In this document: positions 1-42,070 of the stretch, piece after piece | How positions within the stretch are numbered: the stretch's first letter is position 1 | Layout: the number at the start of each line of letters is the position of its first letter | Origin: a virus | DNA: 42,070 nt | Strand: one strand, 5' to 3' | IMG/VR virus record: IMGVR_UViG_3300048918_000122 | Span: 1-42,070 of that record | Made by a program: the position numbers and the translations under genes | The notes under the pieces: model-generated | The model's input: the letters and a program-made list of their open reading frames with translations, nothing else | The model's database searches: none | What the model was told of the DNA's origin: nothing

Positions 1-127
1 GGGCTGGGCCAGATCGCGGCGATGGGAATCGGCCATTTCGGCGTACCGACGAGCCCAAGAGCTGCCAGGAGGGCAAAGTCTGGCCTTGTCCTCGTAGTGG
101 CGGACCAACGCCTTTGCGGTGTCGGGC
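1..127. repeat. 127-bp direct terminal repeat, left copy
   Basis: Bases 1-127 are identical to 41944-42070. The length equals a k-mer size commonly used by short-read assemblers, and a gene reads through the join without interruption. The repeat is therefore best read as the overlap left when a circular or circularly permuted genome was assembled, not as a packaged terminal repeat. Confidence 0.95.
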
Positions 128-180
128 GACTGGCGAAGCTTTTCTTCCCAGAAGGCGCGCTCCCCCTCTATCTCGCTCAT
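1..180 (-). CDS. Small phage protein, 5' part (gene crosses the circular junction)
   Basis: The ATG is at 178-180 and the frame is open to base 1. On the circle it continues at 41943 and stops at 41908-41910, giving a 71-residue protein. It begins MSEIEGERAFWEEKL and has a charged helical first half and a Pro/Thr-rich tail (QPTPTTPNARDEG). I recognise no domain. It lies 1 bp after the upstream gene (stop at 182) and overlaps the next gene by ATGA at 41908-41911, so it belongs to the early-left operon. Its intact reading frame across the junction is the best internal proof of circularity. Confidence 0.75.
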   Translation of the reverse strand, partial: MSEIEGERAFWEEKLRQSPDTAKALVRHYEDKARLCPPGSSWARRYAEMADSHRRDLAQP

Positions 181-181
181 G

Positions 182-574
182 CTACTGCCCTCTGTGGTTG
201 GATTTTGGGGGGGCATCCGCGAGCGGGGCTTTCCGGTTCTCCAGAACCGACCGGGCGCGGCGCAGGTCGCCATAGGTGATGCTCATCGCAACCGGCGCTT
301 CCCAGATGTGCGCGCCGTCGCCAGCCTTATCGTCGTCGCAGCCGTCGAGCGCGTCGGAGAACGCCTCCAGCGCGTCGTATGCCTCGTCAAGCTTGGGCTG
401 AAGCTGACGGGCGCTATAGAGCGGACCCGCTAGTGCCAACCTGATTTTCAAGTCATCGATTATCGAAACGAGCGCCTGAACTAACGAGCCGTCGTTCAGG
501 ACGTTGTAAGGTCGATAAGAACGCGCTTTCTCAAGAACAGCCGCTGACAGGATGTCATCCATCACCTCACTCAT
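182..574 (-). CDS. Unknown early phage protein, 130 aa
   Basis: The ATG at 574 overlaps the stop of the replication initiator by ATGA, placing the gene in the early-left operon. The protein looks mostly helical, with one acidic stretch (DALDGCDDD around residues 75-81) and no motif I can assign. The last ~25 residues (RARSVLENR...LADAPPKSN) resemble segments of the plus-strand genes at 13271 and 14428. At DNA level this tail carries one copy of the dispersed CTCGCGGATGCC element (212-223, minus sense). The tail may therefore come from insertion of that element, not from the ancestral gene. Function unknown. Confidence 0.75.
   Translation of the reverse strand: MSEVMDDILSAAVLEKARSYRPYNVLNDGSLVQALVSIIDDLKIRLALAGPLYSARQLQPKLDEAYDALEAFSDALDGCDDDKAGDGAHIWEAPVAMSITYGDLRRARSVLENRKAPLADAPPKSNHRGQ
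212..223 (-). repeat. Dispersed 12-bp element CTCGCGGATGCC, copy 1
   Basis: Exact minus-sense copy, followed in its own orientation by a C-run and AAAATCC. It lies in the 3' end of the 182-574 gene. Confidence 0.8.
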
Positions 575-1422
575 GCCGCGCGCTCTCCCTTGTTCCAGTT
601 GTCAGAGGGCTCGGCTGCAAAATACCAGCCGTCCGCTTTCGTCTCGGGGTGCTGCGTGGTCATGCCGGGCTTGTGGCCGGTCACGCGGCATCGCTCAGCC
701 CATTCGGGGCTATCTCTGGCGATGAAGACTTTCGGCGGGCCGCTGGGCTTTGCAATCGGCACTCGCTTGGCCATGGCTTCCGAAATGACCGGGACGTAGT
801 AGCGCCACGACTGGATGCCGTTCTTGACGGCGGGCCTCGACCGCACAATCGGGAGAACGTCGCGCTCAAGATCGGCTTGGCGATGAAGAAGCTCGACGAT
901 CGGAGCGAATGACCCCAGCCGATCGGAGCCTGCGGCCTCGCAGCAGCGCCTTTCTGCCTCATCCAAATCCAAAACAGGCGCGCTCGCGCTAGATGCTGCG
1001 CTAGCAGCATCTTCTGTTTCTTCCTCTGTATCTGTCTCTGCCTCTGGGGGCGTTGCAGAACGTCCCTGCAACGTTGCATTGCCGTTGCGTTTCGCTTCAC
1101 GGTGTTTCCGAGAACGCTCTGTGCTCTTATCGCTCTCGTATTGACGGGCCTTCCAAGCGGTTACGGCGTCAGCCCCGATCATCCCGATCTCTGACATACC
1201 GTCGAAGACAGCCTGGATAGTCGCCAGCGGCTCGCACAGGGCAGCGGCCACACGGCGCGGGGTTGTCTCGAAGCGCCCGCCGTCGTCCGTCTCTGCGGCA
1301 CTCTCAAGGATGGCGTGCCAAACGGCGATGGCGACAGAGCGCGAGCATCCGGCGATGACCGAGACTTCGGCCAGCTTGTCGTCCTTCACGGTGCCGGCGT
1401 AGGCACGATACCAGCGGCTCAT
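571..1422 (-). CDS. Phage replication initiation protein (O-like), 283 aa
   Basis: The N-terminal ~110 residues (MSRWYRAYAG...DDKL, then a helix-rich DNA-binding region ending ARQYESDKSTERSRKHREAKR) match the layout of alphaproteobacterial phage and prophage initiators. That layout is a winged-helix domain, a basic linker and an acidic low-complexity hinge (about residues 125-150, rich in E, T, S and A). The C-terminal ~130 residues probably contact host helicase or its loader. The start at 1422 overlaps the upstream stop by ATGA. The hinge-coding DNA holds clustered CGTTGCA heptamers, a purine/pyrimidine-skewed tract and a palindrome (991-1089), a layout like the lambda origin within gene O. 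The role as initiator is inferred from this layout and context. Confidence 0.75.
   Translation of the reverse strand: MSRWYRAYAGTVKDDKLAEVSVIAGCSRSVAIAVWHAILESAAETDDGGRFETTPRRVAAALCEPLATIQAVFDGMSEIGMIGADAVTAWKARQYESDKSTERSRKHREAKRNGNATLQGRSATPPEAETDTEEETEDAASAASSASAPVLDLDEAERRCCEAAGSDRLGSFAPIVELLHRQADLERDVLPIVRSRPAVKNGIQSWRYYVPVISEAMAKRVPIAKPSGPPKVFIARDSPEWAERCRVTGHKPGMTTQHPETKADGWYFAAEPSDNWNKGERAA
991..1089. other. Candidate phage replication origin inside the initiator gene
   Basis: Four heptamers of CGTTGC(A/G) type lie at 1051-1057, 1067-1073 (inverted), 1072-1078 and 1083-1089. Next to them is a ~38-base strongly pyrimidine-rich plus strand (1011-1048; purine-rich on the coding strand) and a 22-bp palindrome with 9-bp arms (AGATGCTGC, 991-999, and its complement, 1004-1012). 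Iterons plus a strand-skewed tract within the initiator gene is the arrangement of lambdoid origins. Function is inferred. Confidence 0.5.
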
Positions 1423-1745
1423 TGGGACCACTCCTCAATGAATTCTGCCACTGCACCCGGCGAAAGATTGAACCATTCAAATCCCACGCGATGGTCTGAA
1501 AATCGCTTGTGGATCTCGGATTCGAGCGCGGCGATAGACGCCTTGTCACCGGTCCATGTAGCGATCAGGAATAGCCGACGCGAGTTCCCGGCTTGTAGCG
1601 AAGACATGCGCCACACCGGGTGATCAGCCCTGCCAATCTTGACTAGATTGGTGCTGCCCTCTTCGCCAATCACATACAGGTAGCGAACATTCGACGACCG
1701 GGATGCGGGGACCAGACCAGGGTGGATTGAGCGGATGCGTGCCAT
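1419..1745 (-). CDS. GIY-YIG-superfamily (T5orf172/MUG113-like) protein with an initiator-like N-terminus, 108 aa
   Basis: Residues ~22-98 carry the hallmarks of the T5orf172/MUG113 branch of the GIY-YIG fold: a YLYVIG strand, LVKIGRA, a conserved Leu/Gln segment (SSLQAGN) and the LESEIHKRF...EWF closing motif. Such proteins are predicted nucleases or DNA-binding proteins of unproven role. The first ~12 residues (MARIRSIHPGLV) instead match the usual start of alphaproteobacterial phage replication proteins, so the gene looks like a recombination chimera. It shares one base of stop/start overlap with the upstream gene and overlaps the initiator start by ATGA. A second protein of this family is at 10950-11516. 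Confidence 0.7.
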   Translation of the reverse strand: MARIRSIHPGLVPASRSSNVRYLYVIGEEGSTNLVKIGRADHPVWRMSSLQAGNSRRLFLIATWTGDKASIAALESEIHKRFSDHRVGFEWFNLSPGAVAEFIEEWSQ

Positions 1746-1933
1746 CAGCGCACCACCTCAATGCGCTCGACCGGGACAACCGTTGTCAGATCGCCAACCT
1801 TGACCATCACACGGTCAGGCGCGCTCGTGGCCGCCGGGAAATGAGCCAGCACGACGCATTCGCCCTTGATGCGGACGCTCTTGCCGACGAAGGGGTCAGC
1901 GGCGGGCGGCTTGTGGCGGGCGGCCTTAGCCAT
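1745..1933 (-). CDS. Small basic protein, 62 aa, unknown
   Basis: The start at 1933 overlaps the preceding stop by one base (TGATG). The N-terminus is Lys/Ala/Pro-rich. The rest alternates beta-type segments (GKSVRIKGECVVLAHF, DRVMVKVGDLTTVVPVERIEVV), suggesting a small SH3- or OB-like barrel. This is judged by residue pattern only. No family assigned. Confidence 0.7.
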   Translation of the reverse strand: MAKAARHKPPAADPFVGKSVRIKGECVVLAHFPAATSAPDRVMVKVGDLTTVVPVERIEVVR

Positions 1934-2184
1934 CACGCCACCTTCGCGATCTGTGCGCGCCAAGCCTTATCTGCCTCACGCTCAGCAGCGCGCCTTGCCC
2001 GCCGTGCGGCCAGATATGCGCGACGGGCGTCCTCTGCGAACTGGATTGCCTCGTCCAGGTGTTCCTTGATGAGATCGGCATTCCAGCCAGTCGTCAGCAA
2101 AGTGGTGTGGATCGAGTCACGCTCACGAAGAGCCTTTAGAGGGAACTTGGAGCAACGCAGGCACAGCATATCAACGTCGTTCAT
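1933..2184 (-). CDS. Small protein with CxxC and a charged helical tail, 83 aa, unknown
   Basis: ATG at 2184 overlaps the rusA stop by ATGA, which rules out the longer in-frame start at 2232. An N-terminal CLRC pair could be half of a zinc site. Residues ~40-83 form a long Ala/Arg/Glu-rich helix (EDARRAYLAARRARRAAERE) likely to be a coiled coil or nucleic-acid-binding helix. It sits between rusA and two small genes in the early operon. Function unknown. Confidence 0.7.
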   Translation of the reverse strand: MNDVDMLCLRCSKFPLKALRERDSIHTTLLTTGWNADLIKEHLDEAIQFAEDARRAYLAARRARRAAEREADKAWRAQIAKVA

Positions 2185-2564
2185 GACGCGGCCCTTTCCA
2201 TTGCGGCGGTTTCGTAGACGTGGACGCGGCACATGCCGGCTCGGACATCGGCAGAGCGCGCGATGCTGGCGCCATGGGCGTGCTTGTCGTTCTCGATGAT
2301 CCCGGCAGAGGCCAGAAAATCGAGAAGCGGCTTAATTCGGTTGTCGATATCGCCACGCATCTTGAGCGCGACGGTGATCTGGGCGTCGAAGGCGCCATCG
2401 AAGAACGGGAAGCCCCCGGCCGGCTTCTGAGTCCACAGGCTCGTCAGCGCGGCCTTCCGCCAATCCCGGTATTCCGGGTTCAGATAGGTGCGGCCGGTCT
2501 TCGTCGTCCGCCAAATGCGGTTTGCGGAGACAGGGAGCGGGAGATCGAGCTGCACGACCTTCAT
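2181..2564 (-). CDS. rusA: RusA-family Holliday junction resolvase, 127 aa
   Basis: The protein begins MKVVQLDLPLPVSANRIWR, the typical RusA opening (LP.P.S.N), and contains the acidic active-site region DIDNRIKPLLDFLASAGIIENDKH with the conserved Asp and Lys residues. RusA cuts four-way junctions made during replication and recombination, and in phages it prepares branched DNA for packaging. The length (about 120 aa) fits the family. The start at 2564 was chosen because it overlaps the upstream stop by ATGA; a longer in-frame start at 2636 would intrude on that gene. Confidence 0.9.
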   Translation of the reverse strand: MKVVQLDLPLPVSANRIWRTTKTGRTYLNPEYRDWRKAALTSLWTQKPAGGFPFFDGAFDAQITVALKMRGDIDNRIKPLLDFLASAGIIENDKHAHGASIARSADVRAGMCRVHVYETAAMERAAS

Positions 2565-2803
2565 CGGGCATGCTCCCGATCGCGGGCGTTGGCGAGGCCA
2601 TTTGCAGCCGCAGCAGGGGTGCAGGCGAGCAGCCACGCGATCGACACGTTGTCGTGCCCATTGCGTAGGAGCCGAAGAGCGCGGTCTTCATTGAACGGGC
2701 TGAGCTTCTCAACGAGCTTCGGCGGGCGCCCCTGGATCTTCAGAGGGGCGCCGGGCCGAGCCACAGCGCGATCAGAGCCGGCATAGGCGATCAATCCTCG
2801 CAT
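2561..2803 (-). CDS. Small protein, possible helix-turn-helix, 80 aa
   Basis: It starts at 2803, overlapping the end of the DnaA-like gene by 13 bases, and ends in an ATGA overlap with rusA. Residues ~30-70 (LVEKLSPFNEDRALRLLRNG...SIAWLLACTPAAAANGL) have the spacing of a homeodomain-like or resolvase-type helix-turn-helix, with a GRPPK basic motif just before it. A DNA-binding role is plausible but not established. Alternative: an accessory replication protein. Confidence 0.65.
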   Translation of the reverse strand: MRGLIAYAGSDRAVARPGAPLKIQGRPPKLVEKLSPFNEDRALRLLRNGHDNVSIAWLLACTPAAAANGLANARDREHAR

Positions 2804-3348
2804 GGGCCGATCTCCTTTTCCGTAATGGCTGCAAGTTCGTCCGTGAGGGTGCAGAAATCGGCGTCCCGCTCACGCAGGGCGTTGATCTTGCGGACGGCAT
2901 TCAGGACAGTGGTGTGGTCGCGACGACCGAGCTTCTTGCCGATCGTGGGCAGAGACATCGTCGTGAAGTTCCGCATCAGCCAGCAGGCGATCATGCGGGG
3001 CTTGACGATCTCGGCTGTGCGACGTTCGCTGATGAGGTCGCGCTTGGTGATGCCGAAGTGTTCGACGACGATTCGCAAGACAATGGTCGAGTCCGCTGGC
3101 TTGAGAGCCTGCTTGCTGGTCAGGTCAATCCAGTCGCGACGCTTCTGCCTTAACGCAAGGAAGTTGGGGACATCTGCGATGGGGTCGTTTGAAGCTTCCA
3201 GCGTAACCTGTTGAACTGGCGCCGAAACGTCGCGGCCCACAGCCTGAAGCGAAACGATATTCGGGTTGTGGAAAAATAGACGACGCCGCGCGGCGTAATC
3301 TGCCCGCATCTTGTCGGCGTCAGTGTACTCGATTGCTGCGAGGGTCAT
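2791..3348 (-). CDS. DnaA domain-IV-like DNA-binding protein, 185 aa
   Basis: The C-terminal ~85 residues match DnaA domain IV. They include the signature helix-turn-helix segment GKKLGRRDHTTVLNAVRKI, which in DnaA recognises the DnaA box, preceded by the long helix IVKPRMIACWLMRNFT. The AAA+ ATPase of full-length DnaA (over 450 aa) is absent and the first ~90 residues match nothing I know. Phage proteins of this type may compete with, or recruit, host DnaA. A sequence TTTTCCACA, matching the relaxed DnaA-box consensus TTWTNCACA, lies inside the gene (3267-3275, minus strand). ATG at 3348 overlaps the upstream stop by ATGA. Confidence 0.85.
   Translation of the reverse strand: MTLAAIEYTDADKMRADYAARRRLFFHNPNIVSLQAVGRDVSAPVQQVTLEASNDPIADVPNFLALRQKRRDWIDLTSKQALKPADSTIVLRIVVEHFGITKRDLISERRTAEIVKPRMIACWLMRNFTTMSLPTIGKKLGRRDHTTVLNAVRKINALRERDADFCTLTDELAAITEKEIGPCED
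3267..3275 (-). promoter_or_regulatory. DnaA-box-like site within the DnaA-like gene
   Basis: The minus strand reads TTTTCCACA, a full match to TTWTNCACA. It could be a binding site for host DnaA or for the phage domain-IV protein encoded around it. A single 9-mer can arise by chance. Confidence 0.3.
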
Positions 3349-3758
3349 GCTTGCCCCCTCAGCCGCGCCAGCCCTTCACGGACGATGGCAAGGCCCTGCT
3401 CCACCGAAGCCAGAGCAGACGGATCCGCGTGATGGCCCAGTGCCACAAGGGCTTGATGCTCATTTTCGAGAGCCTTCTTTTCGTTCTCGATATCTGCGAT
3501 GGCTGCGTTGACGATGCGTCGAGCCATGTCGAAGCAGATCGTCTTGACGCGGTTGCGGACGAGATTGGCGATCGTGCCAGGGCCGACCTTGATGCGGTTG
3601 GCCACCCGTCGAATAGCCGTCTCTGCGTCTCCGCCAGCGCGCAACTGTTCGCGCTTGACGAGGCTTCGCGAGAACGCCGCTATGGACGCTACACTGCCCA
3701 TATCACTGTACTCCGTAGGCATGGAAAGCCGGGAATCCCGGCGGACGGTGCTCTTCAT
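3345..3758 (-). CDS. Unknown early protein with predicted DNA-binding and coiled-coil segments, 137 aa
   Basis: ATG at 3758 is preceded by CAGGAG at good spacing. The start is in-frame with a longer open frame to 3914 that lacks such a site. The middle (RRVANRIKVGPGTIANLVRNRVK) looks like a helix-turn-helix, followed by a charged helix (DIENEKKALENEHQALVAL) and a Leu-rich end. It couples by ATGA to the DnaA-like gene, so the two may act together at the origin or in gene control. No family name can be given with confidence. Confidence 0.7.
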   Translation of the reverse strand: MKSTVRRDSRLSMPTEYSDMGSVASIAAFSRSLVKREQLRAGGDAETAIRRVANRIKVGPGTIANLVRNRVKTICFDMARRIVNAAIADIENEKKALENEHQALVALGHHADPSALASVEQGLAIVREGLARLRGQA

Positions 3759-3861
3759 GACGTGCTCCTGTCTGGTGGACAGGAGGACACCCATGGAGCG
3801 GCTTGGAGACATCGTGGCGCGGGTTTTGGCGAACGTGCGCGCTACGATGGAGGAACAAAGA

Positions 3862-3886
3862 GCCGGGGAGCACGAAGCCCCCCGGC
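3862..3886 (-). terminator. Hairpin in the leader of the 3345-3758 gene, possible attenuator
   Basis: 10-bp stem (GCCGGGGGGC / GCTCCCCGGC on the minus strand, one G-U pair) with a 5-base loop, followed by TCTTTGTT. It lies between the micro-genes and the next strong ribosome-binding site and could attenuate the early-left operon. Confidence 0.4.
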
Positions 3887-3941
3887 AGGCGGCGCGGGCT
3901 GGGGGAGGAGACAAAGCCCCCGCGCTGGCTATGGGTGATGC

Positions 3942-4025
3942 TCATCCGCGAAGCTCCAGCAGGCGGATGGCGAAGACGGCCACCGGGCTGGATGCGAAAA
4001 TCAGCATGAGGCGATAGGCGGTCAT
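3942..4025 (-). CDS. Micro-protein, 27 aa, hydrophobic
   Basis: The start at 4025 overlaps the stop of the preceding micro-gene by ATGA. The peptide MTAYRLMLIFASSPVAVFAI... is hydrophobic over ~18 residues and ends LLELRG, consistent with a single membrane helix with a basic edge. Its coupling to two upstream genes in the same manner as the rest of the operon argues for translation. No function known. Confidence 0.5.
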   Translation of the reverse strand: MTAYRLMLIFASSPVAVFAIRLLELRG

Positions 4026-4102
4026 CCGAGCCTCGTCAGAGCGAAGAGGATGAAGGCCAGCATGGGGATGCCAGTGGCGGGGATGAGGAAGAGAGCGCCC
4101 AT
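4022..4102 (-). CDS. Micro-protein, 26 aa, membrane helix
   Basis: ATG at 4102 lies one base beyond the gapR stop (4104-4106), so reinitiation is likely. The peptide is almost entirely hydrophobic (MGALFLIPATGIPMLAFILF...TRLG), one transmembrane helix with a positive C-terminal end. It overlaps the next micro-gene by ATGA. Tandem, coupled, membrane-type micro-genes in an early operon suggest a small host-membrane effector, but this is inference. Confidence 0.5.
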   Translation of the reverse strand: MGALFLIPATGIPMLAFILFALTRLG

Positions 4103-4103
4103 G

Positions 4104-4379
4104 TCAGGCTGCCTCGTGCGTACGCGTGGCGCGGGACGCGCCTGCGAGGCCGGCCTTGACCTCACGGAGGTACAGCTCGAACAGTTCTTCGAACTCCTCG
4201 ACCTCCGCCTCGTTCTTGCCGAGATGCTTCACCACGGCGCGGAGGATTTTGACCTCGTAGCCATGGGCGCGGGCCTCGGCATAGACCTCCTTGATGTCGT
4301 CCTCGATCGTCCGCTTCTCCTCTTGGAGACGCTGGACGCGCTGGACGATGCTCGCGAGCTGGGTGCCGTTGTCGCTCAT
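4104..4379 (-). CDS. gapR: GapR/DUF2312-family nucleoid-associated protein, 91 aa
   Basis: The sequence from residue ~5 matches the family pattern: a long N-terminal helix (LASIVQRVQRLQEEKRTIEDDIKEVYAEARAHGYEVKIL), a second helix (RAVVKHLGKNEAEVEEFEELFELY) and the closing YLREVK. Cellular GapR, found across alphaproteobacteria, clamps overtwisted DNA and assists type II topoisomerases during replication. A phage copy beside the replication genes may relieve or mark supercoils at phage forks. The start at 4379 was chosen for its ATGA overlap with the Cro-like gene. The C-terminal tail (AGLAGASRATRTHEAA) is not part of the family core. Confidence 0.9.
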   Translation of the reverse strand: MSDNGTQLASIVQRVQRLQEEKRTIEDDIKEVYAEARAHGYEVKILRAVVKHLGKNEAEVEEFEELFELYLREVKAGLAGASRATRTHEAA

Positions 4380-4612
4380 CCTGCCAGCCTCTCGGGTTGG
4401 GGCTTGGCGATGGGCGCCGGCCAAAGATCGGGGCGCCAAAGATGACGCGGGACCTCGGTTGCCTTCTCCAAGCGAATGGCCATCAACGGGGAGACCCGGC
4501 CTGCCTTCAACGCCTTGTGAATGGCGACCTGAGAGCACCCGGCCCGCTCGGCCAGTGTGGTTTGTGAACCGGCGTGCTCAATGGCCGCCTTCAGGAGAGC
4601 TAGGGTGTCCAT
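4376..4612 (-). CDS. YdaS/Cro-like helix-turn-helix regulator, 78 aa
   Basis: MDTLALLKAAIEHAGSQTTL is followed by AERAGCSQVAIHKALKAGRV, a compact helix-turn-helix typical of YdaS/Cro regulators, and the usual end VPRHLWRPDLWP. It is the first gene of the early-left operon and divergent from the repressor, the position of cro. The start at 4612 has no ribosome-binding site. The only convincing -10 box (TGTTATATT, 4629-4621) ends 8 bases upstream, so the message may be nearly leaderless. It probably represses the repressor promoter during lytic growth. Confidence 0.85.
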   Translation of the reverse strand: MDTLALLKAAIEHAGSQTTLAERAGCSQVAIHKALKAGRVSPLMAIRLEKATEVPRHLWRPDLWPAPIAKPQPERLAG

Positions 4613-4629
4613 ACCCAAGAAATATAACA
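4612..4629 (-). promoter_or_regulatory. Early-left promoter, extended -10, near-leaderless
   Basis: On the minus strand TGTTATATT (4629-4621) fits an extended -10 (TG-N-TATAAT type). Transcription would start at about 4614-4612, at the ATG of the Cro-like gene. The -10 overlaps operator 4624-4637, so repressor binding would block it. Confidence 0.45.
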
Positions 4630-4637
4630 TTCGGTAT
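4624..4637. promoter_or_regulatory. Repressor operator OL1
   Basis: ATAACATTCGGTAT. Half-sites ATAAC and ATACC (the latter from the complement of GGTAT) are separated by 4 bases, matching the two operators right of the repressor gene. Confidence 0.6.
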
Positions 4638-4646
4638 GGCAACGCA

Positions 4647-4660
4647 AGCCTAAAAGGTAT
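4647..4660. promoter_or_regulatory. Repressor operator OL2, weak (one good half-site)
   Basis: AGCCTAAAAGGTAT keeps a perfect GGTAT half-site with the 4-base spacer, but the other half is degenerate. Centre-to-centre spacing to its neighbours is 23 and 27 bp. Confidence 0.35.
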
Positions 4661-4673
4661 CGCGACAGCCGAT

Positions 4674-4687
4674 ATAGCTTCGGTTAT
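4674..4687. promoter_or_regulatory. Repressor operator OL3
   Basis: ATAGCTTCGGTTAT. Each half differs from ATACC/GGTAT by one base. It lies 11 bp before the repressor ATG and so is placed for autoregulation. Confidence 0.5.
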
Positions 4688-4697
4688 CGACGACGAC

Positions 4698-5345
4698 ATG
4701 GCTTTAGGTGAGCGAATCAGGGACGAACGCGAAAAGCGGGGCTGGTCGCAAGCCGACCTTGCCCGCCGCGTTGGCGTATCTCAGGTGACAATCAACAAGA
4801 TTGAGAACGGTCAGACCGTCAAATCAAAGTGGTTGCCTGAGATCATGGTTCTCCTGAATATACCCATCGCGGGGAGCTTACCGGAGGAGCCACCAGAAGC
4901 GCCTTTGGAAGACATTGCGATCTCGCGGCACAAGATGCCGCTAGACATCCCCGTGAAGGGGGTAGCTGTGGGAGGCGATGACGCGGACTTTTCTTTCAAT
5001 GGGACGATTTCGGAGTATGTCAGGCGTCCGCCGGGCCTAACTAGGTCCAATGGCGTCTATGCGGTTCACGTTGTCAGCGACAGCATGGCGCCGCGTTTCG
5101 ACCCGAACGATCTGCTCTATGTCAGCTCGCTCAAGATGCCCGTGCCCGGCGATTATGTGATCGTCGAGCTTCACGCCAATCCTGACGGCACGCCGGGGAA
5201 AGGGTACGTCAAGCGCCTGGTGCGGCGCAGCGGGTCGAAAATCACTCTGCGCCAGTTTAATCCGGCGGACGAGTTCGACCTGGATGCGTCTACCGTCTTG
5301 AACATCCACCGGGTCTTCACGAACAACGAGCTATTTGGTTTATAA
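4698..5345 (+). CDS. CI/LexA-like phage repressor with S24 self-cleavage domain, 215 aa
   Basis: Residues ~3-56 are an XRE helix-turn-helix (RGWSQADLARRVGVSQVTINKIENG). Residues ~85-210 are an S24 (LexA/UmuD) peptidase with catalytic Ser129 (VSDSMAPRF) and Lys172 (GYVKRLV). The probable cleavage region is VAVGG (residues 89-93), where the usual Ala-Gly is Val-Gly. The protein should hold the prophage silent and be inactivated by RecA-stimulated cleavage. The start at 4698 gives a normal repressor N-terminus; a longer open frame from 4557 would run through the operators. There is no ribosome-binding site, so the maintenance transcript may be leaderless. Confidence 0.92.
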   Translation: MALGERIRDEREKRGWSQADLARRVGVSQVTINKIENGQTVKSKWLPEIMVLLNIPIAGSLPEEPPEAPLEDIAISRHKMPLDIPVKGVAVGGDDADFSFNGTISEYVRRPPGLTRSNGVYAVHVVSDSMAPRFDPNDLLYVSSLKMPVPGDYVIVELHANPDGTPGKGYVKRLVRRSGSKITLRQFNPADEFDLDASTVLNIHRVFTNNELFGL

Positions 5346-5392
5346 GGAAAATTAGGCCGCCTCACGGGGTGGCCATTTTTTTGTCAGAAGCG

Positions 5393-5406
5393 ATACCTTT
5401 TGGTAT
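5393..5406. promoter_or_regulatory. Repressor operator OR1
   Basis: ATACCTTTTGGTAT has perfect 5-bp arms ATACC/GGTAT and is the best operator of the set. It overlaps the -35 region of the rightward promoter. Confidence 0.7.
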
Positions 5407-5434
5407 TGCATTATAAAATACCGCAGGTTATAAC
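5406..5434 (+). promoter_or_regulatory. Early-right promoter
   Basis: TTGCAT (5406-5411), a 17-bp spacer, then TATAAC (5429-5434). It drives the recombination/integration operon beginning at 5464 and is covered by two operators. Confidence 0.6.
5418..5431. promoter_or_regulatory. Repressor operator OR2
   Basis: ATACCGCAGGTTAT, one mismatch from the consensus, centred 25 bp from OR1 and overlapping the -10 of the rightward promoter. Confidence 0.6.
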
Positions 5435-5463
5435 TCTCCTCACGAACAGAGGAGACGGCGGCA

Positions 5464-5649
5464 ATGGCCACCCCCCAACAGCAAGAACTCCAAAACGCTT
5501 TTGACGAAGCAGGTTCGGCTCTTGGAAAGGGCTGGGCGGCTTATGAGGCAGGGCTCCTGTCGAGAGTTGATCTTGGCAAGCTTCTCCGTCGCGAAAAGCG
5601 GGCTGCTCTGAAGCTGCAGACCTACCGCTACGCGAACGTGGGGGCCTAA
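5464..5649 (+). CDS. First gene of the early-right operon, 61 aa, unknown
   Basis: ATG at 5464 follows a GAGGAG ribosome-binding site and lies about 25 bases after the predicted transcription start. The protein is small, helical and rich in Ala, Leu, Lys and Arg (GKGWAAYEAGLLSRVDLGKLLRREKRAALKL), and may bind nucleic acid. As the first gene after the right operators it would be expressed immediately after induction. No family recognised. Confidence 0.75.
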   Translation: MATPQQQELQNAFDEAGSALGKGWAAYEAGLLSRVDLGKLLRREKRAALKLQTYRYANVGA

Positions 5650-5652
5650 GCC

Positions 5653-5964
5653 ATGACCCCCTTCACCATCCGAGATTGCGAGTTCAGCTTCGGCGGCTCT
5701 GTCTCCATCGGCGCTGCGGAAATCGCGGTCGATATCGAGAGCGACGGCGACAGCTTCGATGTCACCCACGTCTGGGCTGACGGCATGCGGGCTGATCCGT
5801 GGCTGGTCGCGGCGATCACCTACTGGGTCGCTGGCGATATCACCCTCGGCAAGCAGTCCCGCGTTCGGAAAGCCTACGAAGCCTCTCTCCCCGACGATGG
5901 CCAGAGCTACGCCTACACGGCGCCTCGGGAGCATCGGTCGATCTGGGCCGGGAGGGCTGCGTGA
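5653..5964 (+). CDS. Unknown early protein, 103 aa
   Basis: It starts 3 bases after the preceding stop and ends in a TGATG overlap with the next gene. An acidic, beta-rich N-terminal half (CEFSFGGSVSIGAAEIAVDIESDGDSFDVTHVW) is followed by an aromatic segment (DPWLVAAITYWVAGDITLG). No cysteines suggest a metal site. I cannot assign a function. Confidence 0.75.
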   Translation: MTPFTIRDCEFSFGGSVSIGAAEIAVDIESDGDSFDVTHVWADGMRADPWLVAAITYWVAGDITLGKQSRVRKAYEASLPDDGQSYAYTAPREHRSIWAGRAA

Positions 5965-6242
5965 TGAACCCCGCCGCCATGACGGAACGGCTGATCGACG
6001 CCGCGATCTACAACGAGGAAGCCAGAGGTGGATACGTCGCTGGTGCGCGGAAGGAGTTGAACGAGGCTCGCGGCGCGATAGAGGCAGCTCTCGGCAAGCC
6101 GACCTTTGGCGAGGGTAGTCGGGAGCTTGTCCTTGCTGCTTTGAAACAAGCAGCATCGGGCGGCGCAGCCGGACTTGCGGACCACGAGATTGCGGAAATA
6201 GCCGATGGGCTGATTGCCGCTATCGAGGGCGCCAAGTCATGA
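5964..6242 (+). CDS. Unknown helical early protein, 92 aa
   Basis: ATG at 5964 overlaps the previous stop (TGATG), which fixes the start against a longer in-frame one at 5799. The composition is helical and Ala/Glu-rich, with a final acidic helix (EIAEIADGLIAAIEGAKS). It couples by ATGA to the next gene. Function unknown. Confidence 0.7.
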   Translation: MNPAAMTERLIDAAIYNEEARGGYVAGARKELNEARGAIEAALGKPTFGEGSRELVLAALKQAASGGAAGLADHEIAEIADGLIAAIEGAKS

Positions 6243-6433
6243 CGCCTCTCATCCGCCGCGCCCTCATCCTCTGGCGAGCATGGCGCGCTCGTCGAATGTT
6301 TGCCCCTCAGATGGCCGCGATCAAATCCGCCATCGAACGAGCCCGCAAGCATCACAGGCCCCGCAAGGACCTCCAGCGCCGTCTTCGAGAAGCAACCCAT
6401 GCGCGCCTTCGCGCTGAGCTGGGAGTGAAGTGA
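6239..6433 (+). CDS. Very basic small protein, 64 aa
   Basis: Arg/Lys/His make up roughly a third of the residues (RRALILWRAWRARRMF...ERARKHHRPRKDLQRRLREATHARLRAEL). It most likely binds nucleic acid or stabilises the following recombination protein. It overlaps both neighbours (ATGA upstream; GTGA with erf downstream), so its translation is coupled to erf. No family known. Confidence 0.65.
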   Translation: MTPLIRRALILWRAWRARRMFAPQMAAIKSAIERARKHHRPRKDLQRRLREATHARLRAELGVK

Positions 6434-7152
6434 CCATGACCGAAGCTGCCCTCACTATCCATGCCGAGCAGCCTTCCCGCGCCGTCGCTATGACGCCGGT
6501 CGATATGTTGAGCCTTGCCGTCGAACGCGGCGCCAGCATTGAGACGCTGGAAAAGCTCATGGGGCTCCGCGAGCGATACGAAGCCAGTCAGGCCCGCAAG
6601 GCTTTCGACGAGGCTGTGGCGGAGGCTAAGGCAGGCATTCAGCCGGTGCTCAAGAACCGCGAAGGCCACAACGGCAAGCGCTATGCTGATTTCGCCGCCA
6701 TCGCGAAAGCCATCGATCCGATCATCAGCCAGTTCGGCCTTTCGTATCGGTTCCGCACCACGCAGACGGACCGGATCAACGTCACTTGCGTCCTGTCTCA
6801 CAAGGACGGCCACAGCGAGGAAACGACGCTCTCAGGGCCGGCAGATGCCACCGGCAACAAGAACGCGATCCAGGCCATCGGCAGCACGCTGACCTACCTC
6901 CAGCGCTACACGCTGGTTCAGGCCCTAGGCTTGGCGGCTTCGGATGACGATGACGGACGTAAGGCTGGCGAGGCGGTCGAGACGATCACCGAGGAGCAGG
7001 CGATGCTTCTGCGCGAACTGATCGAGGCGACCAACTCCGACACGCGCGGGGTCCTGACCTACGTCCGCGCCAGCGACATCGAGTCGATCGCCGCCGACAA
7101 GTTCGACGGCCTCGTGGCGATGCTCAAGCGCAAGGAGCAGCGCCGTGGATGA
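6430..7152 (+). CDS. erf: ERF-family single-strand annealing protein, 240 aa
   Basis: The ERF core covers residues ~25-170. It includes MLSLAVERGASIETLEKLMGL, NREGHNGKRYADFAAIAKAI, the beta segment SYRFRTTQTDRINVTCVLSHKDGHSEETTLSGP and the strongly conserved AIQAIGSTLTYLQRYTLVQALGLAASDDDDG. Erf of P22 anneals complementary single strands and circularises the incoming genome. Either a GTG start at 6430 (GGGAG upstream, overlapping the previous stop) or the ATG at 6436 is possible. It is paired with the nuclease gene that follows, as in other phage two-component recombination systems. Confidence 0.92.
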   Translation: MTMTEAALTIHAEQPSRAVAMTPVDMLSLAVERGASIETLEKLMGLRERYEASQARKAFDEAVAEAKAGIQPVLKNREGHNGKRYADFAAIAKAIDPIISQFGLSYRFRTTQTDRINVTCVLSHKDGHSEETTLSGPADATGNKNAIQAIGSTLTYLQRYTLVQALGLAASDDDDGRKAGEAVETITEEQAMLLRELIEATNSDTRGVLTYVRASDIESIAADKFDGLVAMLKRKEQRRG

Positions 7153-7780
7153 TCTCGTTCAGGGTAGCGCCGAATGGCTGGCGATCCGCGTCGGTAAGGT
7201 CACGGCCTCCCGCGTCGCTGATGTCGTCGCCAAGACCAAGACCGGGTACGGCGCCAGCCGCGCCAACTACATGGCCGAGCTGATTGCCGAGCGCCTGACT
7301 GGGGCGCCGGCCGAACGCTACACCAATGCAGCCATGGCATGGGGAACCGAGAAGGAGCCGGAAGCGCGATCGCTGTACGAGTTCCTGACCGATGCCGCGG
7401 TCACTCAGGTCGGGTTCGTTCCCCACCCGACCATTTCCATGAGCGGCGCCAGCCCTGACGGGCTGGTGAGCGATGACGGGCTCATCGAGATCAAATGCCC
7501 GAATACCGCGACCCACATCGACACGTTGTTGGGCCAGAGCATCCCGGCAAAATACGAGACGCAGATGCAATGGCAGATGGCCTGCACGGGCCGTCAGTGG
7601 TGTGACTTCGTCAGCTACGACCCTCGGATGCCGGACAGCATGCGCCTGTTCGTCTGCCGCGAGGCGCGCAATGACGACATGATCAAGGAGCTGACCGAGG
7701 AAGTCGGCAAGTTTCTGGCTGAACTGGACACCAAGGTCGCGAGCCTAACCGCGCTCTATGAGCGCAAGGAGGCCGCATGA
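7145..7780 (+). CDS. YqaJ/lambda-exonuclease-family recombinase nuclease, 211 aa
   Basis: The N-terminus QGSAEWLAIRVGKVTASRV and the MAWGTEKEPEARSLYE segment are typical of YqaJ viral recombinases. The catalytic core is SPDGL (Asp105) followed by LIEIKCPN (Glu115, Lys117), the D-ExK nuclease signature shared with lambda exonuclease. It should resect 5' ends of double-stranded DNA to make substrate for Erf. It starts with GTG at 7145, inside the end of erf. It is close to lambda Exo in length (211 versus 226 aa). Confidence 0.9.
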   Translation: MDDLVQGSAEWLAIRVGKVTASRVADVVAKTKTGYGASRANYMAELIAERLTGAPAERYTNAAMAWGTEKEPEARSLYEFLTDAAVTQVGFVPHPTISMSGASPDGLVSDDGLIEIKCPNTATHIDTLLGQSIPAKYETQMQWQMACTGRQWCDFVSYDPRMPDSMRLFVCREARNDDMIKELTEEVGKFLAELDTKVASLTALYERKEAA

Positions 7781-7950
7781 CTGCTTACCAAGTGGCCAGC
7801 GCATGCATGCGTGCAGCACTTATGGCCCGCACCCGTCCCGAACTTGAGGCTTGGGTAGCGTCCAACCGGCCTACCATTGAGCGCGCCATCCCTGGCCACG
7901 CCGATGACGTAATCCGGTTTGCGCGCGAGCACTGGCGGAGGCTGGCATGA
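7777..7950 (+). CDS. Small protein, 57 aa, unknown
   Basis: ATG at 7777 overlaps the nuclease stop (ATGA) and its own stop overlaps the ninB start (ATGA). The peptide runs MTAYQVASACMRAALMARTR and ends FAREHWRRLA, helical and basic. The strict coupling on both sides is the main evidence that it is translated. Confidence 0.65.
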   Translation: MTAYQVASACMRAALMARTRPELEAWVASNRPTIERAIPGHADDVIRFAREHWRRLA

Positions 7951-8342
7951 GCCGAGCTTTGGTCATCCTCGATAGCCCGATGGCTCGCAGCCGGGCTGCG
8001 TCTCTCATCATGAGGGCGCCTGCCGGCACCCGCTGCGAGTTCAAGGCCAGCAAGCGCAGCCTGCCTCAGAACGATCGCATGTGGGCCATGCTCACGGACA
8101 TCAGCCGTCAGGTCGCATGGCATGGCCGGCAGATGAAGCCGGATTGCTGGAAGCTCGTCTTCCTCGACGCCCTCAAGCGAGAGGTGCAGGCCGTCCCGAA
8201 CCTGGACGGAACCGGCTTCGTCAACATCGGCCGCTCGTCGTCTGATCTGACGAAGCAGGAGATGACGGACCTCATCGAGCTGATCTTCGCCTTCGGCGCT
8301 CAGCATGGCGTCGTCTTTGCTGACGAAGCGAGGGCGGCGTGA
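7947..8342 (+). CDS. ninB: NinB-family recombination mediator, 131 aa
   Basis: Recognised from the conserved core: FKASKRSLPQNDRMWAMLTDISRQV, then WHGRQMKPDCWKLVFLDALKRE and the C-terminal RSSSDLTKQEMTDLIELIFAFGAQHGV. NinB (lambda Orf) binds single-stranded DNA and lets phage recombination start without host RecFOR. Its place behind erf and the exonuclease completes a phage recombination module. Length agrees with the family (about 140 aa). Confidence 0.92.
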   Translation: MSRALVILDSPMARSRAASLIMRAPAGTRCEFKASKRSLPQNDRMWAMLTDISRQVAWHGRQMKPDCWKLVFLDALKREVQAVPNLDGTGFVNIGRSSSDLTKQEMTDLIELIFAFGAQHGVVFADEARAA

Positions 8343-8563
8343 TGCCCTTAGATCGCGCAGGAAATGACGGATGGGACCGTCACACCGAGCACCATTGGTC
8401 GCGAACGTTGTTTGGCCTCCGCCTCGACTATTGGCCGAGCCGGAAGAAGTTCATGTACCGGGGCAAGGTTCAGACTGGTGATGTCTGGTCTTTCATCAAG
8501 GCCGAGATTGCCCGCCGTGGTGCCGGTGACAGCTCGCCTCGCATGCCGAGGGGGTTCGCATGA
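8342..8563 (+). CDS. Unknown protein, 73 aa
   Basis: ATG at 8342 overlaps the ninB stop (TGATG); a GTG three bases earlier is an alternative. The sequence is rich in aromatic and basic residues (DRHTEHHWSRTLFGLRLDYWPSR...), as in small phage proteins found beside NinB and HNH genes. The end overlaps the HNH gene by ATGA. Function unknown. Confidence 0.7.
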   Translation: MPLDRAGNDGWDRHTEHHWSRTLFGLRLDYWPSRKKFMYRGKVQTGDVWSFIKAEIARRGAGDSSPRMPRGFA

Positions 8564-8892
8564 CCCGCCGCTCCATTGGCAACGCCATGCGCGTCCGCAT
8601 CTTCCTCGCAGCCGGCGGCGTCTGCCACATCTGCCAGAACAAGATCGACGCGACGAAGCAGCGTTGGGAAGTCGAGCACGTCAAGCCTCTCTGGCTGGGC
8701 GGGGCTGACGACGAGACGAACATGCGACCGGCCCATGTCGATTGCCATGCCGGCAAGTCCGCAGAGGAAGCCGCGCCGCGCGCCAAGACGACCCGCCTAG
8801 CTGCTCGCCGGCTCGGCATCAAGAAACCCCGCACGATCACCAAGTGGCGCCGCTTCGACGGCTCGGTCGTGCATGCATCGAGGGATCGGTGA
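8560..8892 (+). CDS. HNH endonuclease, 110 aa
   Basis: It has a zinc knuckle CHIC (residues ~22-25), then the HNH core: WEVEHVKPLWLGGADDETNM, then RPAHVDCHAGKSAEEA with the second half of the metal site. The C-terminus is basic (RAKTTRLAARRLGIKKPRT). Small HNH nucleases in phages can act in recombination, packaging or as free-standing homing enzymes. This one is embedded in the recombination operon with overlaps on both sides, which favours a stable phage role over homing. Confidence 0.88.
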   Translation: MTRRSIGNAMRVRIFLAAGGVCHICQNKIDATKQRWEVEHVKPLWLGGADDETNMRPAHVDCHAGKSAEEAAPRAKTTRLAARRLGIKKPRTITKWRRFDGSVVHASRDR

Positions 8893-9188
8893 TGACCACG
8901 AACAAGATCAACGACGGCGGCCCGGCGTTTCCTTTCAACGTGCCCTCGTATTCGCCGCAATCCACGGCCTCTTACTCAGCTTCGTTCCCGAGCGTGGCTT
9001 ATCAGCTTCAGCCCGGCATGTCCCTTCGCGACTGGTTCGCGGGGCAGGCGCTCATGGGGCTTGCGGCCAGCCAGAACGAGGGCCGCACAGCCAACATTCT
9101 AGACGGCTTCATCGGCGGAAAGCTTCTCTCCGAGTCCGCGTACATGGTCGCCGACGCGATGCTCAAAGCTCGCGAGGCTCAGTCATGA
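8892..9188 (+). CDS. Conserved phage protein of the 'DGGPAFP ... LRDWFAGQAL' type, 98 aa
   Basis: The N-terminus (KINDGGPAFPF) and the central GMSLRDWFAGQALMGLAA with a final YMVADAMLKARE are seen in many phage and prophage hypothetical proteins. The family has no proven role. The start at 8892 overlaps the previous stop (TGATG). The middle linker is unusually Ser/Pro/Tyr-rich (PSYSPQSTASYSASFPS). Confidence 0.8.
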   Translation: MTTNKINDGGPAFPFNVPSYSPQSTASYSASFPSVAYQLQPGMSLRDWFAGQALMGLAASQNEGRTANILDGFIGGKLLSESAYMVADAMLKAREAQS

Positions 9189-9310
9189 ACACCGTCTTCA
9201 TCCCGCCCGCCTGGGAGCGCGACCCGCTTGGAGTGTCTGCGCTGAAGGCTTTGGGCTTTTGCTCTTCATTCGCCGTTCTCTGGGCGGCTCTGTCTCTGAT
9301 GGGGAATTGA
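9185..9310 (+). CDS. Small membrane-type protein, 41 aa
   Basis: ATG at 9185 overlaps the previous stop by ATGA. After a soluble N-terminus (MNTVFIPPAWERDPLG) the rest (ALKALGFCSSFAVLWAALSL) is one predicted membrane helix. Role unknown. Confidence 0.6.
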   Translation: MNTVFIPPAWERDPLGVSALKALGFCSSFAVLWAALSLMGN

Positions 9311-9311
9311 G

Positions 9312-9587
9312 ATGGCATTCTACGTTGGGCAGAGGGTCGTTTGCGTCCGGGATGATAACGATGTCTTCGGGCGCGAAATGATCATCAAGAAGGGCAGCAT
9401 CTACACGGTCGCGTCTCTCGTCACATCCAACTGGGGCCGTGATGGCGTAACCCTCGTAGAAGTTTCGCCGCCGCCTGGGGTTGTCGGATGGTTGAATGAA
9501 CTGTTCCGCCCCATCACCGAGCGCAAGACCGACATCTCGATCTTCAAGGCGATGCTGAACCCCTCCAAGCAGGAGGTCTCGGCATGA
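9312..9587 (+). CDS. Conserved phage protein, SH3-like beta fold by pattern, 91 aa
   Basis: Begins MAFYVGQRVVCVRDD and continues with alternating beta-type segments (EMIIKKGSIYTVASLV, VTLVEVSPPPG, GWLNELFRPI). This pattern occurs in many alphaproteobacterial phage hypotheticals. It is probably a small barrel that could bind nucleic acid or peptide. It begins one base after the preceding stop and ends with an ATGA overlap. Confidence 0.75.
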   Translation: MAFYVGQRVVCVRDDNDVFGREMIIKKGSIYTVASLVTSNWGRDGVTLVEVSPPPGVVGWLNELFRPITERKTDISIFKAMLNPSKQEVSA

Positions 9588-9751
9588 GTTGGTTCTCCTG
9601 GCACGAGCCCCTGATCACCCCGGCACAGGGGATCTACACCTTCCTCGGCTTCCTGGCGCTCTATGTGCTGATCAGGATTGGCATGTGGTTCTTCGCTGAG
9701 CCTTCGGCCCTTCCCGAGATGCATGAGCATGTTGATGGGAGCGGGCGGTGA
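9584..9751 (+). CDS. Single-span membrane protein, 55 aa
   Basis: It overlaps both neighbours (ATGA at the start; GTGA at the end). Residues ~16-38 (GIYTFLGFLALYVLIRIGMWFF) are a clear transmembrane helix. A short acidic tail (EPSALPEMHEHVDGSG) would face the other side. No function recognised. Confidence 0.65.
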   Translation: MSWFSWHEPLITPAQGIYTFLGFLALYVLIRIGMWFFAEPSALPEMHEHVDGSGR

Positions 9752-10119
9752 GCGGTTTCGCGTACGGCGATCATGAGCCGACCTCACCTTGCCCCTATTG
9801 CCGGACGATTTGCCGAGCCGATTTCGTGGATGTCGGTGTCGGCTTCACGCAATGCGGGCCGTACCACTGCGATAACTGCTTCGCGTCTGAAATCGGACCT
9901 TATGACGAGCCGCGCGAGCTGACGGCGGAAGAGCGCAAGGCCGGTTGGTACAAGCCAGGCGCTGAGCCGGGTTCATCTGCCAACGTCATCGGCGGTCGAG
10001 TCGTCAGCCACGTCCAAGCTCGCGACACCTATCAGCGTAAGTTCAAGGATAACCCGCTCTGGCACGACAAGGCTTATGTCGAAGATTGGTGGGCTGAACA
10101 GCGGAGAAGTTGCCCATGA
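9748..10119 (+). CDS. Zinc-ribbon protein, 123 aa
   Basis: It has two cysteine pairs, CPYCRTIC (residues ~15-22) and CGPYHCDNC (~36-44), forming a treble-clef-like zinc ribbon, followed by an ~80-residue tail with aromatic residues (WHDKAYVEDWWAEQ). It starts with GTG at 9748 overlapping the previous stop. Such phage ribbons may bind DNA or host transcription factors. The specific role is unknown. Confidence 0.75.
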   Translation: MSGFAYGDHEPTSPCPYCRTICRADFVDVGVGFTQCGPYHCDNCFASEIGPYDEPRELTAEERKAGWYKPGAEPGSSANVIGGRVVSHVQARDTYQRKFKDNPLWHDKAYVEDWWAEQRRSCP

Positions 10120-10661
10120 CCCTCTCCGCATTGATCGCCCGCGTGGAGGAGGGGCTCAGGATCTATCTCGACCTCGACGGCGTGATGGCTGATTTCGACG
10201 CTCACTTTCCGGCAGTCTTTGGGCTGGATCACCGCAGCATGGCAGACGACGCGATGTGGCAGACCATCAACGCCCATCCGAGCTATTTCCGGGACATGCC
10301 GCCATGCCCCGGAGCGATAGAGTTCTTTCGAGTGGTCGAGGAACTGAAGCCGATCATCCTCACTGCGTGCCCGCGCACCAATTACGCCAACGCCGCGCGC
10401 CAGAAGCGTGAATGGGTACGCGAGCACCTCTCGACCAGCATCACGGTTCTGCCCGTCATGGGCGGGCACAACAAGCCGCTCTTCATGCACGCGCCCGGTG
10501 ACATCTTGATCGACGATTTCGAGAAGAACACCAAGGCGTGGTCTGCGGCCGGCGGTGAAGCGATCCTGCATCGCTCATTCGACGAGACGTGGGCGCATCT
10601 CGGAAAGGTTCTGGCCATCCGCGCCATCCAGTCCAAGGAAGGCCCCAGCCATGAAGCATGA
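10116..10661 (+). CDS. 5'(3')-deoxyribonucleotidase, HAD superfamily (NT5C-like), 181 aa
   Basis: The HAD motif I is YLDLDGVMADFD (nucleophile Asp19, acid/base Asp21), motif II is ILTACPR and the distal motif is GDILIDDFEKN with the metal-binding Asp pair. NT5C-type enzymes dephosphorylate deoxynucleoside monophosphates and in phages help shape the nucleotide pool. The ATG at 10116 overlaps the preceding stop. A TTG two codons earlier is unlikely. Confidence 0.85.
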   Translation: MTLSALIARVEEGLRIYLDLDGVMADFDAHFPAVFGLDHRSMADDAMWQTINAHPSYFRDMPPCPGAIEFFRVVEELKPIILTACPRTNYANAARQKREWVREHLSTSITVLPVMGGHNKPLFMHAPGDILIDDFEKNTKAWSAAGGEAILHRSFDETWAHLGKVLAIRAIQSKEGPSHEA

Positions 10662-10953
10662 CGACAAGATCGTTGAGGCGGTCGCGGTCGCCATTTACCA
10701 AGGGCGTAACGGCAAAGGCTGTGTCCATTGGGGCCGCTTGCCGCACTCGCATCAAGCCCCGTACCTGTCCGACGCCCGCGCCGCGATCACCGCGTATCAG
10801 GCAGAGGCGTGGCAGGGGCACAAGCTCGTACCGATCGAGCCGACCGAAGCGATGATGGACGCGGCCATTGCCGCTGTTGAGAAGCCCTGCTTCCCGCAGG
10901 ACATTTACGCGGCGATGGTCGAAGCAGCCCCCAATCCCCCGGCTTCACCATGA
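10651..10953 (+). CDS. Conserved small phage protein, 100 aa
   Basis: The N-terminus (MKHDDKIVEAVAVAIYQ) and the motif HKLVPIEPTEAMMDAAIAAVE are common in phage accessory proteins of proteobacteria. No activity has been shown. It overlaps the nucleotidase end by 11 bases and the next gene by ATGA. Confidence 0.75.
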   Translation: MKHDDKIVEAVAVAIYQGRNGKGCVHWGRLPHSHQAPYLSDARAAITAYQAEAWQGHKLVPIEPTEAMMDAAIAAVEKPCFPQDIYAAMVEAAPNPPASP

Positions 10954-11516
10954 GTAGGGCTGTCGAAACCACCGATACGGCTCCTGGCATCTATGCGGTG
11001 CGCATGATCGGAGACCACCAGCTCGTCGGGTTCTTCACGCCCCCTTCAATGGCATGGTTGCACTATTGGGTTGACTCTGTCTGCGAGCCTTCCGAGTGCG
11101 AATATGCGGTCATCAAGCACTTGTGCTTGCTGTGGCCCAGGAACGCCCCGCCCATCCCGTGGCCCGACGATTATTTCGACAAGGAAGACAGCGAGACCGA
11201 GTTTGATAGCCACCTGATCGAAGATCCGATGATGTCGGACATTGAGGAAGCCAAGTGGCTCCCCCTCATGTCGCAGAGCTACGTCTATTTCGCGAAAGCT
11301 GGCGACCGCGTGAAGATCGGCTCCGCGAAGGATGTCGGCAAGCGCATGAAGCAGCTTCAAACCGGCTGCCCGGACAAGATCCAGGTCGTGAAGCTGATTA
11401 GCGGCGGTCGCGACGTGGAAGCATCGCTTCACCGTCAATTCGCTCGCCATCGCGCTGTTGGCGAATGGTTCAAGATCGAAGGGGCATTGGCGACATATCT
11501 GGAGGACCGACTATGA
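10950..11516 (+). CDS. T5orf172/MUG113 (GIY-YIG-like) protein with N-terminal extension, 188 aa
   Basis: The C-terminal ~80 residues (SYVYFAKAGDRVKIGSAKDV, KQLQTGCPDKIQVVKLI, ASLHRQFARHRAVGEWFKI) form a T5orf172/MUG113 domain. The N-terminal ~100 residues are a separate, aromatic-rich, acidic domain with no match I know. It is the second protein of this superfamily in the genome; the other (1419-1745) lies in the opposite early operon and has a different N-terminus. It overlaps the excisionase gene by ATGA. Confidence 0.75.
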   Translation: MSRAVETTDTAPGIYAVRMIGDHQLVGFFTPPSMAWLHYWVDSVCEPSECEYAVIKHLCLLWPRNAPPIPWPDDYFDKEDSETEFDSHLIEDPMMSDIEEAKWLPLMSQSYVYFAKAGDRVKIGSAKDVGKRMKQLQTGCPDKIQVVKLISGGRDVEASLHRQFARHRAVGEWFKIEGALATYLEDRL

Positions 11517-11830
11517 GAGCGGGCATCCAGCCCATCGCCTACACGATGGAGGAGGCTGCGCAGCGCCTCCGCATCGGCCGCCGCAATCTCCAGGAGTTGG
11601 TCAAGGACCACCCCTATTATTACTCGAACGGCGCCCGCAAGCTGTTTACCGAGGACGATATCAATTCCCTCGTCCAAGTCATGCGCCAAGAGGCTGAATC
11701 GTGCCGCTTAAGCTATACCCGCCCCGCCCCGGCAAAAGTCCGAGTTGGCAGATCCGTGGTTCACACCTCGGAGTCAGTATTGATCGAAGCGCAAAGACTC
11801 CTAAGGAAGACCTCGCGCGGAAGATCCTGA
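11513..11830 (+). CDS. xis: Excisionase-like MerR/Xis helix-turn-helix protein, 105 aa
   Basis: Residues ~8-45 (AYTMEEAAQRLRIGRRNLQELVKDHPYYYS, then RKLFTEDDINSLVQ) are a winged helix-turn-helix of the excisionase/MerR type. The gene ends 130 bases inside the integrase gene in another frame, the overlapping xis-int layout of lambdoid phages. It should bend attachment-site DNA and direct excision. The start at 11513 is set by an ATGA overlap. Confidence 0.82.
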   Translation: MRAGIQPIAYTMEEAAQRLRIGRRNLQELVKDHPYYYSNGARKLFTEDDINSLVQVMRQEAESCRLSYTRPAPAKVRVGRSVVHTSESVLIEAQRLLRKTSRGRS

Positions 11831-12768
11831 AGGCCATCGAGAAGGACATTGAGACAGGCGCTACGACGACCGAGAAAGGCCCGACCTTTCTCGAAGGCGC
11901 CCTCGCCTATGTGAAGGACGGCGGCGATCCGCGCTTTGTCGGCAGCTATGACGAGAGCACCGGGAAGTGGTCCTTGTTGATCGGCCACTTCATGAACAAG
12001 CGCATGTCCAGCATCAAGCAAGCCGAGATCGACGAGGCTGCTGACAAGCTCTACCCGGAAGCCAGCGCTGCAACCAAGAGCCGGCAGGTTCACGCCGTCA
12101 TGTCGGTGATCCTGAAGCGCGCCGGCCACGAGTTCATCATCCGCAGACCAAAGGGCTCCAGCGGCAAGAAGATGACCGTCTGGCTGACGAAGGAGCAGGG
12201 CTTCGCTTTGATCCGCGCGGCCTACACCAAAGACGCAGAGTTCGGCATCCTGATCACCACCCTGCTCTATACCGGCATGCGGTTGAGCGAGGCGCTGAAG
12301 CTCAAGATCGACCTGCTGGAGATGGACGAAGCTCTGGCGACGATCCCGAAGACGAAGAACACAGAACCGCGCGGCGTCCATCTGCCCTCGATCATCGTCG
12401 AGGCGCTGTCTGCCCACCCTCGCGGTCTGGATCGCCCCGGACAACGCATCTTCCGGTTCACCAAGAGCGGCCGGCTTTACACCTGGCTGGACGAGGCGCT
12501 GACGGCGGCAAAGATCACCCTGCCCCCTCGGTCAGCCTTCCATGTGCTGCGCCATACCTGGGCGACGTGGATGCGCCGTTACGGGAAGCTGGACACGCGC
12601 GGGCTCGTCGGAACCGGCGCTTGGAAGGATGCGAAATCGGCGGCTCGCTATGAGCATGTCGTGGCCAGCGAGGAAGCAAAGCGCGCTGACCTATTGCCTG
12701 TCGACCCGAAAAGAGCTAGTGTGAAACTCGTGGACAAGAGGCGTAAGTCTCGGAAGGATAAAGGATGA
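11701..12768 (+). CDS. int: Tyrosine-recombinase integrase, 355 aa
   Basis: The catalytic residues of tyrosine recombinases are all present: Arg194 (YTGMRLSEAL), Lys219 (PKTKNTEPRG), His281 and Arg284 (HVLRHTW), Trp308 (GAWKDAKSAA) and nucleophile Tyr317 (RYEHV). An arm-type/core-binding region occupies residues ~1-150. The start is GTG at 11701. The gene overlaps excisionase and its stop codon touches the attP core, a tRNA-Thr fragment. The C-terminal ~38 residues are highly basic (KRRKSRKDKG), which may aid DNA binding. Confidence 0.95.
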   Translation: MPLKLYPPRPGKSPSWQIRGSHLGVSIDRSAKTPKEDLARKILKAIEKDIETGATTTEKGPTFLEGALAYVKDGGDPRFVGSYDESTGKWSLLIGHFMNKRMSSIKQAEIDEAADKLYPEASAATKSRQVHAVMSVILKRAGHEFIIRRPKGSSGKKMTVWLTKEQGFALIRAAYTKDAEFGILITTLLYTGMRLSEALKLKIDLLEMDEALATIPKTKNTEPRGVHLPSIIVEALSAHPRGLDRPGQRIFRFTKSGRLYTWLDEALTAAKITLPPRSAFHVLRHTWATWMRRYGKLDTRGLVGTGAWKDAKSAARYEHVVASEEAKRADLLPVDPKRASVKLVDKRRKSRKDKG

Positions 12769-12821
12769 GCACTCCATTGGTAATGGAGAGGTCGAGAGTT
12801 CAATCCTCTCTCGCAGCACCA
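12767..12821 (+). other. attP core: 3' half of tRNA-Thr(GGT)
   Basis: The 55 bases carry, in order, the 3' side of the D stem (GAGC), an anticodon stem-loop CTCCA-TTGGTAA-TGGAG (anticodon GGT, Thr), a short variable loop, a T arm GAGAG-TTCAATC-CTCTC, the acceptor strand TCGCAGC, a discriminator A and CCA. There is no 5' half, so it is not a tRNA gene. It regenerates the host tRNA 3' end on integration. It begins within the int stop codon. Confidence 0.9.
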
Positions 12822-12960
12822 GCACCTCTCAATGAAATCAACATCTTAGCGCCAATCTTCGGGTTGGCCCCTCGGCATATTTCGGCGAACGGACGCAGAA
12901 CACAGCGCCCGGATTCGTGGAAAATCCGTGGCCCCCGTTCTCTCACCCAGGCCCCTCGCC

Positions 12961-13278
12961 ATGGGTGAGCGGAGCAAGACCATAGAAGGCCCCGTTCAAG
13001 CCAAGATCGTCCCGTTCTCCAGCGTGGTCGGTCAGTCGATCATGCTGACGGACGAGACAGGCGCGGTTGTCGCTCAGCTCAGTATCTCGATACCGGACCC
13101 GAGATACCCATACCGTGAGACGGCGGAAGAGATCGCCTGCATCATCGCTACAGCGATCAGTGAGCCGCCGACAGCGTTGGTCAAGAAGCTTCGAGTCCGC
13201 CTCGCCAAGCTGATGGCAGAGGAGGCGAAGCGCATGGCTGCGGCCGCCTCCGAATCCAAGGCCTCCCCCCATGTCTGA
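12961..13278 (+). CDS. Unknown protein, 105 aa
   Basis: It begins MGERSKTIEGPVQAKIVPFSS and then has a beta-rich part (SIMLTDETGAVVAQLSISI) and a basic, Ala-rich helical C-terminus (LRVRLAKLMAEEAKRMAAAASE). A GTG start at 12928 is an alternative, but ATG at 12961 avoids a low-complexity Pro/Arg leader. It overlaps the next gene by 8 bases. It is the first gene after attP and so starts the accessory tract. Confidence 0.6.
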   Translation: MGERSKTIEGPVQAKIVPFSSVVGQSIMLTDETGAVVAQLSISIPDPRYPYRETAEEIACIIATAISEPPTALVKKLRVRLAKLMAEEAKRMAAAASESKASPHV

Positions 13279-13678
13279 GCGGGCAAGCACGAAGGGGCGG
13301 GATGATGTGTTGGCATCCGCGAGCTATCCCCAAGAGACTCCCCGCGTCGCTCCCTTGTTGAAGGACGGCGATGTCATCGAGCGCCTGAAGCAGTTCCGCA
13401 TGCGCTGGCAGGAGAGCGGCGATCTTACCTATCTCGGAAAGGCGCTCGTCGATGCCGTCGTCGAGATCGAGAGCTACAGAGAGGCGCTGGCCGGGATCCG
13501 GCTCTACTGCAACGACACTCTTTCGGGGCGAGCGGATGGCGGGCCGGACGACCGCGCTTGGCAGCGGGAAGCCGTCGTTGAGGTCCGAAACCGCGCTCGC
13601 TCGGCTCTGGAGAACCGCGGTCAAGGGCGCGCGGATGCCACCCAAAATCCCCTCTCTGAAGGGAGGGAGAGGTCATGA
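13271..13678 (+). CDS. Unknown accessory protein with a duplicated module, 135 aa
   Basis: The helical middle (DVIERLKQFRMRWQESGDLTYLGKALVDAVVEIESYREALAGI) is followed by GGPDDRAWQREAVVEVRNRA. This last module recurs almost unchanged at the C-terminus of the next gene. The end (RGQGRADATQNPLSEG) carries a near copy of the dispersed DNA element and a hairpin (about 13650-13672). The 5' end carries an exact minus-sense copy (13312-13323). No function recognised. Confidence 0.65.
   Translation: MSERASTKGRDDVLASASYPQETPRVAPLLKDGDVIERLKQFRMRWQESGDLTYLGKALVDAVVEIESYREALAGIRLYCNDTLSGRADGGPDDRAWQREAVVEVRNRARSALENRGQGRADATQNPLSEGRERS
13312..13323 (-). repeat. Dispersed element CTCGCGGATGCC, copy 2, part of a 21-bp direct repeat
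   Basis: The surrounding 21 bases (13309-13329) are identical to 16301-16321. In element orientation the copy is followed by AAC...CATCATCC. Confidence 0.85.
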
Positions 13679-14424
13679 GGGGGACAGACCTGACCGCTGT
13701 TATCGCCTGGCTCGAAGCTGGCTGCGATCCTGCCGAGGCCGCCAAGGAACTGCGCTCGTATCAGGAAGCCCTCTCGTCTCAGTCCCTCTCCTTGTCGGAG
13801 GCGAGGGAAGAGATCGAGAGGTTGAGGGGTGAGCGCGACGAACGGCTGGACCGTCCCAAGACTACTGCTCCGATCGACGTTCGCGACGATTTCGAGGATT
13901 GGGCTATCGGCCAGAACTACAACATGGAGATAAACGAAGACGAGGAACGCACTTCTGATAATAACGCGTTCTACGCCATCGACGCGACCAATAGCGCCTT
14001 TATCGGCTGGAAAGCTGCTTTGGAGCACGCGAACCCTGCCAGCGACTTTGCCGACTGGCGTTCGGTCTTGGCCGAAATCGAGAGGTTGAAAGGATTAGTA
14101 GCTGGCATCAGCGAGACGGACACGACGTACGTCATCTGGTCGAATGAACACCGAGCATGGTGGGGACCGGATCGGCGCGGGTACTGCTCACGGCTTACCG
14201 ACGCTGGCCGGTATGACCGCGAAAGTGCCTTAGCCGTCTGCATCGGCGCACGCGGCGGCCGGCGCTTCAACGACAACCCTTCCGAAGTGATGGTGCTGTT
14301 CGAGGACGCTTGCCTGTTCTGGCCAGACGGCGGGCCCGATGACCGAGCATGGCAGCGCGAAGCCGTCATCAAGGCGCGCAACCTTGCGCGGCCGTTTGCG
14401 CGCCCCCTCAGTTTTGGAGAATAG
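13675..14424 (+). CDS. Unknown accessory protein, mosaic, 249 aa
   Basis: Four parts can be seen: an N-terminal helix (AVIAWLEAGCDPAEAAKELRSYQ); a charged coiled-coil-like stretch (SLSEAREEIERLRGERDERLD); an ~80-residue acidic region with VRDDFEDWAIGQNYNMEINEDEE and GWKAALEH, seen in other phage hypotheticals; and the module GGPDDRAWQREAVIKARNLAR shared with the preceding gene. ATG at 13675 overlaps the previous stop. It looks assembled from repeated phage modules. No activity can be assigned. Confidence 0.65.
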   Translation: MRGTDLTAVIAWLEAGCDPAEAAKELRSYQEALSSQSLSLSEAREEIERLRGERDERLDRPKTTAPIDVRDDFEDWAIGQNYNMEINEDEERTSDNNAFYAIDATNSAFIGWKAALEHANPASDFADWRSVLAEIERLKGLVAGISETDTTYVIWSNEHRAWWGPDRRGYCSRLTDAGRYDRESALAVCIGARGGRRFNDNPSEVMVLFEDACLFWPDGGPDDRAWQREAVIKARNLARPFARPLSFGE

Positions 14425-14427
14425 CGC

Positions 14428-14802
14428 ATGACGGCGATCGATGAAAAGGTGAGAGAGGCGTTGGCTTGGTACGGCGAACAGGCGCGACTTGCCCGCCTGA
14501 TCCACCGCGAAGGCGACGCGGGCCGTCATGCTCTTGCGGCAGATGGCGGTAAGCGCGCTCGGGCGGCTCTGGAGAACGGCCCCGCAGGTCTCGCGGATGC
14601 CACATCAAATCCCTCCTTATCCGACCTCTCCTCACTGCGGAAAGGGGCGGAGGTCGCGGCGCTAGCCATTTGGAACAGCAAATTGTTGCAGCCGGCGCGA
14701 GGGCCATGGGACGGGACCAACTCTGCCACATGGCAATGCTGCATGAGCGCCGCACACGACGTTTTAGCTGCGTTCTTGGCAAATCGGAGAGCCGGGCTAT
14801 GA
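14428..14802 (+). CDS. Unknown accessory protein, 124 aa
   Basis: ATG at 14428 follows GGAG at good spacing. The segment AADGGKRARAALENGPAGLADATSNPS resembles the end of the 13271 gene, and its DNA holds an exact copy of the dispersed element (14590-14601) followed by a hairpin-forming, pyrimidine-rich stretch. After this the protein continues with an unrelated helical part (EVAALAIWNSKLL...AAHDVLAAFLANRRAG). It ends in an ATGA overlap. Function unknown. Confidence 0.6.
   Translation: MTAIDEKVREALAWYGEQARLARLIHREGDAGRHALAADGGKRARAALENGPAGLADATSNPSLSDLSSLRKGAEVAALAIWNSKLLQPARGPWDGTNSATWQCCMSAAHDVLAAFLANRRAGL
14590..14601 (+). repeat. Dispersed element CTCGCGGATGCC, copy 3
   Basis: Exact plus-sense copy followed by ACATCAAATCCCTCC, matching the extended form (element, A/C-rich spacer, AAATCC). 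Confidence 0.85.
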
Positions 14803-15029
14803 GCGGCCTGTCGAAGATTCGGTTCGCTCAGTTGGCTGGTCGTATTGCCAAGAACGCAGCTGATTGGTCGGCCGATAGCCTAGATCTGATTGAGGATTAC
14901 CCCGAGATGCGACCCGAGGACGTGTACCGATTTACGGACATGATCCGTGATCGCCTCAATTGGATCGATGAGCGCGCTGGTCGCGCCGCCCTCGTTTCTG
15001 GCAGCCGGGAGGATGGGGCCGATGCGTGA
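14799..15029 (+). CDS. Unknown small protein, 76 aa
   Basis: It starts in an ATGA overlap at 14799 (MSGLSKIRFAQLAGRIAKNAADWS). The protein is helical, with an acidic middle (DSLDLIEDYPEMRPEDVYRFTDMI) and a short C-terminal tail. It overlaps the next gene by 8 bases. No domain recognised. Confidence 0.65.
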   Translation: MSGLSKIRFAQLAGRIAKNAADWSADSLDLIEDYPEMRPEDVYRFTDMIRDRLNWIDERAGRAALVSGSREDGADA

Positions 15030-15240
15030 CTATTCTGACGACCCGCCAGAGATCGACCCGGATTATGGCGTCTTTGGCGACCCTGGTTCAGCTCGCGTGC
15101 CGGCGAAACAATGGATCGCCGAGGACGAACGAAAGGCCCGGTATTGGCGCCTCAAACGGGAACGCGAGCAGCGCGCCAGTTCTGATTTCAACAGCCACAT
15201 GATCGCGCTTTTCAATGCGGCGCGGAAGGAACGCCCATGA
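15022..15240 (+). CDS. Unknown small protein, 72 aa
   Basis: The start at 15022 (MRDYSDDPPEIDPDYGVFGD) lies inside the end of the preceding gene and the stop overlaps the next start by ATGA. The N-terminus is acidic; the C-terminus is a basic helix (DERKARYWRLKREREQRASSDF) typical of small nucleic-acid-associated proteins. Function unknown. Confidence 0.65.
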   Translation: MRDYSDDPPEIDPDYGVFGDPGSARVPAKQWIAEDERKARYWRLKREREQRASSDFNSHMIALFNAARKERP

Positions 15241-16298
15241 CCGACCCCACGCGCGATGAGGCGGTGCTGTACGCGCGCTATGAGCCCGAATGGGGCCGCA
15301 TGATGCTATGCAACCGCGATCAATTCGGCGCGGTCGAGTATCGGCCCGCCTCCGCCCCAGCCCCTGCGAGCGGCAGGGTGGATGCGGTGGCTCTTTCAGC
15401 CGCGCAAAGAGCTTATGACGCCAAGCTGAATGACGCGTGCGGACCTTACCCGACCGAGCACCCTGATGATGGCGACGGCCCTATGGGTTATGCCATACGA
15501 GCCTACCTATCCGCCTATAAGGCAACGCTCATTGACGGCATCGGCAAAGTCGAACTGACAGAAGACGGTCTGTCGTTGCGCCTCCCCTACGATGGCGACG
15601 TTGACGGAGACGGCCGTCATGTCGTTGTCGGTGGAGATATCATCGCGACCTTTGAAGATAGCGATGCCGGCGAGGCTGTGCGGGATTTACTGATCGCCTC
15701 CCTCTCCCCGGCCGCGACGCCCGTGTCTGAGGCTGGGGGCGAGCCTGACATGTGGTCACCGAAGCTCGAAGTGATCCGCCTGCTCAAGGCAGAGGATCAG
15801 CGACAGCTTCAGATCCTCGAATTGCTCGAAACGATCCGCGAGCAGGTCAGGCTTGGCGTGAAGCCGGAGCATCGGCCGGACGGCCTGATGAAGAACCTTC
15901 AGACTGCCGTGTACGGGCTGCGCGGTCGCATGCCGCTGCTGAACGACGCCGCAATCATGGCGCCGTTGCAGGCCAAGCCCGCCTCCTCGCCTGCGGGCTC
16001 ACGAGTGGAGCAGGGCCTTCGGGCGCGGATCGACGAACTGCTGACGGAGCGAGAGTTCCTCACCTCGGTCATCTCAAAATCACATGAGCCGGGTTGCGCA
16101 TTGTGGTCCGATGAACCGGCCGATTGCGATTGCCAGGCCTCCTCGCCTGCGGGCGGGGATGTGCGGGAAGCGTTGGCGGAAGCTATTGAGTTCGCTGATC
16201 AGGACTTTCACGCGCTCACCCCCGCAGGCGTCGCTATGATCGAGCGCTGGCGCACTGCCCTGTCTCAGTCCACCTCTGCCGGGAGGGTTGGGGAATGA
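15237..16298 (+). CDS. Mosaic accessory protein of unknown function, 353 aa
   Basis: It has several segments joined by Pro/Ala/Ser linkers (residues ~36-46, and SSPAG twice near residues ~250 and ~305). The first part (DEAVLYARYEPEWGRMML) resembles the start of many phage accessory proteins, a second has AAQRAYDAKLNDACGPYP, and a third has an alpha-helical stretch (KLEVIRLLKAEDQRQLQILELLETI). The last part holds a CALW...DCDCQ cysteine cluster and DVREALAEAIEFADQD. Repeated linkers and module boundaries suggest assembly by recombination. Overlaps its upstream gene by ATGA. Confidence 0.65.
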   Translation: MTDPTRDEAVLYARYEPEWGRMMLCNRDQFGAVEYRPASAPAPASGRVDAVALSAAQRAYDAKLNDACGPYPTEHPDDGDGPMGYAIRAYLSAYKATLIDGIGKVELTEDGLSLRLPYDGDVDGDGRHVVVGGDIIATFEDSDAGEAVRDLLIASLSPAATPVSEAGGEPDMWSPKLEVIRLLKAEDQRQLQILELLETIREQVRLGVKPEHRPDGLMKNLQTAVYGLRGRMPLLNDAAIMAPLQAKPASSPAGSRVEQGLRARIDELLTEREFLTSVISKSHEPGCALWSDEPADCDCQASSPAGGDVREALAEAIEFADQDFHALTPAGVAMIERWRTALSQSTSAGRVGE

Positions 16299-16303
16299 TA
16301 GTT

Positions 16304-16315
16304 GGCATCCGCGAG
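16304..16315 (-). repeat. Dispersed element CTCGCGGATGCC, copy 4, in an intergenic gap
   Basis: Part of the 21-bp stretch 16301-16321 that is identical to 13309-13329. It is the only exact copy in an intergenic gap, between the stop at 16298 and the next ribosome-binding site. Confidence 0.85.
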
Positions 16316-16374
16316 CTATCCTCACGAACTTTCCACATATTCGCAAGCTTAACCGATATTTAGGAGAGCAGTCT

Positions 16375-16914
16375 ATGGGCCTCGACATCACCGCGTATGA
16401 AGGCGTCACGCAAGTCCCCGATGTGAAATACATCGGCGGGGAAGTTTACAACAAGGATTTGGAGATGGTCGACTACGACGACTATTCGTTCGTGGCCCAC
16501 ATCAATCCTGACTTTCCCGGCCGCGCGGACGACTTGGAGGACCATGGCGTATACAATGCCCGCGAGTGCTTCGGCTTTCGGGCGGGCTCCTACGGCGGCT
16601 ACAACATGTGGCGCAATCGGCTGGCGAAACTGGCCGGCTACCCTGAAGGCACCTACGAGCAGTATGGGAAGGATTGGCCGAGCTACTGCGTAGCTTGTTG
16701 GAGCGGCGCGCAGGGTCCGTTCGCAGAGCTTATCCATTTCTCGGATTGCGAAGGGGTCATCGGCTCAGCCGTCAGCAAGAAACTGGCCGCCGACTTCGCC
16801 GCTTTCGAGGAAGCCGCCAAGACCAACGAGGATGAGCAGTTCTTCAAGCTCTACCAAGACTGGCAGAAGGCTTTCAGCATGGCCGCCAATGGCGGCGCCG
16901 TCTCGTTTCACTGA
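16375..16914 (+). CDS. Conserved phage/bacterial protein of the 'MGLDITAY' type, 179 aa
   Basis: ATG at 16375 has AGGAGAG upstream. The protein begins MGLDITAYEGV and contains FRAGSYGGYNMWRNRLAKLAGY and GPFAELIHFSDCEGVIGSAVS with LAADFA. These blocks are conserved in a widespread family of phage and bacterial hypothetical proteins without known function. Several Asp, Cys, His and Trp residues in the conserved blocks suggest an enzyme or a metal/ligand-binding protein. It is the first gene in this tract not coupled to its upstream neighbour. Confidence 0.8.
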   Translation: MGLDITAYEGVTQVPDVKYIGGEVYNKDLEMVDYDDYSFVAHINPDFPGRADDLEDHGVYNARECFGFRAGSYGGYNMWRNRLAKLAGYPEGTYEQYGKDWPSYCVACWSGAQGPFAELIHFSDCEGVIGSAVSKKLAADFAAFEEAAKTNEDEQFFKLYQDWQKAFSMAANGGAVSFH

Positions 16915-16921
16915 CCGCGCC

Positions 16922-17041
16922 ATGGCTGTTCCCGAACAAGGCTCTGGCCAGAACCTCGCGGATGCGCACTCTAAAAATCCACTGGGTCATCGAGCAGCGC
17001 CAGCGCTTGCAGCGACGAGTTCGCGACGAGGCCACCCATGA
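16922..17041 (+). CDS. Possible small protein, 39 aa, low confidence
   Basis: The frame runs from ATG 16922 to a stop that overlaps the next gene by ATGA. It has no good ribosome-binding site and its sequence (MAVPEQGSGQNLADAHSKNP...) is mostly made of a near copy of the dispersed element (16955-16966, one mismatch). It may be only a linker that keeps translation coupled to the next gene. Confidence 0.3.
   Translation: MAVPEQGSGQNLADAHSKNPLGHRAAPALAATSSRRGHP
16955..16966 (+). repeat. Dispersed element, one-mismatch copy
   Basis: CTCGCGGATGCG, followed by CACTCTAAAAATCC, matching the extended context of the plus-sense copy at 14590. Confidence 0.6.
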
Positions 17042-17295
17042 CCGGTGAGAAGGAGGCGAACGACGCGCCGTGCTATCTGTCAGCGTCCGAGGCATCGGCT
17101 TGGGCATCAGGGTTCAATGCCGCGCACGATGCTCTAGCCCCGATCCTGGCGGAGAAGGAGCGAGAGATCGAACGGCTGAAACTCGACCGAGACGAGGCGC
17201 AAATCAACGAGGCCGAAGCCATCGATCTCATGAACGAGTACAAGGCGTTGCTAGAGGCCGCCGAAGCCGCAGCCATACGGGCGCAGGGGGAGTAG
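17038..17295 (+). CDS. Coiled-coil protein, 85 aa
   Basis: After MTGEKEANDAPCYLSASEASAWASGFNAAHDAL, residues ~38-82 form a highly charged heptad-type coiled coil (AEKEREIERLKLDRDEAQ, then LMNEYKALLEAAEAAAI). It directly precedes a membrane protein gene with no intergenic base, so the pair may act together. No family assigned. Confidence 0.65.
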   Translation: MTGEKEANDAPCYLSASEASAWASGFNAAHDALAPILAEKEREIERLKLDRDEAQINEAEAIDLMNEYKALLEAAEAAAIRAQGE

Positions 17296-17523
17296 ATGGA
17301 CGCTTTCGAGAAGCTGCACCTCTTCGCTGTCGCCGCACGGCCTGCAATGCTCGATCTGATCTTTTTCCTGCAATGCCTACTGGCTGCAACCGGCGTTCTA
17401 GGAGCTGTGGTTCTATATATGCTCTGGCAGAACCGAGACATGCTATCTGGCAGACGCGCCAGAGAAGCCGCCATCTGTAACGCAGAAAAGAAGCCGGCCA
17501 GCCCCGAAGGACCGGCCAGCTGA
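17296..17523 (+). CDS. Single-span membrane protein, 75 aa
   Basis: It begins directly after the preceding stop. Residues ~18-43 (MLDLIFFLQCLLAATGVLGAVVLYML) form one strong transmembrane helix, followed by a basic cytoplasmic-type tail. It is the last gene of the plus-strand operon, and its 3' end is shared with a terminator hairpin that serves the opposing lysis operon. Function unknown. Confidence 0.65.
   Translation: MDAFEKLHLFAVAARPAMLDLIFFLQCLLAATGVLGAVVLYMLWQNRDMLSGRRAREAAICNAEKKPASPEGPAS
17484..17521 (-). terminator. Terminator of the late/lysis operon (possibly bidirectional)
   Basis: A 10-bp stem with two G-U pairs (minus: AGCTGGCCGG ... CTGGCCGGCT) and a 10-base loop is followed on the minus strand by TCTTTTC. 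It lies between convergent operons and overlaps the 3' end of the last plus-strand gene. Confidence 0.65.
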
Positions 17524-17623
17524 GTTTCCCTAGTTTCCGAGTTCGACAATCAGGAGTGGGTCACCTCCGGCTATGTGAAAGCGCCAGGCTATGCGTAGCG
17601 GGGCGCGCCTCGCGGTATGCGAG

Positions 17624-17905
17624 CTATGGAACTGGCTTGAAAAGCTGGGCGACGATCGACCACTTGCCTGACAGCCAGTAGAGAGCGGGGGCGGTGACAA
17701 TGCCGACGCCCATAAAGACCCGGAAGACGCTTCTCCCGACCTTGGCGAATGTCAGCGCATCCGCGACTTGCTTGACGGTGGGAGCCATCTCCTCGACCTG
17801 TGCCGCCAGCTTCGAAATCTGATCCTCCCGAGCTCGGGAGAGGCGGATTAGCTCGTCAAGCTTCTCCTCCATCTGATCGATACGGCTCACGGAAGACGAC
17901 CGCAT
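17624..17905 (-). CDS. Coiled-coil plus membrane-helix protein, 93 aa, possible lysis accessory
   Basis: Residues ~8-50 are a coiled coil (MEEKLDELIRLSRAREDQISKLAAQVEEM) and residues ~60-80 a membrane helix (FRVFMGVGIVTAPALYWL). The overall layout resembles XhlA-type membrane proteins associated with phage lysis. It is the last gene of the minus-strand late unit, after Rz/Rz1, with a terminator 100 bases further on. It may be a second holin or a regulator of lysis; this is inferred from position and topology. Confidence 0.65.
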   Translation of the reverse strand: MRSSSVSRIDQMEEKLDELIRLSRAREDQISKLAAQVEEMAPTVKQVADALTFAKVGRSVFRVFMGVGIVTAPALYWLSGKWSIVAQLFKPVP

Positions 17906-18064
17906 GCGATGCCCCCGCTAGCGCTGTTTCGAAAGGGCGCTTGCGGCGGGCGAGATTCCAGAGTTCTTATCTGCATAGCCATAGCCTCTTCACGGAAGGC
18001 GGTGGTCAGGCGCGGGGGAAACTGTTCCAGAGCTTCCTCTGCGCCGCCTGCTTCATTGATATTA

Positions 18065-18268
18065 CTACGGTTTCCACCCGCAAGCGCCAATACCTTTGGC
18101 ATTGTGGGCATCCACCTGGTTGCGGGTTTCCAGCGTGTCCTTCTTGGAACCGTAGATCGGCGCGAAGACGGTGCAGCCTTCGACTTTAATCCCTGTCGAA
18201 CCCAGACACCCTCCCGCGATCACCGCGATCAAGCTTGCGGCGCTCAGCTTCAGCGCGGTCTTGTGCAT
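18065..18268 (-). CDS. Rz1: Rz1-like outer-membrane spanin lipoprotein, 67 aa
   Basis: The N-terminal signal (KTALKLSAASLIAVIAGGC) ends in a Cys at residue ~21, a lipoprotein processing site (AGG-C is slightly atypical). The start lies 83 bases inside the Rz gene in another frame. An out-of-frame overlap with an i-spanin gene is the hallmark of Rz1. The mature part is short and not very Pro-rich, with two further Cys residues. It would pair with the inner-membrane spanin to fuse membranes at the end of lysis. Confidence 0.8.
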   Translation of the reverse strand: MHKTALKLSAASLIAVIAGGCLGSTGIKVEGCTVFAPIYGSKKDTLETRNQVDAHNAKGIGACGWKP

Positions 18269-18416
18269 CGGTCTGGCCTTTCTGGATCTCGGTGACGACG
18301 GTTGCGGCGCCGCGCTGTTCGGCGTCCGAGGTGATCTTCCAATAGGCCCCGATCGCTAGCAGCACGATGCCGAGACCGATCCAGACCTTGGCGGGGATGA
18401 GCGCGAGGAACGGCAT
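18186..18416 (-). CDS. Rz: Rz-like inner-membrane spanin, 76 aa
   Basis: It has an N-terminal membrane helix (VWIGLGIVLLAIGAYW, residues ~10-25) followed by a charged periplasmic helix (TSDAEQRGAATVVTEIQKGQ...AEAERRKLDRGDRG). Start TGATG overlap with the endolysin gene. The embedded lipoprotein gene supports the spanin assignment. It is shorter than lambda Rz (153 aa), as in many alphaproteobacterial phages. Confidence 0.8.
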   Translation of the reverse strand: MPFLALIPAKVWIGLGIVLLAIGAYWKITSDAEQRGAATVVTEIQKGQTDAQDRAEAERRKLDRGDRGRVSGFDRD

Positions 18417-18898
18417 CACAAGCCCTCCAGGCACATGGCGCGCTCGCGCTCGCGGCGCTTGGTCAGGCCCGGCATGACGAACCCGGCAGCGCGGTTCCAC
18501 TTGAGCATGGCATCGCAGGCCGCTTTCGGATGCCCGGCGTTCTGAAGCCGCGCGACGCTGGACCCGCAATAAGCCCCGATGCCGATATTATATTCTAGCG
18601 AGAGGTGCGCGACGTAGCGTGTGGCCGGCATCTCCTTAGCGGAGGGAACGCAGCGTTCCAGAGCAGACCCGAACTCATCGGCGCGGGCGATCAGCATCGC
18701 CTTGCACTGGTCGAGCGTGAAGGCCATGCCCGGCCGGATGGGCTTGCCGTCATGGGTGCGCGTCTCGCCAAAACAGACGGTCCACGGATAGCCCTTCGTC
18801 GCTGGATCTGGATAGGCGTTCTGGCGCAGGCCTTCGAAGCCCCCAAGGACGACCGCCGTCAAAGCCGCGACCTGTGCGCTTTTCTTGACGCGGCTCAT
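18416..18898 (-). CDS. SAR-type endolysin, glycoside hydrolase 24 (lysozyme), 160 aa
   Basis: The catalytic triad of phage lysozymes is visible: Glu22 (GGFEGLRQNAY), Asp31 and Thr40 (GYPWTVCFGET), with Cys42 nearby. Later blocks (GSALERCVPS, RYVAHLSLEYNIG, KWNRAAGFVMPGLTKRRERERAMCLEGL) are standard for the family. Residues ~8-20 (AQVAALTAVVLGG) form a weak hydrophobic signal-arrest-release helix directly before the active site. This suggests that the enzyme is exported inactive and released when the holin collapses the membrane potential. ATGA overlap with the holin gene. Confidence 0.92.
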   Translation of the reverse strand: MSRVKKSAQVAALTAVVLGGFEGLRQNAYPDPATKGYPWTVCFGETRTHDGKPIRPGMAFTLDQCKAMLIARADEFGSALERCVPSAKEMPATRYVAHLSLEYNIGIGAYCGSSVARLQNAGHPKAACDAMLKWNRAAGFVMPGLTKRRERERAMCLEGL

Positions 18899-19122
18899 TC
18901 CCGCTCTCCGGGATTGATGCAGTTCTGAGCAATCAGGCGGGTGATAAAGGCGCCGGCTGTGGCGACGAAGGACGCAGCGGCGAACCAACCGCGCGGGACC
19001 TCGATGATCTCTCGAATGAGCGGGAGAGCGATTTCAGCGCCGGACAGGACGCCGGCCAGCACGATCAACTTGATCGACCAGGCATAGCGCAGCACGCGCC
19101 GCCAGTTGGGGACGGGTTCCAT
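18895..19122 (-). CDS. Putative holin, 75 aa, two membrane helices
   Basis: The MEPVPNWRRVLRYAWSIKLIVLAGVLSGAEIALPL...RGWFAAASFVATAGAFITRLIAQ pattern (short basic N-terminus, two hydrophobic helices at residues ~17-35 and ~46-66) is that of a small holin family common in alphaproteobacterial phages. ATG at 19122 has GGAG upstream. It directly precedes and overlaps the endolysin gene and follows a strong terminator by a few bases, so lysis timing may depend on read-through or a local promoter. Confidence 0.8.
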   Translation of the reverse strand: MEPVPNWRRVLRYAWSIKLIVLAGVLSGAEIALPLIREIIEVPRGWFAAASFVATAGAFITRLIAQNCINPGERE

Positions 19123-19130
19123 GCAATCTC

Positions 19131-19155
19131 CAATAAAAAACCCGCCTGAGGCGGG
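19131..19155 (-). terminator. Intrinsic terminator between the SGNH gene and the holin
   Basis: Minus strand: CCCGCCTCAGGCGGG followed by TTTTTTATTG. A 6-bp GC stem with a 3-base loop and a perfect U-tract, ending 9 bases before the holin ATG. Confidence 0.85.
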
Positions 19156-19160
19156 GTGGG

Positions 19161-19766
19161 TCAAAGCGTGGCTGCGTGGCAGTTAGACGCTCGACAAGTT
19201 ATGTCGCGGATGAAGGAATGGCCGGCTGCGGAGACATGTTGAGCGTCGACATAGAGACTCGTGAAGGCCGCCGGGTTCGTGTTCAGCGTCGTGAAATAGA
19301 CCTGCATGAACTCAAAATAGAGATCCACGAACGGCACGCCGCGCAGCCAAGCGACTTCCTTGATTGCGTCATTATAGGCTGGGATATTGTCGATGAAGAT
19401 CGTGGAGCGAACGAGCGGCGGGGTGAACAGCGTCACCTTGGCGCCGGCATCGAGAGCGGCGTCGACCATCGCTAGAGTATTGTCGCGATAGGCCTGCACA
19501 CCGCTGCTTGCCGAGCCGGCATTGATCGCATTCCCCAGATCATTGATGCCCGGCGAAATGCCGACACTCCCGCAGCCGTGGCAAAGGAGATCAGCCTGTA
19601 TCCTCGCTAGCATCATGCCGGAGGTATTGCCGCCGATGCCCGCATTGATGATGGTATCGAACCCGCGCTGAGTTCCGATCTTCAGGGGGAAGGTGTCGGA
19701 AAGAGCAATGCCGTTCGCAGGGCGCGCAGCGGTGTTGCTGTCGCCAATAAAGCCGATCGTCGTCAT
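19161..19766 (-). CDS. SGNH/GDSL hydrolase, 201 aa
   Basis: Block I is IGFIGDSN (catalytic Ser10), block II NAGIGGNTSG, block III SPGINDLG (Gly73, Asn75) and block V DAQHVSAAG (Asp174, His177). This gives a complete SGNH esterase. Placed between tail fibre and lysis genes in the late unit, it could be a virion-bound esterase that deacetylates host surface polysaccharide, or a lysis-stage enzyme. A second, different SGNH protein is encoded at 33688-34884. No signal peptide is visible, which favours a virion component. Confidence 0.88.
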   Translation of the reverse strand: MTTIGFIGDSNTAARPANGIALSDTFPLKIGTQRGFDTIINAGIGGNTSGMMLARIQADLLCHGCGSVGISPGINDLGNAINAGSASSGVQAYRDNTLAMVDAALDAGAKVTLFTPPLVRSTIFIDNIPAYNDAIKEVAWLRGVPFVDLYFEFMQVYFTTLNTNPAAFTSLYVDAQHVSAAGHSFIRDITCRASNCHAATL

Positions 19767-19774
19767 GGAGAGCC

Positions 19775-20818
19775 TCAGGCGAAAGCGCGAACGATGTAGC
19801 GCCAGTTGGCATTCGTGATGCCGCCCAGAGCGCCCGTGGTTTTGTGGATGATGCCAAACGTGTTGGTCGCGGACCCGAACCGGACATAAACATTTGTCGC
19901 GTCCGAGTAGATGCCGACGCCGCGTGAATTGGTCCCGTCGAAATTCGATGAGCCCGAGTCGTGGAGCACATCGCCTGGCGAATAGCCGACATCGGCAGTT
20001 GCGCATTTCAGAAACGCGTCGATCGTCTTGGGAGCGACGCCAAGGCCATGGGGCAACGTCAGCAAGCCGGCCGCCGTGATTGTCTGATCGCCGCTGTCAT
20101 AGCCTTTCGAGAAGATGGGTACGGACCATGTGCCATCGGCCTGAAGCACTTTCTTAGCCGCCGCATCGCCGGCCGCAGGAGCCGGAACAAGGCCTTTCGT
20201 CCCGCCCGATCCGCTATCGCCTACGAGGTTGGACAGCAGAGCCGTCTGAGCCGCCGCGCTCGCTGCGCCAGCCATAGACCGGCCGGCGGCAGTCAGCGTG
20301 TAGGTCGAGGCCGCAGAGGCCGACGTGTAATAGGTCGCGGTGTCGGCAGCCCATGTCTGACCGGCAAGCGTCAGGAGCTTCGAGCTGAAAGCCTGAACGT
20401 CCGTGCCGGGGACAAGCACCAGCGCTGTGCGAGCTGCCGAAGCGTTCGCAGCCCCGAGGAGAGATAGGCCGAAGGTGGTTGCCTGGCTATCGTCCAGCTT
20501 GGCATCGAGCGCAGACTGAAGACCGCTGACGCCCGAAATCGCAATCGGCAGTGTGGGCGGGAAGGTCGAGGGCTTGTTGACGATGTTGTTCCAGTCGGCC
20601 GCAACAGCGGCGGCCGGGACCAGTTCCGTCGCGCCTGTCCCCGGATCATAGGCGAGGTACTGCGCTGTCGCGCCAGGCGCCGGGTTCTGCGAATAGGTCG
20701 TGATGTCCCAACCGAAAGTGTAGGTGAGACCGGCCTTGGTGATGACCACCGGGCCGCTGCCGGTGACCACGGCGGGGAATGTCGGGATCAGGTTGAGATT
20801 GAAGGCGGGAATGGTCAT
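19775..20818 (-). CDS. Tail fibre/receptor-binding protein, 347 aa
   Basis: It has many Ala/Ser/Thr/Gly-rich repeats, the common fibre linker ISGVSGLQSALDAKLDD, and SLLGAANASAARTALVL and KKVLQADGTWSV motifs. The C-terminal ~100 residues (SGDQTITAAGLLTLPHGLGVAPKTIDAFLKC...) form a beta-rich knob domain found at the ends of several phage fibres. The start at 20818 is fixed by an ATGA overlap. It probably trimerises and recognises the host surface. Ser/Thr-rich composition makes precise domain limits uncertain. Confidence 0.85.
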   Translation of the reverse strand: MTIPAFNLNLIPTFPAVVTGSGPVVITKAGLTYTFGWDITTYSQNPAPGATAQYLAYDPGTGATELVPAAAVAADWNNIVNKPSTFPPTLPIAISGVSGLQSALDAKLDDSQATTFGLSLLGAANASAARTALVLVPGTDVQAFSSKLLTLAGQTWAADTATYYTSASAASTYTLTAAGRSMAGAASAAAQTALLSNLVGDSGSGGTKGLVPAPAAGDAAAKKVLQADGTWSVPIFSKGYDSGDQTITAAGLLTLPHGLGVAPKTIDAFLKCATADVGYSPGDVLHDSGSSNFDGTNSRGVGIYSDATNVYVRFGSATNTFGIIHKTTGALGGITNANWRYIVRAFA

Positions 20819-21159
20819 GAGCGCACGATCCCATCGACGACAGGGACAGTTCCGATAAGGAGCTGCGTGGTGTTGGTGCCGTCCGTGACGATCGCCCCGA
20901 CCTCGTAGGTGCCGGAAACGAGGCAGTTCATCTCGGAGGCGCGGAACGTGAAGGAAATGACGCCGGAACCCGGAAAGATCACATGACCGTCTGTGGTCGA
21001 GCCAGAGAGTTCCGGCCAACTCCGGTCACGTCGGGATACCTGGATCGTGACGGTGTAAGGCGAGAGATCGACCAGCGTTCCGTCGTTCGGGTCTGTGACC
21101 GTAAAGCGGCACGTCCAGTCAGCGCGGTTAGACGCCTGAGGGAAGCGGATGTTTTGCAT
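20815..21159 (-). CDS. Tail-fibre-associated structural protein, 114 aa
   Basis: It starts with a GAGGG ribosome-binding site at 21159. The beta-rich sequence (RADWTCRFTVTDPNDGTLVDLSPYTVTIQVSRRD, then FTFRASEMNCLVSGTYEVGAIVTDGTNTTQLLIG) resembles small baseplate- or fibre-attached immunoglobulin-like proteins encoded just before fibres in other phages. It overlaps the fibre gene by ATGA. The exact role is inferred. Confidence 0.7.
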   Translation of the reverse strand: MQNIRFPQASNRADWTCRFTVTDPNDGTLVDLSPYTVTIQVSRRDRSWPELSGSTTDGHVIFPGSGVISFTFRASEMNCLVSGTYEVGAIVTDGTNTTQLLIGTVPVVDGIVRS

Positions 21160-21169
21160 CGCCCGGCCC

Positions 21170-22306
21170 TCAGAGCTTCTGATACCAAGTTCCGAGGCGT
21201 GTCGGCTGGACGACCGTCATCGGAACAGGTGCCGCGTTGTTGTTGATCGTCACCGAAATCCCAGTCGTTGCGGTGGACGTATTGGTGATGACAAAGGCCG
21301 GGGACTGGTTGGCACCAGCAGCCAAGCTCGCGGCGCCAGAGCTTGCCGTGGTCGTGTGGAAGTGGCCCGGATCTGTCACGCTGTTCGTATGCGTGTGCTG
21401 CCCGACTTCCTTCGCGGCTTGCGTCCTGCGCGCTGCGCCACCCATCGAGCCGACGACCTGAGCATCCGGGAAGTCCGAGAACCGCGCTGCCGTGCCGCTA
21501 GCCGTCGCGTTGGCGTTGGCGCTCAGCGTCAGGGTGGTCCCCGAAATGTCGGTGATCGTCGTTCCGGCCGGGATGTTGGCCGAAACAACGTACATACCGA
21601 TGCCGAGGCCGGTTGCGCTGGCCACGGTGGCGCTGGTGCTCAGGTTCGTGGTGCTAATCGTCGTGATCGTCTGAATGCGACTGGCCGCCGCTCCGCCCAT
21701 GTCATCCAGACCAGCGGCAAGGATGCCCTGCATGGTCGGGACGCCGATCGTCTTATTGGCTGCGAAGTCAGCCGAAGCCGTCGCGCCACGACCGCCTGAG
21801 ACCGGCGCCACCGAATCCGGGCAATTGTTCCAGAGGTAGGTGAACAGCGCCTCGGTATCGGCATTGGCGCGCTCCGTGGCGCCAGAACCGGTCGAACCGA
21901 TGGTCTTGTCGTTCATCCGCACCCAGCCGGAACGGACGCCGCCCTGAAGGCGCCACATCGTATCGCCGGGCTGGAGGATCTGGTCGGCCGTGACGATGAT
22001 GCCACCGCCGCCGCCCGAAGACGCCGGGGCCGGGTTCTGCACCGTCAGGACGTTTGGGCTGATGGCTGAGCCCGTTGCCGTCGTGACGCGGTATCCGAAA
22101 GGGCCATAGGGGATGAAAACTGGCGGGAAGACGCCGTTTGCGTCAGCCACGACGGGGCTTGAATGCGGAACGGCCCCGTCATCGGTCGTGTAGACCGGCA
22201 GAGGCGTGCTCGTCCCTCCAACATAAAAGTATGCCAGAGCCGCGCCAGCGCGATCGCCTGTGCTGGGGTTGAAGACGGGGATGGGAACAGGGTTCCAGAG
22301 AAGCAA
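21170..22306 (-). CDS. Tail collar/fibre protein with histidine-rich tip, 378 aa
   Basis: The N-terminal ~95 residues (PVFNPSTGDRAGAALAYFYVGGTSTPLPVYTTDD...FGYRV) match the virion-anchoring domain of podoviral fibres. The middle has a collar-type region (MWRLQGGVRSGWVRMNDKTIGSTGSGATERANADTEALFTYLW). The C-terminal part has QHTHTNSVTDPGHFHTTT, histidine pairs like those that bind metal along trimeric fibre tips. It starts at TTG (22306), supported by a GGGAG ribosome-binding site and the lack of a nearby ATG. A terminator lies 12 bases upstream. Confidence 0.85.
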   Translation of the reverse strand: MLLWNPVPIPVFNPSTGDRAGAALAYFYVGGTSTPLPVYTTDDGAVPHSSPVVADANGVFPPVFIPYGPFGYRVTTATGSAISPNVLTVQNPAPASSGGGGGIIVTADQILQPGDTMWRLQGGVRSGWVRMNDKTIGSTGSGATERANADTEALFTYLWNNCPDSVAPVSGGRGATASADFAANKTIGVPTMQGILAAGLDDMGGAAASRIQTITTISTTNLSTSATVASATGLGIGMYVVSANIPAGTTITDISGTTLTLSANANATASGTAARFSDFPDAQVVGSMGGAARRTQAAKEVGQHTHTNSVTDPGHFHTTTASSGAASLAAGANQSPAFVITNTSTATTGISVTINNNAAPVPMTVVQPTRLGTWYQKL

Positions 22307-22317
22307 GGGCGTGCTCC

Positions 22318-22352
22318 CAAAAGAAAAGCCCCGCCGTGTGAGGGCGGGGCTT
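22318..22352 (-). terminator. Intrinsic terminator before the collar-fibre gene
   Basis: Perfect 10-bp stem AAGCCCCGCC / GGCGGGGCTT with a 7-base loop. On the minus strand it is followed by TTCTTTTG. It would end transcripts coming from the antirepressor region, 12 bases before the TTG start of the next late gene. Confidence 0.85.
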
Positions 22353-22438
22353 GGGTCAAAAGGCCGAGATTTCGGACGCGAAATGCTATCGACTCGTCAG
22401 AGCCGACCGTTCAGGATCGCGGGAATCGGGAGGCGTGG

Positions 22439-22768
22439 ATGAAGGTTCTCAAAGCAGTGATCATAATCGAGGGAGAACCTGGCCTAGCTCAATGCGACCT
22501 CATCCGATACGCAAACAGGCTTTGGCTCGTCCCAGAATGGCTGAAGCACCATGAGCCAGGATTGATGCAGCCAGAGCGAATAATTCGCCTGGACCGATTG
22601 CGGTATCAGAAGGTGAGTGAGAAGGGTCAGCATATGGGCCAGTACCTCGTACAAGAGCCAATTCCCAAAGCTGTCCTTTATGACGATGACCCGCTTTCAG
22701 CAGGAGGCAAGTACGTCGTTCAGTTGACACCGGACGTATTCCTGAAAGCGTCGGATATAGAGGGGTGA
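22439..22768 (+). CDS. Lone plus-strand gene in the late region, 109 aa, moron candidate
   Basis: ATG at 22439 follows GGGAGG. The protein (MKVLKAVIIIEGEPGLAQC...YANRLWLVPEWLKHHEPG...VLYDDDPLSAGGKYVVQLTPDVFLKASDIEG) has a balanced globular composition and AT-richer codons than its neighbours. It is oriented against the late genes and lies between a terminator hairpin (22318-22352) and a GC hairpin (22885-22906), as expected for a moron transcribed from the prophage. No family recognised. A minus-strand frame over the same bases also has a good ribosome-binding site (see findings). Confidence 0.65.
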   Translation: MKVLKAVIIIEGEPGLAQCDLIRYANRLWLVPEWLKHHEPGLMQPERIIRLDRLRYQKVSEKGQHMGQYLVQEPIPKAVLYDDDPLSAGGKYVVQLTPDVFLKASDIEG

Positions 22769-22884
22769 TCCCGGTGCGAGCCGCTTTATCCCCCGCCTCA
22801 AGCGCGGCAGTGCCGAGAGAGACGATATCTCCACCCCAATTCGCCGCACGACGGTGTGACATGGTACACTCCTGAGATGAGACG

Positions 22885-22906
22885 GGGGCGCCTGTTAGGG
22901 CGCCCC
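22885..22906 (+). terminator. GC hairpin downstream of the lone plus-strand gene
   Basis: Perfect 8-bp stem GGGGCGCC / GGCGCCCC with a 6-base loop. There is no U-tract on either strand, so termination is uncertain. Confidence 0.35.
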
Positions 22907-22932
22907 TCGGGGTGGTCAGATGCGGTGGACGG

Positions 22933-23244
22933 TTAGTGCGCCAGTGGGCTTTCAGGCCAAGTCGCGTCGCAAATTTTCTCAGCCAGACCGCGACAAACAT
23001 CGATGAGCGCGGCGACCTGATCGAGTGCAGTGTTCCGGTTCGGACCCGACCCGAAATCCATTCCGCTGACTAGAGATTCCGTCACATCCAGAATGTGCTT
23101 CATCGTGGCCGCATCGTTCACTGCGGAGTTCAAAGCCCTGTAGAAGGCGTCGCCATCCAAAGCGGGCTTGGGTGAGAAATCCGCGTTCTTGGCACCAAAT
23201 GTCAGAGAATCGGCACGAGATTCATTGTATGAGAGAGCATCCAT
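22933..23244 (-). CDS. Unknown protein downstream of the antirepressor, 103 aa
   Basis: ATG at 23244 with CAGGAG upstream. The N-terminus is polar (MDALSYNESRADSLTFGAKNADFSP); the rest is helical (FYRALNSAVNDAATMKHILDVTESL, then VAALIDVCRGLAEKICD). Its place 70 bases after the antirepressor suggests co-transcription from the arc-like promoter. No function recognised. Confidence 0.7.
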   Translation of the reverse strand: MDALSYNESRADSLTFGAKNADFSPKPALDGDAFYRALNSAVNDAATMKHILDVTESLVSGMDFGSGPNRNTALDQVAALIDVCRGLAEKICDATWPESPLAH

Positions 23245-23314
23245 GCTCGATCTCCTGAGGATTGAGTGGGGATAGAGCCGGCGCGGTGGTCACGACACTG
23301 CGTCGGCTCACTGA

Positions 23315-24037
23315 TCAGTGGAGCGGTTCGTTCAGAAGCTCAGCGAGCTTGACGAGGCCCTTCGCGGTGACGAGGCAGCGCGTAGAAACGCGCTCGCGCC
23401 CCTGATCGTCGATGTAGAGATGATCCGCGTGTTCGAGGTAGCCGGCTTGGATCTTGTCCTGATACCCGACCCAATTCTTGTTGCCGGCGCGCTTGTAAAT
23501 CCACCGGCGCGCCGCCATCAGGTTCGTCAGGTCGATGGGCCGAACACCCAGCGTCTTCGCCGCGTCCCGAATGCACATCGAGCCTTCGGCGGCGTCGATG
23601 CGTTCCAACTTCTTCACCTGCTCTGTCTGAACGGCGATGATCTGGTCCTTCTCCGCAACCTGCTTCTGAAGGTGGTCGAAAACCGCCAGCATGACCTTGG
23701 GGTCAGACGGATCGAAGACTACCGGCGCTTTCGCGAGGCCCATCTCCAACTCAGCCCAACGGTCAACGAGGCGGGCCGTGAACTCAGGGGAGAGCTGGGC
23801 GACTACGATATAACTGTCGCGCTTGACGAGCCGGTACTCGCCAGCTGGCCGTCCGAGCCCGTCGAGGTATTCCACCATCGGTGGAAGATCGATTACTCCC
23901 TTGTCAGCCAGCCGCTCGATCGTCCGCTTGACGCTGTCATGGCGCGCGCCGAGCAGTTCAGCGATCTCCCTGCTCGACATGGTGAGCGGGCCGCCATTGC
24001 CGCCGCCAACGCTCAATGCGATATTCGTTGATGTCAT
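23315..24037 (-). CDS. ant: Antirepressor (Rha-like N-terminus plus ANT/KilA-C-type C-terminus), 240 aa
   Basis: Residues ~20-105 (MSSREIAELLGARHDSVKRTIERLADKGV...YLDGLGRPAGEYRLVKRDSYIVVAQLSPEFTARLVDRWAELE) are a phage regulatory Rha domain. After a short coiled coil (KQVAEKDQIIAVQTEQVKKLE), residues ~145-235 (SMCIRDAAKTLGVRPIDLTNLMAARRWIYKRAG..., GRERVSTRCLVTAKGLVKLAELL) form the ANT/KilAC domain found in P22 Ant. It should inactivate CI-type repressors. ATG at 24037 has GAAGGAA upstream. It follows an Arc-like gene, as in P22 immI. Confidence 0.9.
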   Translation of the reverse strand: MTSTNIALSVGGGNGGPLTMSSREIAELLGARHDSVKRTIERLADKGVIDLPPMVEYLDGLGRPAGEYRLVKRDSYIVVAQLSPEFTARLVDRWAELEMGLAKAPVVFDPSDPKVMLAVFDHLQKQVAEKDQIIAVQTEQVKKLERIDAAEGSMCIRDAAKTLGVRPIDLTNLMAARRWIYKRAGNKNWVGYQDKIQAGYLEHADHLYIDDQGRERVSTRCLVTAKGLVKLAELLNEPLH

Positions 24038-24123
24038 CTCGGTTCCTTCAAAACCGGGTTGATGGGGAGCCGCGTTACGAGCGCGGCTGTCATTCGGGCG
24101 ACGGCGGGGCGAGTTTCCTAGGC

Positions 24124-24282
24124 TCAGTGCCCCGTCGTCGCTCTCTCCTGGCTCTGCCTGAGAGCCTGGATGATCAGCGTGTTCTGCGAAGCGGCTTCTC
24201 GCTTCGCCTTCTTCTCCAGCCAAAGCTTCAGGTCCGCAGGAATGCGCAGCGTCAGCTTCGGCATCTCTTCACTCGGGTACAT
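24124..24282 (-). CDS. Arc-like ribbon-helix-helix repressor, 52 aa
   Basis: The start at 24282 (GGAGA ribosome-binding site 4 bases upstream) gives MYPSEEMPKLTLRIPADLKLWLEKKAKREAASQNTLIIQALRQSQ..., a minimal ribbon-helix-helix protein with the beta strand KLTLRIP and two helices. P22 Arc is 53 aa and likewise precedes ant. It probably turns down its own operon late in infection to limit antirepressor. Confidence 0.85.
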   Translation of the reverse strand: MYPSEEMPKLTLRIPADLKLWLEKKAKREAASQNTLIIQALRQSQERATTGH

Positions 24283-24385
24283 TGCGTCTCCATGGTTGCG
24301 ACTCGCGTTATGATCATGGGGCCAAGTCGCCATGGCGTCAAGTCGCACCCATTGAATTATCAACGCGAGTTGGCATCACTCCGCC
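24283..24385. promoter_or_regulatory. Divergent promoter/operator region between Arc-like and Mnt-like genes
   Basis: A 9-bp inverted repeat (ACTCGCGTT at 24301-24309; AACGCGAGT at 24362-24370) flanks two direct copies of AAGTCGC (24324-24330 and 24340-24346). On the minus strand TTGACG-N17-CATGAT is a good promoter for the arc-like/ant operon. The plus-strand promoter is not clear. Confidence 0.55.
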
Positions 24386-24790
24386 ATGACTGACGAAACC
24401 AAATATCCCAGCGACGCCGCAGACCGCTTTCAGGTACGCCTCCCGCCAGGACTGCGAGAACGCATCGCTGAAACGGCGAAGGCCAACAGCCGCTCCATGA
24501 ACAGCGAGATCGTCTCCACACTGATGGAGGCATACCCCGAGACGTTGCCTGAAGCGCGTCGTCTTTATCGGCGCATCTACGACTTAGTGGGACACAAGCC
24601 CGGCGAAGAGTTTGGTGAGCTCCACAAAGCGATCGACGATTACCTCACCTACATGGCTCGGGCGACGGGCGAAGAGATCGCCAAGATGTTTGAACAGCCG
24701 TTCGATGAAGAAGAACCCAGCCCCTCCGCCACCGGTGTGATCAACAAACTTTACGGTGATCCTCTTCGCAAAAGGCCAAGGCCGGAATGA
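24386..24790 (+). CDS. Mnt-like ribbon-helix-helix repressor, 134 aa
   Basis: Residues ~12-50 (DRFQVRLPPGLRERIAETAKANSRSMNSEIVSTLMEAYP) form an Arc/Mnt-type ribbon-helix-helix domain. The remaining ~85 residues are an acidic, helical extension that may drive oligomerisation, as the C-terminal coiled coil does in Mnt (83 aa). It is transcribed away from the Arc-like gene and probably keeps the antirepressor silent in the lysogen. It couples by ATGA to the following membrane protein gene. Confidence 0.82.
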   Translation: MTDETKYPSDAADRFQVRLPPGLRERIAETAKANSRSMNSEIVSTLMEAYPETLPEARRLYRRIYDLVGHKPGEEFGELHKAIDDYLTYMARATGEEIAKMFEQPFDEEEPSPSATGVINKLYGDPLRKRPRPE

Positions 24791-25050
24791 AGCTCCTCGG
24801 CAAGAAACCCACGATCGATCACGACCCGAACGAGTTCGGGCAGAAGCCCGTTCGATTTTGGCTCATGCGGCGGATGGTGATGTTCGTTCTTTGCCTTGCG
24901 ATGATCGGGGTAGGAGGATGGCTAATTCGACCATCGCTATGGGGTTACGATCAATGGCCAAGCGGCTGGGCTATGCTGGTGGCTGGCGGCCTGATCGGCA
25001 CCGGGATCGGGATCCTTTGGACTGACTACATTGAACTGAGCGATACCTAA
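24787..25050 (+). CDS. Two-helix membrane protein, SieA-like by position, 87 aa
   Basis: Membrane helices at residues ~24-47 (FWLMRRMVMFVLCLAMIGVGGWLI) and ~60-79 (GWAMLVAGGLIGTGIGILW) are separated by a short Trp/Tyr-rich loop. It is co-translated with the Mnt-like repressor, so it is expressed in the lysogen. In P22, sieA, an inner-membrane superinfection-exclusion gene, sits at the same place between gene 16 and mnt. Sequence similarity to SieA (about 160 aa) cannot be claimed. Its 3' end overlaps the convergent ejection gene by 4 bases. Confidence 0.65.
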   Translation: MKLLGKKPTIDHDPNEFGQKPVRFWLMRRMVMFVLCLAMIGVGGWLIRPSLWGYDQWPSGWAMLVAGGLIGTGIGILWTDYIELSDT

Positions 25051-26423
25051 GCGCCGCCTTCACGAAGGAACCGCATCAGCGCGGCAGGGTCTGCCCCCAA
25101 TTGCTGCATGGTTTGCGGCTGCCGGTCCTGCAAGATTGCAGGGACGCCCAACCCCATTATCCCGGTATGGTAGCCCATGTCCCGCGCTCCGGGCTGCGCT
25201 GCGCCTAGCATCTCCTGATAAAGGGGGCTGCGCTGGCGGGTGACTGTGTCGACTGCCGCCAGTTCGCGGCGTGCCAGCGCGTTCTGGACCGACCTTGCAA
25301 GAGCGCCCACGATCGGTCCAGCGGCGGCACCGGCGGCTGCACCGCCAGGGCCAGCCGCTGCCGCCCCTGCTGCGGCGCCAAGACCGCCTGCAACGGCGGC
25401 ACCAAGGCCCCCGCCGCCACCGGTCATATTGCCAACACGGCGCAACGTGTTGCGGACGAAATCGCCGCCTACAAGCTTTTCGAGGAGTTGGATTTCCTCA
25501 GGGGTAAAGCCTCGGCTTCGCTTGGGGTCCGCGACGATATCGACGACACGCTGACGGAGGGTGTTGTCGAAATTTGTACCAGACCCTGATGCGGCAGCTC
25601 GAAGGTCGGCTTTCTCTTCGATGCCGGTGAGAGATTCGGAACGCTTGGCAGCAGCGGAGTTCGCGCGGGCGGTGGTAAGGGTTTGGCCCGCTTCGGCAGC
25701 GGGTCCAGCCACAACAGTGCGCGGATCTCCCTTGCCAATGAAATCATCAATCCCCTGAATAAGCCGACTTGCTGCAAGCTGCTCGGTGGGGTTCGAGAAG
25801 TCCTTTGCCGCGTGGCCGGCAGCTCGTCGCGCGGCTTCGAGGCCGGCAACGGTGACAACGCTCCCTTCGGGCGGGTTTGCAAATTTCCCGATGATGGCGT
25901 GGGTTTTTGGGGCAAGTTCGGCAAGGATGCCCTTTTGCTCAAGACCAGCTTTGACGCCGTTGATCATATCCGTAACGGCCGGCGTCGCATAGTCCACGCC
26001 CATCTCTCGCACGGCGTTGTAGCCAGCGTCAGCTGCTTCCTTGAGAGCGCCCGCTGTCGGAGCCGGGGCCTTGGGCGGGATGGTGCCAAGTTTCCCAGCT
26101 CGAATGGCGGGAGGAACGGGGGACGCGAAGCCAGAAAGTTCAAGAGCCCGACCGAACCCTTCGTCGGTGTTCAGGTCGATCTTGCCAGACATAACATCGC
26201 CCGGCGTCGTGAACGCGCGCTTTAGGCCGCCGATGATGCCAGCGTCGGTGTCGAATTGCGGGCGACCATCAGGCCCCTCACTGATGGGCAGAATTCCACC
26301 CTTCCAACGCTCGGACTCTGGCTTCGCTGGGGCGTATTTTGACCATGGCCCGTCAGCCGGCGGCGCGGGTGTTTCCGAAGAGGGCGCGGCAGGAGCGGCG
26401 TATTTTTCCCAAGGACCAGCCAT
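25047..26423 (-). CDS. DNA ejection protein, gp16/gp20-position, 458 aa
   Basis: The N-terminus has two GPW-x-KYA motifs (GPWEKYAAP and GPWSKYAP), seen in many phage internal virion proteins. The C-terminal third has a long Gly/Ala tract (GGGGGLGAAVAGGLGAAAGAAAAGP...AAAGAAAGPIVGAL) that could cross or enter a membrane. It is the last of three consecutive genes in the slot of P22 genes 7, 20 and 16, whose products leave the virion with the DNA. Overlaps the lysozyme-domain gene by TGATG. Confidence 0.75.
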   Translation of the reverse strand: MAGPWEKYAAPAAPSSETPAPPADGPWSKYAPAKPESERWKGGILPISEGPDGRPQFDTDAGIIGGLKRAFTTPGDVMSGKIDLNTDEGFGRALELSGFASPVPPAIRAGKLGTIPPKAPAPTAGALKEAADAGYNAVREMGVDYATPAVTDMINGVKAGLEQKGILAELAPKTHAIIGKFANPPEGSVVTVAGLEAARRAAGHAAKDFSNPTEQLAASRLIQGIDDFIGKGDPRTVVAGPAAEAGQTLTTARANSAAAKRSESLTGIEEKADLRAAASGSGTNFDNTLRQRVVDIVADPKRSRGFTPEEIQLLEKLVGGDFVRNTLRRVGNMTGGGGGLGAAVAGGLGAAAGAAAAGPGGAAAGAAAGPIVGALARSVQNALARRELAAVDTVTRQRSPLYQEMLGAAQPGARDMGYHTGIMGLGVPAILQDRQPQTMQQLGADPAALMRFLREGGA

Positions 26424-28387
26424 CAGTTCACCTTGACCCAGCTCTCAGGCTTTGACGGGTCACCCCCGCGATACCGATAGCCGTCCTGAGACTCGCCCCG
26501 TCGAGGAGCCGGGGGCCGGGGCGGCGCGGGTGGTGTGGCGCCCTCTGGTGCTTGGAAGCCTTGCGGAGCCTGAGGCGGCGTCGGAGCCTTTGGGGTCGCC
26601 TGCGGGAACAGCGGGTTTTTCTCGGCGAAATCCGCCAACTGATCGTCGAAGCCGGCATCGAGCCGGCCACCATTGGCCCTCGCGTAATCACGAGCCATTT
26701 TGGCAATTTCGATCTTGCGCTGCGCGACCTTGATGCCGGCGTCAAGAATCTGCCGGTTGCCTTCCGGCGTGTTATTCGGGTTCGCCGTGGTTGCGTCGAT
26801 ATAGTCGCGGTCACCGTTCGAGAAGCCCGTCCCAAACGAGCCGCCGGCCTTGTCAAGAACGGCCTGTTTCGACAGCTTCTCGAATAGTTCGTTAGGCGCC
26901 GCCGCTTCAGCATCTTTGACCCCAAGCGCCACGGCCAGTTTCTTGAAGGCAGTCGCCTTTCCGCCGTTCCAGCCCGAGTAGAAATTCGGGTCATCAATCA
27001 GGGCCTGCATGCGCTTCATCGTGGTGATCTGATCGCGTGCGTCGCGGCCACCTTTCTGCGAGTCCACGAAATATTCGCCGTATGCCTTGCCGATGGTGCT
27101 GTCTTGGGCCTTCTCCGCCGTCATGTTCACTTCGGTCGTCGGCTTGCCGGGATAGGACAGGCGACCGGAACGCTCGCGCTGGACAGGCCCCTTATAGTTG
27201 GGGTCTACGCCAGCCGCAGCGCGCTCCTCGGGCGTGACAAGGTCGGTGAACTGCTCGCCTTGCGCCTTACGACGCAGCTCTTCGGTCTGAAGACGCGTCT
27301 GCTCGCGCTTATCCGGCGCATTCTCATCCGTGTATTTCTGCCGAGCGTCGAGGATGTATTTGGCAATCGCGTGCTGCTCTTTCAGGTACGGGTTGCCGAG
27401 AATATCGATCAACTGCTTGTTGCTGACATTGGGTCGGGGATCGTTCGGCGGCAGATTGTTGCCGGGGATAGCGAACCCCTGTGCCTGCGTATTCGCTGGG
27501 CCTGATGCGACAGCGGCCCCCGGTGCCGCGCTATCTGCCTGAGCCTGTTCAAGACGGCGGACATCAGCCTCGTTCTCGGCGACCTGTACGGGAGGCTGGG
27601 GGGAGCCTTGAGCGCCGAACCGCTGCGCATATGCAGTGGTCAGACCTTCACGGCGCGCATTCTCGCCACCCGGTCGATCATACCCGGCAAAGCGCCAGGC
27701 ATTGGCCATGATCTGGTTGGCCTCCTGCGGCGTCTTCGCTGCGTTGAGTCGCGGGATCAGTGTCGGGTCTTCTTTGGCGAGGAATGCGGCCTGCGTCTCA
27801 GGCGAGCCGTTGCCCTGCTCACCGCGCTCGGCAGCGAACCGCTGAAGGTTCTGGAGCCGGTCAGCACGCCACGACATGATGCCACCAGAGGTTCCGGCGG
27901 CTCCGCTCTCCGAGGGATCGGACCACGTCTTGTTGACGTTGCCAGGGTCGTAGCCGCTTTCGGACTTGCCGTATGCCGCTACCGCCGCGAGCCCATTAGG
28001 ATTGGTCAGGCCAGCCTTTTGGATCGTGCCGACGAAGCGATTCTCCACCTCATTTGGGGAGCCCAGCGCCATCGGGGTGGCCGAGCCGCCAAGGCCGCCG
28101 CCAGACAAGGGGCTGTTCTTGTACGCATCGCGCTCGATCTGCTTCTGTTCAAGACCGAGCAGAGCGGCGGCGCCCTGCGTGTCTCCAAGCGCGAATGCCT
28201 TACCAGCGGCGTCTTTGAATTTTCCGTCCTTGATATCCTGACCGAGGCCCGAGAGCGCCTGCTGCTTGCGCAGATCGCCCGGCAAATCCCCCAGCGTCTT
28301 GCCGAGGTTCGCCCATGCCGAGTTCTCCGCGCTGTAGTCCGTCCGCATGTTCGGGACTTGGAACGGCCGGGGCTGAAAGATCGCCAT
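26423..28387 (-). CDS. Ejection protein with tail lysozyme domain, 654 aa
   Basis: Residues ~115-265 match the phage tail lysozyme fold: VGTIQKAGLTNPNGLAAVAAYGKSESGYDPGN with the likely catalytic Glu in KSESGY, GTSGGIMSWRADRLQNLQRFA, and QAAFLAKEDPTLIPRLNAAKTPQEANQIMANAWRFAGYDRPG. The remainder is long, helical and polar with a Pro-rich C-terminus. It should open the peptidoglycan during DNA entry. Classical P22 ejection proteins do not carry this domain in this form, so it is a lineage-specific feature. Confidence 0.82.
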   Translation of the reverse strand: MAIFQPRPFQVPNMRTDYSAENSAWANLGKTLGDLPGDLRKQQALSGLGQDIKDGKFKDAAGKAFALGDTQGAAALLGLEQKQIERDAYKNSPLSGGGLGGSATPMALGSPNEVENRFVGTIQKAGLTNPNGLAAVAAYGKSESGYDPGNVNKTWSDPSESGAAGTSGGIMSWRADRLQNLQRFAAERGEQGNGSPETQAAFLAKEDPTLIPRLNAAKTPQEANQIMANAWRFAGYDRPGGENARREGLTTAYAQRFGAQGSPQPPVQVAENEADVRRLEQAQADSAAPGAAVASGPANTQAQGFAIPGNNLPPNDPRPNVSNKQLIDILGNPYLKEQHAIAKYILDARQKYTDENAPDKREQTRLQTEELRRKAQGEQFTDLVTPEERAAAGVDPNYKGPVQRERSGRLSYPGKPTTEVNMTAEKAQDSTIGKAYGEYFVDSQKGGRDARDQITTMKRMQALIDDPNFYSGWNGGKATAFKKLAVALGVKDAEAAAPNELFEKLSKQAVLDKAGGSFGTGFSNGDRDYIDATTANPNNTPEGNRQILDAGIKVAQRKIEIAKMARDYARANGGRLDAGFDDQLADFAEKNPLFPQATPKAPTPPQAPQGFQAPEGATPPAPPRPPAPRRGESQDGYRYRGGDPSKPESWVKVN

Positions 28388-28397
28388 TCGTCAGCCC

Positions 28398-29066
28398 TCA
28401 GCTCTTCGCGCCGCCAAGGCCCATGCCGCCGCTGAACAGGCTGGTGAAGCCCTTCAGCACGCCCATGCCGGCGTTCAACATGTTCGCCTGGTTCTGGCTC
28501 TTCGCCTGGTCACCCGCGATGAGCGCTTGAGAACCGAGCCCGACGATATTCTTCGTCGTGTCGTCATAGGCGTTCGCCCGCGAGGTATAGTAGTCGCTCG
28601 CATTGCCTGCCTGCGTGCCATAGACGCCCGCCTGACCGCCAATTCCCTGCTGATACAGGTTCACCAGCGGGAGAAGCGCCTGCCGCTCCTGGCCCAGCGT
28701 CTGGCTCGCCAGGCCCTGGCTGAACTTGATCGCGTCCGCGTCGGTATTGCCGCTGCCGAGCATGCCCTGAGCCGCGCGGGCGCGTGACAAGCCCTGCAAG
28801 CCCTGATCCATCGCGAAGCCATAGCCGGGCGTGCCGTACAGCGCCTGCGTGATGTCTTCGTTGCTGCCGGTCGTTAGGGCCTTGTAGCGATCGAGGCCAC
28901 CAAGCCCCTGCGCGGCCATGCCCGAATACAGGTCATTGGCCTTGCCGAGATAGCCTTGAGAGGCGTCGTAGCCCTTGCCGAGTTCGTTGAGAACGTCGGT
29001 CCTGTTCTCATTGAGGAGACCAGTTCCCCACGTCGCAGCGGTTCTCGCCCCGTGCGCAGATGCCAT
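28398..29066 (-). CDS. Ejection/internal virion protein, gp7-position, 222 aa
   Basis: AGGAGG ribosome-binding site before ATG 29066. The sequence is Gly/Ala/Gln-rich and repetitive (GYDASQGYLGKANDLYSGMAAQGLGGLDRYKAL, ALYGTPGYGFAMDQGLQGLSRARAAQGMLGSGNTDADAIKFSQGLASQTL...), typical of phage DNA transfer or internal core proteins, ending in a Gly-rich tail. Position after the gp10-like gene and before two larger ejection proteins supports a gp7-like role. Confidence 0.75.
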   Translation of the reverse strand: MASAHGARTAATWGTGLLNENRTDVLNELGKGYDASQGYLGKANDLYSGMAAQGLGGLDRYKALTTGSNEDITQALYGTPGYGFAMDQGLQGLSRARAAQGMLGSGNTDADAIKFSQGLASQTLGQERQALLPLVNLYQQGIGGQAGVYGTQAGNASDYYTSRANAYDDTTKNIVGLGSQALIAGDQAKSQNQANMLNAGMGVLKGFTSLFSGGMGLGGAKS

Positions 29067-29075
29067 AGTGGCCTC

Positions 29076-29375
29076 CTAGGTAAGCGCGACCGACTTCAGC
29101 ACTCCGCCGTCATTGAGGACGAGGCTGTAGGTCGGCCCGGTTGTGTTCTTGATCACGCGAAACTGCCCGGCCGGGACATCGCCAACGGCCGGGGCTCCAG
29201 TCTTCACGATGAGTTGTGTGCGAGCCTGAAGGTCCGCGATCTGGTTGTTTTTCTCAGCGATGACGCTGATCAGACTCTTTAGGTATTGGTAGTAGTTAAA
29301 CGTCAGCACGACGCCATCTTTGGTCTGCTGGACGACTTGGTCAGTTGACCCCGGCAGCGTCGAAAGGCTCGCCAT
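29076..29375 (-). CDS. Small virion protein in the gp26/gp14 slot, 99 aa
   Basis: A helical part (YYQYLKSLISVIAEKNNQIADLQARTQLIV), likely a short coiled coil, is followed by a beta-rich C-terminus (GQFRVIKNTTGPTYSLVLNDGGVLKSVALT). In P22 the tail needle gp26 follows gp10, but this protein is far shorter than the 233-residue needle. It may be a reduced plug protein or a connector accessory. Assignment rests on position. Confidence 0.65.
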   Translation of the reverse strand: MASLSTLPGSTDQVVQQTKDGVVLTFNYYQYLKSLISVIAEKNNQIADLQARTQLIVKTGAPAVGDVPAGQFRVIKNTTGPTYSLVLNDGGVLKSVALT

Positions 29376-29378
29376 CGC

Positions 29379-30791
29379 TCAGCCCTTCTTGACCACGACG
29401 ATATCGCCGCCGAAGAACGAGAACGGCACCGGGTCGCTCATCACGATTTGGATTTGCAAGCCCTTGGCCGAAGCCGTTCCGAGGCGGTTCACACGAACGC
29501 CGCGATGGTACTGGCCCTGCTTGCCGATCTCGCGAAGGACAGACGACCCGAACGTCACGCCGCCGTCGAACGACCACGAAATCATGACCTTGGGCGTCGT
29601 CTCGATCGGATCAGCACCCGACGCCACACCCACGCCGGCCAGAATGTCGAGGTCCAACCGGCTCATGCTGGCCCGCGATGGAAACCCGCTCATCGTTGGG
29701 CATATCACTGTGGCCGTCAGAGGCGACCCGAACTCGTAGCCGTAATTCGGATCAAGGAAGCCGAACTGCCCGGTTTCATCGTCTCCGATAACCCAGGATC
29801 CAAAGCACTTGACCGAGGCCGCCGCGCGCCAGTTGGACCGGCCATAGCTTGCGCGCTCAGACCATGAGCCCGTCGACAGATCGTAGCACCACGTCCAGTC
29901 CGACGAGGTGAGAGCCCAGATCGAATGGCCCTGATAGGAATAGACGACAGCCTTCAGTGTGGTTTTGTCAGCCAGTGCCTCTAGCGCCTTTGACACGCTG
30001 ACCGAGGACATCGGCTCTGCAACGGCCTGGTTGATGCGATAGACGACATTATCGCTGCCGGCGAAGATGATGACGTTCGACCAGTCGTTCTCGAAACCCG
30101 CTATCGCGTCTGCGCTCGGAATACCGCGCGGGATCGTGTCGAGATAGGAGAACGGAAAGCCGACTGCCTCACCGGTATTGCGCCAGATTTCGATGGTCTG
30201 CGGGCCAGCCGCGTAGAGGTTGCTGCCGAGCGCCACGACCCGCAGGAGACCGTCAGGCTTGCTCTCCGCGAAGGCGGTATCGAGCGTGTTGATCGTCGTG
30301 TCGTTCAGACCGGACGCCCGCATGCGAGCGTTGCCGTAGCTGAAGATGAAATAGCCCCCGAGGAAGCAGACCGAGTTAGGCGACCCTACGTCGGGATCGG
30401 GATAGGTCGACGCTCCAGTGACCGTGCTGACGACGAAAGCCGTGCCGTCCGTCACCGCGACAATGTCAGGCGTCGGGCTCTTGTTGTTGCGGGCGAAATA
30501 GACCGTCTCAGTGCCAGCAAAGGCGCCAATGTCATTGACGGTGAACGTTCCGCCGCTCTCCGTGATCGTGACGAGCCGGTCATCCAGAGCGGCCAGCAAC
30601 ACGCCGTTGATTTCGATCGCGCCACGGCAATGGGAATAGGTCAGGTCTTCGACAAAACGCCGAATGCCAGGGCTCTTGCTGACTTTCGGTCGTCCGTCGT
30701 CCAGCTTTTCCAAGAAGGCGTTGAGCAGCCTGCCGCCGGCTTCCGCATAGATCCCGCGCGTCGATTGCGTCGGAAGCGGAACAGCGACCAT
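29379..30791 (-). CDS. P22 gp10-like packaged-DNA stabilisation (tail hub) protein, 470 aa
   Basis: It begins MVAVPLPTQSTRGIYAEAGGRLLNAFLEKL, the usual opening of the family (P...G.Y...A...LLN.Y.E), and continues as repeated beta-propeller-like segments (CFLGGYFIFSYGNARMRASGLND, VALGSNLYAAGPQTIEIWRNTGE, IIFAGSDNVVYRINQ). Its length equals P22 gp10 (472 aa). This protein closes the portal channel after packaging and carries the needle and spikes. The start shares one base with the stop of the gp4-like gene. Confidence 0.88.
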   Translation of the reverse strand: MVAVPLPTQSTRGIYAEAGGRLLNAFLEKLDDGRPKVSKSPGIRRFVEDLTYSHCRGAIEINGVLLAALDDRLVTITESGGTFTVNDIGAFAGTETVYFARNNKSPTPDIVAVTDGTAFVVSTVTGASTYPDPDVGSPNSVCFLGGYFIFSYGNARMRASGLNDTTINTLDTAFAESKPDGLLRVVALGSNLYAAGPQTIEIWRNTGEAVGFPFSYLDTIPRGIPSADAIAGFENDWSNVIIFAGSDNVVYRINQAVAEPMSSVSVSKALEALADKTTLKAVVYSYQGHSIWALTSSDWTWCYDLSTGSWSERASYGRSNWRAAASVKCFGSWVIGDDETGQFGFLDPNYGYEFGSPLTATVICPTMSGFPSRASMSRLDLDILAGVGVASGADPIETTPKVMISWSFDGGVTFGSSVLREIGKQGQYHRGVRVNRLGTASAKGLQIQIVMSDPVPFSFFGGDIVVVKKG

Positions 30792-31177
30792 CAGATATAG
30801 CCGCCGTAGTAGAAGACGCGGCGGCGCGGGATCAGCGCCTTGTCGACCTTCAGGGGCTCGCCAGTGCCGCGATTGATGCGAGCGAGCACGCGAAGCTTGT
30901 TCTCCGCGTCCTGCCCGTCAGCAGCCAGCCCAGCATCAGCCCCGAGGCCGAAGGGACGTGCCAGCTTCCATGCGACGAACTTAGTCAGCCAGCCGAAATA
31001 GGATGGCTCGATCGGCTCGACGATGGGAGCCAGAATAACGTTGCGCTCGAACAGATCGGCCAGCCAGCCGGGCAGAGCATCCCGCACCTTCTGCGCATCT
31101 TCAGGCGCGATAAGCTGGCCGGCGCCGCGCTCCTCAAGTTCCTCAAGGATGGCTGTGACGAGCTGGTCGAACGTCAT
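30791..31177 (-). CDS. gp4-like head-tail accessory protein, 128 aa
   Basis: It lies between the coat region and gp10, the exact place of P22 gene 4. The helical pattern (FDQLVTAILEELEERGAG, DAQKVRDALPGWLADLFERN) and the conserved-looking PSYFGWLTKFVAWKLARPFG suit a portal-binding adaptor. P22 gp4 (166 aa) also has muramidase activity; I see no clear catalytic motif here. The C-terminus (RRRVFYYGGYI) is typical of the family in alphaproteobacterial phages. Confidence 0.72.
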   Translation of the reverse strand: MTFDQLVTAILEELEERGAGQLIAPEDAQKVRDALPGWLADLFERNVILAPIVEPIEPSYFGWLTKFVAWKLARPFGLGADAGLAADGQDAENKLRVLARINRGTGEPLKVDKALIPRRRVFYYGGYI

Positions 31178-31183
31178 GACGGC

Positions 31184-31375
31184 TTACTCGCCAGCCGTGT
31201 CGGATTTCGGCGGACGCCCGCGCCGCTTGGGCTTGTCGTCTCCGTCGTCCTCGAATGCCGCCGGGGTGTCTTCCCAACCCTTGGGCAGGCTTTCGCCGTC
31301 CTTCAGGTCGAAAATGCGAGCGGCTTCCGTCTCGTGATAACCCCAGGTCGGGGTGGTCTTCTCTTCCTTGGCCAT
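31184..31375 (-). CDS. Small virion-region protein with AT-hook-like tail, 63 aa
   Basis: ATG at 31375 has GGAGG at ideal spacing. The short conserved-looking block TWGYHETEAARIFDLKDGESLPKGWEDTP is followed by an acidic stretch and KPKRRGRPPKSD, an AT-hook-like basic motif. Proteins of this form are common just after coat genes in podovirus-like phages. The role is not known. Confidence 0.75.
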   Translation of the reverse strand: MAKEEKTTPTWGYHETEAARIFDLKDGESLPKGWEDTPAAFEDDGDDKPKRRGRPPKSDTAGE

Positions 31376-31385
31376 TGCCGTCCTC

Positions 31386-31418
31386 CGAAAAGAAAAGGGC
31401 GGCCCCGTAGGACCGCCC
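31386..31418 (-). terminator. Intrinsic terminator after the coat gene
   Basis: Minus strand: GGGCGGTCC-TACG-GGGCCGCCC, a 9-bp stem with one G-T mismatch, followed by TTTTCTTTTCG. It would reduce transcription beyond the highly expressed coat gene. Confidence 0.85.
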
Positions 31419-31441
31419 CGTTGTCGTGATGATGATGAGCC

Positions 31442-32680
31442 TTACGGCGTGCCGTTGAAGCGAACCGCAAGGCGCGGATCGATCGTCTTGATCCCGTAGA
31501 GGATATCGAGACGCCAGTTCGACACGTCGTTGGTGCCGTCGTAGTACGGGATCACGCGAACGCTCAGGCCCTTGTAGGACTTGCGCGTCGGGGTGACTGC
31601 ACCGGGCGGCAGCTCCATCGGGACCATCGCCAGAGCGAACGCATTCTTGTGGAACGCGAGGTTCTGGGCGTAGCCGGTGGACGCGGTGCCATTGAAGGTC
31701 AGGGCCGCATTGTCCGCAGGCGCAGCCGAGACGGTCTGGAACGCACCCGAGGAGATGATCGGGGGCGAGATGGTGATGGTGGCATTGCCCGAGCCGTCCG
31801 AAGACGCCGCCGCCTTGACGGTGAACATCTTCAGGTGAGGCAGGGTCGCCTTGGTCACCGGGTTGACATCGTAGACGCCAGCGATGGTGAACACGTCACC
31901 CTGGACCACGCGGGCCGCAGCCGCAGCCGTCCAGCCGTCAGTGATGAGGGTCTGCTGACCCGTATCCTTGACGGAGGCATAGGTGACGTTCTGGTTGGCG
32001 CCGTTGACGAGCGGCGTGCCGCCCAGCGGACCAACGGTATGCGTCGGGATGTTCTGCGCCTGGTAGGTATCCAGGCCGCCGATCTCACCGATCGAGCCCT
32101 TGCGGTAGGCGGGCTGAGCGATGCCGTTGACGAACAGCGAGGTCTGCGAGCCGGCCATCGCCCAGTAGTCGGTGGGCGACAGAACGGCGCAGCGGTTGTC
32201 CAGCGGGACGGCCGTCAGGTCCATGCGGGTCGGGGCGACCGCGAAGTCCGCGAAGGAGTTGACCGTCTGGCCCGGCGTGCCGACCCAGTTGGGAACGTCC
32301 TTGTAGAGGGACATCACGTCCACATCGACCTGGTTCGCGAGCTGAACCATCGCCGGGCGGATGACGCGCTCTGCCAGGTCACCGATTTGCAGCGTCAGTT
32401 CGGTCGAGGACAGCTTGAAGTCCACGCCCTTCTGCTGGTTGACGGTGATGCTGGTCGAGCCTTCCACGATGTCCTGCGAGGACGCCGTGGCACCCGAGCG
32501 AACGGTGAAGTCCGTGGGCTTGCGGATCGAGATCGTCTGGCCGACCTTGTAGCCGTTGACGTTCTTGTCGAACTCGCCTTCGTAGGCGCGGAAGACCTTG
32601 TTGGCCATCACGAGTTCGTTGTCGAGGATCTTCACCGCCGCTTCTGCGAAGATCGACGGGGTGACAATGGTATTGGCCAT
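31442..32680 (-). CDS. Major capsid protein, P22 coat (gp5) family, 412 aa
   Basis: The N-terminus MANTIVTPSIFAEAAVKILDNELVMANKVFRAYEGEF and the following GQTISIRKPTDFTVRSGA and QQKGVDFKLSSTELTLQIGDLAERVIRPAMVQLANQVD are the conserved HK97-fold part of P22-type coats. The central insertion domain and the C-terminal RLDILYGIKTIDPRLAVRFNGTP also fit. Length is close to P22 gp5 (430 aa). It directly follows the scaffold gene and is itself followed by a terminator, consistent with high expression. Confidence 0.93.
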   Translation of the reverse strand: MANTIVTPSIFAEAAVKILDNELVMANKVFRAYEGEFDKNVNGYKVGQTISIRKPTDFTVRSGATASSQDIVEGSTSITVNQQKGVDFKLSSTELTLQIGDLAERVIRPAMVQLANQVDVDVMSLYKDVPNWVGTPGQTVNSFADFAVAPTRMDLTAVPLDNRCAVLSPTDYWAMAGSQTSLFVNGIAQPAYRKGSIGEIGGLDTYQAQNIPTHTVGPLGGTPLVNGANQNVTYASVKDTGQQTLITDGWTAAAAARVVQGDVFTIAGVYDVNPVTKATLPHLKMFTVKAAASSDGSGNATITISPPIISSGAFQTVSAAPADNAALTFNGTASTGYAQNLAFHKNAFALAMVPMELPPGAVTPTRKSYKGLSVRVIPYYDGTNDVSNWRLDILYGIKTIDPRLAVRFNGTP

Positions 32681-32705
32681 TGGAGGCTACCTTTCGGGGG
32701 TAGGC

Positions 32706-33566
32706 TCAGCGCTTTCCGTATGTGCTGCTGAGCCACGCATCGAGGTCGCTGCTGGCGTTGCGCGGCGCGGCAGAGCCTTTGGGCGTCTGCACGGGCGGCT
32801 TGGCGCTCGTAGCGGTGCGGGCCTTGGGCGGAGACACCATCCCCTCGATGCGGCCCATTTCGCGGGCGGCTTCGACAGGTCCGAGCGCGTTGATTTTCGC
32901 GGTCAGACGGGGATTCTTGGCGAGGTGATAGGCGACGAGCGGGCCTTTATCCCCGGCGTCGAGAATGAAGCGCTTGACGAGATCGGAGGTCGCGAACGTC
33001 GGGTCCTGAACGACCTTGTAGAAGTCCGGCAGGGTCTTGGCCGTTTCGGCGCAATAGTCCTGATAGTCTTCGATCAGTTCCGAGACGCGGGCGCGCTCGC
33101 CTTCCTGGCGTTGCTGGATGGTTTCAGTAACCTGCCGGGTGGTGAGACGCTTATCGACCTCATAGGCCTGCCGAGCGGCGTCATAGGCGAAGTAGTCACC
33201 GGCGAAATCCTCCTCTTTCGGAGGCTTGCCGATACGCTTGACCACTTCTGCTTCGATCCCGTCACCGTCCTGCACGGCACCTGCGGCCGATCCCGAACGG
33301 AGCGCGGCATTTTCAGCCCTGAGACGCTCTAGCTGTGACCTCAGGCGTTCGGAGCGCGATTTCTTTCGCGGTCGATCGCCTTCATCGTCCTTGTCGCCGG
33401 CCTCGTCCTCGGCTCCCTCGGCTTCGCCTTCCTCAACCTCTTCGGTTTCGGTAGTCTGGCCTTCAGCAGCTTCAGCAGGGGCGGCGGTAGTGGCTTCATT
33501 CTTCTTCGGGTCGTCCGAACGCACGAGATCGGCATCCGTGAGGACCAGTTCAGTTTCCTCGTTCAT
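32706..33566 (-). CDS. Scaffold protein (P22 gp8-like), 286 aa
   Basis: A very acidic N-terminal third (EEVEEGEAEGAEDEAGDKDDEGD) is followed by a coiled coil (RSERLRSQLERLRAENAALRSG), a helical middle and a short basic C-terminus (DLDAWLSSTYGKR). This is the usual build of podoviral scaffolds, with the C-terminal helix-turn-helix binding coat. Its place directly before coat and its length (P22 gp8 is 303 aa) agree. No ribosome-binding site is obvious. The ATG lies 9 bases after a terminator-like hairpin and U-tract. Confidence 0.87.
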   Translation of the reverse strand: MNEETELVLTDADLVRSDDPKKNEATTAAPAEAAEGQTTETEEVEEGEAEGAEDEAGDKDDEGDRPRKKSRSERLRSQLERLRAENAALRSGSAAGAVQDGDGIEAEVVKRIGKPPKEEDFAGDYFAYDAARQAYEVDKRLTTRQVTETIQQRQEGERARVSELIEDYQDYCAETAKTLPDFYKVVQDPTFATSDLVKRFILDAGDKGPLVAYHLAKNPRLTAKINALGPVEAAREMGRIEGMVSPPKARTATSAKPPVQTPKGSAAPRNASSDLDAWLSSTYGKR

Positions 33567-33575
33567 GTGTTGCCC

Positions 33576-33605
33576 AAGAAAAAAGCCGCCCCAGAGGAGC
33601 GGCTT
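33576..33605 (-). terminator. Terminator-like hairpin directly before the scaffold gene
   Basis: Minus strand: AAGCCGC stem, 9-base loop, GCGGCTT, then TTTTCTTG, only 9 bases from the scaffold ATG. Confidence 0.75.
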
Positions 33606-33687
33606 GCGGTCATCATCGCGGCGTCCGGGTCATCCGAACGCCTGCGTGAAGGTCGTTAGGGCTGCCGCCCTGCAACGGGTGATGGGT

Positions 33688-34884
33688 TCAGGCGATGGCG
33701 CTGGCGTATGCGGGATCTGGCGTGAACCCGAGCAAGGCATCGTCTGCGTTCATGTACCAAGGATCGAGATAGGCCACGCCAGGGGGCGTCAAATGCACCT
33801 GATCCGAATTGAAGATCGTTCCGTTCGCGCTTGCCGAGAGGTTGGTGGGCGTGATGAGCGGAATCTGACGGGCGTCAATGATTTGGTCGATGCCGAGCGC
33901 CGCCTTGTTGGCCACGCAATAGGCGGCAAACTCGACGAATTTGCCGTTCAGCGACGTGCTGGACCCACGAGCCCAGGGCGTCACAACCCTGATCTTGGCA
34001 TTCGGGTAAAGTGCTTTGATCGCGGTAATGTACGGCTTCAGACTATTATCAATGGCGTTGGGAGAGCCCGCATAGGTGTAACCCGGCGTCCCAGCCGGCA
34101 CTGCTGACAGGCCGCCGTTGCTGTTCTGGTCGGCATAGTTGAAGTCGTTCGTCAGGCTCTCGATCTGAATGACTAGTTGCTGGCTAGAATGCAGGGTCAG
34201 GCCGGCAAGTTGCTGGATCGTCTCGATATGCGGCGATCCGTTGAGCGGCGTCGGAGACTGGTAGTTCATGCCCGCCTGGTTCGCGAGGCGCCAGCTATCG
34301 CGCCCGAAGTTGAACTTGATGCGCGACTTCTCATGGGCAGTGCGCAGTGTCATGCCCCACTCGGGCGGCTGCGGAGCGGTCGAGGGGAGCTGCGTGTTCT
34401 GCGCGTTGGTTGAGTACAGGACTTGCATCGTCCCGCCGCGAGACAGGCCCATGGCCCAGAAACGGTTCTGCGGGAAGCTGAACTGGGGGAACGTCGTCCC
34501 GGCGCCAATCTGACAATTTGTCAAGCTGGAGCCGACGCAGAAAATGACCTGCCGATGAAGGCCCAGGTTCGGTAGCGACGGGACTTCCGAGGTGTTGCTA
34601 TAGCCAGCGGGGTCGGGCGTGGAGCTGTTGTAGAGAGCGTCTGATACATCGATGCCAGATAGAGCGGCATAGACAGCGTCTGGCATTGCCAGCGTCTTCT
34701 GCGCCAGCGTTCCCGTCAACGCGCGGGGCGTGCCATAATAGAGTGTCCCCTGCGGAACGACCCCCCGGAAAGTCGCGATGCGCTTGTGCCAATTGCGAAG
34801 GTTGGCGGCTTCGCTGGACGCATTGTTAACGGTGTAGGAGCTCGTCGCTCCATAGGCCTGACCGGCGCGATAATACTGGGTCAT
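33688..34884 (-). CDS. SGNH-like hydrolase/tail protein inserted before the scaffold, 398 aa
   Basis: The N-terminal ~110 residues look like an attachment domain (ASSEAANLRNWHKRIATFRGVVPQGTLYYGTPRALTGTL). Residues ~112-380 are SGNH-like: block I FCVGSSLTN (Gly118-Ser119-Ser120, in place of Gly-Asp-Ser), a middle strand IRVVTPWARGSS and block V DQVHLTPPG (Asp361, His364). The missing Asp beside the nucleophile makes activity plausible but unproven. Such domains deacetylate host polysaccharides in phage spikes. It overlaps the preceding gene by ATGA and has a terminator downstream, so it forms a discrete cassette. Confidence 0.75.
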   Translation of the reverse strand: MTQYYRAGQAYGATSSYTVNNASSEAANLRNWHKRIATFRGVVPQGTLYYGTPRALTGTLAQKTLAMPDAVYAALSGIDVSDALYNSSTPDPAGYSNTSEVPSLPNLGLHRQVIFCVGSSLTNCQIGAGTTFPQFSFPQNRFWAMGLSRGGTMQVLYSTNAQNTQLPSTAPQPPEWGMTLRTAHEKSRIKFNFGRDSWRLANQAGMNYQSPTPLNGSPHIETIQQLAGLTLHSSQQLVIQIESLTNDFNYADQNSNGGLSAVPAGTPGYTYAGSPNAIDNSLKPYITAIKALYPNAKIRVVTPWARGSSTSLNGKFVEFAAYCVANKAALGIDQIIDARQIPLITPTNLSASANGTIFNSDQVHLTPPGVAYLDPWYMNADDALLGFTPDPAYASAIA

Positions 34885-36077
34885 AGGGCGCTCGTCAGAT
34901 AGGTGTCGATCAAGCCCAATCGAGTGCTGTTAGGCACCTCCGAAAGAACGATCAGACGCACGATTTCCATGTAAAGCGGGCTGTTGGGAGAGTTGTTGTT
35001 GCCTAGCCGCAGGATGACGCTATCGGCCGTCCCAAGGGCGCCTGTCGCAATCGTCTGGGCCGCGCCATCTGCCGCACCCTCGTAATACTGCTGATATGTA
35101 CCAGCAGAGGTGTCGATCACATAGCCGACGCGCCGCCGTGTGGTCGTATCGGAGAGAGCCCCGCCATTCGCCGGCCCGACAGACTGGCTTACCGTCGTCG
35201 ATGTCGTTGCCGAGGTGCCGTCCAGAGGGCAGATCGTGATATAGGGTTTGCGACCCGTCGATCCCTGCGACATGTAGAGACTCAACCGCTCGGCAGCCGA
35301 CCCGCTGCCAATGGTCGAGAACGTCATGTTGAATGTAGCACCAGAGCCCGCGCCTGCGGTGCTGGACCCGTAGAGCGTTGTGCTGCCCTGAGCGACCGGG
35401 TTGGACGGGACGACCGTGTAGGCGCCGGGGTTGACGATGGAAGCCGACGTGATAACGCCGCCACTGACCGTGTTGACGACGATTGTTACGGCCGTTGAAA
35501 ACGTACCACCTGTCAGGACGATCTTGTCACCGACTGCATATCCGGTGCCGCCAGCGGCGATCGCCATGCTGAGAGCGATAGCAGAGGTATTGCCCTCGGA
35601 GGCGTAAATCATAGTGCGCTTAGCGGCGCCGCCGTTCAGGACAGGTCGAACCGAGGCAAAGATGCTGACGGCCGGCAAGCCGTTGAAAAGGCTTTTGCGG
35701 AGGAAGTCGAGATAGGCTGTGGCATTGTCGAAGAGCGGGCCGCCTAACGACCCCTTCGTCGGCTGGAACGTCTTGTCGGGCTGATTGAGCAGATACCCGT
35801 TGCCACTGATATCTTCCCACGCGGAGACGCTGTCGTAGCCGAGCGAGTCGTAATAGATCGAAGGCTGCGGGGTGCCTGTCGCGTCGGTGTAGGTCTTCCC
35901 GACATCAAACCACGCCAGGAGATTGGTTGAACCGAAGGAAGGCGTCGGCAGAATGACGGATTGTGGGCCTACAGGCGTCGACCCACCACCCGTGCCAAGG
36001 GCCGCTGGCAGCGCAGTCGCCACGCGCCTCGTCAAAGGCTGCGTCAGAGGCTGCGTAAGCTTAGGCACTGAACACAC
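34881..36077 (-). CDS. LamG/concanavalin-like tail protein, 398 aa
   Basis: It has a Thr/Pro-rich N-terminus with LTQPLTQPLTRR repeats, then a beta-rich domain typical of LamG-type lectins (NLLAWFDVGKTYTDATGTPQPSIYYD...SVSAWEDISGNGYLLNQ). Residues ~170-260 carry a virion beta-module (AAGGTGYAVGDKIVLTGGTF, VSGGVITSASIVNPGAYTVVPSNPV, GSGATFNMTFS) seen in several phage tail proteins. The end (SPLYMEIVRLIVLSEVPNSTRLGLIDTYL) closes the lectin fold. The GTG start at 36077 is uncertain; a second GTG at 36068 is possible. Likely receptor binding. Confidence 0.75.
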   Translation of the reverse strand: MCSVPKLTQPLTQPLTRRVATALPAALGTGGGSTPVGPQSVILPTPSFGSTNLLAWFDVGKTYTDATGTPQPSIYYDSLGYDSVSAWEDISGNGYLLNQPDKTFQPTKGSLGGPLFDNATAYLDFLRKSLFNGLPAVSIFASVRPVLNGGAAKRTMIYASEGNTSAIALSMAIAAGGTGYAVGDKIVLTGGTFSTAVTIVVNTVSGGVITSASIVNPGAYTVVPSNPVAQGSTTLYGSSTAGAGSGATFNMTFSTIGSGSAAERLSLYMSQGSTGRKPYITICPLDGTSATTSTTVSQSVGPANGGALSDTTTRRRVGYVIDTSAGTYQQYYEGAADGAAQTIATGALGTADSVILRLGNNNSPNSPLYMEIVRLIVLSEVPNSTRLGLIDTYLTSAL

Positions 36078-36330
36078 CGCAGGAAGCGCTGCCCAGACGA
36101 CGGAAGCGATACGTTCCGGCCGCCGTGATCGAGACAGCCGGCTTGGCCTGGTTGAGGATGTCGACGGTGAAGTAATTCCCGCCGTCGTCCTTGAGCTGGA
36201 TCAGCACGTTCGCTGCCGGATCGACGATAGGACCAGCCGAGGCTTTCAGCCCAACGGTGGTAGCCGATGACACGACGACATCGGCGGAGTTCGCGTCGCT
36301 CGTGCCGATCGCGAGGATTTCAGTGGCCAT
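36061..36330 (-). CDS. Small beta-rich virion protein (possible decoration or fibre-cap), 89 aa
   Basis: It is all-beta by pattern (TEILAIGTSDANSADVVVSSATTVGLKASAG, ANVLIQLKDDGGNYFTVDILN, AAGTYRFRRLGSASCGVFSA). Small proteins of this type are encoded next to fibre or capsid genes and may decorate the virion. It lies directly after the portal gene, behind a terminator hairpin, and overlaps the LamG-like gene. Function inferred. Confidence 0.65.
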   Translation of the reverse strand: MATEILAIGTSDANSADVVVSSATTVGLKASAGPIVDPAANVLIQLKDDGGNYFTVDILNQAKPAVSITAAGTYRFRRLGSASCGVFSA

Positions 36331-36332
36331 CG

Positions 36333-38525
36333 CTAAGCCCCATTAAAAAAGCCGCCCGGTTGGGGCGGCTGCTGTTCCATCGGAATGCCCTGTGGAGGCA
36401 TGTCAGGCGGCATTTCTTGCGGCATCGACGGCGGTTGCTGGATCGTCTGAACGATCTGGCTCACCGCGTGCTGTAGCTCGACGATAGCCCGCGCCATGTT
36501 CTCGATGACAGGAGCATGGTCAGTCTGCTGTGGCTGAGGCTGAGGTGCCGGCGCAGGGGGCTTCATCGCCTCGACGAGCGGCGCCATCTGCATTTGCTGC
36601 AATTCGATCTCAGCCTTGTTGGCATCGGCAACGGCCTTGCGAGCCTGCGCTTCCTTCTGCGCAACCTCAGCCTGCTTCGTCGCCATCTCCATCTGCGCCG
36701 CCTGCACCTGAGCGGGGTCAGGCTGGGGCTGCGGCATGGGCTTTTTCGATTCAGCCTCAATCTGAGCGCGGATCGGCGGGGGAGCCAGCATCCTCAACCG
36801 ATCAGCGATATCATCCGCCATCGGCCAGTCTTGCGCCTTGACGTACAGGTCGCCAATGGCAGGAAACAGCGCCGGCTGGGCCTGGATCAGCTCGCGCATG
36901 CCGTCGCGGGCTTCCTCACGCTTCGTCGTGTAGCTCGGACCCATCTGAAGGGCCACGTCATAAGCGCCGGTCGTGACATCGTTCCAGATCAGCGGCGTGA
37001 CGCCATCAGCATCCATGCCGCCAACTTGGTTGATCTCGATGGTCTCGGTCTTGCCGTCCTCACCAACGATACGCAGCACGCGGGCGGTATCGTAGATCTT
37101 CGGGATCAGGTCGACGAGAATCTTGCCGGTGTAGCGGATCGCACGGGACCAGTTGTCGATATAAACGAACGTACCCGTATCGCCTTCGCGCTGCCGGGCA
37201 ATGACAGCCTTGCCGCTCGTCTCGTTCGACGCCGCGCCCAGCGAGGCATTGTAGATGCCGATGACCGCCTGAATATCGCGTGCGGCGCGCTGGATGCCTT
37301 CGGTGATGCCCTGAGAGGCCACAGCCGGCGCAACGCGGCTCGGGGCGGCGTTCCCGTTCGCAGGATCAGGCGTATATGGCAGATACGGGTGGTTCGTCCG
37401 GTTCGCAGATTCCCAGATGTCCTGATACTGCTCGAAATTCTTCTCCGTGCCGATGAACGGCGCCTTGGGCTGAAGCGCGACCACCTCAGTCTCAGCCGAG
37501 GACATGTAGTTATAGGTGCGCTGTGGGTCCTTGGCGAAGCGCACGACGCCATGGCGCACCAGCCTGCGGCCAATGCGGATTTCCTCACCGATGACAGGCA
37601 CGATCGGAATGTACGAGCCCTGCCACTCGTCAGGGCCTTCCAGCACTTCCTTAGCCGTCATCAGGCAGCGATAGACCTTGAAGCCGTCGCGCTTCTCGAC
37701 GCGGGCGCCAAGGGCCATCAGCTCAGCCGCTCGCTCCTTGTCGTCGGTGCAATCCTCGATCGCGCCATCAGGCATCAGGGCCAGGGTCTTCTTGGTCGCC
37801 TTCTTGTACCAGTATTCGCCAATGCGAACGGTCTCGGTCGTCGACCAATCGAGATGCCCGAGGCTGCCGAGCAAGCCGGTGGGTGCGAAGTCCTCGGCAA
37901 CCGCCTTCGGGAACATCGCCTTGAACTTGTCCCGCGAGATGTCGAACGGGACAAGGCATTTCATCGCGTCTTCCTTGGTCGGAAGAACGGCGTCAAGATC
38001 CCACACGACCGCAATCGCGTCCTCGATCGGAGCGATGCGGATTTCCTGGTTGAACGTCGTGTCGCTGGCGTATTCCGTCGTGATGCGCCAAGCGCCGATG
38101 CCGCATGTGACCTGGCTGTCAGCACCCTGGAAATACACGCCGGGCGCATCCGAGCGGTTCTCGATGTAGCGGATCACACCGCCCATCGCTTCAGCGCGCT
38201 CTTCATCGCCGTTGTCGTCGATCGGCACGACCTTGATCGCCGGCCGCATCTGGCGCATGTCGCCCGTCACCTGCCGGACGTACTGGCCCATCTGGTTGAT
38301 GGTCTGGCAGGGACGGCCCTCGGCGACGCGCTGTTGGAGCACGTCGATGGGCCATTGGTTGCCAGCGCGGAACTCCAGATCGTCGTATCCGGCCTCGATG
38401 TTGGGCAGCTCACGCAGGCGCCAATCGTCGTAAAGCTTCAGGCCCTCGCGGACAAGCTCGCTGCTTTCGTCGGATGCGTCCTTGCGCTTGTCCTCGTCGG
38501 TATCGACCAGCGGGAGCGTCGTCAT
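36333..38525 (-). CDS. Portal protein, P22 gp1 family, 730 aa
   Basis: Recognised by EGLKLYDDWRLRELPNIEAGYDDLEFRAGNQWP, CQTINQMGQYVRQVTGDMRQMRPAIKVVP, RYIENRSDAPGVYFQGADSQVTCGIGAWRI, and the later GKAVIARQREGDTGTFVYIDNWSRAIRYTGKILVDLIPKIYD block. Length equals P22 gp1 (725 aa). The last ~170 residues form a Gln/Ala/Lys-rich helix (EMATKQAEVAQKEAQARKAVADANKAEIELQ), the barrel region, and a Pro/Met/Gln-rich tail. The portal gates DNA packaging and may sense headful filling. ATGA overlap upstream. Confidence 0.93.
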   Translation of the reverse strand: MTTLPLVDTDEDKRKDASDESSELVREGLKLYDDWRLRELPNIEAGYDDLEFRAGNQWPIDVLQQRVAEGRPCQTINQMGQYVRQVTGDMRQMRPAIKVVPIDDNGDEERAEAMGGVIRYIENRSDAPGVYFQGADSQVTCGIGAWRITTEYASDTTFNQEIRIAPIEDAIAVVWDLDAVLPTKEDAMKCLVPFDISRDKFKAMFPKAVAEDFAPTGLLGSLGHLDWSTTETVRIGEYWYKKATKKTLALMPDGAIEDCTDDKERAAELMALGARVEKRDGFKVYRCLMTAKEVLEGPDEWQGSYIPIVPVIGEEIRIGRRLVRHGVVRFAKDPQRTYNYMSSAETEVVALQPKAPFIGTEKNFEQYQDIWESANRTNHPYLPYTPDPANGNAAPSRVAPAVASQGITEGIQRAARDIQAVIGIYNASLGAASNETSGKAVIARQREGDTGTFVYIDNWSRAIRYTGKILVDLIPKIYDTARVLRIVGEDGKTETIEINQVGGMDADGVTPLIWNDVTTGAYDVALQMGPSYTTKREEARDGMRELIQAQPALFPAIGDLYVKAQDWPMADDIADRLRMLAPPPIRAQIEAESKKPMPQPQPDPAQVQAAQMEMATKQAEVAQKEAQARKAVADANKAEIELQQMQMAPLVEAMKPPAPAPQPQPQQTDHAPVIENMARAIVELQHAVSQIVQTIQQPPSMPQEMPPDMPPQGIPMEQQPPQPGGFFNGA
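36341..36369 (-). terminator. Terminator embedded in the portal 3' end
   Basis: Minus strand: GCCGCCC-CAACC-GGGCGGC then TTTTTTAATG. The hairpin is part of the last portal codons and its U-tract ends 11 bases before the next ATG. Confidence 0.85.
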
Positions 38526-38695
38526 GCGAGCCTGACGAAAATCTTAGGTGAGCGATGGTCGCGGTTGATACGCAAGCCAAAGCGCCACACTCTCAGCGAT
38601 ATATCGATGAACCCGCCAAAGTTCTTGACGCAGAAGCGCCCATGGAACCACTGGGCGCGTGTCAGTTTGGCGAGTTCTTGCTCGATGTTTGTCAT
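38522..38695 (-). CDS. Small protein between terminase and portal, 57 aa
   Basis: The start at 38695 and the stop at 38522 overlap both neighbours by ATGA. The sequence (NIEQELAKLTRAQWFHGRFCVKNFGGFIDISLRVWRFGLRINRDHRSPKIFVRLA) is basic and aromatic. It does not resemble a known head gene. Coupled placement suggests a role in packaging or portal assembly, unproven. Confidence 0.65.
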   Translation of the reverse strand: MTNIEQELAKLTRAQWFHGRFCVKNFGGFIDISLRVWRFGLRINRDHRSPKIFVRLA

Positions 38696-40002
38696 GCCGC
38701 CATCCATCCGCCGGGCCGGCCACCGATACGCAGCTTGCGTTCCATCTTGCCGACCCTCGGTTCTTCGTAGACGACGCACATCAGCCCGAAGGCGTCCGCT
38801 GCGTGCGATGCCCAGTCATGCTCAGGGCCAAGATCAATCTGCCGGTCATCGTCCTTGCGGGCGTGGTAAGCTCCCAAGGCGTCGACACCCGGCCGCGTCG
38901 TGTCCTCGTTGAACCAGATGGCCGGGAACAGCCTGCGCGCCGCCTCGATGCGGAACATCGCAGCGCCACGGCCCTGGTTCGGGACGACGGTGACTTCGAA
39001 CTCCGCGTCTCGCAGAGCACTCTCGTACGAGACGGCGAAAACCTTGTCGTTCGACGCGCCGTCATGAGGCAGGATGCACAGGGCCTTGCCATACCCCTTT
39101 GACCGTAGCCAATTCACATGCGTTGCGAGCGGCTGGCCCTGTGCTTCGTAGTAGTCCAGCACGCGGATTTCCCGCCCGATGAACTGCGCGATCCAGATCG
39201 AACAGGCGTCGGCCTTTGCGCCAGTGCCGCCAATGTCCCAGATCGCGCGGTACGTCATCAAAGGATCGGCTGCGACCCGTCCAATGCGACCGTCAATCTT
39301 CGCCTGCGTGATTTGCTTGGCGTAGTAAGCGCCAGCCATCACCTTCGCGTAATCGCCTTCCCAGATGTGATCGTACTGATCCGGACGCTCGTCCTTGTCC
39401 TTCACGCGAACACGTTCGAGGATCGCCGGAAACCACGGATTGTCCCGCCAGTTCATCTCGACGACCTTGACGCGCGGGTCAGTCGAGTTGCGGAAACGCA
39501 GATCGGTCGCGCTGCCCTTGCGCTTGGGGTTCCACGTCACCCACAGCTCTGAGATTTCCTCACGAAGCGTCGGTATGAGCGTTTGCCAGGCCACCTCGGA
39601 AACAGGCTCAGCCTCGTCCACCCAGCAGAGCAAAATGCGGGCCTTCGATTTCACGCTGTCGATGTTGCGGTCGAGTCCGGCAAACTTGAACGAGATCCGC
39701 CCATCCATCGTGCGGACGAACTTCTCGCCAATCTCGAAATGCGAGGCCAGCCACGGCTCAGACTGAATCGCCGCCTTCACCTCTTCTAGCGAAGACTCGT
39801 CCAGCGAGTTCATGAACTGGCGGGCGCAAAGGATGATGCCCTCTACGCCAGCCTTGGACCAGACATAGGCCCTGATCGCGGCCATCTTGGCGAAGGTGCG
39901 TGTCTTTGCCGAACCGCGCCCGCCGTATGCTCCTCTGACATCAGCCTCGCCAGCGAACACCGGCAGAAGCTTTGGCGGTATCTTAACCTTGGCCGTCGTC
40001 AT
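38692..40002 (-). CDS. terL: Terminase large subunit, 436 aa
   Basis: The ATPase domain has Walker A GGRGSAKT (residues 27-34) and Walker B ILLCWVDEAE (Asp129, Glu130). The nuclease domain (from ~residue 240) shows IWDIGGTGAKADACSIW, LPHDGASND and the final HDWASHAADAFGLM, matching the RNase H-like acidic clusters of Terminase_3/PBSX-type large subunits. It packages and cuts phage DNA, by the headful mode if it follows its P22-like partners. The start at 40002 overlaps the small subunit by 20 bases. Confidence 0.95.
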   Translation of the reverse strand: MTTAKVKIPPKLLPVFAGEADVRGAYGGRGSAKTRTFAKMAAIRAYVWSKAGVEGIILCARQFMNSLDESSLEEVKAAIQSEPWLASHFEIGEKFVRTMDGRISFKFAGLDRNIDSVKSKARILLCWVDEAEPVSEVAWQTLIPTLREEISELWVTWNPKRKGSATDLRFRNSTDPRVKVVEMNWRDNPWFPAILERVRVKDKDERPDQYDHIWEGDYAKVMAGAYYAKQITQAKIDGRIGRVAADPLMTYRAIWDIGGTGAKADACSIWIAQFIGREIRVLDYYEAQGQPLATHVNWLRSKGYGKALCILPHDGASNDKVFAVSYESALRDAEFEVTVVPNQGRGAAMFRIEAARRLFPAIWFNEDTTRPGVDALGAYHARKDDDRQIDLGPEHDWASHAADAFGLMCVVYEEPRVGKMERKLRIGGRPGGWMAA

Positions 40003-40279
40003 CAGGCCCGACCAGCTCGATGCGGGTCACCAGTTCGACAGGGCCGCCGCCGTCTCCCTTGTGTTCAACACTGGCAAGCTTGGCATGGACGTAAGGCGCG
40101 GCAGCCTTGGCAGCGTCCATGCGATCGGGTTGGGAAGCATTCTCATCACGCAGGATCGACAGCATATAGTCGAGAGGCATCAAGCCGCCCTCTGCCGCCT
40201 GCTTGCGAGCCGCTTCATTGAGCTTTGTGGCAGCCCCAGGCTTGCGGCCTGCACCCTGCCTTGAGCCACCATGTGCCAT
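39983..40279 (-). CDS. terS: Terminase small subunit, 98 aa
   Basis: It begins MAHGGSRQGAGRKPGAATKLN, the Gly/Arg/Lys motif typical of many small terminases, and continues with a helical domain (GGLMPLDYMLSILRDENASQPDRMDAAKAAAPYVHAKL) and an acidic tail. The position directly before terL confirms it. ATG at 40279 follows a weak AAG-rich site; longer in-frame frames to 40426 would run through a terminator. It selects the packaging site, which in P22 lies inside this gene. Confidence 0.87.
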   Translation of the reverse strand: MAHGGSRQGAGRKPGAATKLNEAARKQAAEGGLMPLDYMLSILRDENASQPDRMDAAKAAAPYVHAKLASVEHKGDGGGPVELVTRIELVGPDDDGQG

Positions 40280-40320
40280 GACTTGAATTCTTGATTTCGG
40301 TTCAAGCTGGCGCGCTGGCC

Positions 40321-40354
40321 AACAAAAAGCCCGGCAGCCTTTGGGGCTCCGGGC
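40321..40354 (-). terminator. Intrinsic terminator before terS
   Basis: Minus strand: GCCCGGAGCC ... GGCTGCCGGGC followed by TTTTTGTTGG. A strong stem with a small bulge, 42 bases before the terS ATG. Confidence 0.85.
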
Positions 40355-40500
40355 GGGAAGGATCGTGCGGGCAAATTGCCAATGCTGCCTATTCGGCCCG
40401 AGGGCTTTTCGAAGCAGCCAACGCACGAACTATATCGACGAGACCGGAAGGTTGGAGATGGCCGGCTCAATCACTCAACAGACGGCTAAGCCGCTCGCCG

Positions 40501-40535
40501 AATCAAAAGCGCCCGGCCCTCTCTGAACCGGGCGC
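40501..40535 (-). terminator. Terminator of the early-left operon
   Basis: Perfect 8-bp stem GCGCCCGG / CCGGGCGC with an 11-base loop, followed on the minus strand by TTTTGATT, 47 bases after the last early-left stop codon. Confidence 0.85.
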
Positions 40536-40581
40536 AAATCGGAATACTGGATCGCAGTAGTCGCACGCGCGCGGGCGTGAG

Positions 40582-40758
40582 TCAAGCCCTCTTCGAAGGC
40601 GAATAGCCGAGTTGTCTTGCCACTCTGCGCCTCGCAGCCATACGCTCCTTTGCTTCTTGAATTTTGCGGCGGAGCTCGATAGAGCGCCGTAACGAAGCCA
40701 AGAAAGAATAATCCCCTGGCTCGTAATATTGGATGCTGTCTGGCGCCAGATCATCCAT
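40582..40758 (-). CDS. Small basic protein, 58 aa, last gene of the early-left operon
   Basis: The start TGATG overlaps the upstream stop. The sequence MDDLAPDSIQYYEPGDYSFL is followed by a long basic helix (RRSIELRRKIQEAKERMAARRRVARQLGY). It likely binds nucleic acid. As the gene nearest the late region it is one candidate for a late regulator. No family recognised. Confidence 0.65.
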   Translation of the reverse strand: MDDLAPDSIQYYEPGDYSFLASLRRSIELRRKIQEAKERMAARRRVARQLGYSPSKRA

Positions 40759-41333
40759 CACAGCCTCAACCTGTTCGCGATGACATTCACGGCGCAGCGG
40801 AAGGCGCCTAGCTCGACATGGCCTTGCGGATCGTGATCGTTGACGCAAACGCGGGTGAGAATGCGGTTGCCGTCGTAGAGCATGCCGGCGTCGGCGAGAG
40901 CATCTTGCAGCTCGCCATAGTCCGACCGAATGCTGGCGGTGCGCTCCTCGTCTGTCAGCATGATCTCATCTGCGATGCGGCTGTCTACGGGGATGGGCTC
41001 ACGCTGCTGTTCGAGATCGAGCTTGACCATGTTGGCCAGTGAGCACTGGAAGCGCGGCAGCGTGCCTGTGATGTGCTTCATGTGGCGGATGGTGCGGGTC
41101 ATGTAGATCTCGGCTGCCTGATGCTGCCTCTGATCGATCATGCCGCCGATGAAGAGCCGGCCGAAAGCGTACCCGGCATATTGCGAGGCGTTGCCCCTGC
41201 GATGGGGCTGGGCGAGGACGACAGCCATGATCTTCTCCGGCTTCTCCGCTTTGGGCTCGCGGTAGGAATGGACGATCTGCCCGCTGGGATAGCGGGGGAC
41301 GTTTTGCTTGGGGCGGACGCCTGCCTTCGCCAT
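40758..41333 (-). CDS. Unknown early protein before the late region, 191 aa
   Basis: It has a basic N-terminus (AKAGVRPKQNVPRYPSGQIVHSYREPKAEKPEK), then an alpha/beta region with YAGYAFGRLFIGGMIDQRQHQAAEIYMTRTIRHMKHITG and a C-terminal VCVNDHDPQGHVELGAFRCAVNVIANRL. Similar proteins occupy the same place in other alphaproteobacterial phages, as far as I recall, but without an assigned role. In lambdoid phages the late regulator Q is encoded at this point, so a late-control function is a fair guess and no more. Confidence 0.65.
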   Translation of the reverse strand: MAKAGVRPKQNVPRYPSGQIVHSYREPKAEKPEKIMAVVLAQPHRRGNASQYAGYAFGRLFIGGMIDQRQHQAAEIYMTRTIRHMKHITGTLPRFQCSLANMVKLDLEQQREPIPVDSRIADEIMLTDEERTASIRSDYGELQDALADAGMLYDGNRILTRVCVNDHDPQGHVELGAFRCAVNVIANRLRL

Positions 41334-41336
41334 GGT

Positions 41337-41618
41337 TCAGTCCTTTTGGATTAGGGAGCGGATGGCTTCGATCATCTCGTCAGGCTTCATGCCCGACCAG
41401 ACAGCCTCGCTTGCGCCGTGTCGAAACGGGCTTTCCTTGCACGTCCAGAATCCCACGCTGATCTTGGCCAAAGCCTCCTCCAGCTTGTCGTTCTCTGCCT
41501 GGCGGAGGGCTTGGGTGATGAGGGCGAGAAAGTCCTTATCGGTAAGCGACGCCCAATCTTCTTCCTTCAGCGACGCAAAATGGTCGTACAGCTCCTTCGC
41601 CCTTGTTTCAGCGTTCAT
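41337..41618 (-). CDS. Unknown helical protein, 93 aa
   Basis: ATG at 41618 overlaps the previous stop by ATGA. It is helical and acidic (MNAETRAKELYDHFASLKEEDWASLTDKDFLALITQALRQAENDKLEEALAKI), then a short Trp/Cys/His-containing segment and a closing helix (KPDEMIEAIRSLIQKD). No motif assigned. Confidence 0.65.
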   Translation of the reverse strand: MNAETRAKELYDHFASLKEEDWASLTDKDFLALITQALRQAENDKLEEALAKISVGFWTCKESPFRHGASEAVWSGMKPDEMIEAIRSLIQKD

Positions 41619-41911
41619 GGGGTGTCTTTCTTTGTGGCATCCGCGAGTTTCCGAGCCTGTTCGCTAGCGTCGCTCAGCCATTTGAGCGCAACTTGCAAAG
41701 CCGCTGACTTCGCTTCCGGGAAATCGTCGAACTCGCGCTTGAGGATTAGCCCACCAATCTCGACCCGAAGCTTGGTACGCGGGCCGCCACGCGTACCGAT
41801 CGGCCTGCTGACGGTGACTAGCAAGAAGCCGAGGCGAATGGATTGGCTCTCTCCGTAGCGAGCCCTTTCCCACTTGGGCGGCTCTTGTTCCTCGCGGATG
41901 CCAGCGCTCAT
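41615..41911 (-). CDS. Unknown protein, 98 aa
   Basis: It starts in an ATGA overlap with the junction-spanning gene. A beta-rich middle (SIRLGFLLVTVSRPIGTRGGPRTKLRVEIGGLILKREFDD) is followed by a helix (EAKSAALQVALKWLSDASEQARKLADATKK). The DNA of both ends carries exact copies of the dispersed 12-bp element, in opposite orientations (41891-41902 and 41636-41647). Function unknown. Confidence 0.65.
   Translation of the reverse strand: MSAGIREEQEPPKWERARYGESQSIRLGFLLVTVSRPIGTRGGPRTKLRVEIGGLILKREFDDFPEAKSAALQVALKWLSDASEQARKLADATKKDTP
41636..41647 (-). repeat. Dispersed element CTCGCGGATGCC, copy 5
   Basis: Exact minus-sense copy in the 3' end of the 41615-41911 gene, followed in element orientation by ACAAAGAAAGAC. 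Confidence 0.8.
41891..41902 (+). repeat. Dispersed element CTCGCGGATGCC, copy 6
   Basis: Exact plus-sense copy in the 5' end of the 41615-41911 gene, followed by AGCGCTCATCCTTCATCC. Confidence 0.8.
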
Positions 41912-42070
41912 CCTTCATCCCTCGCGTTCGGGGTGGTGGGGGTGGGCTGGGCCAGATCGCGGCGATGGGAATCGGCCATTTCGGCGTACCGACGAGCCCA
42001 AGAGCTGCCAGGAGGGCAAAGTCTGGCCTTGTCCTCGTAGTGGCGGACCAACGCCTTTGCGGTGTCGGGC
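41908..42070 (-). CDS. Same junction-spanning small protein, 3' part (5' end lies beyond the window)
   Basis: This is the carboxy-terminal part of the gene that starts at base 180. Bases 41944-42070 duplicate 1-127, so part of it is represented twice. The stop TGA at 41910-41908 overlaps the ATG of the next gene (start 41911), which indicates translational coupling. Function unknown. Confidence 0.7.
   Translation of the reverse strand, partial: PDTAKALVRHYEDKARLCPPGSSWARRYAEMADSHRRDLAQPTPTTPNARDEG
41944..42070. repeat. 127-bp direct terminal repeat, right copy
   Basis: Exact copy of bases 1-127. Joining base 41943 to base 1 restores a 71-codon minus-strand gene (start at 180, stop at 41908-41910) that overlaps its downstream neighbour by ATGA. 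This supports a circular map of 41,943 bp. Confidence 0.95.

Follow-up and report, generated by a model that had tools for sequence, protein, structure and literature searches.

The bipartite immunity of Salmonella phage P22 is a textbook circuit that has been studied in essentially one phage. Its second immunity region, immI, is read in the P22 record (AF217253) in the order 16, sieA (-), ORF59 (-), mnt (-), arc (+), ant (+), 9. Mnt keeps arc and ant off in the lysogen, Ant counteracts the CI-type repressor and Arc limits the burst of expression (PMC11016777), while the membrane protein SieA targets gp16 and gp20 (PMC10883804). In other P22-like phages the genes found at the same site have been described as "ant morons" (Villafane et al. 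2008, PMC2629481).

For the window, that is, the whole stretch of 42,070 nucleotides of viral DNA analysed here, the original prediction had proposed a second immunity region of this kind, made up of a small membrane protein, an Mnt-like repressor, an Arc-like repressor and an antirepressor. All four genes are present on the predicted strands with intact frames, and their order, orientation and position agree with sieA-mnt-arc-ant when matched against the P22 record. The locus is bounded on one side by the last ejection-type gene of the late operon (25047-26423, minus strand), assigned by its position and by relatives in L145, L085 and L093-L095. It is followed by the membrane protein gene (24787-25050, plus), mnt (24386-24790, plus), an intergenic region (24283-24385), arc (24124-24282, minus) and ant (23315-24037, minus). 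Between ant and the fibre/tail gene that forms the other boundary (21170-22306, minus; PHROG tail protein, E 3e-21) lies a small orphan ORF of 103 aa (22933-23244, minus), which adjoins DNA stretches common to the window and L145 and for which a Pfam search gave no family. The late genes of this phage are on the minus strand. A further gene of the fibre region (19161-20006, minus) has a lipase/esterase-like PHROG match (E 2e-10) and is a possible tail esterase, and two genes elsewhere in the window (1419-1745, minus, and 10950-11516, plus) carry T5orf172/MUG113 domains.

The portal of the window phage is of the P22 type (PF16510, 656 bits), and PHROG families for scaffold, coat and "DNA ejection" were also found among its head genes. 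Since the phage also encodes a CI-type repressor (4557-5345, plus; Pfam HTH_3, 47 bits, and Peptidase_S24, 34 bits) and an integrase of the tyrosine family, it is best described as a distant P22-like temperate phage. A relative found through its ejection genes is carried by a Sphingopyxis MAG, which fits the predicted alphaproteobacterial host. The suggestion that the locus might be a parallel assembly of the same circuit probably does not hold as a whole, because the portal, scaffold, coat and ejection families are those of P22-type phages, and we have revised it to a syntenic "ant moron" site with exchangeable components.

Both small proteins belong to the ribbon-helix-helix (RHH) family, as had been predicted. 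Mnt (134 aa) has an N-terminal Mnt/Arc-type RHH domain (Pfam Arc, PF03869, 52.9 bits, E 3.3e-14) and a long C-terminal tail, and against the PDB it matches AmrZ (1.4e-9), pArc (1.1e-4) and Mnt (8e-4); used as the sole query against viral contigs, it brought up no relative. Arc (52 aa) scores 18.3 bits with Pfam Arc, slightly below the cut-off of 20.4, has an Arc-like PHROG match (E 2e-6) and reaches 40.5 bits when scored against an independent profile from which the proteins of the window had been left out. A profile made from 13 Arcs in turn matches Mnt (2.5e-8) and Arc (8.8e-7) of the PDB. The AlphaFold2 model of the window Arc has two helices (pLDDT 83), and its top Foldseek match is the Arc-operator structure 1par, with a probability of 0.99 but a modest E-value of 0.035.

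The product of ant (240 aa) carries the predicted Rha domain at its N-terminus (PF09669, E 3.4e-10), followed by an ANT/KilAC domain (PF03374, E 3.3e-24), and matches PHROG 63, "anti-repressor Ant" (E 1.6e-55). The ORF extends to 24223, and the ATG at 24037 is the likely start. A homologue of P22 Ant can be ruled out, as the two proteins share no detectable similarity. With a Rha + KilAC protein in this place, the locus is an immI-type cassette by its architecture and site, not as a carrier of P22 Ant. Comparison with P22 and other phages confirmed the RHH proteins and the gene order, and showed no similarity of the antirepressor to P22 Ant or of the membrane protein to SieA; of the predicted P22-type second immunity, the locus architecture and a separate CI-type repressor stand.

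A consensus scan of the arc-mnt intergenic region predicts a promoter for arc-ant, P_ant, on the minus strand (TTGACG -17- CATGAT, 24341-24313). The same region holds a direct repeat (24315-24346) and an inverted repeat (24301-24309/24362-24370) as candidate operators, and the candidate operator repeats include AGTCGC repeats and a ACTCGCGTT/AACGCGAGT repeat; the excess of repeats over shuffled sequences is modest (p=0.02). Among 23 intergenic regions, that of P22 included, 17 have a -35-like TTGAC that reads toward arc, where 2.8 would be expected, and two have one that reads toward mnt, where the expectation is 3.0. The P22 element is followed by TATATT at 17 bp. The conservation across loci of this -35-like element of the predicted arc-ant promoter is new here. 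Repeat counts are not uniformly above shuffles, only some loci standing out (e.g. L145, L095, L094 and L016), and operators are therefore not claimed for every locus. As for a counterpart of the sar antisense RNA, a consensus scan found no plus-strand promoter-like site at the arc-ant junction.

We regard it as probable that the window locus serves second immunity, as an immI-type cassette or "ant moron" that is made of exchangeable parts and belongs to a temperate phage distantly related to P22. The genes, their families and their order are observed, whereas the mechanism that follows is inferred, from each step of regulation to the target of Ant and the role of the membrane protein. In the lysogen, the Mnt-like protein and the overlapping membrane protein would be made from a plus-strand promoter, and the Mnt-like protein would repress the divergent arc-ant promoter at the repeats in 24283-24385. 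Infection or induction would lead to brief transcription of arc-ant, upon which Ant would antagonise a CI-type repressor. This could belong to a resident prophage or to the phage itself, whose repressor, encoded at 4557-5345, is the expected target. Arc would afterwards shut off arc-ant. The membrane protein, co-expressed with Mnt in the lysogen, would most likely block entry of the DNA of related phages, as SieA does. The main rivals to this reading are that Ant is aimed at the repressors of other phages and that it is a Roi-like regulator; both are weighed below.

The membrane protein has two hydrophobic stretches in its 87 aa, according to hydrophobicity analysis. The start of its gene overlaps the end of mnt by ATGA, and the gene converges on the last ejection gene with an overlap of a few bases. 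Its counterpart in L145 stands in the same place and is 64-65% identical, and a search of 301 genomes from the family of the Sphingopyxis relative gave one weak match. It was ruled out as a SieA homologue, with its 87 aa, two hydrophobic stretches and no similarity to SieA. In five relatives that lack RHH genes (L146, L147, L148, L149 and L151), the last ejection gene is followed by a small hydrophobic ORF in antisense orientation, although the ORF of L146 fell below the hydrophobicity threshold used; in L150, neither RHH genes nor such an ORF were seen at the corresponding place. The fact that hydrophobic ORFs sit there without mnt-arc-ant suggests that, within the locus, the membrane gene varies less in its presence than the rest. 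The ORFs of these five relatives appear to be of unrelated types. Because SieA acts on gp16 and gp20, the membrane gene, which lies next to the ejection genes and apparently forms one operon with mnt, is best read as a putative superinfection-exclusion gene.

Related phages, located through their ejection genes, indicate how the cassette varies. L145 (76% identity in the last ejection protein) has the same gene order as the window and retains the membrane gene, with a different mnt-arc pair and a P63C-domain protein replacing ant. At the DNA level the two are homologous through the membrane gene to 24782, and the alignment is then broken until 23320, at the end of ant, so that the mnt-arc-ant block differs as one unit. 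Two short stretches that flank the exchanged block (24787-24864 and 22777-22919) may be recombination joints, as their identity to L145 is about 92%, compared to about 74% for most of the DNA around them. L093 has the antisense membrane gene alone, without mnt-arc-ant, and thus presents an empty site. In L094 and L095 the membrane gene is followed by mnt, arc and an antirepressor-type gene, whose product is a BRO-N/KilAC protein in L094 and a Rha/KilAC protein in L095 (both by Pfam). Their DNA is 84% identical up to a point inside the RHH domain of Mnt and 89% identical from shortly before KilAC, and their Mnt proteins have nearly identical tails and different heads. From these breaks it follows that the parts that differ are the reading head of Mnt, the operator region, Arc and the N-terminal domain of the antirepressor. 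The L095 region had no DNA relative among named phages. To judge from these alignments, the cassette is exchanged in blocks among sister phages, which is new here.

One possible explanation for this exchange is that the cassette serves mainly as a weapon against co-resident or superinfected prophages, with Ant hitting heterologous repressors, so that exchange would track the repressors of competitors rather than the phage's own CI. It would be in keeping with this that sister phages with 84-94% identity in the late genes on either side have antirepressors with different N-terminal domains, and antirepressors that act in trans against other prophages are known (PMC3121763). We consider this a tentative possibility, less probable than a second-immunity cassette whose Ant would act on a CI-type repressor, its own included.

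Loci of this kind recur. Among 42 viral records with a Rha/KilAC relative, PF03869 matches were found in 12, and 11 of these 12 have two matches; in every one of the 11 the two genes are divergent, and the arc-like gene lies directly upstream of ant; the twelfth pair was completed with a purpose-built profile, and no RHH match was found in the remaining records. Among named phages, RHH pairs occur in the late operons of Paracoccus phage Pyei1, Oslo, SPN3UB, KP12, ST11-VIM1phi8.1 and GF-2. Across all loci, named or not, the proteins encoded next to RHH pairs are of the P22_AR, Rha/KilAC, BRO, P63C and KilA-N types. Other small genes accompany several of these cassettes. In L094 (10539-10886), L095 (11289-11636) and L157 (5108-5428), the antirepressor gene is followed by one whose product has a signal-like N-terminus, and an ORF beyond mnt in L004 (6688-6972, minus) resembles, by eye, a HigB/RelE-type toxin. 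A gene adjacent to mnt (L263:4240-4755 and L257:1866-2378) is common to Edwardsiella phage GF-2 and an AT-rich viral contig, with 40% identity, and represents a recurring mnt-linked cargo family.

The nearest named homologues of the window Ant, at 37-40% identity, include the Roi proteins of HK629 and of Vibrio phages, and because of this and the lack of similarity to P22 Ant, its anti-CI action is to be taken at the level of annotation. The Rha/KilAC protein could accordingly be a Roi-type DNA-binding regulator of the lytic cycle and no antirepressor of CI, with the RHH pair timing its expression in the late operon; helix-turn-helix-like matches within the N-terminal Rha domain point the same way. 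Nevertheless, Roi/KilAC homologues that lack an RHH pair can belong to the early region, as in VW-6S, where a KilAC gene stands beside CI, Cro and CII, whereas ant of the window lies in the late operon, under Mnt and Arc, at the site of P22 ant. Moreover, related loci carry BRO/KilAC, P63C, KilA-N or P22_AR proteins instead, for which a common role is the simplest reading. A Roi-type function thus appears rather unlikely to us, and an antirepressor remains the preferred reading of ant.

In P22 Arc, the residues at positions 9, 11 and 13 contact DNA. The Arc and Mnt proteins of one locus often have an identical strand motif (e.g. HFRLR/HFRLR or PFPTR/PFPTR); the strand of the Mnt-like protein is HFRLR in L145 and QYKFM in L095. 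A short N-terminal region is said, in work by Knight and Sauer from 1989 (cited in PMC3325190), to set the operator specificity of Arc and Mnt. At positions 9 and 11, in P22 Arc numbering, Arc and Mnt of the same locus match in 57% of cases, compared to 15% with shuffled partners (p<5e-5; 22 non-redundant loci, the idea having been formed from 13 loci and then run on 22, with near-duplicates removed and with shuffles that treat loci as independent). The match persists within G+C classes, and the per-position excess is highest at 9 and 11. As Arc and Mnt belong to one family, such a match might also stem from one RHH gene having recently been duplicated or converted from the other, and not from selection for a common operator. 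However, the helices have no within-locus excess (0.337 vs. 0.324, p=0.17), and of the 66 strand residues that match only 26 have the same codon, which is evidence against a recent conversion. Both results disfavour this explanation, and we hold it to be improbable. The sharing of DNA-reading residues, toward which Arc and Mnt tend across loci in these comparisons, is new here. The window pair is not an example of the rule, as its strands, KLTLR in Arc and RFQVR in Mnt, agree only at position 13.

In loci with an HxRxR strand, the heptamer TGMCRCA, i.e. TG(A/C)C(G/A)CA, is found in five copies in L145, six in L094 and two in L157, and in at most one copy in each of the 19 other loci, the motif having been picked after inspection of L145 and L094. 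We propose that immI-type loci may be units of specificity that phages can exchange, and that Arc and Mnt of one locus would tend to recognise common operators by way of matched residues at positions 9 and 11. The operator, both heads and the N-terminal domain of the antirepressor could move together and leave KilAC, the membrane gene and the tail of Mnt in place; the operator of the HxRxR loci would consist of TG(A/C)C(G/A)CA repeats, and the P22 and window pairs would be less matched exceptions. We regard this broader proposal as evenly poised between right and wrong.

Several P22-like phages have a degraded ant or arc at the "ant moron" site (PMC2629481), but with four intact frames, conserved gene overlaps and promoter-like element, and complete alternative versions kept in sister phages, it is very improbable that the window locus has decayed or become neutral and now plays no part in regulation. 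A chance arrangement is contradicted by the gene order kept in L145 and by the recurrence of the divergent RHH pair among Rha/KilAC records, and chance ORFs are ruled out by the family matches and the conserved synteny.

Taken together, the window locus and its relatives show one architecture in combination with five or more kinds of antirepressor-type protein (P22_AR, Rha/KilAC, BRO, P63C and KilA-N), in both short- and long-tailed phages, and show that breakpoints of exchange can coincide with the borders of functional domains. From the agreement between Arc and Mnt, a simple rule can be drawn and tested as to which DNA a given pair recognises, and small genes that now lack annotation might thereby become switches whose behaviour can be predicted. 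For specialists, the novelty lies in the wider pattern of block exchange and matched reading residues.

Among the known systems, SieA of P22 (PMC10883804) resembles the window membrane protein in that its gene stands beside the ejection genes on the strand of mnt, and differs in its length of 162-164 aa with three membrane segments, compared to 87 aa with two, and in sequence, where no similarity is seen. In Paracoccus phage vB_PyeM_Pyei1, genes p52-p55 include annotated Arc-family, Rha/KilAC and divergent Arc-like proteins in the late operon, but the virion is of another type, with tail sheath genes, the set lies between the tail chaperone and tape measure genes, and another gene stands beside mnt. 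The enterobacterial tail-operon cassettes of Oslo, SPN3UB, KP12, GF-2 and ST11-VIM1phi8.1 likewise lie in the late operon and combine an antirepressor with two divergent genes of the Arc/Mnt type, and their arc-ant genes run in the direction of the late genes; these phages, in contrast, are long-tailed, and their antirepressors are of the BRO or P22_AR type where tested. Compared to immI of P22, the window antirepressor consists of Rha and KilAC instead of P22_AR_N and P22_AR_C, Mnt has 134 aa, with a longer tail, instead of 83, the membrane protein is not SieA and its gene overlaps mnt, apparently as one operon, and sar was not found in the consensus scan. The two loci nevertheless share the site from the last ejection gene to the tailspike or fibre gene, which is that of the "ant morons" of P22-like phages, as well as gene order and orientation, with two RHH repressors facing away from each other and the antirepressor downstream of Arc. 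In both, arc and the antirepressor gene are codirectional with the late genes, a membrane protein gene lies on the mnt side, and the locus varies between relatives.
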